The translations under genes were made by a program, and so were the position numbers. DNA of 46,591 bases from Nitrospira sp. UW-LDO-01. GTDB lineage: Bacteria; Nitrospirota; Nitrospiria; Nitrospirales; Nitrospiraceae. Each line of letters starts with the position of its first letter. The stretch's first letter is position 1. The stretch spans positions 1 to 46,591 of the forward strand of contig NIUT01000077.1 of assembly GCA_002254365.1 (NCBI GenBank), given 5' to 3'. The notes under the pieces were generated by a model. The model was not told where the DNA came from, searched no databases, and worked only from the letters and a program-made list of their open reading frames with translations. Below are positions 1-46,591 of this stretch, one piece after another.

Positions 1-10
1 ATGTAACATA

Positions 11-24
11 GATTATTCATAATC
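11..24. promoter_or_regulatory. Short perfect palindrome upstream of ABC importer
   Basis: GATTAT-TC-ATAATC is a perfect 6-bp inverted repeat in the AT-rich leader about 70 bp ahead of the importer operon. It could be an operator for a dimeric regulator, but AT-rich leaders produce such repeats by chance. No -35/-10 pair was assigned with confidence. Confidence 0.2.
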
Positions 25-94
25 ATGATAGAATTAGTGTAGTATTACCATTCCCTTCTAGATCTGTTGAAGAAGATACGGGGGGCTAATCACA

Positions 95-1057
95 ATGCGC
101 ACACGTACATTTCTCATAGGGTTCATTTTGTTTTGGGTTGTCGTTCCCTCAGCCATGGCAGAAACCATTCGCGTTGGCCATTTCCCGAACGTGACCCATG
201 TGCAAGGTCTGGTTGCGCATCATCTCTCACGGATCGGACATGGATGGTTCGAGGAACGGCTGGGTAAAGACGTGAAGGTCGAATGGTATGTCTACAATGC
301 CGGACCAAGTGCCATCGAGGCGATCCTGGCCGGTTCGGTTGATCTGACCTATGTGGGGCCGAATCCCGCGTTGAATGCCTATGCGAAATCGAACGGAGAG
401 GAGATTCGACTCCTTGCCGGTGCTGCGGCAGGAGGTGCGGCGTTGGTGGTCCAGGTGGATTCCCAACTCAAACAGCCGACAGATTTCCGTGGGAAAACCA
501 TCGCGACTCCACAGCTCGGCAATACCCAGGATATTGCCTGCCGCGCCTGGCTGCGCAACGGTGGATTGAAGATCACCCAGACCGGCGGGGAGGCCTTCAT
601 CGTTCCGACGCCGAATCCTGATCAAATCTCGTTGTTTCAACAGCGAAAGCTTGATGCGGTTTGGACAGTCGAGCCCTGGGTGTCTCGCTTGGAACGGGAA
701 GCCGGAGGCAAGGTGCTGCTCGAACAATCAAAGGACAGCGTCACGGTGCTTGTGTCAGGGGTGAAGTTCGTAAAGACCAAGTTGGAATTGGCGAGAAGGT
801 TTGTCCAGGCTCACCGCGAGCTCACGGACTGGATCCTTGCGCATCCCGAGGAAGCGAAGAAGATGGTTCTGGAAGAGTTGTCGGTGGAAACACAGGCCAA
901 GGTATCGGCTGAGCTCATTGGCCAAGCATGGAACCGTATTGGACTGCGCTCTGACGTTTCACTTGAGGAGTTTCAGCAGTTCGTGAGCAACGCGCAGCGT
1001 GCGGGGTTCATGCGCACGACGCCGGATCTGGCTCGGCTCATCGAAAGGTTGCCCTGA
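95..1057 (+). CDS. ABC transporter substrate-binding protein (SsuA/TauA/NrtA type)
   Basis: Periplasmic solute-binding component of an ABC importer. The first 22 residues form a signal peptide (Arg-rich start, hydrophobic core, cleavage after AMA). The mature part begins with the ETIRVGHFPNVTH segment typical of the NMT1/THI5/SsuA fold and carries the GSVDLTYVGPNPAL segment that lines the ligand cleft in aliphatic sulfonate, taurine and nitrate binders. At 320 aa the length is normal. It is followed one base later by the ATPase gene and then the permease, giving a complete importer. The ligand cannot be read from the sequence: sulfonate, taurine, nitrate/cyanate or a pyrimidine precursor are all possible. 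The ATG at 95 is chosen because it gives an intact signal peptide. Confidence 0.88.
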   Translation: MRTRTFLIGFILFWVVVPSAMAETIRVGHFPNVTHVQGLVAHHLSRIGHGWFEERLGKDVKVEWYVYNAGPSAIEAILAGSVDLTYVGPNPALNAYAKSNGEEIRLLAGAAAGGAALVVQVDSQLKQPTDFRGKTIATPQLGNTQDIACRAWLRNGGLKITQTGGEAFIVPTPNPDQISLFQQRKLDAVWTVEPWVSRLEREAGGKVLLEQSKDSVTVLVSGVKFVKTKLELARRFVQAHRELTDWILAHPEEAKKMVLEELSVETQAKVSAELIGQAWNRIGLRSDVSLEEFQQFVSNAQRAGFMRTTPDLARLIERLP

Positions 1058-1058
1058 T

Positions 1059-1862
1059 ATGCAGCCTGTGGCTTCTTCTACCGATGCTGTTCTATCGAAA
1101 CTTGTATTGGAACATGTCTCAAAATGGTTCCAAACGAGTTCGCTTCATGTTCAGGCGCTTGACGATGTAACCCTCCGCATCGCTGAAGGGGAGTTCGTGT
1201 GTTTGGTCGGTCCGAGCGGCTGCGGCAAATCGACCTTGTTGAACCTGATCGCGGGCCTCGACCGGGCGGATCGTGGGACTGTGCAAGCCGATGGCCAGAC
1301 GATCAGCGGGCCTGGGCCACATCGATTGATGATGTTTCAGGAGGCTGCGCTGTTTCCCTGGCTCACGGTGCTGGGAAACGTCCTGTTCGGCCTGAAACTC
1401 GTCAAAGGGCTCAGTGCGTCGGAGCGTCGGGAAAAAGCTGAGTACTTTTTGGAACTCGTGGGTCTGAAGCGCTTCATGCATTCCAATGTGTACGAGCTCT
1501 CAGGTGGCATGAGACAACGTGTGGCACTCGCTCGGTCGCTGGCACCGAATCCCAGCGTGCTGTTGATGGATGAGCCGTTTGGTGCACTGGACGCGCTGAC
1601 CCGTGAACAACTCTATGGTGATATCCAGCGTATCTGGAGCCAGCACAGGAAAACGATCGTCTTTGTCACCCATAACGTGCGCGAAGCTGTGTGCCTCGGG
1701 GATCGCGTGATCCTGTTTTCCCCCAATCCTGGACGAATCAGAGAAGAGTTTTCCATTCCCCTTCCTCGACCGCGTGATATCAACAGCGTGGATCTTGCTC
1801 GGTATTCCACTGAAATCACCCGTGTGCTGAAGGGTTACGTTCAAAATGAGGTTGCAGGATGA
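1059..1862 (+). CDS. ABC transporter ATP-binding protein (SsuB/TauB/NrtD type)
   Basis: Cytoplasmic ATPase that powers the importer encoded on both sides. In the 267-aa protein starting at ATG 1059: Walker A GPSGCGKST at residues 51-59, Q-loop Gln94, signature LSGGM at 147-151, Walker B VLLMDEP at 167-173 and the switch His205. The motif set and the FALDALTREQL-like D-loop region match the nitrate/sulfonate/taurine ATPases. The reading frame is open upstream to 999, but that part lies inside the binding-protein gene; ATG 1059 leaves a one-base gap to its stop and is the natural start. The 3' end overlaps the permease start by ATGA, which suggests translational coupling. Confidence 0.93.
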   Translation: MQPVASSTDAVLSKLVLEHVSKWFQTSSLHVQALDDVTLRIAEGEFVCLVGPSGCGKSTLLNLIAGLDRADRGTVQADGQTISGPGPHRLMMFQEAALFPWLTVLGNVLFGLKLVKGLSASERREKAEYFLELVGLKRFMHSNVYELSGGMRQRVALARSLAPNPSVLLMDEPFGALDALTREQLYGDIQRIWSQHRKTIVFVTHNVREAVCLGDRVILFSPNPGRIREEFSIPLPRPRDINSVDLARYSTEITRVLKGYVQNEVAG

Positions 1863-2629
1863 TCGCTCGTTGGGCCGTCGCCTCGCTCTTTTTTGCCTGT
1901 CTGATCGGTCTCTGGCAACTTGCCGTCAAGGCCCAGATCTGGTCACCACTGCTCCTCCCATCTCCATCCAGTGTTTTCATCTATCTCTGGTCCGCGGTTG
2001 AAGACGGTACCCTGTGGGAGGCGACTCTTGTGACGGTGCAGCGCCTTCTCATCGGATATGGGCTGGGCATTTTCATCGGCCTTCCATTAGGACTGCTGAC
2101 TGCGTCCTTCAGATGGTCTCAAGATACGATTGGCGTGCTTGCCTTGGGCCTTCAGACGCTTCCGAGTGTGTGTTGGGTTCCCCTGGCGCTGCTTTGGTTC
2201 GGGCAAACGGAATCTGCCATGCTATTCGTTGTGGTGATGGGAACCTTGTGGTCGCTGATCATCGCGACAGATACCGGGGTGCGGACGATTCCCCCGATTT
2301 ACAGCCGCGCAGCCCGCAGTATGGGATCGTCAGGCTTCCACACGTGGACCCATGTGATTCTGCCTGCTGCTCTTCCTTTTCTGTTGAGTGGTATGAAGCA
2401 GGGCTGGGCTTTTGCGTGGCGATCGTTGATGGCGGCGGAAATCTACGTGACGATTCTGACGGGATTCGGCCTCGGGCATCTGTTACATTATGGACGAGAG
2501 TTGAGCGCGATGGATCAGGTGATCGGGGTCATGCTGGTCATCGTCATGATCGGACTCGCTGTGGACAAAACGCTCTTCGCTCCGGTTGAACGGTTTCTTC
2601 ATCGCCGATGGGGGACTGCGCGTGGGTAA
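1859..2629 (+). CDS. ABC transporter permease (SsuC/TauC/NrtB type)
   Basis: Inner-membrane permease of the importer, 256 aa, with about six hydrophobic segments beginning at residues 5-25. The cytoplasmic EAA loop that docks on the ATPase is visible as the segment around SRAARSMGSSGFHTWTHV, followed by ILPAALPFLLSGM, the usual pattern of the BPD_transp_1 family. The start ATG overlaps the stop of the ATPase gene (ATGA). It is the last gene of the three-gene operon; the next gene is on the opposite strand. Confidence 0.92.
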   Translation: MIARWAVASLFFACLIGLWQLAVKAQIWSPLLLPSPSSVFIYLWSAVEDGTLWEATLVTVQRLLIGYGLGIFIGLPLGLLTASFRWSQDTIGVLALGLQTLPSVCWVPLALLWFGQTESAMLFVVVMGTLWSLIIATDTGVRTIPPIYSRAARSMGSSGFHTWTHVILPAALPFLLSGMKQGWAFAWRSLMAAEIYVTILTGFGLGHLLHYGRELSAMDQVIGVMLVIVMIGLAVDKTLFAPVERFLHRRWGTARG

Positions 2630-2745
2630 GTGTTCTCCCCTCTGAAACCTTCGTCCGTCTCTGCTGAGAAGAGAGCACCTAGCGAACTGTGTGATGGACA
2701 CAATGGCGGTTTCGGCTACCGATGCTATGGAGGACCATCAGTCAA

Positions 2746-3273
2746 TCAGAGGCGTTGAAGCAGGCGAGCCATCATGAGTATTGTCGCGCTGGGAAGCCAA
2801 ATCCATTCCAACTCGCTGATGAGCACTCGAAATGCATCGGCGGTGAAAAACTCTGTGATGCCGACCGGAGAGACCGCGACTGGTCGAAATGAAAAGAAAT
2901 ATCGAGTGGGATCAAATGGAGAGAAGAAGGCGATGCCAAGCCCTCCGTCTGTCATCGCGTCGAGGATGCCATGTGATGCGGTGCAGAGAAAGAGATACAG
3001 CCCGATTCCTGTTTTTGTCGCCGATGATTCCTGCCGATAGCCAAGAGCTACAAGCATGGCGCTGAGCAGTCCGGCGAAGAAGAGGGAATGGGTCATGCCG
3101 CGGTGGCCCCAGAGGTCCCCGTACTGAATGCCGAAGGCAAATCCGATCACATCGACATCCGGCACAATGGAACAGACTGCACCGGTCAGGAGGACCGGCC
3201 ACCTCATCGCACGATGTGCTGTGATCTTACCGAGTGTGAGTGCCACGAATGCATGGGAGAATGCCGAGGCCAT
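2746..3273 (-). CDS. DUF457/YdjM-like membrane-bound hydrolase-like protein
   Basis: Predicted membrane protein of about 175 aa with several hydrophobic helices. The N-terminal SHAFVALTLGK, the SIVPDVDVIGF segment and the HRGMTHS segment are hallmarks of the YdjM/DUF457 family, annotated as membrane-bound metal-dependent hydrolases because of these conserved His and Asp residues. Enzymatic activity is not established for the family as far as I know. The frame is open to 3336, but that extension overlaps trmL; the Met at 3273 (MASAFSHAF) matches the normal family start. It probably forms one transcription unit with trmL and galE. Confidence 0.75.
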   Translation of the reverse strand: MASAFSHAFVALTLGKITAHRAMRWPVLLTGAVCSIVPDVDVIGFAFGIQYGDLWGHRGMTHSLFFAGLLSAMLVALGYRQESSATKTGIGLYLFLCTASHGILDAMTDGGLGIAFFSPFDPTRYFFSFRPVAVSPVGITEFFTADAFRVLISELEWIWLPSATILMMARLLQRL

Positions 3274-3302
3274 GAAGCTCTCTACTGCTGACGGAATGAA
3301 TA

Positions 3303-3767
3303 TCAGCGGCCGTCCTGAAAACCCATCTGTCGCCATGCCTCGTAGACAATGACCGCAACCGCGTTCGAGAGATTGAGACTGCGACTCTCCGGGCGCATCG
3401 GGAGACGAATGCGTCGTTCTGCTGAGAAGGCTTCCAGTAAGTCGGTTGGGAGTCCACGGGTTTCTGGACCGAACAGAAATGCATCATCCGGTGCATAAGT
3501 GATGCGATCGTAGCGCTGAGTATTCCGCGTGGAGACCGCAAACAGACGGCGATTGTTGAACCGTTGGGCACACTCGGCCCAATTCTCATAGACGCTGAGT
3601 GTGGCAAACTCATGATAGTCCAACCCGGCCCGTAGTAACTGTTTATCTTCGAGGGAGAATCCCAAGGGTTTCACCAGGTGCAGTCGCACGCCACTGTTGG
3701 CGCAGAGGCGGATGATATTGCCGGTGTTCGGGGGGATTTCTGGTTGATAGAGAATGACGTCGAACAT
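3303..3767 (-). CDS. trmL: tRNA (cytidine/uridine-34 2'-O)-methyltransferase TrmL
   Basis: SPOUT-family methyltransferase that 2'-O-methylates the wobble nucleotide of tRNA-Leu isoacceptors using S-adenosylmethionine. The 154-aa protein starting MFDVILYQPEIPPNTGNI has the full TrmL/YibK pattern: N-terminal PEIPPNTGNIIRLC, central LFGPETRGLP and C-terminal RSLNLSNAVAVIVYEA, which form the trefoil-knot cofactor site. The upstream extension of the open frame to 3833 has no family similarity, so the Met at 3767 is chosen. It lies 75 bp downstream of galE on the same strand. Confidence 0.92.
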   Translation of the reverse strand: MFDVILYQPEIPPNTGNIIRLCANSGVRLHLVKPLGFSLEDKQLLRAGLDYHEFATLSVYENWAECAQRFNNRRLFAVSTRNTQRYDRITYAPDDAFLFGPETRGLPTDLLEAFSAERRIRLPMRPESRSLNLSNAVAVIVYEAWRQMGFQDGR

Positions 3768-3842
3768 CTGAGGGGGAGTGTAGCACGGCCGCTGTCTCCA
3801 GCACGACGATTCCGCTGTGGGCCGCCATGGCACAGCTTAGGT

Positions 3843-4871
3843 TCAGGGGTTGGGAGAATTGTATCCCTGAGGATTGAGGCTCTGCCATTTCCACGCATCG
3901 GCGCACATGTCGGCGAGGCTTCGGTTCGCTTGCCAGCCGAGTAGGGCAGCTGCTTTGCCAGGATCGGCGTAACAAGCTGCGACGTCGCCTGGTCGACGAG
4001 GCGCGATCTTGTATGTCACCGGTTGGCCGCTGGCTTGTTGGAATGCCCGCACAATCTCCAGTACGCTGTACCCGGTCCCGGTTCCGAGATTGACCGTGAG
4101 GCATTCCGTCTGGTGCGTTGCACGCTCAAGCGCTTCCAGTGTCTTAAGGTGGCCGATGGCGAGGTCCACGACGTGGATGTAGTCACGTACGCCGGTCCCG
4201 TCCGGCGTGGGATAGTCCTCACCGAACACGTTGAGGTGCGGACGGCGGCCGACCGCCACTTGTGCCACGAACGGCATCAAGTTATTCGGCGTGCCCTGCG
4301 GATCTTCTCCGATCAATCCACTCTCGTGCGCGCCGACCGGATTGAAGTATCGGAGTATCCCGATACGCCATGAGGTGTCGCTGCGCTGCACATCACGGAG
4401 GATGTGCTCAACCGTGAGTTTCGTTTGCCCGTAGGGATTGGTTGCCAAAAGCGGATGGTCTTCTGTCAACGGCAGCCGTTGCGGGTCGCCGTACACCGTA
4501 GCGGAGGAGCTGAACACCAGTGTCTTGACTCCACAGAGGCCCATCGCTTCCAACAGACGCAGAGACCCGACGACATTATTGTCGTAGTAGGCTAGTGGTT
4601 GTTGCACGGATTCGCCGACGGCTTTGAGTCCCGCAAAATGAATCACCGCTTGTGCGCCACTTTCCCGCAGCGCTGTCACCAGCGCTTCACGGTCTCGGAT
4701 GTCGCCACGGATGATGCGGAGCTGTTTTCCTGTGATCCGTTGGATACGTTCGAGTGATTCAGGATGGCTGTTGCAACAATTATCAAAGACGGTCACGTCA
4801 TGTCCTGCCTGAAGTAGCTCCACGCAGGTGTGAGAACCTATATACCCGGCACCGCCTGTCACTAAAATCAC
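3843..4871 (-). CDS. galE: UDP-glucose 4-epimerase GalE
   Basis: Cytoplasmic NAD-dependent enzyme that interconverts UDP-glucose and UDP-galactose, supplying galactosyl units for envelope polysaccharide. The 342-aa extended-SDR protein has the NAD motif GGAGYIG at residues 6-12, the catalytic Ser123 in SSSATVYG, and Tyr147/Lys151 in NPYGQTK. The YFNPVGAHESGLIGEDP segment is typical of GalE. The start is GTG at 4871, preceded by GGAGG seven bases away. Length is normal. Confidence 0.95.
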   Translation of the reverse strand: MILVTGGAGYIGSHTCVELLQAGHDVTVFDNCCNSHPESLERIQRITGKQLRIIRGDIRDREALVTALRESGAQAVIHFAGLKAVGESVQQPLAYYDNNVVGSLRLLEAMGLCGVKTLVFSSSATVYGDPQRLPLTEDHPLLATNPYGQTKLTVEHILRDVQRSDTSWRIGILRYFNPVGAHESGLIGEDPQGTPNNLMPFVAQVAVGRRPHLNVFGEDYPTPDGTGVRDYIHVVDLAIGHLKTLEALERATHQTECLTVNLGTGTGYSVLEIVRAFQQASGQPVTYKIAPRRPGDVAACYADPGKAAALLGWQANRSLADMCADAWKWQSLNPQGYNSPNP

Positions 4872-5065
4872 GGCGTACCTCCAGTAGAATTATTGTCAGG
4901 GATTCGACTTGGGCTAGACTAACGAGATCATGAATGGTGGTCAAGGAATGGATTGAATCGACGGTGCGACTTATGAAGGGTGGTATGATGGAAGCCTCGT
5001 CGGATATATTTGCTCTGCTTCTTGGTATAGTGTGTTCCACAAGCAGAGGAGTGTACAACGAAACA

Positions 5066-6805
5066 ATGACCGTAGTATCTGCTAAGCGAGACTTTAGGGG
5101 GCGACAGCAACCCTTTGCTGAAGTGGTCCGGGTGGTGCGCCTGCTGGCACTTGTTGTGGTAGCCGCTCCCTGCGCTCTCGCAGATGATGGGCGGAGGGCT
5201 TCGGTTGAACAGGTAGTCGAACAGGCCAAATCGGCCTGGGACAGTGGGGCAGTGACCTCGGCGCTTGAATTGCTCGAACAAGGGGCACATGCCCATCCAC
5301 AAACGCCTGTTCTTCATAAGTTGCGCGGGGATATTCTTTCGACGTTTCGCGATCCAAAGGAAGCCGTTCACGCCTACGATCAAGCTCTTGCTGTAGAGCC
5401 TGCTGCGCTGGACGTTCGTTGGGCGAAATGGGCGGTGCTCGTTCGGTGGGGACAAGACGCGGAGGCCATTGCAGAACTTCGCACCATCGTGCAGCTTGAT
5501 GCCAAGAATCCACTGGCTCACTGGCGGTTGGCGCAGGAGCTTCGGAAGCTCGATCGCTTGGAGGAATCGTTGGAGTCGTATAAGCGGGCGGTGGAACTAA
5601 AGCCGGAGTTCCTCGGCTGGCGACTCGCTTTGGCTCGTGCCCGTTTCGATGTGCTGGATTATCAAGCCGCCGATGCGGAGCTTCAGTATGTGCTGCAGCA
5701 TGTTCCGTCCGGGTCTCCACTTGAGCTCCCGGCCAAGAACCAACTTGCGCAACTCTATGAGTCGATGGACCGAGGACGGCGATTCACGCCGGTCCTGACG
5801 CCGACCGCTACCGCAACGCAGCTGAAGGAATGGGCCGCTATGCGGTCGGATGCCTGGAAGTTGTTTGAGGCAGGGCGATACCGGGATGCCGAACCGATGT
5901 ATCGTCGGTTGCTGGTGCTCAACCCCAGTGATCCCATCGCCACCCATCAATTGGGACTGACCCTCATGCAATTGGACCGGTGCGAGGAAGCGCTCGCGGT
6001 GTTCGGCAATATCTCAAACCTTAATCCGAACGAAGAAGATTTTGCAGATACGACCTTTCGGATGGGACAGTGTTATGTGAAATTAGAGCGGTGGGACGAA
6101 GCTTTCATCCACTTTCAAATGTTGTATGACGCAGCCGTTGAGTTTGAACAAGCCAACAAGGATGTCCCCTTTCCAGCCGGCACCCGCGTGCTGGCGAAGG
6201 ACAAGATCGCCCGGTGGCTGGAAAAGGTACGGCCCCATGTCCCTGAGCTGGCAAAACTCAGGGAGGAGGAGGCGAAATCGGAGATGGAGTTAGGCAACAG
6301 GACTCCTGAATTGCCAGAAGCTGCGCTGTATGCAAAGGCTGTTGAAACGCTGAAGGCACAGAAGACGTTGGAAACCGGGGTAGCGATTGCCGGTCGCGAT
6401 GCGGATTTCAGCTGGTTTCGATTTGTGATTCCGGCGACTAAGGTGGTGCGGGATGACTTTCCGACTGGGGCTCACGAGTTCATTCCTCTGAATCCAGGCG
6501 ACACATTTCCCACTACGCAACCGGAAATCTATTTGGTGTTCAGGCTGGTCTCTGATTCATTCGACGCGGTGCCACTGACTGCGCGATGCTCGATCGAAAC
6601 TCGCGATATGGCCGAAGACCCACAGACTCTGGTCCAGGATCGCGTCATGACCACCACGAACGATCGCTCCGGCTATTTTCTCCTTACTCCTCCTAAAACC
6701 GGCTGGTCCCCAGGGCTCTATCGCTGCGGCCTCTTTGCGGGGGAGCAGACTTCGGCGTATTCGTATGTGGACGAAGTGCGGTTCAGGATCGTCGAAGCTC
6801 GCTGA
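5066..6805 (+). CDS. Exported tetratricopeptide-repeat protein
   Basis: Large protein (about 579 aa from ATG 5066) with an N-terminal hydrophobic segment VVRLLALVVVAAPCALA that reads as a signal peptide, then TPR-like helices: repeats such as ALELLEQGAHAHPQTPVLHK, AVHAYDQALAVEP and SLESYKRAVELKPEF, and a second block around RYRDAEPMYRRLLVLNPSD. The last 150 residues are not TPR and look like a beta-rich domain. TPR proteins are scaffolds; the partner is unknown. The open frame runs back to 4934, but the signal peptide is better placed with ATG 5066; GAGGAG lies 14 bases upstream, a long spacing, so the start is uncertain. Confidence 0.75.
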   Translation: MTVVSAKRDFRGRQQPFAEVVRVVRLLALVVVAAPCALADDGRRASVEQVVEQAKSAWDSGAVTSALELLEQGAHAHPQTPVLHKLRGDILSTFRDPKEAVHAYDQALAVEPAALDVRWAKWAVLVRWGQDAEAIAELRTIVQLDAKNPLAHWRLAQELRKLDRLEESLESYKRAVELKPEFLGWRLALARARFDVLDYQAADAELQYVLQHVPSGSPLELPAKNQLAQLYESMDRGRRFTPVLTPTATATQLKEWAAMRSDAWKLFEAGRYRDAEPMYRRLLVLNPSDPIATHQLGLTLMQLDRCEEALAVFGNISNLNPNEEDFADTTFRMGQCYVKLERWDEAFIHFQMLYDAAVEFEQANKDVPFPAGTRVLAKDKIARWLEKVRPHVPELAKLREEEAKSEMELGNRTPELPEAALYAKAVETLKAQKTLETGVAIAGRDADFSWFRFVIPATKVVRDDFPTGAHEFIPLNPGDTFPTTQPEIYLVFRLVSDSFDAVPLTARCSIETRDMAEDPQTLVQDRVMTTTNDRSGYFLLTPPKTGWSPGLYRCGLFAGEQTSAYSYVDEVRFRIVEAR

Positions 6806-6824
6806 CTATCGAATCGATAGTTTT
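6806..6824 (+). terminator. Possible weak terminator after TPR gene
   Basis: CTATCG-AAT-CGATAG followed by TTTT starts directly after the TPR-protein stop. The stem is only six pairs and not GC-rich, so termination strength is doubtful; placement between two convergent genes supports the call. Confidence 0.4.
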
Positions 6825-6835
6825 ATCCCACGAAG

Positions 6836-7090
6836 CTACTTCCCTGGTCCAAAGAGCTGAGCCACGAGCTGATCGCGACTGATGTCAAAATGGGTTGCGA
6901 TATCAGTAAGAATTGCCGAAAGAGTTCCGATACGGAGCGGTGAATGTTGTGGGATTGTGATGTGGTGCTCGCCATGTTGAAGCGTCGTGAGGCGAAGATG
7001 GCTACCGGCCTGACGAGTAATGGAATAGCCGAGATGGTGATGAAGTGCTTGGGCGAGATCATTCCCCGATAGATCGCGGGGAAGCCTCAT
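6836..7090 (-). CDS. HicA-like toxin (YcfA/dsRBD-fold mRNA interferase)
   Basis: 84-aa protein resembling HicA/YcfA mRNA interferases, which cleave RNA through a conserved histidine on a double-stranded-RNA-binding-like fold. The GSH motif (Gly29-Ser30-His31) followed by LRL and HHITIP is the family signature; His31 is the expected catalytic residue. It overlaps the upstream HicB-like gene by ATGA (7087-7090), giving antitoxin-first order. It lies in the accessory stretch that also carries the TIR protein. Confidence 0.75.
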   Translation of the reverse strand: MRLPRDLSGNDLAQALHHHLGYSITRQAGSHLRLTTLQHGEHHITIPQHSPLRIGTLSAILTDIATHFDISRDQLVAQLFGPGK

Positions 7091-7293
7091 ACGGCGATGA
7101 CTTCTTCGCGAACATGGTGGAGACGAACAACTTTTGGGCCCTTTCCTTCCTCAAAATGACAGCGGACTGCATCTCTGACCTTCTCAGGCAATTCCGCCAG
7201 GGTATCCGCTTCAGTAAAGATAGATTGGCCTAGTGCGCGGGCGGTAAATCCACCATCAGGTGCTTCTTCGACAAGGAAGATCAATTCGCTCAT
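7087..7293 (-). CDS. HicB-like antitoxin
   Basis: 68-aa protein with the short beta-alpha-beta HicB fold: SELIFLVEEAPDGGFTARALG at the N-terminus (the EDGGYVA-type strand of HicB) and TLAELPEKVRDAVRCHFEEG. It would neutralise the adjacent HicA-like toxin by direct binding. There is no C-terminal DNA-binding domain, as in many short HicB proteins, so autoregulation would need another factor or the complex. GAGG stands seven bases before the ATG. Confidence 0.75.
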   Translation of the reverse strand: MSELIFLVEEAPDGGFTARALGQSIFTEADTLAELPEKVRDAVRCHFEEGKGPKVVRLHHVREEVIAV

Positions 7294-7504
7294 TATTAAG
7301 CCTCATAAAGTACGGCTTGGTCATCGTAGCGTGGTGCCGTCATGTTGTCCAGCCCTGCGGGATTCTTATGACCCTCCTTTGAATAACCAAATTCCCCTTC
7401 AGCCGCTACGTTGAGTATGTCGACAGCCCAGCCTAAGTGGACAAATGTCTCAAGAACAGTAGCCCCAATTGATCTCTCTTTCTACTCAGAGGTAGACTGA
7501 GGGT

Positions 7505-7735
7505 GTGACTCCTCCCAAAACCCCTGCAGCAAGAAATTGGCAGCTGAGTGGCATGATTGCACGATCCGTTGGCATCATTGCCATTGCCCTGGGATTCGTC
7601 ATCGGCATGTACGGTCTCGATCACCCAGACTCACCGTGGCTTCAGACTGCCCTGGGCTTACTTGTGACTGGGATGATGGCCCAAGGCTATGCGCTCTACT
7701 GTTCGATCAAACGGATGCAGCAACGAAACTCCTGA
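7505..7735 (+). CDS. Small membrane protein, unknown function
   Basis: 76-aa protein with two hydrophobic stretches (about residues 16-36 and 45-66) separated by YGLDHPDSPW, so probably a hairpin inner-membrane protein with a short basic C-terminal tail. The proposed start is GTG 7505 with AGAGG about 12 bases upstream; an internal ATG at 7553 would still keep both helices. Family not recognised. It lies between the HicBA pair and the convergent TIR gene. Confidence 0.5.
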   Translation: MTPPKTPAARNWQLSGMIARSVGIIAIALGFVIGMYGLDHPDSPWLQTALGLLVTGMMAQGYALYCSIKRMQQRNS

Positions 7736-7858
7736 TCAGGGTGTCTTCAGCTCCCATGACCAACCCAGACATCATCAGCCGTTATTGACCAGTTCGTCAC
7801 TGATGTTGAAAAAATAAGACTCTTCGTGCATTTTACCACTTAGGGTTACGCACTGAAT

Positions 7859-9634
7859 CTACTGTCGCCGATTGTAATGTTCCCTCCGTGGCAGTTTAAG
7901 AGTAGCTGTGCTGAGCTCTTCAATGGTGGCCTCACCACGAAGGATGCGATTGAGCATTTCATTGCATGGTTCATCAAAGCGGTCGTTATTGATTGGGCTC
8001 TCATGAGCAGCAATTATGAAATTATAGGGAGTAAGAAATCTCTCTCGAAGCTGTGCCTCACCGTTCAGCGTAACAACACAGCCATCAATCACTGCGGCTC
8101 CATCATCATATTCAGCTCTTGTTACTGGTCGCCCACGAAACAGCGCGAACTCCTCTTTCGCATAACCTCTGAGTGCGATCTGATCCGGGAGGGAGGAGAT
8201 ATCATTGAGCCCTGATGGTTGCGATGGTTTAGCTTTGACGTACAAAAACTCTTGATAGTAAGAACCTGCATTTACCGCAGCCAGCTCGTCGATTATAAGC
8301 TCTTGATGGTCAAGCAAGATTGTATTGTTTGACAAGATGGAGAAGTCTTGAATGTACATATTACCTGAGCGCCACCACCAAATAGGATGGTGGCCACCGA
8401 ACGCGATGGGTTTAGTAAAGAAAAGCGCAAGGCGTTCAATCGCTTTAATTGGGTCGCGAAACCACTGAGTACCACGAACACCGGGGAATGCTTTGGCAAA
8501 GCGCTCGCTGAAAAACTGTGTTGAGGTTTCATGCTTCATTACGGGCAAACCATCTTCTTGATTAGAAGGGCGGATGGAGACTCGGCTGGGGGCAGGATTC
8601 GCGGTGGTATCGGCGTCGGTTGATCCAAGCGGTGTTGAGATCGTAGCCTGCTTTCCGGTGTTGGTTGATGACTGAATTGCTTGGACAATGTGCTTTGCCA
8701 ACTGAGGAATGCCATGCTCGGTGGAGATGGCCACTTTGTCTGCTAGGGTGACGGAATATTTGCGTATGTCACTGTGGGTCACCTTGTGCAAAATGGGCAG
8801 AATGACCTTCCCTTCACTGATCTCTCTCTGCGCTAGCCCATCGAGTTCTTTCTGTGGCCATTCCTTGGTGAAGAAGGCTTGGCTAAAAATAACCACTCCG
8901 AAACGGGAGTTGCTTAAGCCTTCATCAATCTTTCGGCGAAGGCTATCTCCAATTGTTAGTACAGAGCGATCAAGCCAAATATGTAGGCCGTGCTTCTGCA
9001 ATTCTTTTTCGAGTGGATCGACGACTGCGCTTTTATCCTCACTCGCATGACAAACGAAGACGTCCCACTGTTTTCCTTCCTTTTGTGCATCAGTGCCCGC
9101 CATTGAAGAAGGCGGCCTTAACAAGTATGTCTGATCGCCCACAGCCCAGCCGTCGTGTGTCACGAGGAGATGGGTCATATCATGGAACCTGATTAACCCC
9201 TTTCTCTTCAGTTCCTCAACATGAAACATAGCTTCTTGAGGATTTTTCGCAGTTGCCAAGGGGTAGTCCCACTCTGGAGAGAACTCTACCGGAGCGCCCA
9301 CGTGACTTGTCCGTCCGATGAGCATCTGCAGTAACTCAGTAGCTCGATCTTTGGGGGAAATGTTCTGCATAGCTTGACCCAGTGCCTGAATATTCGATGA
9401 GACCAGCATCTCTGTGTGCTTGCCAAGTTCATGCTTTTGACGAGTATAGGCAGATAGCCAAGGTCTCAAAGCAATGGGAATATCGCGAGAGGAGTAAAGA
9501 GTGCCTGATATGGAAAACTTCCCACATCGTCGACATTCCATCTCATATGCGTCTTTGTCAGCCTGGGGAGTAGCTGAAATCGGTTCTGCGTCACATAAGG
9601 GACAGGGGGAGGGCTTTCCTTTGTTCATGCTCAT
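7859..9634 (-). CDS. Zinc-ribbon / TIR-domain protein, candidate defence effector
   Basis: 591-aa multidomain protein. Residues 11-37 hold two CxxC pairs (C11/C14, C34/C37), a zinc ribbon. Residues 130-175 look like a winged helix (HVEELKRKGLIRF...LLVTHDGW). A TIR domain spans about 189-325: the first strand WDVFVCHASEDK, WLDRSVLTIGDSLRRKIDEGL and GVVIFSQAFF, then WPQKEL whose Glu263 aligns with the catalytic glutamate of NAD-cleaving TIR domains. The C-terminal 210 residues, with the GGHHPIWWWRSGN segment, are not recognised and may be the sensor. Known bacterial TIR effectors deplete NAD or make signalling nucleotides on phage infection; that role here is inferred. Base composition is visibly more AT-rich than in neighbouring genes, which suggests transfer. 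Confidence 0.8.
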   Translation of the reverse strand: MSMNKGKPSPCPLCDAEPISATPQADKDAYEMECRRCGKFSISGTLYSSRDIPIALRPWLSAYTRQKHELGKHTEMLVSSNIQALGQAMQNISPKDRATELLQMLIGRTSHVGAPVEFSPEWDYPLATAKNPQEAMFHVEELKRKGLIRFHDMTHLLVTHDGWAVGDQTYLLRPPSSMAGTDAQKEGKQWDVFVCHASEDKSAVVDPLEKELQKHGLHIWLDRSVLTIGDSLRRKIDEGLSNSRFGVVIFSQAFFTKEWPQKELDGLAQREISEGKVILPILHKVTHSDIRKYSVTLADKVAISTEHGIPQLAKHIVQAIQSSTNTGKQATISTPLGSTDADTTANPAPSRVSIRPSNQEDGLPVMKHETSTQFFSERFAKAFPGVRGTQWFRDPIKAIERLALFFTKPIAFGGHHPIWWWRSGNMYIQDFSILSNNTILLDHQELIIDELAAVNAGSYYQEFLYVKAKPSQPSGLNDISSLPDQIALRGYAKEEFALFRGRPVTRAEYDDGAAVIDGCVVTLNGEAQLRERFLTPYNFIIAAHESPINNDRFDEPCNEMLNRILRGEATIEELSTATLKLPRREHYNRRQ

Positions 9635-9755
9635 CGGCTAGTCGAAATGCATTCCGAAGCATTCTACGTCTTGACGATCTACATGTTCCACCGACGGCTA
9701 CGAGAGAGGATAAGGCTTGGTGAAAAGGTGTTGAAGGAATCTGATAGCAGGTAGC

Positions 9756-9911
9756 TCAGGGTTTCTTCGCCACCACTTTCCCGTTTTCCCACACGTAGAT
9801 CGGCGTTCCATACATCCTGGCGGTTTTTCGAGCTGTCTTAGCAGCTCGGCGGAGTGCGCGCCCGACGCCTTGCACAAACCTGGTGTTCTCCGTCTCTCGA
9901 TTTCTCTTCAT
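9756..9911 (-). CDS. Short basic protein, unknown function
   Basis: 51-aa protein from the ATG at 9911, with GGAG a few bases upstream; the frame also opens at a TTG (9938) without good spacing. It consists of a basic amphipathic helix (ALRRAAKTARKTARMYG) and a C-terminal strand PIYVWENGKVVAKKP. Short proteins with this helix-plus-GKVV ending occur widely in my memory as unnamed hypotheticals, sometimes next to toxin genes. No function is proposed. Confidence 0.5.
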   Translation of the reverse strand: MKRNRETENTRFVQGVGRALRRAAKTARKTARMYGTPIYVWENGKVVAKKP

Positions 9912-9985
9912 CTGGCTCTCTCCAGCATTTCCCGACAATGATATGCAGGGAGGGTGTCAGGCCAGTTGGTCGTCCACTCTATCAA

Positions 9986-10978
9986 TCAACCTGCCACAGG
10001 TTGCTGATAATCCACTTCAATGGTAAAGCCCAGATCTTCGATCATGCCCCAGACTTCAGGAGCTGGTGCGCCTGGTGTTGTCAGATAGCCGTTCACGAAG
10101 ACGGAGTCGGCCGGATAGAGGGCCAATGGTTGGAGAGATCGAAGGTTATGTTCGCGGCCTCCGGCGATGCGAATTTCCGTCCTGGGATGGAGAAACCGGA
10201 AGAGGCAGAGCACTTTCAGACAGCGTTGAGGCGTGAGATTGTCGGCCTGTTCGAATGGGGTACCGGAGACTGGGGTGAGCATGTTCAGGGGAATGGAATC
10301 TGGCTTGACGTCTTGCAGGGCCGTGGCCAGTTCGATCAGGTCTTCGTCACTCTCACCCATGCCGACGATACCGCCTGAGCAGATTTCCAATCCCGCTGCG
10401 CGTGCATTCTTGATCGTTGCCATTCGATCTTGAAAGGTATGGGTGGTGCAGATCGATGCGTGAAAGGCTTCGCTGGTATTCAGGTTGTGATTCACTCGGT
10501 CGACACCGGCGGCTTTGAGGCGCTTGGCCTGGGATTCGCTCATCAAGCCAAGGGAACAGCAGATTTGAATCGGAACCTCCTGCTTGATGGAACGAACCGC
10601 TCCGGCGATTTCGTCGATCTCCCGATCCAATGGGCTCCGTCCGCTGATGACGATGCAGTAGCGCTGGGCTTTCGACGCGGCGGCTTGTCGCGCGCCTTCC
10701 ATCATCTGCTTCTGCGGAAGCAGATTGTACCGATCAATCGGCGCCGTTGAAATGGATGACTGTGAACAGTAGTGGCAATCTTCCTGGCAGGCTCCGCTCT
10801 TGGCGTTCTGCAGCATCTGGAGGCGCACGGTTCGGCCGAAGTACTTTGATCGAACCTGAAAGGCTGCATGCAGCAAGGCCAGCAGGTCGTCGTTTGTGGT
10901 ATTCAACACGGAGTGACATTCTTCTTTGGTCAGAGATTCGTCATGGAGCGCTTTGTCCGCCAACGTCATGTAGGTCAT
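9986..10978 (-). CDS. bioB: Biotin synthase BioB
   Basis: Radical-SAM enzyme that inserts sulfur into dethiobiotin in the last step of biotin synthesis. The 330-aa protein has the CxxxCxxC cluster motif C64/C68/C71 in GACQEDCHYCSQS, and the BioB-specific segments RVNHNLNTSEAFH, SGGIVGMGESDEDLIELA and IRIAGGREHNLR. Start ATG 10978 is preceded by GAGGAA. It is unlinked to bioD, which lies 25 kb away in this window. Confidence 0.96.
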   Translation of the reverse strand: MTYMTLADKALHDESLTKEECHSVLNTTNDDLLALLHAAFQVRSKYFGRTVRLQMLQNAKSGACQEDCHYCSQSSISTAPIDRYNLLPQKQMMEGARQAAASKAQRYCIVISGRSPLDREIDEIAGAVRSIKQEVPIQICCSLGLMSESQAKRLKAAGVDRVNHNLNTSEAFHASICTTHTFQDRMATIKNARAAGLEICSGGIVGMGESDEDLIELATALQDVKPDSIPLNMLTPVSGTPFEQADNLTPQRCLKVLCLFRFLHPRTEIRIAGGREHNLRSLQPLALYPADSVFVNGYLTTPGAPAPEVWGMIEDLGFTIEVDYQQPVAG

Positions 10979-11000
10979 AGGTTCCTCAATAAATGATACG

Positions 11001-11013
11001 ACAGATGATCTGT
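11001..11013. promoter_or_regulatory. 13-bp palindrome in bioB leader
   Basis: ACAGAT-G-ATCTGT is a perfect inverted repeat 23 bp upstream of the bioB start codon. Its place in the leader fits an operator, but it does not match the BirA or BioR sites I know. Speculative. Confidence 0.25.
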
Positions 11014-11095
11014 TGAGATTACAGTCTGTTCACTGACAGGGGCAAGGAATTGCAGCCTTGTCCGTTCAAGTATGCAGCAGGTGCCGGCGGGAAAG

Positions 11096-12496
11096 CTACA
11101 CGGTTTCAAATGGAGAAGCAATGCCTTGGTAGGGCACAGACGGGCTTGGGGACGGGTCCCTCTCTAGGTTGGTGGAGACCTGACTAGTCTCGATCCAGGG
11201 GAGGGCCGTGAGCGTATTCCACTTGGCACAGCGGCGGCACCGGCCTGTCCAGTCGACGGATTCTTGTTGGCATTGGGTACAGATATACGGTACCACCACA
11301 CGCTTCTTGAAACTCAGCGCTTTCTTGAGCGAGGTAATCGCTTCCTCGAACTGCTGTTTCCGTAAGTACAGATTGGCCATGATCTTGTGGTAGTCCAACA
11401 GATGATCTTGCGGACCTTCGATCGTTGAAAGGAGGTCAAACGCTTCATCCACCATTTCTAGTCGGTAATAGAGTTTACCCAGGTAGAACTGGAGCACGGG
11501 ATTCTGCGGGTCTTGCTGTAGCGCGTCCTGATAGATCCGGATGATTTCGCTGGGTTCGCCTTGATCCAGGAACAGCTCCTCCAGCCGATGGAGAATGATG
11601 ACACTCCTGGTGCGGGTGTAGACCTTTTTCAGAATCTCGACGGCGTCTTTTGTTTTTCCCTCATGAATCAGAATTTCCCCGATGCCGATATAGGCAGGGA
11701 GGAAGGCACGGTCTTTCTTAATGGCGCCGCGGAAGTATCGTCTGGCTTTATCAGGATGGCCGCGTTCGAGCAGCTGGCGTCCCACTTCATACATACACCC
11801 CAGGAGCAATGCGGCCTCAGCCTGTTTTTCCGGGGCGGGGAGGTTGGCTTTGAGCAGACGGTGCTGGATTTCCAGCGCCTCATTCCAGCGCTCCAGGCGG
11901 ATGTTGAGGTCTCGTTTTCGGATCAAGGCCGTGAGGTTATCAGGTTCGATCTTGAGGATTTGCTGAAGGGCCTGCAGGGCTTCTTCATACCGCTTGGCTC
12001 CTTCAAGATCCTTCCCCAACTCCAGTAATACTTCGATGTTCCGATCGTCCACCCGTTGCGCATGTTGGTGGAGTCGGATGGCCTCGGAAAAGTTCTGTTC
12101 CGAACGATAGATGTTTCCCAGCCAGAGCAGTGAATCGACTCTGGTCGGATCAATTGCAAGAGCTTTTTCCAACAGGGTAATGGCTTCCGAGGTACGTTTC
12201 GACATAAACGCATGAGTGCCGTCTCGGTGAAGCGTATCGACCTTTTCTTTGCGGCGTACGAGACGTTGACTGCGCCAATTGAGGATGAGGTGGGCGGTCT
12301 GTTGCAAACCGACGACGAATGTTGCGAGGACGGCTCCGCCGGCCATTGAGATGAGTATCAATGTGACAGGGCTGAGATCGAACGCCACCCCGGGACTGGT
12401 ATGGATGATGACCGTCCCCGGGTTGAGCTCGCGGAAGTAGCTATATACAAACACGCCGGCACTGATGAGAAAAATGGTGATCAGCAGTTTAAACAT
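11096..12496 (-). CDS. LapB/YciM-like TPR protein with C-terminal rubredoxin-like zinc domain
   Basis: 466-aa membrane-anchored TPR protein. Residues 1-22 and about 45-67 are hydrophobic; then come roughly eight TPR units (for example SEAITLLEKALAIDPTRVDS, ALQALQQILKIEPDN); the C-terminus has YICTQCQQES...GRCRRCAKWNT, a rubredoxin-type CxxC...CxxC metal site. This order matches LapB (YciM), which in E. coli controls LpxC proteolysis and lipopolysaccharide assembly. The extra N-terminal membrane helix resembles the LapA-LapB arrangement. It follows rsfS by only 18 bp and is likely the last gene of the rplU operon. Confidence 0.75.
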   Translation of the reverse strand: MFKLLITIFLISAGVFVYSYFRELNPGTVIIHTSPGVAFDLSPVTLILISMAGGAVLATFVVGLQQTAHLILNWRSQRLVRRKEKVDTLHRDGTHAFMSKRTSEAITLLEKALAIDPTRVDSLLWLGNIYRSEQNFSEAIRLHQHAQRVDDRNIEVLLELGKDLEGAKRYEEALQALQQILKIEPDNLTALIRKRDLNIRLERWNEALEIQHRLLKANLPAPEKQAEAALLLGCMYEVGRQLLERGHPDKARRYFRGAIKKDRAFLPAYIGIGEILIHEGKTKDAVEILKKVYTRTRSVIILHRLEELFLDQGEPSEIIRIYQDALQQDPQNPVLQFYLGKLYYRLEMVDEAFDLLSTIEGPQDHLLDYHKIMANLYLRKQQFEEAITSLKKALSFKKRVVVPYICTQCQQESVDWTGRCRRCAKWNTLTALPWIETSQVSTNLERDPSPSPSVPYQGIASPFETV

Positions 12497-12514
12497 CGCT
12501 TAAACCATCTTCTT

Positions 12515-12922
12515 CTACGAACGTGCTTTCCTGGTCAGCCGCTCCTTTGTTTCTGGAGTCGGTGCCGAGGCCTTGTCTGAAATAGGAATGAGTCGTGCGT
12601 CACTCCATAGACGCTCGAGCGCGTAATGCGATCGGGCATCCTGTCGAAACACATGGGCTACGACATCGCCAAAATCGATAAGAACCCACTGCCCTGAAGT
12701 TGTCCCTTCAAGACTCAGTGGCCGTTGGTTCAGACGAGACAGCGCGTCGACGATCGAATCAGCAACTGCGCGCGTCTGCCGATCGGATTCGGCAGAACCC
12801 AGAACCAGATAGTCAGCGATTGAAGTCAGCGGGGCGACATGGAGGACTTGAACATCAAGGGCCTTCTTGTCGAGCATCGCGTTGGCGACGGCGAGGGCTG
12901 TGGCCTTAGATGTGCGTGCGAT
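12515..12922 (-). CDS. rsfS: Ribosomal silencing factor RsfS, probable ATC start
   Basis: RsfS (RsfA/YbeB/Iojap) binds ribosomal protein L14 and blocks subunit joining in starvation. The segment LDKKALDVQVLHVAPLTSIADYLVLGSAESDRQ, split as LDKKALDV and SIADYLVLGSAESDRQ, and later GQWVLIDFGDVVAHVF, is diagnostic. No ATG, GTG or TTG lies at the expected N-terminus: AGGAGG is followed after six bases by ATC at 12922, which gives a 135-aa protein of normal length. The only nearby ATG (residue 16) would remove the first helix. The gene overlaps the 3' end of nadD by 17 bp. The family is certain; the start codon is inferred. Confidence 0.85.
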   Translation of the reverse strand: MARTSKATALAVANAMLDKKALDVQVLHVAPLTSIADYLVLGSAESDRQTRAVADSIVDALSRLNQRPLSLEGTTSGQWVLIDFGDVVAHVFRQDARSHYALERLWSDARLIPISDKASAPTPETKERLTRKARS

Positions 12923-13646
12923 TACGGTCCTCCTGATAAAGGATATGCTGAAGTATATAAGATTCCACCGGGGGGGGCAACATATTTGCCAGCGGGAGGC
13001 CGCATTGTACCCTTCGCCTGATCTCCGAAGCCGAGATGAGACAGGGGGAAAGAGGTAAACAGGTGAGACCGGGTGAATCAGGGACAACGATCTCCACCTG
13101 GTCCAAGGTACCGGAATCCAGTTGCCGAAGGGCTTGTGCATCCGGGTTGGATAGTAGGGGCATCTTGCTGAGGGATTGGAATGACTGTCCTGGGCGGGTG
13201 ACGACCACAAAATGGCAGAGCCGCAGAAGTTGTTCGGGGGCTCTCCAGGTGGAGAACTCGAGAAAGGCATCTAAGCCAATGATAAAGAACAGGTTCCATG
13301 ATGGACCATATTGGGATTGGACTTCACGGATGGTATCGATCGAGTAGGACTTCCCAACCCGATTGATCTCAATTGCCGATACCTCGAAAAATGGGGTTTC
13401 AGCGATGGCAAGTTCGACCATTTTGAGGCGAGTCCCTGCGGGGGCTAGTGATCCGCTCTGCTTGTGGGGTGGGTCACCGGTTGGAATAAAGAGAACTCGA
13501 GTGAGTTGCAAGCGTTCAAACACCTGATGGGCGATAGTAAGGTGGCCGTTGTGAATAGGGTTAAAGCTGCCACCGAGAAGGCCGAGGCGTTGCGGACTGG
13601 AGGACTGAGTCTCGAGGGAAGAGTGCTGAGGATTTGAAACGTTCAT
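12906..13646 (-). CDS. nadD: Nicotinate-nucleotide adenylyltransferase NadD
   Basis: Transfers AMP from ATP to nicotinate mononucleotide in NAD synthesis. The 246-aa protein has the nucleotidyltransferase motif GGSFNPIHNGHL at residues 25-36, the LFIIGLDAFLEFSTW segment and the C-terminal SASEIRRRV (ISxSxxR-type) motif. About 20 residues precede the family start; they are Ser/Gln-rich and could be dispensable. It sits between proB and rsfS, a common neighbourhood in bacteria, and its last codons contain the RsfS Shine-Dalgarno. Confidence 0.94.
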   Translation of the reverse strand: MNVSNPQHSSLETQSSSPQRLGLLGGSFNPIHNGHLTIAHQVFERLQLTRVLFIPTGDPPHKQSGSLAPAGTRLKMVELAIAETPFFEVSAIEINRVGKSYSIDTIREVQSQYGPSWNLFFIIGLDAFLEFSTWRAPEQLLRLCHFVVVTRPGQSFQSLSKMPLLSNPDAQALRQLDSGTLDQVEIVVPDSPGLTCLPLSPCLISASEIRRRVQCGLPLANMLPPPVESYILQHILYQEDRNRTHI

Positions 13647-13669
13647 AACTCAGGATCGCGGCCTCAGCA

Positions 13670-14791
13670 CTAAAGAATCACGAGATTGTCGCGGTGAATA
13701 ACTTCCTCATACTCTTGGGAACCGAACTGTTCCTGAATGACGCTCGTCTTGAGGCCTTTCATCCGGTCTAAGAGTTCCGACGACACGTTCACCAGGCCTT
13801 TGGCAAATTCCTTCCCGTCTGGATCGAAGCAACTCACCGGATCGCCGGCTTCGAATGGCCCGATCACCTTGCAAATACCGGATGCGAGTAGGCTTTTCCC
13901 TCGTTGCGCAAGGGCATCGACGGCCCCCTGGTCGAGATGAAGCTGGCCACGCGGGCGAAGCGTGAACGCGATCCAATGTTTTCGGCTGTTCAGGCGGCGT
14001 TCTTTTGCCAGAAACAGACTTCCGCCGGTTCCTGTCGTCAACGCTGTGGCGAGGAGCCCGGCTCGTTCTCCATTAAGAATCAAGGTAGAGATTCCGTATT
14101 GTCCGATCTTCTTAGCCGCCCGGAGTTTGGTGGCCATGCCGCCTGTGCCCTCGAAGGTGCTGGACACGCCGGCTAATTGCTCGATGTCATCCGTGATCGC
14201 CGGGATGAACGGGATCAGGGTCGCAGAAGGGTTCTTGCGAGGATCTTCTGTGTACAGTCCATCGACGTCCGATAAAATCACCAGGAGGTCGGCATCGGCC
14301 AGGTGAGCCACTTCGCTGGCCAGGGTATCGTTGTCACCCACTCTGATCTCATCGACTGCGACGGTATCGTTTTCATTGATGATCGGAACGATGCCAAAAT
14401 CAATCAGTGCCGAAAGGGTATGGCGGGCGTTGAGGAAACGGCGGCGGTCTTCAAGGTCCTGGTGCGTGAGGAGAATCTGTGCCACCTGAGTCGAAAGACG
14501 TTCGAAGGCCTTTTCATAGGCCCACATCAGGCGACTTTGTCCCACGGCTGCCGCAGCCTGCTTCACCGGAAGGTTTTTGGGGTACTCTTTCAGTTGCAGT
14601 TTTTTAATGCCGGAGACGATGGCGCCTGAGGAGACGATCAGGATCTCTCGTCCCTGTTTCTTCAGGGTGGCGATTTCGTCGGCCAACCGCTCGATTCTGT
14701 CGGGGCGTAGCCCTTCGGCACGCGAAGCGATCAGGCTACTGCCGATTTTGATGACGATCCGCGTGGCCTGCGTTAGGACTGTGTCTCGCAT
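13670..14791 (-). CDS. proB: Glutamate 5-kinase ProB
   Basis: First enzyme of proline synthesis, phosphorylating glutamate. From ATG 14791 it is 373 aa: an amino-acid-kinase domain (RIVIKIGSSLIA near residue 11, the SSGAIVSGIKKL segment, NENDTVAVDEI and DNDTLASEVA for nucleotide and glutamate binding) and a C-terminal PUA domain (about residues 280-373). The frame is open upstream to 14902, inside obgE, but the family start is MRDTVLTQATRIV. It overlaps the obgE stop by 19 bp. With putA in the same window, both proline synthesis and degradation are present. Confidence 0.95.
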   Translation of the reverse strand: MRDTVLTQATRIVIKIGSSLIASRAEGLRPDRIERLADEIATLKKQGREILIVSSGAIVSGIKKLQLKEYPKNLPVKQAAAAVGQSRLMWAYEKAFERLSTQVAQILLTHQDLEDRRRFLNARHTLSALIDFGIVPIINENDTVAVDEIRVGDNDTLASEVAHLADADLLVILSDVDGLYTEDPRKNPSATLIPFIPAITDDIEQLAGVSSTFEGTGGMATKLRAAKKIGQYGISTLILNGERAGLLATALTTGTGGSLFLAKERRLNSRKHWIAFTLRPRGQLHLDQGAVDALAQRGKSLLASGICKVIGPFEAGDPVSCFDPDGKEFAKGLVNVSSELLDRMKGLKTSVIQEQFGSQEYEEVIHRDNLVIL

Positions 14792-15798
14792 GGCAGTACC
14801 CGTAACATATCGACCTGTTTTCCGACATAGAGGATCAACTGATCCAGCCCCGTATTTGTGGCGGCTGAGATCGGGAAACAGGGATATCCTCGGTCCCGGC
14901 AATAGGCTTGAATCTGTTCCAGTCGTTCACCTGCCCCAGCGACGTCAATCTTAGTTGGAACGACGGCAAAGGGGCGGGTGGTCAGCCCCTGGTCATAGGC
15001 GGCCAGTTCTTGCCGGAGGGTCTCAAAGCTGTTTTGGGGGTCGTCGGTCGCCCATTCCGAGACGTCGATCAAGTGGAGCAAAAACGCGGTTCGTTCAATA
15101 TGGCGGAGAAACTGGACTCCCAGACCTTTTCCTTCGTGTGCTCCTTCGATCAAACCCGGGATATCGGCGACCACAAAACTGCGGTCGGATCCCCATCGGA
15201 CGACGCCAAGATTAGGAATCAACGTGGTGAAGGGATACTCGGCGATTTTCGGACGAGCCGCAGAAATAGCAGAGATCAGGGTCGACTTTCCCGCATTGGG
15301 AAATCCCACAAGACCAACATCAGCCAGTAACTTGAGTTCGAGCCGTAGGGTACGCTCTTCTCCGGAACTCCCCGGCGTGCATTTGGTTGGTACGCGATTG
15401 ACGGATGTGGCGAAGTTGCTGTTGCCCTTTCCCCCACGCCCACCTTGGGCGATCACGGCTGTTTGGCCGTCTTCGGTGAAATCCGCGAGGATCTCCTTTG
15501 ACTGGTCATCGTAGACGATGGTTCCGACTGGCACTCCGATCGTGACGTCATCCCCTGAGCGTCCGGTACAGTTGGAGCCACCACCGTGTTTTCCGTCTTG
15601 TGCCTCGTAGTGATTTTGATATCGGAGGTCGAGCAGGGTTGTCAGCCGATGAGATGCAGTCATAATGACGTCGCCGCCATGACCGCCGTCACCACCATCC
15701 GGTCCGCCGCGAGGGACAAACATCTCTCTCCGAAAGCTACAGATGCCGTTCCCGCCTCGACCAGCCCGTACTGTCACGCGTACTTCGTCGACAAACAT
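14773..15798 (-). CDS. obgE: GTPase ObgE/CgtA
   Basis: Essential ribosome-associated GTPase involved in 50S assembly and stress response. The 341-aa protein has the glycine-rich Obg fold (residues 1-158, with GGPDGGDGGHGG) and a G domain: P-loop GFPNAGKST at 165-173, DIPGLIEGA (G3) and the PTKID (G4) segment. There is no C-terminal OCT domain; it ends soon after the G domain, as in many non-Bacillus Obg proteins. It follows rpmA as in most bacteria. Confidence 0.97.
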   Translation of the reverse strand: MFVDEVRVTVRAGRGGNGICSFRREMFVPRGGPDGGDGGHGGDVIMTASHRLTTLLDLRYQNHYEAQDGKHGGGSNCTGRSGDDVTIGVPVGTIVYDDQSKEILADFTEDGQTAVIAQGGRGGKGNSNFATSVNRVPTKCTPGSSGEERTLRLELKLLADVGLVGFPNAGKSTLISAISAARPKIAEYPFTTLIPNLGVVRWGSDRSFVVADIPGLIEGAHEGKGLGVQFLRHIERTAFLLHLIDVSEWATDDPQNSFETLRQELAAYDQGLTTRPFAVVPTKIDVAGAGERLEQIQAYCRDRGYPCFPISAATNTGLDQLILYVGKQVDMLRVLPCETQS

Positions 15799-15918
15799 GG
15801 GTACCAGTTTCCTACGGCCGAAAGTGAGGAGAGAAAAAAGTATACCTGACTTTGAGGCAACGAAGCAGGGAGACTCTATGTCTGCCCTGCTTGTGAGAGA
15901 GGAAGTAGAAAGGGAAGG

Positions 15919-16182
15919 TTAAGACTTAGCGGAGCTCGGATATACACTGACTTTTCGTCTGCCGCGCCCACCTTCAAACTTAACCACACCAGTTGTTTTG
16001 GCGAACAGCGTATGGTCTCTTCCCAGATCCACATTGAAGCCCGGAAAGAACTTGGTCCCGCGCTGGCGGACGATGATGCTGCCAGCCGTGACCGTCTGAC
16101 CGCCATAGGCCTTCACTCCCAAGTATTGGGGGTTACTGTCACGACCGTTACGTGAGGATCCGCCACCTTTGTTTGTTGCCAT
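15919..16182 (-). CDS. rpmA: 50S ribosomal protein L27
   Basis: Ribosomal protein near the peptidyl-transferase centre. The 87-aa protein begins [17 protein letters not shown] and contains [22 protein letters not shown] and [13 protein letters not shown], which identify L27. No N-terminal cleavage extension of the Firmicutes type is present. GAAGGA precedes the ATG. It lies between rplU and obgE. Confidence 0.98.
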
Positions 16183-16204
16183 GGTCTATCCTTCCTACTC
16201 GAAT

Positions 16205-16519
16205 TTATGCCGTTGCAATACCGGTAATCAGGAGCTTGGTGAACCCCTGCCGGTGCCCGCGAGTACGTCGGTAGTTCTTGCGGCGTTTCTTCTTGAAGAC
16301 GGTAATCGATCGAGTCCGTCCGTGACGCACAATTTCTGCCGTGACCTTGGCTCCGGCAACGAGTGGTTGCCCGATGAGGACCGTAGCGTCACCATGCACG
16401 AGACGAACCTGGTCGAGTTCCACTTGCGCACCGACATCGCCGGGCAGGCTTCCAACCTGAATCGTCGCCCCTGCTTCTACCCGATACTGCTTCCCACCTG
16501 TTTCTACAATCGCGTACAT
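16205..16519 (-). CDS. rplU: 50S ribosomal protein L21
   Basis: First gene of the ribosomal/growth operon. The 104-aa protein begins MYAIVETGGKQYRVEAG and ends with the KKRRKNYRRTRGHRQ segment of L21 that contacts 23S rRNA. GGAG lies before the ATG. A strong promoter candidate lies 30-58 bp upstream and is flanked directly by the insertion sequence. Confidence 0.98.
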   Translation of the reverse strand: MYAIVETGGKQYRVEAGATIQVGSLPGDVGAQVELDQVRLVHGDATVLIGQPLVAGAKVTAEIVRHGRTRSITVFKKKRRKNYRRTRGHRQGFTKLLITGIATA

Positions 16520-16548
16520 ATCTCTTCTCCAGTCTTGAGGAACGGTTC

Positions 16549-16577
16549 ATTTAACATGTGGGTGTGAGAAGTGTCAA
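16549..16577 (-). promoter_or_regulatory. Sigma-70 type promoter of rplU operon
   Basis: On the minus strand, TTGACA (complement of 16572-16577), a 17-bp spacer and TTAAAT (complement of 16549-16554) form a good -35/-10 pair: six of six and four of six matches. The -10 box ends 29 bp before the rplU start codon. The insertion sequence begins 18 bp beyond the -35 box, so the promoter itself was kept intact; sequences further upstream (UP element, activator sites) were displaced by 1.4 kb. Confidence 0.65.
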
Positions 16578-16594
16578 GCCATAGGGAGGGGTTT
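16577..16594. repeat. 18-bp direct repeat, left flank of insertion sequence
   Basis: AGCCATAGGGAGGGGTTT occurs here and identically at 18013-18030, directly outside both ends of the insertion sequence. It is the apparent target-site duplication. Its first base overlaps the last base of the rplU -35 box. Confidence 0.8.
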
Positions 16595-18012
16595 TGTCAA
16601 CCCAATTTAGAAATGTCCTCTTCTTCCCAAAGTAGAAATGTCCGGTTTTAGCCTGTGGCTGCGGCCGGGTGTGTTCTCGAGGGTGCCAGCCGCCGGTTGC
16701 GCCACGGATGGTTCGACTTCGGCGTGACCGGGCAGGGAGAGCGCGGCCGTGTCGTGACCTTCGCCGCCGATGCAGGGCACCGCGCCGCGATGGCATGAAA
16801 GCCAAGTGCCCGTCCCTGGTACGTGATCCGCAGCGTCCCCTCGAGCGATTCTTCCACCTGCACCTGCGTCGCACGAATCGTGTCGTGGATTTGATAGAGC
16901 TGGCCCAGATGCGCAATGGTGAAGTCCTTCCGTAGGCATCGGGTGGTCTTGATACACAGACACCTGGCCACGTCTCGGACCGGTGGCTTGGGCCGATGCA
17001 GATCGGCTGTCTGGGCGGGTGGCACCGCAAACTGCCGGTTGTACAGGTGCAGATAGCCCTCCACAAAACGATTGGCATCCTCAACGGTCGCGATCCCCGC
17101 TAACCGCAGCTCCTTGATCAGCCGATCTTGCAACGTCTTGAAAAGTCGCTCAACTCGGCCCTTGGCCTGCGGAGAGTGAGCCACCATCAGGTCCACGCCC
17201 AACTCGCTCAGGGCCCGCCCAAACTGACTCTGCGGCATGGTCCCGGCCAGTTGGTCCTCCACCGTCGGCTCGGCCGGTGAGCGATACGTCGTGTGCTTGT
17301 CCGTATAGACGGCCAGCGGCAGGCCATAACGCCGCACGTAGCGCTGGAAGCTGTCCATGGCCGGAATCGTCCCTTCATAGTCATAGAACCGAGCAAAGAC
17401 GCGGCTTGAGGCATCATCGATGTAGGCCATGAGGACACAGGCCGGCCCTCGCCCTTCGAACCAATCATGATGGGAGCCGTCGAGTTGGATGAGTTCCCCG
17501 ACGTGAGCCTTGCGGGCTCGCCACGCCCGGTGCGGGCGCTTGCGCCGCATGAAGTGATCGATCCCTCGGGCCCTCAGCCAGAGCCGGAGCGTCTCAGCGC
17601 TGAGCCGAATCCCGTCCCGCTCCGCCAGCTTCTCCGCCGCCAACGTCGGGCCAAAATCCCCGTATTGCTGCTCGTAGAGCTGCAAGGCCTTGGCCTTCCT
17701 CTTTTCAGGAATCCGCCGATTGGACGGTTTCCCACGCCCCCGATGGACCAGCCCCTGGTCGCCCTCCGCCTTCACCCGCCCAAGCAGGCGCCGGATCTGC
17801 CGATCCGTCAACCGCAACATCTCCCCGGCCGCCCTCTGCGTGATCCGCTTCTCACGCAGCTGGCGGAGCACATGGACCCGTCGTAACTCCTTTGTACTCA
17901 TCGTCACCCTGTCCTCTCTGACCATCCCGCCCTCCTTCTGAAGGCAGACAGTCTCGCGTTGAAGAGGACATTTCTATCTTGGTGAAAGCGGACATTATCA
18001 TTTTTGGATTAC
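16595..18012 (-). mobile_element. Insertion sequence, ISNCY-like, 1.42 kb
   Basis: Complete-looking single-ORF element between 18-bp direct repeats. Its ends are imperfect inverted repeats (left TGTCAACCCAATTTAGAAA, right complement GTAATCCAAAAATGATAAT). Each end carries two copies of a TAGAAATGTCC-type motif: 16608-16618 and 16633-16643 on the left; on the right GGACATTTCTA at 17966-17976 and the divergent GGACATTATCA at 17990-18000. These look like paired transposase-binding sites. The intact transposase, exact direct repeats and clean ends suggest a recent insertion. Family assignment rests on transposase features only. Confidence 0.8.
16648..17925 (-). CDS. ISNCY-like family transposase (HTH plus DDE integrase core)
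   Basis: 425-aa transposase with an N-terminal helix-turn-helix (ITQRAAGEMLRLTDRQIRRL, residues 28-47), a linker with RGRGKPSNR and DFGPTLAAEKL typical of ISNCY-type transposases, and an rve-type catalytic core. The likely DDE triad is Asp149 (QLDGSHHDWFEG), Asp209 (YTDKH) and Glu259 (SPQAKGRVER). AAGGAGG stands five bases before ATG 17925, which fixes the start. The frame is intact. It is transcribed toward rplU, so read-through into the ribosomal operon is possible. Confidence 0.9.
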   Translation of the reverse strand: MVREDRVTMSTKELRRVHVLRQLREKRITQRAAGEMLRLTDRQIRRLLGRVKAEGDQGLVHRGRGKPSNRRIPEKRKAKALQLYEQQYGDFGPTLAAEKLAERDGIRLSAETLRLWLRARGIDHFMRRKRPHRAWRARKAHVGELIQLDGSHHDWFEGRGPACVLMAYIDDASSRVFARFYDYEGTIPAMDSFQRYVRRYGLPLAVYTDKHTTYRSPAEPTVEDQLAGTMPQSQFGRALSELGVDLMVAHSPQAKGRVERLFKTLQDRLIKELRLAGIATVEDANRFVEGYLHLYNRQFAVPPAQTADLHRPKPPVRDVARCLCIKTTRCLRKDFTIAHLGQLYQIHDTIRATQVQVEESLEGTLRITYQGRALGFHAIAARCPASAAKVTTRPRSPCPVTPKSNHPWRNRRLAPSRTHPAAATG

Positions 18013-18030
18013 AGCCATAGGGAGGGGTTT
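18013..18030. repeat. 18-bp direct repeat, right flank of insertion sequence
   Basis: Second, identical copy of AGCCATAGGGAGGGGTTT. Removing the element and one copy rejoins the rplU upstream region with the sequence leading to the PilZ gene, a plausible ancestral intergenic region. Confidence 0.8.
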
Positions 18031-18171
18031 CACTTGATCCGTGATCATTCACGTCCCCCTCTTTTGTGGGCTAGGATCATCTTCAAGCCTCCACGTATTC
18101 TTGCTCCAGAAAACAGTACCGTCGTTGCTGTGGTGGTGACCGTCATTCCACGACAAGAGAGTGATGAACGC

Positions 18172-18516
18172 ATGGCGCATACCGGCAAGTTTGTAATTCG
18201 AACTTATCACCGGATTCCCATTCGATGTGAAGCCTATTATATGGGTGGTGACTTTCTCGGAAAGGGAACCATCATGAACCTCTGCCGGAACGGGTTTCGT
18301 ATACTCGGCGACCATCAAGTCGTACCGGGAATGGAACTCGTTGTCCGTCTTTCTCTGCCGGATAAGGATGCGCCGGTGGAAATCCAACGCGTCGCTGTTC
18401 GGTGGGTTCGCGGCCTGCTGTTTGGGGCCAGAATCATGACGATGAGCCCGGATGGAGAAGATCGAGTTGCCACGTTTCTGAGTGCTCGCCTTCGTGCCTA
18501 TTGTGCCTCTTCCTAA
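18172..18516 (+). CDS. PilZ-domain protein
   Basis: 114-aa single-domain protein. RTYHRIPIRCEAYYMG near the N-terminus holds the RxxxR-like cyclic-di-GMP contact region of PilZ, and the NLCRNGFRI stretch corresponds to the D/NxSxxG motif (here N-L-C-R-N-G). Such proteins change motility, secretion or polysaccharide output when cyclic-di-GMP binds; whether this one still binds is unclear because the motifs are degenerate. The frame extends upstream to 18004, but that part begins inside the insertion sequence and must be non-native; Met 18172 fits the domain. Confidence 0.75.
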   Translation: MAHTGKFVIRTYHRIPIRCEAYYMGGDFLGKGTIMNLCRNGFRILGDHQVVPGMELVVRLSLPDKDAPVEIQRVAVRWVRGLLFGARIMTMSPDGEDRVATFLSARLRAYCASS

Positions 18517-18719
18517 ATAGCCTATTCAAAAAGATACCGGAAGCCACAGTGTGTGCCGGGGACGAATGCGCCCCCATGTTTCGTGATGGCCGTATCGGTC
18601 GAGTTGGTCTTGACGCAGACTGAGGGTTCGTTTGCTTGACCCGAGGTCAGCTGCACGCTATAGTCCCTCACGCAAATCAAGGCAATACCTTTTTATCCTT
18701 CGCTGGAGCGCACACTCAT

Positions 18720-19634
18720 ATGTTGGAGCCGGTTGAAAAAATTTGGATGGACGGGAAGTTCGTGCCATGGGGAGAGGCGAATGTTCATGTCCTCACTCAT
18801 TCACTGCATTATGGCCTGGCAGCCTTCGAAGGTGTGCGCTGTTACAAAGGCAAGTCAGGATCCGCCATTTTTCGGCTTCAGGAGCATGTCGATCGATTAT
18901 TCGACTCGGCACACATCAGCATGATGGTCATGCCGTACGATAAAAAGCAGATGACCGAGGCCATCGTTGAAACGGTTCGTGTGAATCGACTGGATGCCTG
19001 TTACATCCGTCCCTTGGTCTTTATCGGGTATGGGGCGATGGGGGTGCATCCGGGGGACAACCCGATTCGGGTGGCCATCGCCGCGTGGAAGTGGGGGGCC
19101 TATTTGGGAGAGGAGGCTCTTGCTAATGGGATGCGCGCTTGCGTGTCTTCCTTTACGCGACACCATGTCAATGTGTCCATGACCAGAGGGAAGATCTCCG
19201 GGTACTATGTGAACTCTATCCTAGCGAAACAACAAGCAAAGGCCGACGGATATGACGAAGCGATTCTTCTCGATCCGGAGGGGTATGTCGCCGAGGGAAC
19301 AGGCGAGAACGTGTTTATTATCCGCCGTGGTGTGCTCAAGACGACGCCGTTGACATCGGTGCTGGAGGGGATTACGAGAAATTCCGTCATTCAGTTGGCG
19401 CAAGAACGAAACATCTCGGTCGTTGAAGAACGATTTACGCGTGATGAAATGTACATTGCCGAGGAAGTATTTGTGACAGGGACGGCTGCTGAACTGACTC
19501 CGGTCCGAGAGATCGACAATCGCCGTATTGGGACCGGTACACCAGGGCCGATTACGCGCGCGCTCCAAAACACTTTCTTCTCGATCGTACGCGGGGAAGA
19601 CGCCGCGCACCAATCCTGGCTGACTAAGATCTAA
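18720..19634 (+). CDS. ilvE: Branched-chain amino acid aminotransferase IlvE
   Basis: PLP enzyme (fold type IV) for the last step of leucine, isoleucine and valine synthesis. The 304-aa protein from ATG 18720 has VEKIWMDGKFVPWGEA, HYGLAAFEGVRCYKG, the PLP lysine Lys158 in TRGKISGYYVNS, and the EGTGENVFI phosphate-binding segment near residue 192. The frame is open to 18636, but homologous sequence begins at the chosen Met. GGAG lies 12 bases upstream. Confidence 0.95.
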   Translation: MLEPVEKIWMDGKFVPWGEANVHVLTHSLHYGLAAFEGVRCYKGKSGSAIFRLQEHVDRLFDSAHISMMVMPYDKKQMTEAIVETVRVNRLDACYIRPLVFIGYGAMGVHPGDNPIRVAIAAWKWGAYLGEEALANGMRACVSSFTRHHVNVSMTRGKISGYYVNSILAKQQAKADGYDEAILLDPEGYVAEGTGENVFIIRRGVLKTTPLTSVLEGITRNSVIQLAQERNISVVEERFTRDEMYIAEEVFVTGTAAELTPVREIDNRRIGTGTPGPITRALQNTFFSIVRGEDAAHQSWLTKI

Positions 19635-19793
19635 TTATTGCGGCGAGCCATTGCTATGCTGCCGGGAGGAGCGAGAAGATCTTCCCTGCCAAGCAGGTGT
19701 CCGCTTGTGGAGCGCTAGCAGGTTGCGAAACCTTCGATTATTGCCAGCCCAGTAGTGAGAATGTTCTGTGCGGCAGCCAAACCACAAGAGCTT

Positions 19794-19916
19794 CAGGATG
19801 CTCAAAAAGGCCTTCCAGCAAGGCCGCAGTGAGCGAAGGGGCGAGGCGTACGCATCGGTACGTTGAGTCTCTGAGCGATGCGAGAACGCCGCTGGCGGAC
19901 TTTTTCAGCATCCCTG
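19794..19916. mobile_element. MITE-like/REP-like inverted-repeat element
   Basis: A 123-bp sequence bounded by imperfect inverted repeats of about 27 bp: left CAGGATGCTCAAAAAGGCC, right complement CAGGGATGCTGAAAAAGTCC. The interior carries CGCATCG (19851-19857) paired with CGATGCG (19876-19882) and a GTACG-rich stretch, so the whole unit can fold on itself. It lies in the only spacer between two convergent genes (ilvE and secG) and encodes nothing recognisable. A non-autonomous transposable element is the best reading; a bidirectional transcription stop is an alternative. Confidence 0.6.
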
Positions 19917-19938
19917 TCAGGCCGTTTCCTGCGATCGA

Positions 19939-20298
19939 TTAGTGGCCAGTAGAGGGAGATTCCCCTGAAGAGGAATGCGACTCTCCGGACGGCTGAGCAG
20001 GCGGTGCAGCCGGAGCAGGTGTCGTCTCGCTCTTGTGGTCGAGGTCAATGATCGTCGAGGAGACATTTCGCTGTTTTGCCAAGATGGCCAAGCTGAGCGA
20101 CGTCACCATAAAAATGGCCGCAACGAACACCGTCAACTTACTGAGAAAGTTAGCCGGGCCACGGCTTCCGAACACCGTTTGACTCGACCCGCCAAAGGCG
20201 GCTCCGATCTCCGCCCCTTTGCCGGACTGGAGGAGAATTGCTCCAATCATCAGAAAACAGATGAACACGTGGACGACCACGATTAGCGTGTATAGCAT
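19939..20298 (-). CDS. secG: Preprotein translocase subunit SecG
   Basis: Small inner-membrane partner of SecYE. The 119-aa protein has two hydrophobic helices (residues 2-22 and about 54-72) flanking the conserved LLQSGKGAEIGAAFGGSSQTVFGSRG loop, of which LLQSGKGAEIGAAFGG and FGSRG are diagnostic. The C-terminal 40 residues are Pro/Ala/Ser-rich and variable. It starts seven bases after tpiA, the usual neighbour. Confidence 0.95.
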   Translation of the reverse strand: MLYTLIVVVHVFICFLMIGAILLQSGKGAEIGAAFGGSSQTVFGSRGPANFLSKLTVFVAAIFMVTSLSLAILAKQRNVSSTIIDLDHKSETTPAPAAPPAQPSGESHSSSGESPSTGH

Positions 20299-20304
20299 GA
20301 ACGT

Positions 20305-21087
20305 TCAGACTCCGATTGATCGCGTAGTAGAAGCAAGTTGGGCGATTGTAGCAAAGGAGTTCACCTCTAGACAAGCGCCTCCAATAAGTGCACCGTCTAC
20401 CTGGTCCGACGATAAGAGGGAGGCGATATTCTGCGTCGTCACGCTGCCTCCATACAGAATCCTCGTCCGTTCGGCGACGACGGGAGAGGCGGTGGCGGCA
20501 AGAACAGCTCGAATCGTCTGATGGGCTGCAACGGCTTGCTCAGTGGTAGCCGATCGGCCGGTTCCGATCGCCCAGATCGGCTCATACGCGACGGTGAGAG
20601 TTTCCAGGGCCTCGGCGGCGAAGCCAGCCAAGCTCTCGTGGATCTGTTGAGCGAGCACATCGTCTGTTGAGCCGGCTTCTCGCTGAGTGAGTGATTCACC
20701 GATACAGAGGATCGGGCGGAGCCCATGTGCAAAGGCCGCTTGAAGTTTCTTGCGAATCCCGTCGCCCCGTTCACCAAAGAGTGTTCGCCGTTCAGAATGG
20801 CCAAGAATCACATAACGGCAACCGAGGTCCTTCAGCATGGGGGCGGAGATCTCTCCGGTGTACGCTCCCTGCGTTTCCCAAAACAGATTTTGCGCTCCGA
20901 GCTGGATCGGAGATCCTGAGCCCAGGACCCTACCGACCGATTCCAATGCCGTAAACGGGGGAGCCACAACCAGTTCCACGCCCGTAGGAGTCATCGAAAG
21001 GTGTCGGCTCAGTTCGCCGATAAACCTAGCCGCTTCGGACGCGGTCTTGTTCATCTTCCAATTGCCGACAATGAGCAGTGTACGCAC
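20305..21087 (-). CDS. tpiA: Triosephosphate isomerase TpiA
   Basis: Interconverts dihydroxyacetone phosphate and glyceraldehyde 3-phosphate. The protein has the TIM-barrel catalytic set: GNWKMNKT near the N-terminus (Asn/Lys), ILGHSERR (electrophile His) and VAYEPIWAIGTGR (catalytic Glu). Two starts are possible: ATG 21105 with no visible ribosome-binding site, or GTG 21087 with AGGA six bases upstream, which gives a 260-aa protein beginning at VRTLLIVGNWKMN; the latter is preferred. It follows pgk by about 40 bp. Confidence 0.95.
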   Translation of the reverse strand: MRTLLIVGNWKMNKTASEAARFIGELSRHLSMTPTGVELVVAPPFTALESVGRVLGSGSPIQLGAQNLFWETQGAYTGEISAPMLKDLGCRYVILGHSERRTLFGERGDGIRKKLQAAFAHGLRPILCIGESLTQREAGSTDDVLAQQIHESLAGFAAEALETLTVAYEPIWAIGTGRSATTEQAVAAHQTIRAVLAATASPVVAERTRILYGGSVTTQNIASLLSSDQVDGALIGGACLEVNSFATIAQLASTTRSIGV

Positions 21088-21129
21088 AGGATTTCCTGGT
21101 GGCATTGAGATTGTACTGAAAAATCGTCG

Positions 21130-22329
21130 TCAGTCCTGGCGATCAGGCAATGCTGCAAGGCCGGGTAACGTTTTGCCTTCAAGCAGTTCCAGCGCTGCGC
21201 CACCACCGGTCGAGATGAATGACATGCTTTCTGACACACCGGCTCGATGAACGGCGAGGGCAGTTTCACCGCCACCGACGATCGTGAGGGCGTATGCATC
21301 GGCGATAGCATGAGCCATGGCCAAGGTCCCCCTTGCGTAGGCATCAATTTCAAAGACACCCATCGGGCCGTTCCACAGGATGGTCTTGGCGTTTTGGACC
21401 GCCTCATTGAAGAGCTTGACGGAGGCTGGGCCAATGTCGAGGGCGTACCACCCTTTCGGAATCTCCTGCACGGGGACAATCTTGGTTTCTGCGCCGATCT
21501 CTCGACTGGCTGCAACCACACAGTCGACAGGGAGATAAAACTTGACCCCTCGTGAGAGGGCATGGTCCTCGATGCCTCGGGCAAAATCCAGCATGTCCAT
21601 TTCGCAGAGCGAGTTGCCGATCTCCATGCCCTTTGCTTTCAGGAAGGTAAACGCCATGCCGCCACCGATAATGACCTTGTCGACTTTCTTGCCGAGATTT
21701 TCAATGACTCCGATTTTCCCGGACACTTTGGCTCCACCCAGAATGGCGGCAAATGGGCGCACGGGATTGGCGACGGCTCCCTCAAGGTACTCGATCTCTT
21801 TCTTAAGCAGCGCTCCTGCTGCGGCATCTTTAATGTATTTTGTAATGCCGACGGTCGAGGCGTGGGCGCGGTGCGCGGCTCCAAACGCGTCGTTGATAAA
21901 CACATCTCCCAACGAGGCTAGGGCCTTCGCGAAGCCGTCGTCGTTCTTCTCTTCGCCGGTATGAAACCGGAGGTTTTCTAGCAAGAGCACATCCCCGTCC
22001 TTCATCTTGGCGACCAGCTTCTCGACGGCCGCTCCCATGCAATCCGGAGCGAAGAGGACTTCTTTCCCGAGCAGTCGCCCCAAACGTTTGGCGACAGGAG
22101 CGAGGCTATATTTTGGTTCGAACGTTCCCTTCGGCCTGCCGAGGTGTGAGCAGAGAATGACTTTCGCGCCCTCATCCACGACGCGATTGATCGTCGGCAG
22201 GGTGGAACGAATGCGGGTGTCGTCGGTAATCTGTAGCGACTCGTCTAGGGGGACGTTGAAATCCGCTCGAATAATGACCCGTTTGCCACGAAGTTGCACA
22301 TCATCGATGGTTTTTTTGTGCAAGTTCAC
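21130..22329 (-). CDS. pgk: Phosphoglycerate kinase Pgk
   Basis: Glycolytic/gluconeogenic kinase between 1,3-bisphosphoglycerate and 3-phosphoglycerate. The 399-aa protein has the PGK signature RVIIRADFNVPLD near residue 17, the SHLGRPKG segment, and the C-terminal nucleotide site GGGETALAVH...FISTGGGAALE. Start is GTG 22329 with AGGAG six bases upstream. Together with gap and tpiA it would work mainly in the gluconeogenic direction if the organism is an autotroph. Confidence 0.97.
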   Translation of the reverse strand: MNLHKKTIDDVQLRGKRVIIRADFNVPLDESLQITDDTRIRSTLPTINRVVDEGAKVILCSHLGRPKGTFEPKYSLAPVAKRLGRLLGKEVLFAPDCMGAAVEKLVAKMKDGDVLLLENLRFHTGEEKNDDGFAKALASLGDVFINDAFGAAHRAHASTVGITKYIKDAAAGALLKKEIEYLEGAVANPVRPFAAILGGAKVSGKIGVIENLGKKVDKVIIGGGMAFTFLKAKGMEIGNSLCEMDMLDFARGIEDHALSRGVKFYLPVDCVVAASREIGAETKIVPVQEIPKGWYALDIGPASVKLFNEAVQNAKTILWNGPMGVFEIDAYARGTLAMAHAIADAYALTIVGGGETALAVHRAGVSESMSFISTGGGAALELLEGKTLPGLAALPDRQD

Positions 22330-22421
22330 GGAAAGCTCCTTGGTGTAGGTTCATTCAGCAGTCAACACTTCGGGATGAGATGAGCGATGGAGCGGGCTCG
22401 ATCATCCTCAGCGCAGTCAAG

Positions 22422-23498
<1,077 letters not shown>

Positions 23499-23501
23499 TT
23501 A

Positions 23502-23531
23502 ATAGTATCGATGCGCTTTCCTTCTTGTCAA
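23502..23531 (-). promoter_or_regulatory. Sigma-70 type promoter of gap operon
   Basis: On the minus strand TTGACA (complement of 23526-23531), an 18-bp spacer and TACTAT (complement of 23502-23507) lie about 67 bp upstream of the gap start codon, in the divergent spacer shared with mutS2. Confidence 0.5.
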
Positions 23532-23666
23532 GATAGAACAAGCAGCTGGTGCCTCAAAAAATGTCAAAATGACCGATGCCTGCACGTCAGAACCTGTGTA
23601 TCACTTGCGTCCCCTTTCGGCAGTTCGTTAGAGTTCGGCACGCGTTCAATACCAAAGGAATGTGCA

Positions 23667-26078
23667 ATGGCCCAGATCTTATCAGAACAAGCAGCCCAGG
23701 TGGTGGAATGGCCCAGAGTTTTGGACTATGTGGCGCAGCAGGCCCAGTCGGCCATCGGCGGTACCAAGTGTCGAGCGCTGGTTTTGTCGAGCGAACTTGA
23801 GGTAGCGCGTCGCCGTCAGCAGGAGACGACTGAAATGGTGCGTTTGGTGGAGGGGAGTGATCCACCGCCGAGCTTGGCCTTTCCCGATATCCGAGAGCAG
23901 CTGATCCGGGCAGAAAAGGGAGGCGTGCTCGAAGTCGGTGAGTTGCGGGATTGTGCGATTACCCTGGCCTTGATGGTTGAACTTGAACGCTACGCACAGG
24001 TGCATCAAGACGAGATCCAAGCTCTGGCGCAGGTCTTTGAGCCATTGCACCTCACCAAAGGGCTACGGGGCCTTCAACACGCCATTGAGCATGCCATCCA
24101 GCCGGATGGGTTCATGAAGGACACGGCTTCGCCCGAGCTACGGCGTCTTACGCATCAGGCGCAAGGCTTAAAGCAGGAGATGAGGGGACAACTGGAGCAG
24201 ATTCTCCATTCGCGGCGGTATGAGGACGTCCTGCAGGAATCATATTTTGCCCAGCGCGAGGGGCGCTATGTCGTGCCGGTGAAGGCGGATATGCGGGGGC
24301 GGATTCCTGGGATCGTCCATGATGTCTCAGCCAGTGGCGCGACCGTCTTTCTGGAGCCGCGCGAGTTGGTTGAGCTCAACAATTCCATCAAGGTGACGGA
24401 TTTGGAGATCGAGCGGGAGGTACAGCGTATCTTGCGGGAGCTGACGGCGCTCGTGGCGGTCCAAGCGGACGCGATGGCCCAGGGGATTGGGGTGTTGGTG
24501 GATTGTGACGTCATCAGGGCCAAGGCCGAGATGAGCCGACGGCTGAAATGTAATCCGATCACGCTGAATGATGTGGGCCGTGTCGTGCTGAAACAGGCAC
24601 GCCATCCGCTGCTGCTCCTTACGAAAGAGCAGGTCGTGGCGAACGATATTCTTATGGACGAGACGATCCGCGTTCTCGTCATATCCGGGCCCAATACCGG
24701 TGGCAAGACCGTCACTCTCAAGATTGTTGGACTCTTTGCCCTCATGGTGCGAGCCGGACTGCATCTTCCCTGCGCGCCGGAGTCGGAGATGGCGCTTTTT
24801 ACCGATCTCTATGCCGATATTGGCGACGCCCAGGATCTGAGTCGCGATCTCTCCAGCTTCTCGGCGCATATGACTCAGATGATCCGACTCCTCTCTGAAC
24901 GCGCCGACTGTTCGACGACCGAAGTTGCCACTTCACCACGTTCGCTGGTGCTGCTTGATGAGCCGGTAACCTCGACGGACCCTCAAGAAGGGGCCGCACT
25001 GGCGGAGGCGTTGCTCTGTCGCTTGGCAGAACTCAATATGAAAGTCGTGGCGACCACGCATTATGGGGGGCTGAAAGAATTGGCACAGACCACTCCAGGC
25101 TTCGCCAATGCCAGCGTGGAATTTGATGTGGAACGCTTGGCGCCGACCTATCGCGTCTTCATGGGGATGCCTGGCGGCTCCTCCGCCTTGGAGATTGCCC
25201 GTCGGCTTGGCATGGACGAGAGTTTGGTGAACGAGGCGCGCAGGCGACTGCATCGCACCGACCAACGGCTCGATCAGATGATGGCCGATCTGCAGCGTAC
25301 TCAACGTCAACTGGCTGACGATGGGGAGCGCGCGCGGCAGGCTCGGCAAGTGGCTGAGCAGGCGGCCCGTGACGCTGAGGTACTCCGTGCGCAACTTGAA
25401 CAGGCTGAACAAGAGGCGAAGCGGGGGCTCAAGAAGAAGATCGGTGAGCAGTTTCAACGTGCACGGGCTGAAGTGCAAGCCACGGTCGATTCACTGAAAC
25501 GCGAGCAAAAGCTCATCAAAGCCAAAGAGACGAAACAGCGGCTGCATGAGCTGGAAACGAAAGCGCGGCAAGAGTTGATGCCAGTCACTGCGCCAATTCC
25601 ACTGGAGCAGCTCGGGGTCGGCGACATCGTGGAAATTACCGGGTTGGGCATGACCGGGGTATTGATGGAAACGCCACATGGGAAGAAACGGGTTCGGGTC
25701 AAAGTAGGGGAGGGTGAAATCCTGGCTACGGTCTCGAATCTGGTTGGTCTCGCGCGTGAAGCAGATGCTGCTGCGCCTGCACCAGTCGCGACACCTGTGC
25801 GGAGAGTCTCGCCGAGTAACGGATTAGGGTTGGATGAACAGACAGTCGTTGACGTGCGAGGGCAGGCGGCGGATGAGGCATTGGATCAGGTCGTGGCGGC
25901 GTTGGATCGAGCGACGCTGGATGGTGCGCCGTTTCTTCGTGTCATTCATGGCCATGGAACCGGACGGCTGAAGTCCGCCCTCCGAGAATATTTGAAATCA
26001 TCACCCTATGTGGCGGAGTTTCGTCCAGGTGATCGAGCCGAGGGTGGCGATGGAGTGACGGTGGCGAAGCTGAGATGA
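23667..26078 (+). CDS. mutS2: Endonuclease MutS2
   Basis: 803-aa MutS2: a MutS core and clamp without the mismatch-recognition domain, an ABC-type ATPase (Walker A GPNTGGKT near residue 341, LDEPVTSTDPQEG as Walker B/D-loop), a long charged coiled coil (about residues 530-640) and a C-terminal Smr nuclease domain (VDVRGQAADEAL, then VIHGHGTGRLKSALREYL). MutS2 proteins suppress homologous recombination and, in Bacillus, act on collided ribosomes. ATG 23667 with AAGGA eight bases upstream is chosen; the open frame reaches 23472 without similarity. Length matches the family. Confidence 0.95.
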   Translation: MAQILSEQAAQVVEWPRVLDYVAQQAQSAIGGTKCRALVLSSELEVARRRQQETTEMVRLVEGSDPPPSLAFPDIREQLIRAEKGGVLEVGELRDCAITLALMVELERYAQVHQDEIQALAQVFEPLHLTKGLRGLQHAIEHAIQPDGFMKDTASPELRRLTHQAQGLKQEMRGQLEQILHSRRYEDVLQESYFAQREGRYVVPVKADMRGRIPGIVHDVSASGATVFLEPRELVELNNSIKVTDLEIEREVQRILRELTALVAVQADAMAQGIGVLVDCDVIRAKAEMSRRLKCNPITLNDVGRVVLKQARHPLLLLTKEQVVANDILMDETIRVLVISGPNTGGKTVTLKIVGLFALMVRAGLHLPCAPESEMALFTDLYADIGDAQDLSRDLSSFSAHMTQMIRLLSERADCSTTEVATSPRSLVLLDEPVTSTDPQEGAALAEALLCRLAELNMKVVATTHYGGLKELAQTTPGFANASVEFDVERLAPTYRVFMGMPGGSSALEIARRLGMDESLVNEARRRLHRTDQRLDQMMADLQRTQRQLADDGERARQARQVAEQAARDAEVLRAQLEQAEQEAKRGLKKKIGEQFQRARAEVQATVDSLKREQKLIKAKETKQRLHELETKARQELMPVTAPIPLEQLGVGDIVEITGLGMTGVLMETPHGKKRVRVKVGEGEILATVSNLVGLAREADAAAPAPVATPVRRVSPSNGLGLDEQTVVDVRGQAADEALDQVVAALDRATLDGAPFLRVIHGHGTGRLKSALREYLKSSPYVAEFRPGDRAEGGDGVTVAKLR

Positions 26079-26401
26079 ACCTCCAACATGGTTTCTGTTG
26101 GTGATAGGGCCTTTCTCTCTGTATCGATAAGTTTGACTCGTCACTGTCGTAAGAGTGGCATCATATTCTCACGAGCGTATCTTTCTCGATCCACCATTGT
26201 ATCTGAATAGATCCTGCATCTGTGTCTGCTAACCACGGTCCACCGTGGCTCCGTATTTGAGGAAGTGCGGTAACAGCAGTCTTTCCACGAGTTTTGAGCA
26301 TGGCGTCGTCAATCAAAGTCTCTGGTATCGAGATTGCCCAATAGCCTCCTGCGTAAGCGTGCCCCATCTGTTGCAGAGAGGTTATTTATCGTCAGCCAAG
26401 A
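26079..26401. other. Non-coding stretch downstream of mutS2
   Basis: No convincing gene. A 68-codon open frame on the minus strand (26161-26367) lacks a ribosome-binding site and resembles nothing I know. The weak inverted repeat CCAAC...GTTGG near 26092 has no T-run. Confidence 0.4.
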
Positions 26402-26554
26402 TTGATTGAGAGTCAGGCTCTGAAGTTGTTCAAGGTGAAACGTCTCAGAGAGTTAAAGCAGGAGAACGGCCTTCTCAAATTCTTGTACGGGGAGCTGTTA
26501 CAGAAATTCTCGGCCATGAAGGAAGGACTCGCTCGACACGCGGGAGTCTGTTAG
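26402..26554 (+). pseudogene. Possible remnant of an IS3-type transposase OrfA
   Basis: A 50-codon open frame beginning at TTG encodes a leucine-rich, charged helix: LFKVKRLRELKQENGLLKF followed by LYGELLQKFSAMKEG. The KRLRELKQEN...LLK pattern is like the C-terminal leucine zipper of IS3-family OrfA proteins, but the helix-turn-helix part is missing and the frame is closed by TAA just upstream. Too short to be sure. Confidence 0.3.
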
Positions 26555-26570
26555 CTGAGGAGGTGTCAGG

Positions 26571-27959
26571 TTATTGTGGCGATGGCGATTGGAGGTGATG
26601 TTTCGCCATCCGGTAACGGAGCGTATTGCGGGTCATTTTGAGAAGGCGGCTGGCTTCTGAGACATTGCCCGATGCCTTTTGTAGCGCTTCTTCGAGCAGC
26701 TTCTTTTCCATCTCATGAACTGACAGTCCAAAGGCTAACAGGGATGGTCTGAGCTCAGGACTGTGGTTGCCGGCTGTCGCGTGACCGTTCACGGATGGGG
26801 GGAGGTGATGAGGTTGGATCACCTCTTCTTTACAGGTGATCGTGAGCCACTCGACCACATTGTGCAGTTCTCGGACATTGCCTGGCCACGTGTGGCTTCT
26901 GAGGACCGAGAGCGCGGATGGAGCAATGGCCTTTACACGGGAGCCATGTTCCTTTCTGGCCCGCTCTAGGAAGATCAGAAGAATCGGCTCGATATCTTCA
27001 GAGCGTTCTCGGAGCGGTGCAATGCGGAGCTGATAGACGTTCAATCGATAATATAGGTCGAGGCGGAAACGGCCTGCTTTGATATGGGCGAGCAGATCCT
27101 CGTTGGTTGCGGCGAGGATTCGGATATTGACTTTGTGGCTCTGGGTATCGCCGAGAGGATCAACGGTGCGGTTTTCCAGGACACGGAGCAACTTGGCTTG
27201 AGCGGTTGGGCTCATTTCTCCGATCTCGTCGAGAAAGAGCGTGCCGCCTTCCGCCAGTTGGAATCGTCCAGGTTTGGCCCGCTTCGCATCGGTAAACGCA
27301 CCCGGCTCATAGCCGAACAGCTCCGCTTCCAAAAGATGTTCTGGAATCCCGGCACAATTCAGGGCGATCAGCGGGCCATGGGCTCTGAGGCTGGAGTGGT
27401 GGATGGCCTCTGCAAACAATTCCTTACCAGTTCCACTTTCTCCGGTGATGAGGACGGTCGCATCGGTCACGGCGACTTCCTTGGCCAGGTGCTTCATCAA
27501 GTTCATCTGAGGCGAGATGCTGATAATGGAGGCAAAGGGATCCTCTGGTGCAGTGGATGTCACGAGAGGAGACTGTTTGAGGACACGACTGATCGCGGTC
27601 TGTAGGTCAACCGGAAAAACGGGCTTTGTCAGGTAATCCGCTGCACCAGCTCGCATGATGTTGACGGCGTCTTTAACGGAATGACGGTCTCCAATGATCA
27701 GTACAGGGGGAGCAGAAGAGAGTTGCCTGGCATATTCGAAGAGCGGCGCGAGAGCAGGGGAAGTTCCTTCGCTGATCACCAGCAGGGGGGGATTCTCGGA
27801 CCAGCGTGCAAGTCCTTCTGCGACAGTGGGTACTGATTGAACGCTGATCTCTGGTATGGCAGCTTCGACGAGCTGTCTAACATGGGGATCATTCGAGATG
27901 AGAAGCGCTGTCCGAAGGTTCATCGGAGTGCTCCTTGGCCTCGCCTCCTCTGGAACCAT
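26571..27959 (-). CDS. Sigma-54-dependent activator (NtrC family) with degenerate receiver
   Basis: 462-aa enhancer-binding protein. Residues 14-127 have the receiver fold, but Ser63 replaces the phospho-acceptor Asp (LLVISEGTSP), and the acidic pocket is Asn23-Asp24; the conserved Lys112 (LTKP) remains. The AAA+ domain has Walker A GESGTGKE at 173-180, GAFTDA (a GAFTGA variant) at 220-225 and LFLDE at 241-245. A Fis-type helix-turn-helix (NVSEASRLLKMTRNTLRYRM) ends the protein. AGGAGG lies five bases before ATG 27959. It would activate sigma-54 promoters without classical phosphorylation. The adjacent cytochrome/haemoglobin/nirK genes are candidate targets, by position only. Confidence 0.9.
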   Translation of the reverse strand: MVPEEARPRSTPMNLRTALLISNDPHVRQLVEAAIPEISVQSVPTVAEGLARWSENPPLLVISEGTSPALAPLFEYARQLSSAPPVLIIGDRHSVKDAVNIMRAGAADYLTKPVFPVDLQTAISRVLKQSPLVTSTAPEDPFASIISISPQMNLMKHLAKEVAVTDATVLITGESGTGKELFAEAIHHSSLRAHGPLIALNCAGIPEHLLEAELFGYEPGAFTDAKRAKPGRFQLAEGGTLFLDEIGEMSPTAQAKLLRVLENRTVDPLGDTQSHKVNIRILAATNEDLLAHIKAGRFRLDLYYRLNVYQLRIAPLRERSEDIEPILLIFLERARKEHGSRVKAIAPSALSVLRSHTWPGNVRELHNVVEWLTITCKEEVIQPHHLPPSVNGHATAGNHSPELRPSLLAFGLSVHEMEKKLLEEALQKASGNVSEASRLLKMTRNTLRYRMAKHHLQSPSPQ

Positions 27960-28115
27960 CAAAACCTCCTATAGCGTACACCTATTTTGATAGAGAAGGA
28001 AAGGGCAAGGTGGGTCGAGCGTTCCAATGGATATTGACCTGGGGACTGTTATGTAGATACAAAGCGCGTTTCAAAACTATGAAGGGATAGGGTATCGAGC
28101 GAGGAAACAGCACGT

Positions 28116-28144
28116 GCTGTAGGTCGATTGGGTCGACCTACAGC
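28116..28144 (-). terminator. Perfect 12-bp hairpin downstream of cytochrome c gene
   Basis: GCTGTAGGTCGA-TTGGG-TCGACCTACAGC is a perfect stem 18 bp beyond the cytochrome c stop codon (minus strand). No U-run follows on either strand, so it may be a 3'-end stabiliser or factor-assisted terminator, not a classical one. Confidence 0.5.
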
Positions 28145-28161
28145 TCCATGCCAAACAGCCG

Positions 28162-28620
28162 TTATTCCGTATCCTTGCAGAAGCTCCGCTCATAGGCGAT
28201 GATTGTCCAGGCTTCTTCCTCGGTGATGACGTTACCCTTGAGCAAGGCAGGCATACCTGTACCAGGGCTTCCATTCTTTATGACCCAGAACAGTTCCCCG
28301 TCGTTCCGTTTTTTGTGAAACTTGCAATTCGTAAGGTTTCGTGGACCTGGTGTGAGCAGCATTCCTCCCGCACCATCACCCTCGCCACTCTGACCGTGAC
28401 AATTTGCGCAGGTGCCCTTCCCTTCATAGAGGTCCTTGCCCTTAGCGAGCACGTCAGGGGTCACGGTGATCGGGCTTTTCATTTTTCGTGCTTCCCCACG
28501 CTCAGCGTCTGGAACGCGCGGCTTCAGAGGGTCGGACTCGGGGCCAGACCATCCTGCCGTACTCCACATGGCAACGGCGATGAAACTACACAACGTCACA
28601 ATCAAACGCTTCCCTCTCAT
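28162..28620 (-). CDS. Periplasmic mono-haem c-type cytochrome
   Basis: 152-aa exported electron carrier. A signal peptide occupies residues 1-25 (RGKRLIVTLCSFIAVAMW core). The haem-binding CANCH is at 71-75, followed by GQSGEGDGAGG, and the likely distal ligand Met123 is in GSPGTGMPALLKG; this is the class I (cytochrome cL/c6-like) pattern. Located downstream of nirK and the haemoglobin gene on the same strand, it could donate electrons to NirK or accept them from nitrite oxidation; the partner is inferred. Confidence 0.88.
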   Translation of the reverse strand: MRGKRLIVTLCSFIAVAMWSTAGWSGPESDPLKPRVPDAERGEARKMKSPITVTPDVLAKGKDLYEGKGTCANCHGQSGEGDGAGGMLLTPGPRNLTNCKFHKKRNDGELFWVIKNGSPGTGMPALLKGNVITEEEAWTIIAYERSFCKDTE

Positions 28621-28804
28621 GGTTCCTCCTTGGTGATACTACGGAATGTTGTAGCTACATGACTGCTCGCGCCGCTATGGTAAGGGGCGCACGAAAAGCA
28701 GTCCATCATAACACGACGATGTCCTCAGTGGCAGTGCCCCTATCTGGGATAAAGTTGGTTAGGGCGGAGATCGAAAGGATGTGGGTCTACCGACCTGAGG
28801 ACCG

Positions 28805-28836
28805 CGTCAGCCAGGACCTGTTAGTCCTGGCTGACG
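28805..28836 (-). terminator. Perfect 13-bp hairpin downstream of haemoglobin gene
   Basis: CGTCAGCCAGGAC-CTGTTA-GTCCTGGCTGACG is a perfect GC-rich stem 46 bp beyond the truncated-haemoglobin stop (minus strand). No clear U-run follows. It probably ends or protects the nirK-haemoglobin transcript and separates it from the cytochrome c gene. Confidence 0.55.
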
Positions 28837-28882
28837 GGAAACACTACTGTACGACTCGTGCAGTGTGGAACACTGTCAGTCG

Positions 28883-29326
28883 TTACTTGGCTTCGACGAT
28901 GTCGCTCTTCATCGGCCCAAGGATGGCCAAAAGCTCGCCCTTTTCCTTTGCCGGAACGTTGAAGGTATCCAAGGCACTGACCAGGTCTTCCACGAGCGCG
29001 CCAAAGGCAGCGTCGGTGACCTTCATGCCCTTGTGCGTGGTCTTCATATCCCGACCAGAGTAGCTGCAGGGCCCACCGGTTGCCATACAGACCTGCTCGA
29101 CCAAGAGCTTGTTGAGCTTCTTGAGGTCGGTAGTCGCAAAGTAGCTATTGATCCGCTTGTCGCCGCCCACGTTGGCGATGAATTTGGTGACCACAGCTTG
29201 AATCGCGCCCTGTCCGCCGAGCCGCTCATAGAGCGATGCATCTGCGGCAAAGGACGTGGCGCTGCTCAGTGTCCAAGCAGCTGCGACGGCAACGGCCATA
29301 CTCAGAATCTTCTTGCTCAACGACAT
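28883..29326 (-). CDS. Exported group 1 truncated haemoglobin
   Basis: 147-aa globin with an N-terminal signal peptide (residues 1-28, AVAVAAAWTLSSATSFA). The mature part starts SLYERLGGQGAIQAVVTKFI, the group 1 (TrHbN) signature, and the proximal haem ligand is His98 in KTTHKGM. TrHbN proteins bind O2 and NO and can oxidise NO to nitrate. Export to the periplasm is unusual for this mainly cytoplasmic family and matches the site where the adjacent NirK would release NO. The gene starts 61 bp downstream of nirK, so cotranscription is likely. Confidence 0.88.
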   Translation of the reverse strand: MSLSKKILSMAVAVAAAWTLSSATSFAADASLYERLGGQGAIQAVVTKFIANVGGDKRINSYFATTDLKKLNKLLVEQVCMATGGPCSYSGRDMKTTHKGMKVTDAAFGALVEDLVSALDTFNVPAKEKGELLAILGPMKSDIVEAK

Positions 29327-29387
29327 ATCATCTACTCCTTTGTATGAGAATGAATTGACTGTAAAACGTCCCTAACCCGCTCATTCA

Positions 29388-30341
29388 TTACGGGTTCCAG
29401 GGAGTGTTGGGCATCAACTGACCCTTATAGTCCTTGGGATTCTGGTTGGCGATCACCACCGCGATCGCACCGCGCAGCGCGCCCGTCAAGGAGTGGGTCA
29501 CTACTGGATACGCTCCTGGGTTATCTGCGATCATATCAAAGGTGGCAGCGCTGCCTGGACCGACCACATAGGTCTGGACCCCCTTGAAATTGTTGGCTGG
29601 GTTGCCGCTCTCATAGACATTGTCCCAGATTTCGGCGATCGGATGGAGCGCGGAAAACTCGTTCGGGCCGGCATTCACGAAATAGATGCGTACCCGTTCA
29701 CCGACCTTGACTTCCAAGGGCTCTCCACCCGGGAAGAATGGGTGGTACTTGAAGATCCCGCCGTTGAAAATCGTATTGTCCCACTTCCGATCAAACATCG
29801 CCTGTACGTTGTCCGGGTTCTTCCAGAACTCGGATTGGACCAGAACGAATTCACGATCGGCCTTTGGCCAGGCATTGGCATCCTTCGGATCCACGATGAT
29901 GGCACCGAACATGCCACGGGCGACGTGCTGGATCATGGGGCTCGCGCCGCAGTGGTAGAAGAACACGCCGGGCTTCTTCGCCACGAAGGAGAACTTGTGC
30001 GTTTCGCCCGCTGAAACGGTCTTGTGGTAGTTCTTCAAGAAGTCGAGCTCCGCCGCATGGAAGTCCATCGAATGCGGGAAGGAGTTGTTCTTGTCGCCGA
30101 TCAGGGTGAAGTTCACTGTATCGCCTTCGGTGACCCGCACGACCGGGCCGGGCATTTGTCCATTGAACGTCCAGGCCTTGTATTTTGTCCCGTTCCCGTC
30201 AACGACGATTTCCGTTTCCATCGCCGTGAACGTGACCTCGTGTACCTTGGCCCCTGCGGACCCAGGCATGGTAATACATCCGCTGGCTCCCAGAAGGACC
30301 GCTAGTCCTAATGTAGCTGTGATCACACGAAACCTCTGCAT
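29388..30341 (-). CDS. nirK: Copper-containing nitrite reductase NirK (lipoprotein)
   Basis: Reduces nitrite to nitric oxide in the periplasm. The 317-aa protein from Met 30341 has two cupredoxin domains and every expected ligand: type 1 copper His90, Cys131, His139, Met144; type 2 copper His95, His130, His283; catalytic Asp93 (H-S-M-D-F-H pattern) and His233 (ALHPI). A lipobox LLGASGC at residues 16-22 suggests lipid anchoring at Cys22. The open frame reaches 30452, but only the Met at 30341 gives a proper signal sequence. In nitrite oxidisers its physiological direction is uncertain. Confidence 0.94.
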   Translation of the reverse strand: MQRFRVITATLGLAVLLGASGCITMPGSAGAKVHEVTFTAMETEIVVDGNGTKYKAWTFNGQMPGPVVRVTEGDTVNFTLIGDKNNSFPHSMDFHAAELDFLKNYHKTVSAGETHKFSFVAKKPGVFFYHCGASPMIQHVARGMFGAIIVDPKDANAWPKADREFVLVQSEFWKNPDNVQAMFDRKWDNTIFNGGIFKYHPFFPGGEPLEVKVGERVRIYFVNAGPNEFSALHPIAEIWDNVYESGNPANNFKGVQTYVVGPGSAATFDMIADNPGAYPVVTHSLTGALRGAIAVVIANQNPKDYKGQLMPNTPWNP

Positions 30342-30471
30342 AATTGCCTCCCTTTTTGTTGTATGGAAAAAAGACGTTCTACGTACTGAAGCGAGGTGAA
30401 TTGACCCTCCCTCCACGCTTCCGCGACAAACGCCCGCGTACAGGTATACCAAATCACGAAGAAAAAATACA

Positions 30472-30485
30472 TTGATCTATGTCAA
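30472..30485. promoter_or_regulatory. FNR/NNR-type operator upstream of nirK
   Basis: TTGATCTATGTCAA: perfect TTGA-N6-TCAA half-sites of the Crp/Fnr superfamily (FNR, DNR, NnrR), one mismatch from TTGAT-N4-ATCAA. It is centred about 137 bp upstream of the nirK start codon. A Crp/Fnr-type regulator gene lies just upstream. Together these suggest control by low oxygen or nitrogen oxides. Confidence 0.55.
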
Positions 30486-30686
30486 TCACGATTTTTTTCT
30501 CTGCGACAATTTGGTGCTGATCAAGAGACATTTAGGAATCTACCCTGGCTTGCAGCGCACGATGTGTGCCACCTGCCTGGTCTGATTCAGTCACCTCACA
30601 CTTGTAGAAAACCAATGATTTTTAGGAATTTGAGACCTTTGAAGTAGGGCTGAGATGATTAATAAAGAAATACTGAGTCGCGAATC

Positions 30687-30725
30687 GAATCTAATTAGAT
30701 ACATGGCATGTATCTAATTAGATTC
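30687..30725. repeat. 39-bp perfect palindrome with two nested 12-bp palindromes
   Basis: GAATCTAATTAGATACATG, a single G, then the exact reverse complement of the first 19 bases. Each arm holds ATCTAATTAGAT, itself a perfect palindrome; the two copies are 23 bp apart start to start. The structure fits a pair of operators for a dimeric regulator (MarR- or TetR-like spacing) or a cruciform-forming site. It lies 168 bp downstream of the Crp/Fnr gene and 346 bp upstream of nirK. Confidence 0.75.
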
Positions 30726-30892
30726 AGTTGCTGGTCAGTTTTGATGTTTGCAAGAAAGAACTATCGCAAACGTAGGATGAAGAGACGATACCTTGAGGCT
30801 GAAGGTCGTTTGGGGCCAGCATCTGATGGCTCTAGTTGGATTCAAATCATGGTCAAGCATCGCTGTATCCGACGTCTCAGTGGTAAATAATC

Positions 30893-31612
30893 TCAGCCGG
30901 CCAGAGTCTTGAGGGAGTCGATGGCAGGAATAAGCAGGTTCCTTCCTCCTGCCGTAGAAACAAGCCCGCTCTCGCGCCAACGGCTGAGAATTCGTACGAC
31001 GGTTTCTTCCGTCATGCCAGTCATGTGCCCGAGGTCTTCCCGAGTGAAGACGGTTGTAATGCACACGCCCTGCTCCGATGGCACACCGACTTTCTCCGCG
31101 AGCCGAACCAGCAAGGCCGCGAGGCGTTTTTCAGCCGGATCCAGGGCAAGGCTCTTGGCCATCTCCTGCGACTCTCGAAGCCGATTGCCGAGATATGTAA
31201 TGACTTGTGGGCCTGCACGCGGGTACTGCTCGATCAGCTGGAGATACGTGCGGCGGCTCAGTTTCACAATTGTGACATTTCCCATCGCTTGAGCATTGCC
31301 GGGATGTGGGAGTGATTGGTCAAATGTGACTGACTCACAACAGAAACTATCCCCAGGTAGAAGAGGTTTGAGGATAAATCCTTTGCCGTCAGGACCATAC
31401 TTGAGGCAACGGACAACGCCATGCTTGACGAAGTAGAGCCAGTCAGCGGAGTCTCCGTCGCGAAAAACGAATTCGTTGTTCGCGTGCTGCTGTTCGATCA
31501 CCTCCGGTGCGATACTGTGAAGCTCTTGTTCAGGCAGGAAGGACAACAGTGGGATGGTGCGCAAGAACTTAACGAGTGCCATCCGGTTGGTCTGAGGAGC
31601 AGCCTGAACCAT
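30893..31612 (-). CDS. Crp/Fnr-family transcription regulator
   Basis: 239-aa regulator from ATG 31612 (GGAGG five bases upstream; the frame also opens at 31645). An N-terminal cyclic-nucleotide-binding-like barrel (LPEQELHSIAPEVIEQQ, GDSADWLYFVKHGVVR, LLPGDSF), a dimer helix, and a C-terminal winged helix whose recognition part TREDLGHMTGMTEETVVRILSRW keeps the E-[ST]-x-x-R contacts expected for TTGA-type half-sites. The N-terminal Cys cluster that binds [4Fe-4S] in FNR is missing, so direct oxygen sensing in that way is unlikely; haem-based NO sensing (DNR-like) is possible. Likely regulator of nirK. Confidence 0.88.
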   Translation of the reverse strand: MVQAAPQTNRMALVKFLRTIPLLSFLPEQELHSIAPEVIEQQHANNEFVFRDGDSADWLYFVKHGVVRCLKYGPDGKGFILKPLLPGDSFCCESVTFDQSLPHPGNAQAMGNVTIVKLSRRTYLQLIEQYPRAGPQVITYLGNRLRESQEMAKSLALDPAEKRLAALLVRLAEKVGVPSEQGVCITTVFTREDLGHMTGMTEETVVRILSRWRESGLVSTAGGRNLLIPAIDSLKTLAG

Positions 31613-31762
31613 GGATCCTCCCCCCCATCGGGAGGCCTCATTCATACGATAAGTTCACAGTGATCGTCAAATCTCCGGTGGAGAATATGGTGCTGGCTGG
31701 GGCATTGTAAAAAACCCATCAAGGCAGCAAAGCCTCATTCGGCTCTGAGGAACAAATACTCT

Positions 31763-32824
31763 TTAGTGGGATTCTGGTTTTGCCGTTGTTGTAGAGAGTG
31801 AAACGCGAGAAGGGGGCTCAAAACGCTTTGCGTTTTTCTGTGCGATGGCGATGTTTCGTTGAAATCCATGGATTTTTGCCCGACGAATTGGGCTCTGTTG
31901 AAACAACGTGGTGAAGGTCTGTTCATCGAGTCGAGAAAGCTTATCTAAACTCGGGGCGAGGGTGACGGGAGAGGGCTGAAATGTAGTCTCGCAGGTCGGT
32001 TCGGCGCGCAGGTTGAACGGGCATACGTCGAGGCAATCATCGCATCCGAATATTTTGTTTCCCATACCTGCATGTAACTCCTGAGGAATCACGGATTCAT
32101 CTCCGCGCAGCTCGATGGTGAGATAGGAGATACATCGTGTGGCGTCGATCACATAGGGTTGCACGATCGCATTGGTGGGGCAGGCTTGGATACAGAGTGT
32201 GCAGCTGTCGCAGAGGTCGGTCGCCGGTGCGTCGGGTTCGAGTTCCACGGTCGTGAGGATTTCTCCTAGGAGGAGCCATGAACCATGGTCTGCTGATACC
32301 AGGTTGGAATGTTTGCCGATCCACCCTAAGCCAGCTTGCTCTGCCCAAGCCTTTTCCATGAGAGGTCCGGTATCGGAATACGAACGAGTGTGTGTGGCAG
32401 GGGCCAGGATTTTGATGAATTCTTCCAATTGTTTCAGTCTCGTCTTGAAGACTTTGTGATAATCCTTCCCCCACGCGTACCGCGCGATCCGACCATGACC
32501 TGGTTGCTCATTCGCGCGATGATCGGTCAGATAGTTGATTCCCACGGCAATGATCGACTGACATCCAGGCAGGACCACGCGAGGATCGGTGCGTTTGTCT
32601 GGAGCCCGTTCCATCCAGGTCATCGTGCCGTGGTAGCCGCGGCGGAGCCATTCAGTCAATCGGTGGTAGAGCTGTGGCACGATCTTGGTTGCGTTATCCG
32701 AGCACGGTTCGAGTGGCTGGGGAGTGAGTGTTGACGGTGCATCGTTGTTCGCCAGTCGCACGATTCCGATGGCATCAAACCCTAATGTGCGAGCCTGCTG
32801 TTTGATTGCCGCCGTGAGAGACAT
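31763..32824 (-). CDS. queG: Epoxyqueuosine reductase QueG
   Basis: Cobalamin- and iron-sulfur-dependent reductase for the last step of queuosine synthesis in tRNA. The 353-aa protein from Met 32824 (MSLTAAIKQQARTLGFDAIG) has the YSDTGPLMEKAWAEQAGLGWIGKH cobalamin-binding region (core AGLGWIGKH), and two cluster motifs CDSCTLCIQACPTNAI and CDDCLDVCPFN. The open frame reaches 32902 without similarity. It ends 131 bp before the Crp/Fnr start. Confidence 0.94.
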   Translation of the reverse strand: MSLTAAIKQQARTLGFDAIGIVRLANNDAPSTLTPQPLEPCSDNATKIVPQLYHRLTEWLRRGYHGTMTWMERAPDKRTDPRVVLPGCQSIIAVGINYLTDHRANEQPGHGRIARYAWGKDYHKVFKTRLKQLEEFIKILAPATHTRSYSDTGPLMEKAWAEQAGLGWIGKHSNLVSADHGSWLLLGEILTTVELEPDAPATDLCDSCTLCIQACPTNAIVQPYVIDATRCISYLTIELRGDESVIPQELHAGMGNKIFGCDDCLDVCPFNLRAEPTCETTFQPSPVTLAPSLDKLSRLDEQTFTTLFQQSPIRRAKIHGFQRNIAIAQKNAKRFEPPSRVSLSTTTAKPESH

Positions 32825-32838
32825 GAGTTTCGGTGAGT

Positions 32839-33213
32839 TTACTGTTGAGTTGAGCAACCGAACCGAACACTGAAGTGAGCTGAACAACGGATCGATTGGC
32901 ATCGACCGCAGGCGCCGGTAATTTTGGTCTTCCAGTCAGTCTCTTTCTCATCAAACCGGCATTGTACCCGCCCGCCCTTTGAGACCGTGGCCCATGGCTG
33001 TTTAGTCCCTGGGATCGAGGCGACTACGCAGCCTTGGGGAAAGGGCACACGGCAGGGGCTTCCCGTCTCTCCCTGTTCCATGGCAAAGCTGCACGAGAGC
33101 TCTGTTGTCGCTCCACTGTCCTGCACCTCTTGCGCATGACCCTTAGGGGGACAGGTCAGCAACATCAGCAGAAACGCAGAATAGAACAGGAATATGCCGT
33201 GTCGTGATCTCAT
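32839..33213 (-). CDS. Exported Cys-rich protein, unknown function
   Basis: 124-aa protein from ATG 33213 with a signal peptide (RSRHGIFLFYSAFLLMLLTC, possible cleavage after GHA) and seven or eight cysteines in the mature part, including ACGRCQSIRCSAHF near the C-terminus, which suggests disulfides or a metal site. Family not recognised. The stop lies 14 bp before the queG start, so they may be cotranscribed; it diverges from the DGQHR gene. Confidence 0.6.
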   Translation of the reverse strand: MRSRHGIFLFYSAFLLMLLTCPPKGHAQEVQDSGATTELSCSFAMEQGETGSPCRVPFPQGCVVASIPGTKQPWATVSKGGRVQCRFDEKETDWKTKITGACGRCQSIRCSAHFSVRFGCSTQQ

Positions 33214-33308
33214 GGTCGGAGATGCTAGCATAGTCCTTTGTCTTGCGGCCATGGCGAGGGCCGCGTAGAATCCTCCCCTACGCTTCTATTCTCACCAATG
33301 GAGGCATC

Positions 33309-34421
33309 ATGCTCGCGACGAGGATTACCCAAAAAGAAGGGATGTTTTATTTCATTGCCTACAAGGCCGGAGATCTGTTGGAAAAGGTTCGCTTCACGAG
33401 CCGGTACTATTTTGAAGGCGAAGAGATTGCACAGACCAAGATTACCGAGCATGACGAAGTCGCACAGTTCATTGCAGGGATTGAACGGAGTGAAAAGGGG
33501 TTTCAGCGCGTCCTGAATCGGCAGAAGATCAAACAGATCGTCAATTTCTATGAAACCGTCGTGGCGCAACCGATGATTCCCGGCACGGTGTTGCTCTTTA
33601 CCGATGAAACGCTCCGCTTTCAAAAAGTAGAGGGTTTGGAATCGATCGGCCATCTCAGTGAGCCGAAGGGGAAATACCTGGTTATTGATGGTCAGCATCG
33701 CCTCGCCGGGCTGCATTTTTTCCATGAGAAACATCCAGACCAGAGCTTGCAGGTCGAAGTGCCGTGCCTGTTGTTCGACGGGCGGAGCGCCGATTTTGCG
33801 ACGGAGATGTTCGTCATCATCAACTCGACCCATACGCGCATCAACCGGTCCCATTTGGTCGACTTGTATGAGAAGGTGTCCTGGGAGAGTCCTGAAAAGA
33901 AGTTCGCCGCGAAAGTGGTCAATCTGCTCTACAGCGAGTCCGACTCGCCGCTTCAGTACAAGATCAACCGTCTGGGAGGACGGAGCAAGCAGGAAAAATG
34001 GGTTTTGCAGTCCGAAGTGTTCAATGAGCTCTTAAAACTTGTCACCGCTCACAAGCGCTGGATCGAGTCTCATTTGGACATGAAGGCCGATCGGTGCTAT
34101 GCGTTGGTGCGTGACTATCTCAAAGGCGTGAAGGACGTGTTAGGTGAAGTCTGGGGACAGAATGACCGCTATATGTTCACCCGTGATGTCACCCTCAAGG
34201 CCTTGATCCGGGTGCTGGACGACCTGATTGTGGATCGGAAACTCATAACCGCCTGGGAGGAGCAACGTTCACACCAACCCTTCGCCGAGCTGGTGAAGCC
34301 GTGGGCGACGCTCACCAAGGATTTCCGCGCCGACGGTTTTTATGAACGCTTTCCCGCAAAAGGCCAACTTGAACGTGTTCGCAAGATTCATCAGCGGTTG
34401 CTGGACGCGATTGTCGGGTAG
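33309..34421 (+). CDS. DGQHR-domain (DndB-like) protein
   Basis: 370-aa protein with the eponymous motif DGQHR at residues 127-131 in YLVIDGQHRLAGLHFF, preceded by FQRVLNRQKIKQIVNFY and followed by FVIINSTHTRINRSHLVDLY, a ParB-like fold arrangement shared with DndB and DGQHR proteins. DndB modulates DNA phosphorothioation, but no dndA/C/D/E genes are in the window, so the role is unknown. GGAGG four bases before ATG 33309 fixes the start; the frame also opens at 33243. The stop overlaps the following gene, indicating coupling. Confidence 0.8.
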   Translation: MLATRITQKEGMFYFIAYKAGDLLEKVRFTSRYYFEGEEIAQTKITEHDEVAQFIAGIERSEKGFQRVLNRQKIKQIVNFYETVVAQPMIPGTVLLFTDETLRFQKVEGLESIGHLSEPKGKYLVIDGQHRLAGLHFFHEKHPDQSLQVEVPCLLFDGRSADFATEMFVIINSTHTRINRSHLVDLYEKVSWESPEKKFAAKVVNLLYSESDSPLQYKINRLGGRSKQEKWVLQSEVFNELLKLVTAHKRWIESHLDMKADRCYALVRDYLKGVKDVLGEVWGQNDRYMFTRDVTLKALIRVLDDLIVDRKLITAWEEQRSHQPFAELVKPWATLTKDFRADGFYERFPAKGQLERVRKIHQRLLDAIVG

Positions 34422-34998
34422 ACGAACAGGGGCAGCCTGGACCCTTCTCGCGCTGATCGCGCTCGAGCTGCTTCTGTCCGTCGCTGTCATAGGGGCAGCG
34501 GTTTCGGGGGGAGCTGAGACGGAGCGGTTGGAAGTGGCCGTTGAGCCACAAGGGGGTGTCCGCGCGACGGCGCAGGTCTTATTTCCAGCAACATCGGCTG
34601 TGATCCAGTCGCTATTGACCGATTACCAGCATTGGCCGGAGTTGTTTGAAGTGCGGATGAAAGTGGTGCAGGTGCTCGTGCGGGATGGCGTGGCGACGGT
34701 CGATCTTCGCATCGAACATCCGTTGATGCCCGGCGAACGGAAGTTGGTGACAGCGTCCACGATCTTGCCGAACGGCGGTCTCGTGACGGATCTCACCGGC
34801 GGCGACTTTAAGCGGTATCACCGGGTCTGGAAACTTCAATCGATCGGGGAGGGGACGCAGACGCGGGCCGATTTCGAGCTGGTCGTTGAGCCTCACACCT
34901 TCGTGCCGGATCGAATTATTGCGATCGTCATGCGTCAGGAACTGGAAACCCATTTTCGGATCGTGAAACAAAAAGCGCTGGAACAGGCCAAGCGGTAA
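34411..34998 (+). CDS. Exported/membrane-anchored SRPBCC-type protein
   Basis: About 195 aa if started at TTG 34411, overlapping the DGQHR gene by 11 bp; an ATG at 34342 inside that gene would give 218 aa. A hydrophobic segment (WTLLALIALELLLSVAVIGAAV) forms a signal anchor. The rest has the START/polyketide-cyclase pattern: ATSAVIQSLLTDYQHWPELF, then VRDGVATVDLRIEHPLMPG and a C-terminal long helix (IIAIVMRQELETHFRIVKQKALEQ, core RQELETHFRIVKQKA). These domains bind hydrophobic ligands. The ligand is unknown. Confidence 0.7.
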   Translation: MSGRRTGAAWTLLALIALELLLSVAVIGAAVSGGAETERLEVAVEPQGGVRATAQVLFPATSAVIQSLLTDYQHWPELFEVRMKVVQVLVRDGVATVDLRIEHPLMPGERKLVTASTILPNGGLVTDLTGGDFKRYHRVWKLQSIGEGTQTRADFELVVEPHTFVPDRIIAIVMRQELETHFRIVKQKALEQAKR

Positions 34999-35003
34999 CG
35001 GCG

Positions 35004-36372
<1,369 letters not shown>

Positions 36373-36435
36373 TTAACCCTTTGCTGCAAATAAGCCCTGG
36401 CGGTCAGCTATAAGCCACTAGTTATTTGCGCTTCG

Positions 36436-37173
36436 CTACAGATGTCGACTGTCGCAATTCCACACTTGTCCTGACACATCTTTAAGCTGAGCGAGGCGGA
36501 CTATGGTTCCAGTCACTTCCTCGATAGCGGGAGATCGGTGTAGAGCATGATCTGGCCATCCGCTTCCTTCGGGGAAAATGCCCTCGGTTAAATCAGTTTT
36601 CTGCCACCCAGGTAACAGGAGATTCACTCGGATGTTCTGCGGGCCCCATTCGAGGGCAGCCGTCTTGACCAGTCCGATGAGGCCGGCCTTTGATGTCGCA
36701 TAGGCACTCTGGCCGGTGGCTCCATGGAATCCTGTGTGGGAACCGATCACGATGATCGAGCCTCCCCCACGAGCGAGCATGAAGGGAGCCATGGCGCGAA
36801 GACAGTAAAAGGTTCCTGTCAGATTGGTTGCAACCACATTAGTCCAGACTGCTTCCGAATGGCGCACGAGCAAATGGCGTTGCCCGATTCCTGCATTGCA
36901 GATCAAGACCAATGGGCCGGACACTTGATTGGAAAAGCGGTCGATCATGATCTGAACCGATGACGTGTTTCGAATGTCGGCTTGGTATATCTCTCCGGTT
37001 CCGCCGGCGCTGACCACTTGTTCTAACGTCGTCTTTGCTGCTGGTTCGTTCTGAGCATAGTGGACTCCCACATACCAACCAATCGCTCCAAAGGCCTGGC
37101 TGATTGCTCGACCAATGCCCCCGGAGGCTCCGGTGATGAGGACAGATGCTGTTGGTTCGATCGGGGATCGCAT
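36436..37173 (-). CDS. Short-chain dehydrogenase/reductase (FabG-like)
   Basis: 245-aa classical SDR: NAD(P)-binding TGASGGIG at residues 14-21, NAG motif (ICNAGIG), catalytic Ser145, Tyr158 and Lys162 (YATSK). Similar to 3-oxoacyl-ACP reductases, but the substrate cannot be assigned; its position beside bioD could mean a role in pimeloyl-chain elongation for biotin (FabG-like) or something unrelated. Its first 150 bp and upstream sequence are duplicated at about 37910-38090. Confidence 0.88.
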   Translation of the reverse strand: MRSPIEPTASVLITGASGGIGRAISQAFGAIGWYVGVHYAQNEPAAKTTLEQVVSAGGTGEIYQADIRNTSSVQIMIDRFSNQVSGPLVLICNAGIGQRHLLVRHSEAVWTNVVATNLTGTFYCLRAMAPFMLARGGGSIIVIGSHTGFHGATGQSAYATSKAGLIGLVKTAALEWGPQNIRVNLLLPGWQKTDLTEGIFPEGSGWPDHALHRSPAIEEVTGTIVRLAQLKDVSGQVWNCDSRHL

Positions 37174-37262
37174 GACGAAGAATTATGCGAGGAGTGTTGT
37201 GCGAAGGCAAGCGATAGAGACTCCCGGTACGCTATTGTTCTTTTGGGAATGTAAAGAAGTAA

Positions 37263-37583
37263 CTACAGGCTGACTGGGCTCACTGCGCTTTTTGGAGCCG
37301 TCCGGATGGTCTGAAGCAGTTTGGGTATCAACGGGCGAAGGTCTTGGAGGCGGTTGGTGGGAGCCTGAAGCACAATGACCGCAATAGTGAACTGGGGGAT
37401 ATTCTGCTGAAAGGCCAAGTTGCGGTCAACCGTGACGAAGACGTCGAATTGCGCTTGAGCTCTGGTTAATAGCTCACCGTTCTTGATTCCCGCCCATCCT
37501 GCTTGGGGGACCGTGATGATTTCATGTCCTTCAAGATCTCGTGCGATACGTCGGTCGATACACTCGTCAAGAAGGATTCTCAC
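37263..37583 (-). CDS. DUF5615 PIN-like toxin
   Basis: 106-aa Mut7-C/PIN-like protein: MRILLDECIDRRIARDL at the start, HEIITVPQAGWAGIKNGELL and VFVTVDRNLAFQQN, with the conserved acidic residues Asp7, Glu8 and Asp of VTVDRNL that form the predicted nuclease site. Paired with an upstream DUF433 antitoxin and overlapping it by ATGA, a standard type II arrangement. Confidence 0.85.
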   Translation of the reverse strand: MRILLDECIDRRIARDLEGHEIITVPQAGWAGIKNGELLTRAQAQFDVFVTVDRNLAFQQNIPQFTIAVIVLQAPTNRLQDLRPLIPKLLQTIRTAPKSAVSPVSL

Positions 37584-37798
37584 GAGGCTTTCGCGAGCAT
37601 GCGAGTCTTGGCTTCTTCAAGGAATGAGATGACCTGATCGCGACTGACGGTCGGGAAGCCTTGAAGAAAATCGTCGATGGTTTCGCCGCCTTCCAAATAT
37701 TCGATTAATGTCTGGGCCGGCACTCGGGTGCCGGTAAACACGGGGGTGCCACCCAGTACATCGGGCGAGGATGTGATGAGTGGTGGTAGAGCCGACAT
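37580..37798 (-). CDS. DUF433 antitoxin
   Basis: 72-aa winged-helix-like protein: ITSSPDVLGGTPVFTGTRVPAQTLIEYL followed by GETIDDFLQGFPTVSRDQV, of which GGTPVFTGTRVP is the DUF433 hallmark. Predicted DNA-binding antitoxin of the downstream DUF5615 toxin; autoregulation is expected. The pair lies between an intact SDR gene and a partial copy of it. Confidence 0.85.
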   Translation of the reverse strand: MSALPPLITSSPDVLGGTPVFTGTRVPAQTLIEYLEGGETIDDFLQGFPTVSRDQVISFLEEAKTRMLAKAS

Positions 37799-37829
37799 AC
37801 TTTATGAGGATAGCGGAGCATCGCTGGTT

Positions 37830-38036
37830 TTACAAGCCGCCGCTTGCGGCTCTGTTTTGGGGGAGGCCTATAGACGAGGAGGAGGCCGTCGGTTTTACTG
37901 CCTCCTCAGGATGCGCATAGTAGTGGACGCCCACATACCATCCGAGTTGTCCAAAGGCCTGACTGATCGCGCGCCCGATCCCTCCTGAGGCTCCGGTGAC
38001 GAGGACAGATGCTGGTGGTTCACTCGGGGACGGCAT
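37830..38036 (-). pseudogene. Truncated SDR gene copy (N-terminal fragment)
   Basis: 68 codons beginning MPSPSEPPASVLVTGASGG and reading on through IGRAISQAFGQLGWYVGVHY, clearly homologous to the first 40 residues of the intact SDR at 36436-37173, then diverging into unrelated low-complexity sequence with a stop. The leader sequences of both copies also match (TTATGCGAGGAG and GGCAAGCGATAGAGA blocks). This is a duplicated gene start left behind by rearrangement around the toxin-antitoxin pair. Confidence 0.8.
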
Positions 38037-38156
38037 GGTGCTGAATTATGCGAGGAGAGCTGCACAAAGGCAAGCGATAGAGAGAATGGAAGAGGCAGAT
38101 ACTGATAAGCCCATCAGCCTGGTCAACGGACCAATTACGAATAGTAGGGTCGGATT

Positions 38157-38300
38157 GTGAGCCGTGCAGTCTTCATTACCACTGCTCTTGCCGCCGGGTT
38201 CGTATGGGTTATTGTTCGAGTTGCTAACACATTGCCTGAGCCACTTACGATATTTTACCGTGGTACGAATGGCAATCTGATTACGACGACGGGCCCATAA
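38157..38300 (+). CDS. Possible small membrane protein
   Basis: A 47-aa frame from GTG 38157 (TAGGG seven bases upstream) with a hydrophobic segment AVFITTALAAGFVWVIVRVA and the tail IFYRGTNGNLITTTGP. It reads like a one-helix membrane peptide, but it is short, has a GTG start and no known relatives. Confidence 0.3.
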   Translation: MSRAVFITTALAAGFVWVIVRVANTLPEPLTIFYRGTNGNLITTTGP

Positions 38301-38559
38301 AGGTAGGGGACAGATCCCCCCCCTGTATATCGTCTGTTGCTTGGGGGCAGGGACGTCCCTCTCGGGCTCCTGGACATATCCGAGTAACCTTCGGCTTTGA
38401 TCCTATTTCCTCTTTTCCGGTTCTTGCCTTGTCGGTTTCGGTTTGAGGCGTTGCGTTCGGGTCGAAAGCTTGATCTACTGCCTCAGGTTCACAAACCTCT
38501 TCGGAAACCAACATAATGTATCCACTCATAGGCACAGGTCGTTCACTCCTCGAGAACGT

Positions 38560-38588
38560 TTGATATCTGCATACCTGCTGCATACGAT
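38560..38588 (+). promoter_or_regulatory. vapBC promoter with TGCATAC direct repeats
   Basis: TTGATA (38560-38565), a 17-bp spacer and TACGAT (38583-38588) form a sigma-70-like promoter 28 bp before the antitoxin start. TGCATAC occurs twice, at 38568-38574 and 38579-38585, 11 bp apart (about one helical turn) inside the promoter, a good place for VapB-VapC autorepression. Confidence 0.5.
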
Positions 38589-38616
38589 ACAGGCATCCTG
38601 ATAAGGGGAGTGGCCC

Positions 38617-38856
38617 ATGCGCACGACGCTGGATCTCAACGAGAAGCTCATTCGAGAACTGATGACTGTGACCGCCGCAAAAACGAAAACTGAGGCGATC
38701 CATCAGGCTGCGGCGGAAATGATCCGGCGGAAGAAGCTGGATCAGCTGAAATCATTAAGCGGCACGATTCATCTCGACCTCGACTGGAAGCGTCTGGAAC
38801 AGGCCGAGATTCGTCATCAAGCCGTTCTGAAACGCCGCCGACATGGTCATCACTGA
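38617..38856 (+). CDS. vapB: VapB-type antitoxin (ribbon-helix-helix)
   Basis: 79-aa antitoxin: MRTTLDLNEKLIRELMTVTA gives the DNA-binding ribbon and first helix, KTKTEAIHQAAAEMIRRKK the second helix, and the C-terminal half (SGTIHLDLDWKRLEQ) would wrap the toxin. This is the VapB family with the VITDTSVW-type VapC partner. GGGGAG lies upstream of the ATG. It overlaps vapC by 14 bp. Confidence 0.85.
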   Translation: MRTTLDLNEKLIRELMTVTAAKTKTEAIHQAAAEMIRRKKLDQLKSLSGTIHLDLDWKRLEQAEIRHQAVLKRRRHGHH

Positions 38857-39231
38857 CACCTCTGTTTGGATTCCCTTCCTTAACCGAGCGGACTCCCCTG
38901 AAAGATCGTCCTCGATGTGCTCATTGACACAGATGAGGTCGCTCTGGTCGGTGTCGTGCTGGTTGAATTGCTGCAGGGCTGCCGGACCCAGCCCGAACGA
39001 ACCACCCTCTCAGAAGCTCTCCTGGCTTTGCGGTACTTCGAAGTCACTCAAGCCACTTGGTCTCAAGCCGGTGATCTTTCGGCGCATCTGCTCCGTAAAG
39101 GCATAACCCTGCCACTGCCAGATCTGCTGATTGCCTCTTTGGCGATCGAGCACGACTGCTGTGTCTACACCCTGGATGCTCATTTCAAGAAAATTCCAGG
39201 CGTGCACCTCTATATGCCGGTATCAGTCTGA
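38843..39231 (+). pseudogene. vapC: VapC PIN-domain toxin, frameshifted
   Basis: The PIN ribonuclease is split over two frames. Frame 1 (from 38843) encodes MVITDTSVWIPFLNRADSPE with the first catalytic Asp; the rest continues in another frame from about 38905: IVLDVLIDTDEVALVGVVL, ELLQG, PDLLIASLAIEHDC and the C-terminus. One extra A in the GAAAG run at 38900-38904 would restore a single reading frame. The toxin is therefore inactive, or the base was lost in sequencing, or there is ribosomal slippage. The intact antitoxin in front argues that the loss is recent. Confidence 0.8.
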
Positions 39232-39413
39232 TGACCTGAGGCACTGCGGGGGCGCATACTAATGGCCATTCAAGCCGTAGAGAACATGCCGACGAATCAC
39301 GCGATGAGAGCCAAGTCAAGGCAAGCATGAGGTCTGTCTTAACAAGAGCACCCATCGGCTTGCCGCTCTCGGGATTCCTATGATACGGTCACAGCCTCTC
39401 TTCTGGAGTACAC

Positions 39414-40211
39414 ATGATGGCGAAACGAGGACTTGTTTTCAGTCGGGTATGGACGGCGAGACTCTGTTTGCTGGTAGGTCTATCGGCCTGGGCTGGGCTG
39501 TGTGGAGCGGAGGAATCCGTCACAATTGCCAAATCTGAGGAGTATTTCCCAGATACGCTCGGCAGTCGGTGGACCTATCGTGGCCAGATCAATGAGGGGC
39601 CGCTTCAAACCATTGAACTGAAGTTTTTTGAGAATGTATCCACGGTCTCCGGAACTAAGACTCTCAATGGGGTGGCGGTGACCGTCTTTCATGATACGAA
39701 CCCGGGCAATCATGGAGCTTCGGATAGTTTTTATCGTCGGGATGTGGTCGGGATTGTCTATTATGGATCGGATCCAGGAACGCCGCTGGAGAAAGAGATC
39801 ACGCCCTATCAGATTTTCAGGTTTCCCCTCAAAGTACCCTCGTCGTTCCAACAGTTTGATCGCGCAGGTATCGATTTCGGTTCGGATATGGATCGTGACG
39901 GAACAGACGAAACGGTGGATACGCAGGGGTGGAGTAAGGTGATCGGTCGGGAAACGATCACAGTGCCGGCGGGAACGTTCCAGGATGCGATCAAGGTTGA
40001 AGCACGTATGAACATGCATATCCATCTGTCCGGTAGTAAACACACCGTCTCAGGCATCGATGTGATGACGGCGTGGTTTGCCAAAGGGGTTGGTCTCGTG
40101 AAATATGCGGAGCGTCAGGAACTGTCCGCCATTAAAGAAGACCGTGGCGTGGTGACGGAGATCACGGAAGAGCTGGAAGAGTACGAGATTAAATCTGCCA
40201 AAGCTCACTGA
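39414..40211 (+). CDS. Exported protein, unknown function
   Basis: 265-aa protein with a signal peptide (residues 1-32, ARLCLLVGLSAWAGLCGA) and a beta-rich mature part: YFPDTLGSRWTYRG near the start, ITVPAGTFQDAIKVEA in the middle and AWFAKGVGLVKYAE near the end. This triplet is shared by a group of exported bacterial proteins (DUF3108-like pattern) whose role I do not know. The last 7 bp overlap the convergent putA gene. Confidence 0.7.
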   Translation: MMAKRGLVFSRVWTARLCLLVGLSAWAGLCGAEESVTIAKSEEYFPDTLGSRWTYRGQINEGPLQTIELKFFENVSTVSGTKTLNGVAVTVFHDTNPGNHGASDSFYRRDVVGIVYYGSDPGTPLEKEITPYQIFRFPLKVPSSFQQFDRAGIDFGSDMDRDGTDETVDTQGWSKVIGRETITVPAGTFQDAIKVEARMNMHIHLSGSKHTVSGIDVMTAWFAKGVGLVKYAERQELSAIKEDRGVVTEITEELEEYEIKSAKAH

Positions 40212-43147
40212 GGCGACTCGAATCCTCGACGAAGCGTATTTTCACTCGTGATGCGGGTGATCATGAATTGGGCCAAATAGTCTTCCCCGCCGGCTTTTGC
40301 CCCTACCCCTGAAAGGCGGTGGCCACCGAATGGCTGTCGGGAGACGAGCGCCCCAGTGATTGGGCGGTTCACGTAGAGATTCCCCACATCGAACTGCTCA
40401 CAAGCCAACACGAGATTCGCGGGGCTTCGTGAGTAGACCCCGCCGGTCAGGGCATATCTGGTCGCATTCGCCATCTCCAGCGCCTCTGCCATCGTCGTTG
40501 TCTTCATAACCGCCAACACCGGACCGAAGATCTCTTCTTGCGCCAACCGATCCTCCGGCCTGACGTCGGCGAACACGGTCGGGCCTACGAAGCACCCCGG
40601 TCCCTCTATAGTGCGGCGGACGATCACTCGGTGAGTCGCCAGGCCCAGGCTGATGAATTCCTCGATACGCCGCTGTGCCCGGTCATCGATCACGGGACCG
40701 ACTTGCGTGCCGGGATCGCACGGGTCACCCAGCGTGAGACACATCACGGCATCACGCAGTCGCGCAAGGAACTGGTCGTAGATGCTGTCCAACACGATGG
40801 CGCGGGAACAAGCAGAACACTTCTGACCCGCATAGCTTGTGAACGAGGTGACCACGCCGGCGATGGCTTCGTCGAGATCGGCTGTGTCGTCGACGATGAT
40901 GGCGTTTTTCCCGCCCATCTCGGCGATCACCCGTTTGATCAATGGCTGTTCCGGCTGGATCGTTGCCGCGCCTGCCCATAATCTCAGGCCCACCTCCTTG
41001 GAGCCAGTGAAGGCGATCGTGGCGATCTCCGGCCGCTCGGACAAGGCCCGTCCGATCTCAGGGCCTCCGGGGAGGCCATACAAGACATTGGCCGGCACGC
41101 CGGCTTCATGGAACAGATCCGTCAACAGAGTTCCCAACAGGGAGGCACGCTCGGAGGGTTTGAACAGGACTGCGTTGCCGGTTACCAGGGCTGCACTGAT
41201 CATGCCGGCTGGAATCGCCAACGGAAAGTTCCAGGGAGCGATCACCGCGGTCACGCCACGCGGACGATACCATCGCTGATTCAATTCTCCGGGATAGTGT
41301 CCGAGTCGCAACGGCTCACTGAGACGCGACATGTGCTGGGCATAGAACTCCAAAAAGTCGATGGCCTCGGTCACGTCGGCATCGGCTTCTCGCCAGGGTT
41401 TTCCAACTTCGTGCATTTCCCAGGCAGCCAGATCGTACCGGCGCGCGCGCATGAGTTCCGCAGCGCGTCGCATCACCGCGATACGTTCCGCTGCGGGCCT
41501 TCGCCCCCAAGCCTCGCCTGCCGGCATCGCAGTGCCGATCACGGCAGCCACATCGGCCGGTGAAGCCGCCTGAATAGTCGCGACGAGTTCGTCAGGCCGC
41601 GCTGGATTGCGCGACATGATCAGGGAACCGGTCAGCCGCTTTCCGCGAACTCTGATAGGCCAGGTTCGCCCCAGATTGGCTCGAACCCGGTCGATCGCGG
41701 TCTGCATCGCCGTACGGACTTCCTGCTGGGAAAAGTCGCTGTGTGGCTCATTGAAAAACGAATCGTGTTCCCCTGAGGACGGCAACGTGGAAGAGGGGAC
41801 AATCGGCGGCGTGAGCAGGCTCGCCAACGACTGTGACTCCACATACTCTTTCCGTAGAAATGATTCGTTCGACGTATTTTCCAACAGGCGTCGGACCAAA
41901 TAGGCCATCCCCGGCAACAGCCGACCGACCGGTGCATAGAGTCGCACCCGTCGGCGGTGCGTCACCATGGCATGCTGAAACGGTTCGGCCATCCCATAAA
42001 TCATTTGATATTCGATCGTCTCCGGATCGCACTGGCGCGCATCCAACGCTGCTTCGATGACAGCCAACGTCCGCAGGTTGTGTGTGCCGAATGCCGGACG
42101 TATGACTTGACGGTGGTCCAGGAGCAAGGGGACGAGCGCCTCATAGTTTGCATCGGTTTCTGCCTTGTGTTCGAACAGCGGGACCGGCCATCCAGCCTGG
42201 CGATAGCGTATGGTGTCCGAATCCCAATAAGCCCCCTTGACCAGCCTGATCGTGATTGGATAATTACGCCGTTTTGTCCAGGCGATGAGGGATCGAATAT
42301 CCTGGTCGGTTTCCCGATGATAGGCCTGCAGCGCCACGCCGGCGTGTGGAAATGTTCGAAATGCCGGTTCGTCAAAGAGGTTTCGGAATATCTCGAGCAG
42401 CAAGGTTTTTGTCTCTGCCTGTTCCATATCGAAGATCAATCCACATCCGAGGGCAGCTGCCCGTTCCAGGATCGGATGTAATCGGCCCGCCACGGCTCGA
42501 TAAGTACCGAGGGGATCGATCGGGTCCAACCGTGATGTCAATGCGGAGATCTTCAGAGAGAGTTGTGCTCGTGGTAGCGTGCCAAGATGATCCCGTTCCA
42601 ACATTGTCGAGGACGGCCATGTGCGAACGGTCTGCCCGAGCTGCGTCAAGGCGTCGAGGCAGCGATCCCGATACCGATCCGCTTCGACGTCGCTGATCGT
42701 GGCCTCGCCGAGCAAATCCACCGACCATGCACGACCGTTTTTCCAGAGATTCGCCAAGACGGGGAGCGCTTCTTCCACCGAGCCTCCGGCGATGAAGGTT
42801 CGCGCCATCTGCTCGACCTGATGGCGGATGGATTTCCCTGTGATGGCGGCCCCGACATTGGTCGCCGTCAATGCTTTGAACCCCCATTGCAGCCCAAATA
42901 CCTGGCCATGGAGCGCTCCAAAGTATTCTTCCGCCAACCGTACCACCGCCTGATCCGAGGCCACGGCCGGCAGCACATCGATAAACCGGAACAGCTGAAC
43001 TTTGAATGCAGAATCTTTCATTGCCAAGTTGATCACGCTTTGTGACCACCAGTGGCTGTCGAACAGGGTTGGGGTACGACCGGCAGACAATTGGGCCAGA
43101 TGTTGTCCGATTCGGGCGACTGTTGCTTCGAGCACGGATGGATTCAT
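40205..43147 (-). CDS. putA: Bifunctional proline dehydrogenase / pyrroline-5-carboxylate dehydrogenase PutA
   Basis: 980-aa enzyme oxidising proline to glutamate. The N-terminal half is the FAD-dependent proline dehydrogenase barrel (LSLKISALTSRLDPIDP, FDMEQAETKTL, IRLVKGAYWDSD; the last contains the active-site Lys/Arg region). The second half is an aldehyde dehydrogenase: WNFPLAIPAGM, FTGSKEVG, EMGGKNAIIVDD and the catalytic Cys near residue 777 in YAGQKCSACSR. There is no N-terminal ribbon-helix-helix, so it is not an autorepressor. ATG 43147 is preferred over GTG 43153 because GAGGAG lies eight bases upstream of the former. The C-terminal trifunctional tail is absent. Confidence 0.95.
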   Translation of the reverse strand: MNPSVLEATVARIGQHLAQLSAGRTPTLFDSHWWSQSVINLAMKDSAFKVQLFRFIDVLPAVASDQAVVRLAEEYFGALHGQVFGLQWGFKALTATNVGAAITGKSIRHQVEQMARTFIAGGSVEEALPVLANLWKNGRAWSVDLLGEATISDVEADRYRDRCLDALTQLGQTVRTWPSSTMLERDHLGTLPRAQLSLKISALTSRLDPIDPLGTYRAVAGRLHPILERAAALGCGLIFDMEQAETKTLLLEIFRNLFDEPAFRTFPHAGVALQAYHRETDQDIRSLIAWTKRRNYPITIRLVKGAYWDSDTIRYRQAGWPVPLFEHKAETDANYEALVPLLLDHRQVIRPAFGTHNLRTLAVIEAALDARQCDPETIEYQMIYGMAEPFQHAMVTHRRRVRLYAPVGRLLPGMAYLVRRLLENTSNESFLRKEYVESQSLASLLTPPIVPSSTLPSSGEHDSFFNEPHSDFSQQEVRTAMQTAIDRVRANLGRTWPIRVRGKRLTGSLIMSRNPARPDELVATIQAASPADVAAVIGTAMPAGEAWGRRPAAERIAVMRRAAELMRARRYDLAAWEMHEVGKPWREADADVTEAIDFLEFYAQHMSRLSEPLRLGHYPGELNQRWYRPRGVTAVIAPWNFPLAIPAGMISAALVTGNAVLFKPSERASLLGTLLTDLFHEAGVPANVLYGLPGGPEIGRALSERPEIATIAFTGSKEVGLRLWAGAATIQPEQPLIKRVIAEMGGKNAIIVDDTADLDEAIAGVVTSFTSYAGQKCSACSRAIVLDSIYDQFLARLRDAVMCLTLGDPCDPGTQVGPVIDDRAQRRIEEFISLGLATHRVIVRRTIEGPGCFVGPTVFADVRPEDRLAQEEIFGPVLAVMKTTTMAEALEMANATRYALTGGVYSRSPANLVLACEQFDVGNLYVNRPITGALVSRQPFGGHRLSGVGAKAGGEDYLAQFMITRITSENTLRRGFESPQ

Positions 43148-43355
43148 CGTCACGTCTCCTCCGCCGGATGGTCGTCTTGGCTTCCATCGTCAGTATACTC
43201 CCAGCCACCGACAAGCCAAGCATCCGGGAGTCGATCATGCGCAGATACCGGTTGAAAATGGGAACTGGTTTCGCTAGAGTGCAAATCCTGTAACACGTTC
43301 ACCGGAGCCCGTTTGCCATGGTGGACCTCAGCTTGGGTTATCAGCGAGAGGACAC

Positions 43356-44204
43356 ATGGTCAAGACGGATCAGATGGCCCAGCCCCTGACTTCAGGATTT
43401 TCCTACGGGACTTGTCTTCTCTTCTGTGTCCTCGCCGCTACCACAATCGTCGGCGTTCCTTTCTATGGGTACTATATCGGCTATACGCTGTTCGACTGGA
43501 TGCACTTTTTCGTCATGTACATCGTGACGGGGATGGGGATCACGGTCGGATATCATCGCCTGGTGGCGCATCAAAGTTTCGACTGTCCGAATTGGATAAA
43601 GCGCCTGGCTTTGATCGCGGGCGGATGGGCTTTACAGAACTCAGCGCTGGTCTGGGGTGCAGACCATATCCGCCATCACGCCCGCACGGACACGGAGGAA
43701 GATCCCTACAATGCCACGAGAGGATTCTGGCACAGCCACTGCGGTTGGCTCTTCTATAAAACGCCGTATCGCGTCGGAAAATACCAAGTGCGGCTCCGCC
43801 GCGATCCGGTGATTCTCTGGCAGCATCAGTACTATTGGCTGATCGTCGTCTCCGGTTTGGTGGTCCCTTTTTGCATCGGGTTCTGGTGGCACGGCACCCT
43901 CATGGGTGGCATCAGCGGCCTCCTCATGGGCGGCCTGTTCCGGATGTTTATGGTCCTCAATTCAACTTTCACCATCAACTCGCTTTGTCATATGGTGGGC
44001 AGCCAATCCCACGGTACACAGGACAGCAGCCGAGACAGCTGGCTGATCTCTTTCATCAGTTTCGGCGAGGGCTATCACAACTACCACCACACCTACGCTC
44101 GTGATTATCGGAACGGCCCACAGTGGTACAACTTCGACCCCTCTAAGTGGACCATCTACGCACTGTCATTGATTGGCCTGGCGAGCAAGTTGCGTCGGGC
44201 TTGA
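43356..44204 (+). CDS. Fatty acid desaturase (acyl-CoA/acyl-lipid delta-9 type)
   Basis: 282-aa membrane di-iron desaturase with the three histidine boxes: HRLVAH at residues 67-72, HIRHH at 104-108 and HNYHH near residue 240, with hydrophobic pairs between them. GQP-free SCD/OLE1-type spacing and the WGADHIRHHARTDTEEDPYN segment (core HIRHHARTD) indicate delta-9 introduction into saturated acyl chains, regulating membrane fluidity. AGAGG lies just before the ATG. Monocistronic by position. Confidence 0.92.
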   Translation: MVKTDQMAQPLTSGFSYGTCLLFCVLAATTIVGVPFYGYYIGYTLFDWMHFFVMYIVTGMGITVGYHRLVAHQSFDCPNWIKRLALIAGGWALQNSALVWGADHIRHHARTDTEEDPYNATRGFWHSHCGWLFYKTPYRVGKYQVRLRRDPVILWQHQYYWLIVVSGLVVPFCIGFWWHGTLMGGISGLLMGGLFRMFMVLNSTFTINSLCHMVGSQSHGTQDSSRDSWLISFISFGEGYHNYHHTYARDYRNGPQWYNFDPSKWTIYALSLIGLASKLRRA

Positions 44205-44385
44205 CTCCTCAGTGGTTTGAGCCATCGGATAGACCTTCCCCAGTCGGTACATCGCCGATAGCCCGACCGGCCCATATCATTTCATGGATAGCCTCGCTAT
44301 GATTATGAGTATAGGTCATCCCAACGGCTCGCTGGTGTCGTCTTAGATGTGATGCCGTTGAACACAATCGAATGGGAGAACTACT

Positions 44386-45261
44386 ATGGCTGATGAACAT
44401 GGTCATGGGGCACAACAGCCTCAGGAAAAAGATAATCTGATTCCTGGTGTCAAACATGTCATCGCGGTCAGCAGTGGGAAGGGCGGTGTCGGCAAATCCA
44501 CCGTTGCAGCGAATCTTGCCTGCGCCTTGGCGGTTGCCGGTACAAAGGTTGGGCTATTGGATGCTGATCTGTATGGCCCCAATATCCCGATGATGATGGG
44601 GAGTACGACTGGCCCTGAGCAGAAGGATGGCAAAATCGTTCCGGTCGAAAATCATGGAGTCAAGCTTATTTCCATGGCGTTTCTCGTGCCAGAAGAAGCG
44701 CCGCTGGTTTGGCGTGGCCCGATGGTCCACCAGTACCTCCAAGCGTTCTTCCGCGATGTGCTTTGGGGCGAGCTGGACTATCTGTTGATTGACTTGCCGC
44801 CAGGGACTGGGGATGTCCAGCTCTCTTTGTCTCAGATGGTGCCATTAGCTGGAGCGGTGACTGTGACGACGCCTCAAGAAGTCGCGCTCTACGATGTGCG
44901 TAAGGGTATGGCGATGTTCCAGAAGGTGAATGTTCCACTCCTGGGCATCATCGAGAACATGAGTTACTTTGTGTGTGGGCATTGTGGCGAGCGGACGGAG
45001 ATCTTTTCGCACGGAGGTGGGGAACGGGCTGCGACCAAAGTCGGCGTCCCATTCCTCGGGCGGATTCCGATTGATCCCGCCATTCGCGATGGTGGAGATA
45101 CCGGTCATCCGATCGTTGTCGCCAATCCGGACTCTCCACAAGCCGTTGCGTTTCGAGATATTGCGAAGAAACTGATGGATGAGCTCAAGGGAGCTGGCAA
45201 CAGCGGTTCGTCGATCGAGAATTTGCTCAAGAAAGTCAAACAGCCGTTTAGCACGACTTGA
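44386..45261 (+). CDS. mrp: Mrp/NBP35-family iron-sulfur cluster carrier ATPase
   Basis: 291-aa P-loop ATPase with the deviant Walker A SSGKGGVGKST (residues 29-39), the LLDADLYGPNIPMMMG segment, DLPPGTGDVQLSL and the CGHC metal site in SYFVCGHCGERTEIF. Mrp/ApbC proteins bind and transfer iron-sulfur clusters. The N-terminal DUF59 domain is absent. The next gene encodes a Rieske protein and lipA is four genes on, both cluster users, so it may serve their assembly. Confidence 0.94.
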   Translation: MADEHGHGAQQPQEKDNLIPGVKHVIAVSSGKGGVGKSTVAANLACALAVAGTKVGLLDADLYGPNIPMMMGSTTGPEQKDGKIVPVENHGVKLISMAFLVPEEAPLVWRGPMVHQYLQAFFRDVLWGELDYLLIDLPPGTGDVQLSLSQMVPLAGAVTVTTPQEVALYDVRKGMAMFQKVNVPLLGIIENMSYFVCGHCGERTEIFSHGGGERAATKVGVPFLGRIPIDPAIRDGGDTGHPIVVANPDSPQAVAFRDIAKKLMDELKGAGNSGSSIENLLKKVKQPFSTT

Positions 45262-45284
45262 TCGCATTGACGTTGGAGGGAAAA

Positions 45285-45596
45285 ATGCCGGAGTTCGTAC
45301 GGGTCGCTGGTCTGGCAGATATCAAGACAGGGCATGGCATTGTGGCCGAAGCCAATGGGAAGACACTGGCGGTCTTTAATGTAGATGGGACGATCCACGC
45401 GATCAATAATACCTGTTGCCATCGGGAAGGGCCCTTGGGAGAAGGGGAATTGGAAGGCACCGTCGTCACCTGTCCCTGGCACGGATGGCGATTTGATGTG
45501 ACCTCCGGTGCTTGTATGAACAATCCATCCGCCAAGGTGGAAGCCTATCAGGTGAAGGTCGAAGGGAATGATGTGATGGTATTGCTTGAACCCTGA
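45285..45596 (+). CDS. Rieske-type ferredoxin
   Basis: 103-aa soluble Rieske [2Fe-2S] protein, similar to NirD/ferredoxin components of dioxygenases: ligand pairs in NTCCHREGPLGEG (C-x-H) and TCPWHGWRFDV (C-x-x-H). It starts at ATG 45285, where GGAGG stands five bases upstream; the frame opens already at 45258 over the mrp stop. An electron carrier whose partner is unknown. Confidence 0.9.
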   Translation: MPEFVRVAGLADIKTGHGIVAEANGKTLAVFNVDGTIHAINNTCCHREGPLGEGELEGTVVTCPWHGWRFDVTSGACMNNPSAKVEAYQVKVEGNDVMVLLEP

Positions 45597-45644
45597 GGCG
45601 TCGCTCGCGGAATTTTCTCATTCGCTCAAGGAAAGGAGTCATCT

Positions 45645-46010
45645 ATGGCTGTCTCGGCCAACGACCAAACTGATATCGCTGCGGCACTCGTTCGTCTCTA
45701 TGTGTTTCTGGCGCAGTATCTCGATCGCTGCTTCGATGAAGCGGCTCGGGAAAGCTATCCCGATTCAGAACTCCAAGCCCACCTTGATACCACACGTCGA
45801 CAGCTCATGGAGATCCTATCGGTCAATCCGGTCGTGAAGCGGAAACTCGCCGAGGAGTGCGACCGAATCTTGCATTTAGGCGCGTCTTGTTTGAAACTCG
45901 GTGTGGCCGATCCTAAGACCCTGGAAGCCATTCAGGCTGAACGGACTGTCCTGAAGAGCAAGACCATCGCCCTCAGTGATCTGGTGGCGGTCTACCGAGC
46001 CTTAGCATGA
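45645..46010 (+). CDS. Conserved-looking cytoplasmic helical protein, unknown function
   Basis: 121-aa all-helical soluble protein (DIAAALVRLYVFLAQYLDRC, QLMEILSVNPVVKRKLAEEC, LSDLVAVYRALA) with no signal or membrane segment. Contains four cysteines without a motif. GGAG precedes the ATG. It is placed tightly in the mrp-Rieske-lipA group (48 bp after the Rieske gene), which is the only hint to its job. Family not recognised. Confidence 0.65.
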   Translation: MAVSANDQTDIAAALVRLYVFLAQYLDRCFDEAARESYPDSELQAHLDTTRRQLMEILSVNPVVKRKLAEECDRILHLGASCLKLGVADPKTLEAIQAERTVLKSKTIALSDLVAVYRALA

Positions 46011-46013
46011 GCC

Positions 46014-46379
46014 ATGGGGCAGGCTGGATGTGACAAACATCAACTCGCCGGGTTGGATCACCGAGAACGGGGATTTAGCAGGCCGGTCGAGTTTCAAGGG
46101 GAAGGAGATGGCTACCGAGCCAGCTTGCGGTATGAGGCTGTCCGTGTGACGACCGATGTCCAGCCTACCCAGGATGAAGCGCTGACCCTGTTGATCCAGG
46201 CCCTACATGCTCAAGGCTATCGACAGCTCAAAACCCAACTGAGTTTTCGCCGTGGTGTGTATCTGGGATCTCAAGAACTCTGGGTGGAATATCCCGATCC
46301 GCCGCAGGCTGAGCCGGAACGGTCCGGGTTCTTTGCTCGAATCACGAACTGGTTTAGGCCATCTTCTCCCAATGAGTAG
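46014..46379 (+). CDS. Hypothetical protein in mrp-lipA group
   Basis: 121-aa protein three bases after the previous stop. The N-terminus has CDKHQLAGLDHRERGFSRP, the middle a beta-alpha pattern (LRYEAVRVTTDVQPTQDEAL, LLIQALHAQGYRQLKTQLSF core), the end a Pro-rich linker and an aromatic tail (FFARITNWFRP). No known domain. Tight spacing suggests cotranscription with the flanking genes. Confidence 0.6.
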   Translation: MGQAGCDKHQLAGLDHRERGFSRPVEFQGEGDGYRASLRYEAVRVTTDVQPTQDEALTLLIQALHAQGYRQLKTQLSFRRGVYLGSQELWVEYPDPPQAEPERSGFFARITNWFRPSSPNE

Positions 46380-46385
46380 CGAGCG

Positions 46386-46591
46386 ATGAGCTTTGTTCCT
46401 CTTGACCAGCTCCGGTCTCCGGCAGCTATAGCCCATCAACCTGCTTCCTCAAGCGGTCAGTCACCTGTGGATCACCGACCACGACTTCCTGCTTGGTTTA
46501 AGGTTCAGGCGAAGACTGGTCCCGATTATCTCGACATTAAGCGGACGATGGAGCGACTTGGGCTCCACACGATTTGTGAGGAAGCTCGTTG
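46386..46591 (+). CDS. lipA: Lipoyl synthase LipA, N-terminal part
   Basis: Truncated by the window end. From ATG 46386 the frame encodes a Ser/Pro-rich leader, then RLPAWFKVQAKTGPDYLDIK and MERLGLHTICEEAR, with the first Cys of the auxiliary cluster motif (normally C-P-N-I-x-E-C) at the very edge. This is the LipA N-terminal signature; the radical-SAM core lies beyond. LipA inserts sulfur atoms into octanoyl groups of dehydrogenase complexes and consumes its auxiliary cluster, which fits the neighbouring Mrp cluster carrier. Confidence 0.88.
   Translation, partial: MSFVPLDQLRSPAAIAHQPASSSGQSPVDHRPRLPAWFKVQAKTGPDYLDIKRTMERLGLHTICEEAR

Follow-up and report, generated by a model that had tools for sequence, protein, structure and literature searches.

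A palindrome upstream of nirK in Nitrospira is very probably a double UAS for a sigma-54 bEBP

The window analyzed here is the entire contig C77 (46,591 nucleotides) of Nitrospira sp. UW-LDO-01 (genome label G000; genome size, 3.9 Mb). It contains a palindrome at positions 30687 to 30725 that is flanked by a Crp/Fnr-type gene (30893 to 31645) and by nirK (29388 to 30341), both on the minus strand, and that lies ~365 bp upstream of the nirK start. The features of the locus are as follows, with the roles of the dyads and the promoter being those proposed below.

28162 to 28620, minus strand: cytochrome c gene, the third gene in the same direction
28883 to 29326, minus strand: bacterial-like (truncated) globin gene with a signal peptide, the next gene downstream of nirK
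29388 to 30341, minus strand: nirK, encoding a lipoprotein-like copper nitrite reductase with a multicopper-oxidase fold; presumed target
30572 to 30556, minus strand: sigma-54 (-24/-12)-like promoter of nirK, GTGGCACACATCGTGCG (GG-N10-GC; score, 9 of 13), in a block kept in 14 of 15 genomes
30687 to 30702, no strand assigned: dyad 1 of the putative double UAS (upstream activating sequence), GAATCTAATTAGATAC (GWATC-N6-GATWC), kept upstream of nirK in 14 of 15 genomes
30710 to 30725, no strand assigned: dyad 2 of the putative double UAS, GTATCTAATTAGATTC, with its center 23 bp from that of dyad 1

The nirK, globin, and cytochrome c genes may be co-transcribed.

The palindrome reads GAATCTAATTAGATACATG-G-CATGTATCTAATTAGATTC, which is a pair of 19-bp arms around one base with zero mismatches. 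The 12-mer ATCTAATTAGAT is present once in each arm (30689 to 30700 and 30712 to 30723), and a search of the whole genome located it at just these two positions. By simple arithmetic, ~1e-5 perfect 19-bp inverted repeats with a 1-base loop are expected by chance in 3.9 Mb. The original prediction, that this is a mismatch-free 39-bp palindrome with a 12-bp palindrome in each arm and that it is beyond chance, is borne out on both points.

When the stretch from 30340 to 30920 was used as a query against 98 related genomes, the 39-bp island had matches in many members of the genus, despite the divergence of the remaining upstream DNA. Comparison of the genomes indicates that the conserved unit is not the 12-mer but the 16-bp dyad GWATC-N6-GATWC, which is present twice. 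The identical perfect palindrome is found in one further genome (G006). In both G000 and G006, the dyads are 23 bp apart and have matching spacers, and it is for this reason that the whole site is perfectly palindromic; at nirK loci elsewhere, the double dyad has a 21-bp spacing and imperfect arms. Upstream of nirK, the dyads and the -24/-12 block stand out as conserved islands within otherwise diverged DNA. Rapid loss of the palindrome in close relatives, which the original prediction had named as the observation that would count against it, is not seen at most of the nirK loci examined. One exception is G029, in which a deletion upstream of nirK (locus L008) took most of the double dyad and left approximately one and a half ends. 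This genome nevertheless has the gene for the PspF-like enhancer-binding protein (bEBP) that is described below.

The dyads are not confined to nirK. In other genomes of the genus they are inverted or head-to-tail and are mostly 17 to 23 bp apart (for a head-to-tail example at other genes, GAATCGAATTAGATAC...GAATCGAATTGGATAC). We applied a strict pair pattern, the one starting with GAATC, to 79 genomes from the genus, in line with the original suggestion that the genome and its relatives be searched. Dyad pairs were found in 50 of the 79 genomes, with a maximum of 37 strand-matches in one genome, and a reversed-pattern control gave zero matches in any of the 79. G000 itself has 35 matches to the half-site GAATCKAATTAGATACA at ≤3 mismatches, versus 2 for the control. 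Among 96 pairs, the spacing between centers peaks at 21 bp (41 pairs), followed by 17, 19, and 23 bp. In a double-site scan over named genomes, the matches listed are mostly from Nitrospira, and the rest are scattered singles that may be due to chance.

A strong RNA fold is predicted for the palindrome stretch (z of -6.7), which is what would be expected if the functional form were an RNA hairpin or a DNA cruciform. However, complementarity between the spacers of the two dyads in the 96 pairs is 2.71, compared with 2.64 ± 0.12 for shuffled spacers, perfect hairpins are formed by just 3 of these pairs, and many homologous pairs have a head-to-tail arrangement. Since the two spacers vary independently, the palindrome does not appear to be kept as a hairpin or cruciform, and we consider such a functional form very improbable. 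Independent spacers and a scarcity of perfect hairpins are instead explained by two separate protein sites. The original prediction had proposed either a tandem operator or a protein-bound cruciform; the first of these agrees with the two dyads, while the second is at odds with the independent spacers and the head-to-tail pairs.

The position of the inverted repeat after the stop of the Crp/Fnr gene would also suit a terminator of that gene or one copy of a mobile repeat. However, no T-run follows the palindrome, and a terminator scan did not report it, the sole result of the scan being unrelated and lying within the Crp/Fnr gene; a terminator had already been judged unlikely in the original prediction for lack of a T-run. 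At the other nirK loci examined, it is queG and not the Crp/Fnr gene that adjoins the site. Many near-identical copies, of the REP/MITE type, were not found in the genome: ATCTAATTAGAT is present at this locus alone, and the other sites share the letters of the motif rather than a long repeat. An Rfam search of the window gave no matches. A terminator or mobile repeat is therefore scarcely credible as an explanation for the palindrome.

We mapped sigma-54-like promoters around the 96 pairs by scoring GG-N10-GC sequences against YTGGCACGNNNNTTGCW (maximum score, 13). Between +100 and +200 bp, and directed away from the pair, there are 83, 49, 22, and 4 such promoters at thresholds of 9, 10, 11, and 12, respectively, while the other 100-bp bins contain about 10, 2, 0 to 3, and 0 to 1, and the mirror bin contains 9, 0, 0, and 0. 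Such a sigma-54-like site is present for 84 of the 96 pairs, compared with 28% of random points, and its median distance is 146 bp; 12 of the pairs are without a recognizable sigma-54 site. Thus, the double dyads have the sequence features of a UAS, which are paired dyad symmetry (seen in the 96 pairs) and a correctly oriented -24/-12 promoter at a distance of 80 to 200 bp. For the pairs in L079 to L164, pair-to-promoter distances look clustered near 104, 128 to 130, 150, and 165 bp, and this apparent clustering might reflect helical phasing. In L080 (3308 to 4212), a double and a single dyad are situated between polyketide-synthase-like and monooxygenase-like genes. Strong sigma-54-like sites point in both directions there, which would fit divergent genes that share an enhancer region.

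At nirK, GTGGCACACATCGTGCG is 147 bp from the center of the palindrome. Because the score of this promoter is modest (9 of 13), the case for sigma-54 rests on its conservation and on the whole set of pairs. In the 15-genome alignment, G036 keeps the dyads at nirK while the -24 half is missing. The same alignment has a third conserved island nearer the gene, TGTATTTTTTCTTC...ATTTGGTANATAG (30443 to 30472, minus strand), a possible further promoter or binding site. Separately, an FNR-like box, TTGATCTATGTCAA, is located at 30472 to 30485, past the sigma-54-like site and ahead of the nirK start. Just two genomes, G000 and G006, have the box in this form; they are also the two with the Crp/Fnr gene adjoining nirK, and from this distribution the box and the Crp/Fnr gene may have arrived at nirK together. 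No FNR/NnrR-type box (TTGAT-N4-ATCAA-like) was found in the palindrome.

An alternative is that the palindrome is the operator of a sigma-70-type repressor or activator, with the nearby sigma-54-like site being incidental: many regulators commonly have double palindromes as sites, and the third conserved block could be a further promoter. We regard this as unlikely, since the excess of sigma-54-like promoters is specific in both position and orientation, and a distance of ~365 bp from the nirK start is large for a classical operator. The palindrome is very probably a double UAS at which a sigma-54 bEBP drives nirK. This interpretation draws on the double-dyad motif, which recurs in the genus and is conserved at nirK, on the independent spacers, and on the excess of oriented promoters 100 to 200 bp downstream. 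It is also favored by the 25 bEBPs of the genome and by the way in which the presence of bEBP genes follows that of the motif, both described below. In the mechanism that we propose, two bEBP dimers with a Fis-type HTH would bind, one per GWATC-N6-GATWC dyad. The activator would assemble on the double dyad, the DNA would loop, and the AAA+ domain of the bEBP would remodel the sigma-54 RNA polymerase at the -24/-12 promoter (30572 to 30556), ~147 bp away. The outcome would be that nirK is switched on, perhaps along with the downstream globin and cytochrome c genes. We infer this step from motif to mechanism, that is, the binding, looping, activation, and operon structure at nirK, from the anatomy of the site and from statistics.

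The genome of UW-LDO-01 encodes 25 bEBPs. We compared these with the bEBPs of the motif-free genomes G017, G021, G042, and G101, with a profile search being used to collect bEBPs. Five of the 25 have no close relatives in these four genomes (G021 being represented by the 10 of its 15 bEBPs that were retrieved). One candidate is a PspF-like bEBP (G000:C84:465-1538, minus strand) with AAA+ and HTH_8 (Fis HTH) domains and no receiver domain. The motif is present in 40 of 40 genomes with this gene (39 carriers plus G102, in which the gene extends into an assembly gap of 100 N), a count that ignores kinship. However, in G054, G099, and G114, all of which retain many sites, the syntenic position is free of gaps and the gene is missing from it, and G026 has a 62% relative and yet no motif. 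The chance that this protein reads the double site is, in our estimation, a little short of even. If it does, then nirK would be controlled via a partner protein or via expression level rather than by phosphorylation.

A second candidate is the 618-aa bEBP of contig C150, which might read the site alone or share it with the PspF-like protein. With the N-terminal part as the query, and again ignoring kinship, the motif is present in 28 of 28 carriers, and these include G034, G045, G054, G099, and G114, all of which are without the PspF-like gene. The recognition helices of the two proteins are also alike (GISRATFYRRL in the C150 bEBP and QVSRSTLYRKL in the PspF-like bEBP). On the other hand, the C150 bEBP is missing from 22 motif-positive genomes, several of which have many sites (G016, G012, and G028), and its role as a reader of the site is possible but doubtful. 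If the two genes are considered together, the motif is found in 45 of 45 genomes that carry either one and in 5 of 34 that carry neither (kinship ignored), and 3 of these 5 have just one or two matches. Neither bEBP alone accounts for all of the motif-positive genomes. Co-occurrence across genomes thus narrows the activator to these two candidates without identifying it.

Other bEBPs were rejected. The neighboring bEBP gene (26571 to 27962) is shared by every one of the 79 genomes of the genus, including the 29 that are motif free. It has a weak receiver-like N terminus, and a degenerate single dyad is located just past its stop (26198 to 26214). The GAF-type bEBPs L178 and L180 have relatives in the motif-free genomes G025, G043, G014, G032, and G053 and are missing from many motif-positive genomes, and the bEBP L173 has close relatives in few genomes. 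The earlier statement that none of the neighboring regulators is an obvious match fits both the distribution of the 26571-to-27962 gene and the presence of queG, rather than the Crp/Fnr gene, beside the site at other nirK loci.

Besides nirK, the genes downstream of pairs encode a substrate-binding protein followed by a histidine kinase, TonB-type receptors, many lipoproteins, RTX-like repeat proteins, a type I secretion-type ABC transporter, a multicopper oxidase, a haemagglutinin-like protein, a PEP-CTERM-like protein, a polyketide-synthase-like protein, and LuxR-type response regulators. Most of these names come from reading the sequences; in UW-LDO-01, there is Pfam support for the substrate-binding protein, the LuxR-type regulator, the sensor kinase, a nuclease-like protein, and a TonB receptor beside a single dyad. 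The predicted regulon would consist, apart from nirK, mostly of envelope and secreted proteins. The double-dyad sites across Nitrospira apparently constitute a sigma-54 regulon that has not been described previously. More tentatively, the PspF-like bEBP may command this regulon throughout the genus as an attachment or aggregation program, which would comprise nirK and perhaps the globin as well as secretion and surface proteins, lipoproteins, the multicopper oxidase, and signaling proteins, with the second bEBP reading the same site in some lineages. The other members of the regulon point to joint switching of nirK with surface and secretion genes. A passage of a Nitrospira transcriptome paper states that the physiological role of NirK in nitrite-oxidizing Nitrospira is still to be determined (PMC6606698). 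With an enhancer and a promoter defined and two candidate activators named, the regulation of nirK becomes testable with few DNA probes and proteins.

The arrangement at nirK is like that of the UASs of bEBPs of the NtrC, NifA, XylR/DmpR, and PspF types, in which paired dyads for Fis-type HTH dimers are accompanied by a -24/-12 promoter 100 to 200 bp away. The motif of NifA, TGT-N10-ACA, for example, differs from GWATC-N6-GATWC, which is not known to be the motif of another bEBP. We did not find GWATC-N6-GATWC as a known bEBP motif in the open-access papers examined, in which motif logos within figures were not readable. The leading candidate is similar to receiver-less bEBPs of the PspF type in having AAA+ and HTH domains only, but the predicted Nitrospira regulon is, unlike theirs, large and diverse.

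Similar in method is the PrsR PEP-CTERM box of Proteobacteria, a 17-nt motif that has a TTTACA end and a spacer averaging 63 bp (range, 32 to 92 bp) (Haft 2006, PMC1569441), which likewise marks a sigma-54 regulon found by motif and phylogenetic profile. One Nitrospira target also has a PEP-CTERM-like tail at its end. However, PrsR has a receiver (PMC1569441), whereas the leading Nitrospira candidate does not, and the PrsR box itself is ruled out by the different motif (GWATC-N6-GATWC rather than a TTTACA end) and distance (147 bp rather than ~63 bp). The predicted regulon also resembles the "exterior" theme from the proposal that sigma-54 controls the cell exterior (PMC3162934). Finally, sigma-54-dependent regulators are located near nxrAB in Nitrospira moscoviensis (PMC6606698). 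The passages on these regulators describe neither a binding motif nor sigma-54 control of nirK, but they do, like our interpretation, propose that sigma-54 governs nitrogen genes in this genus.
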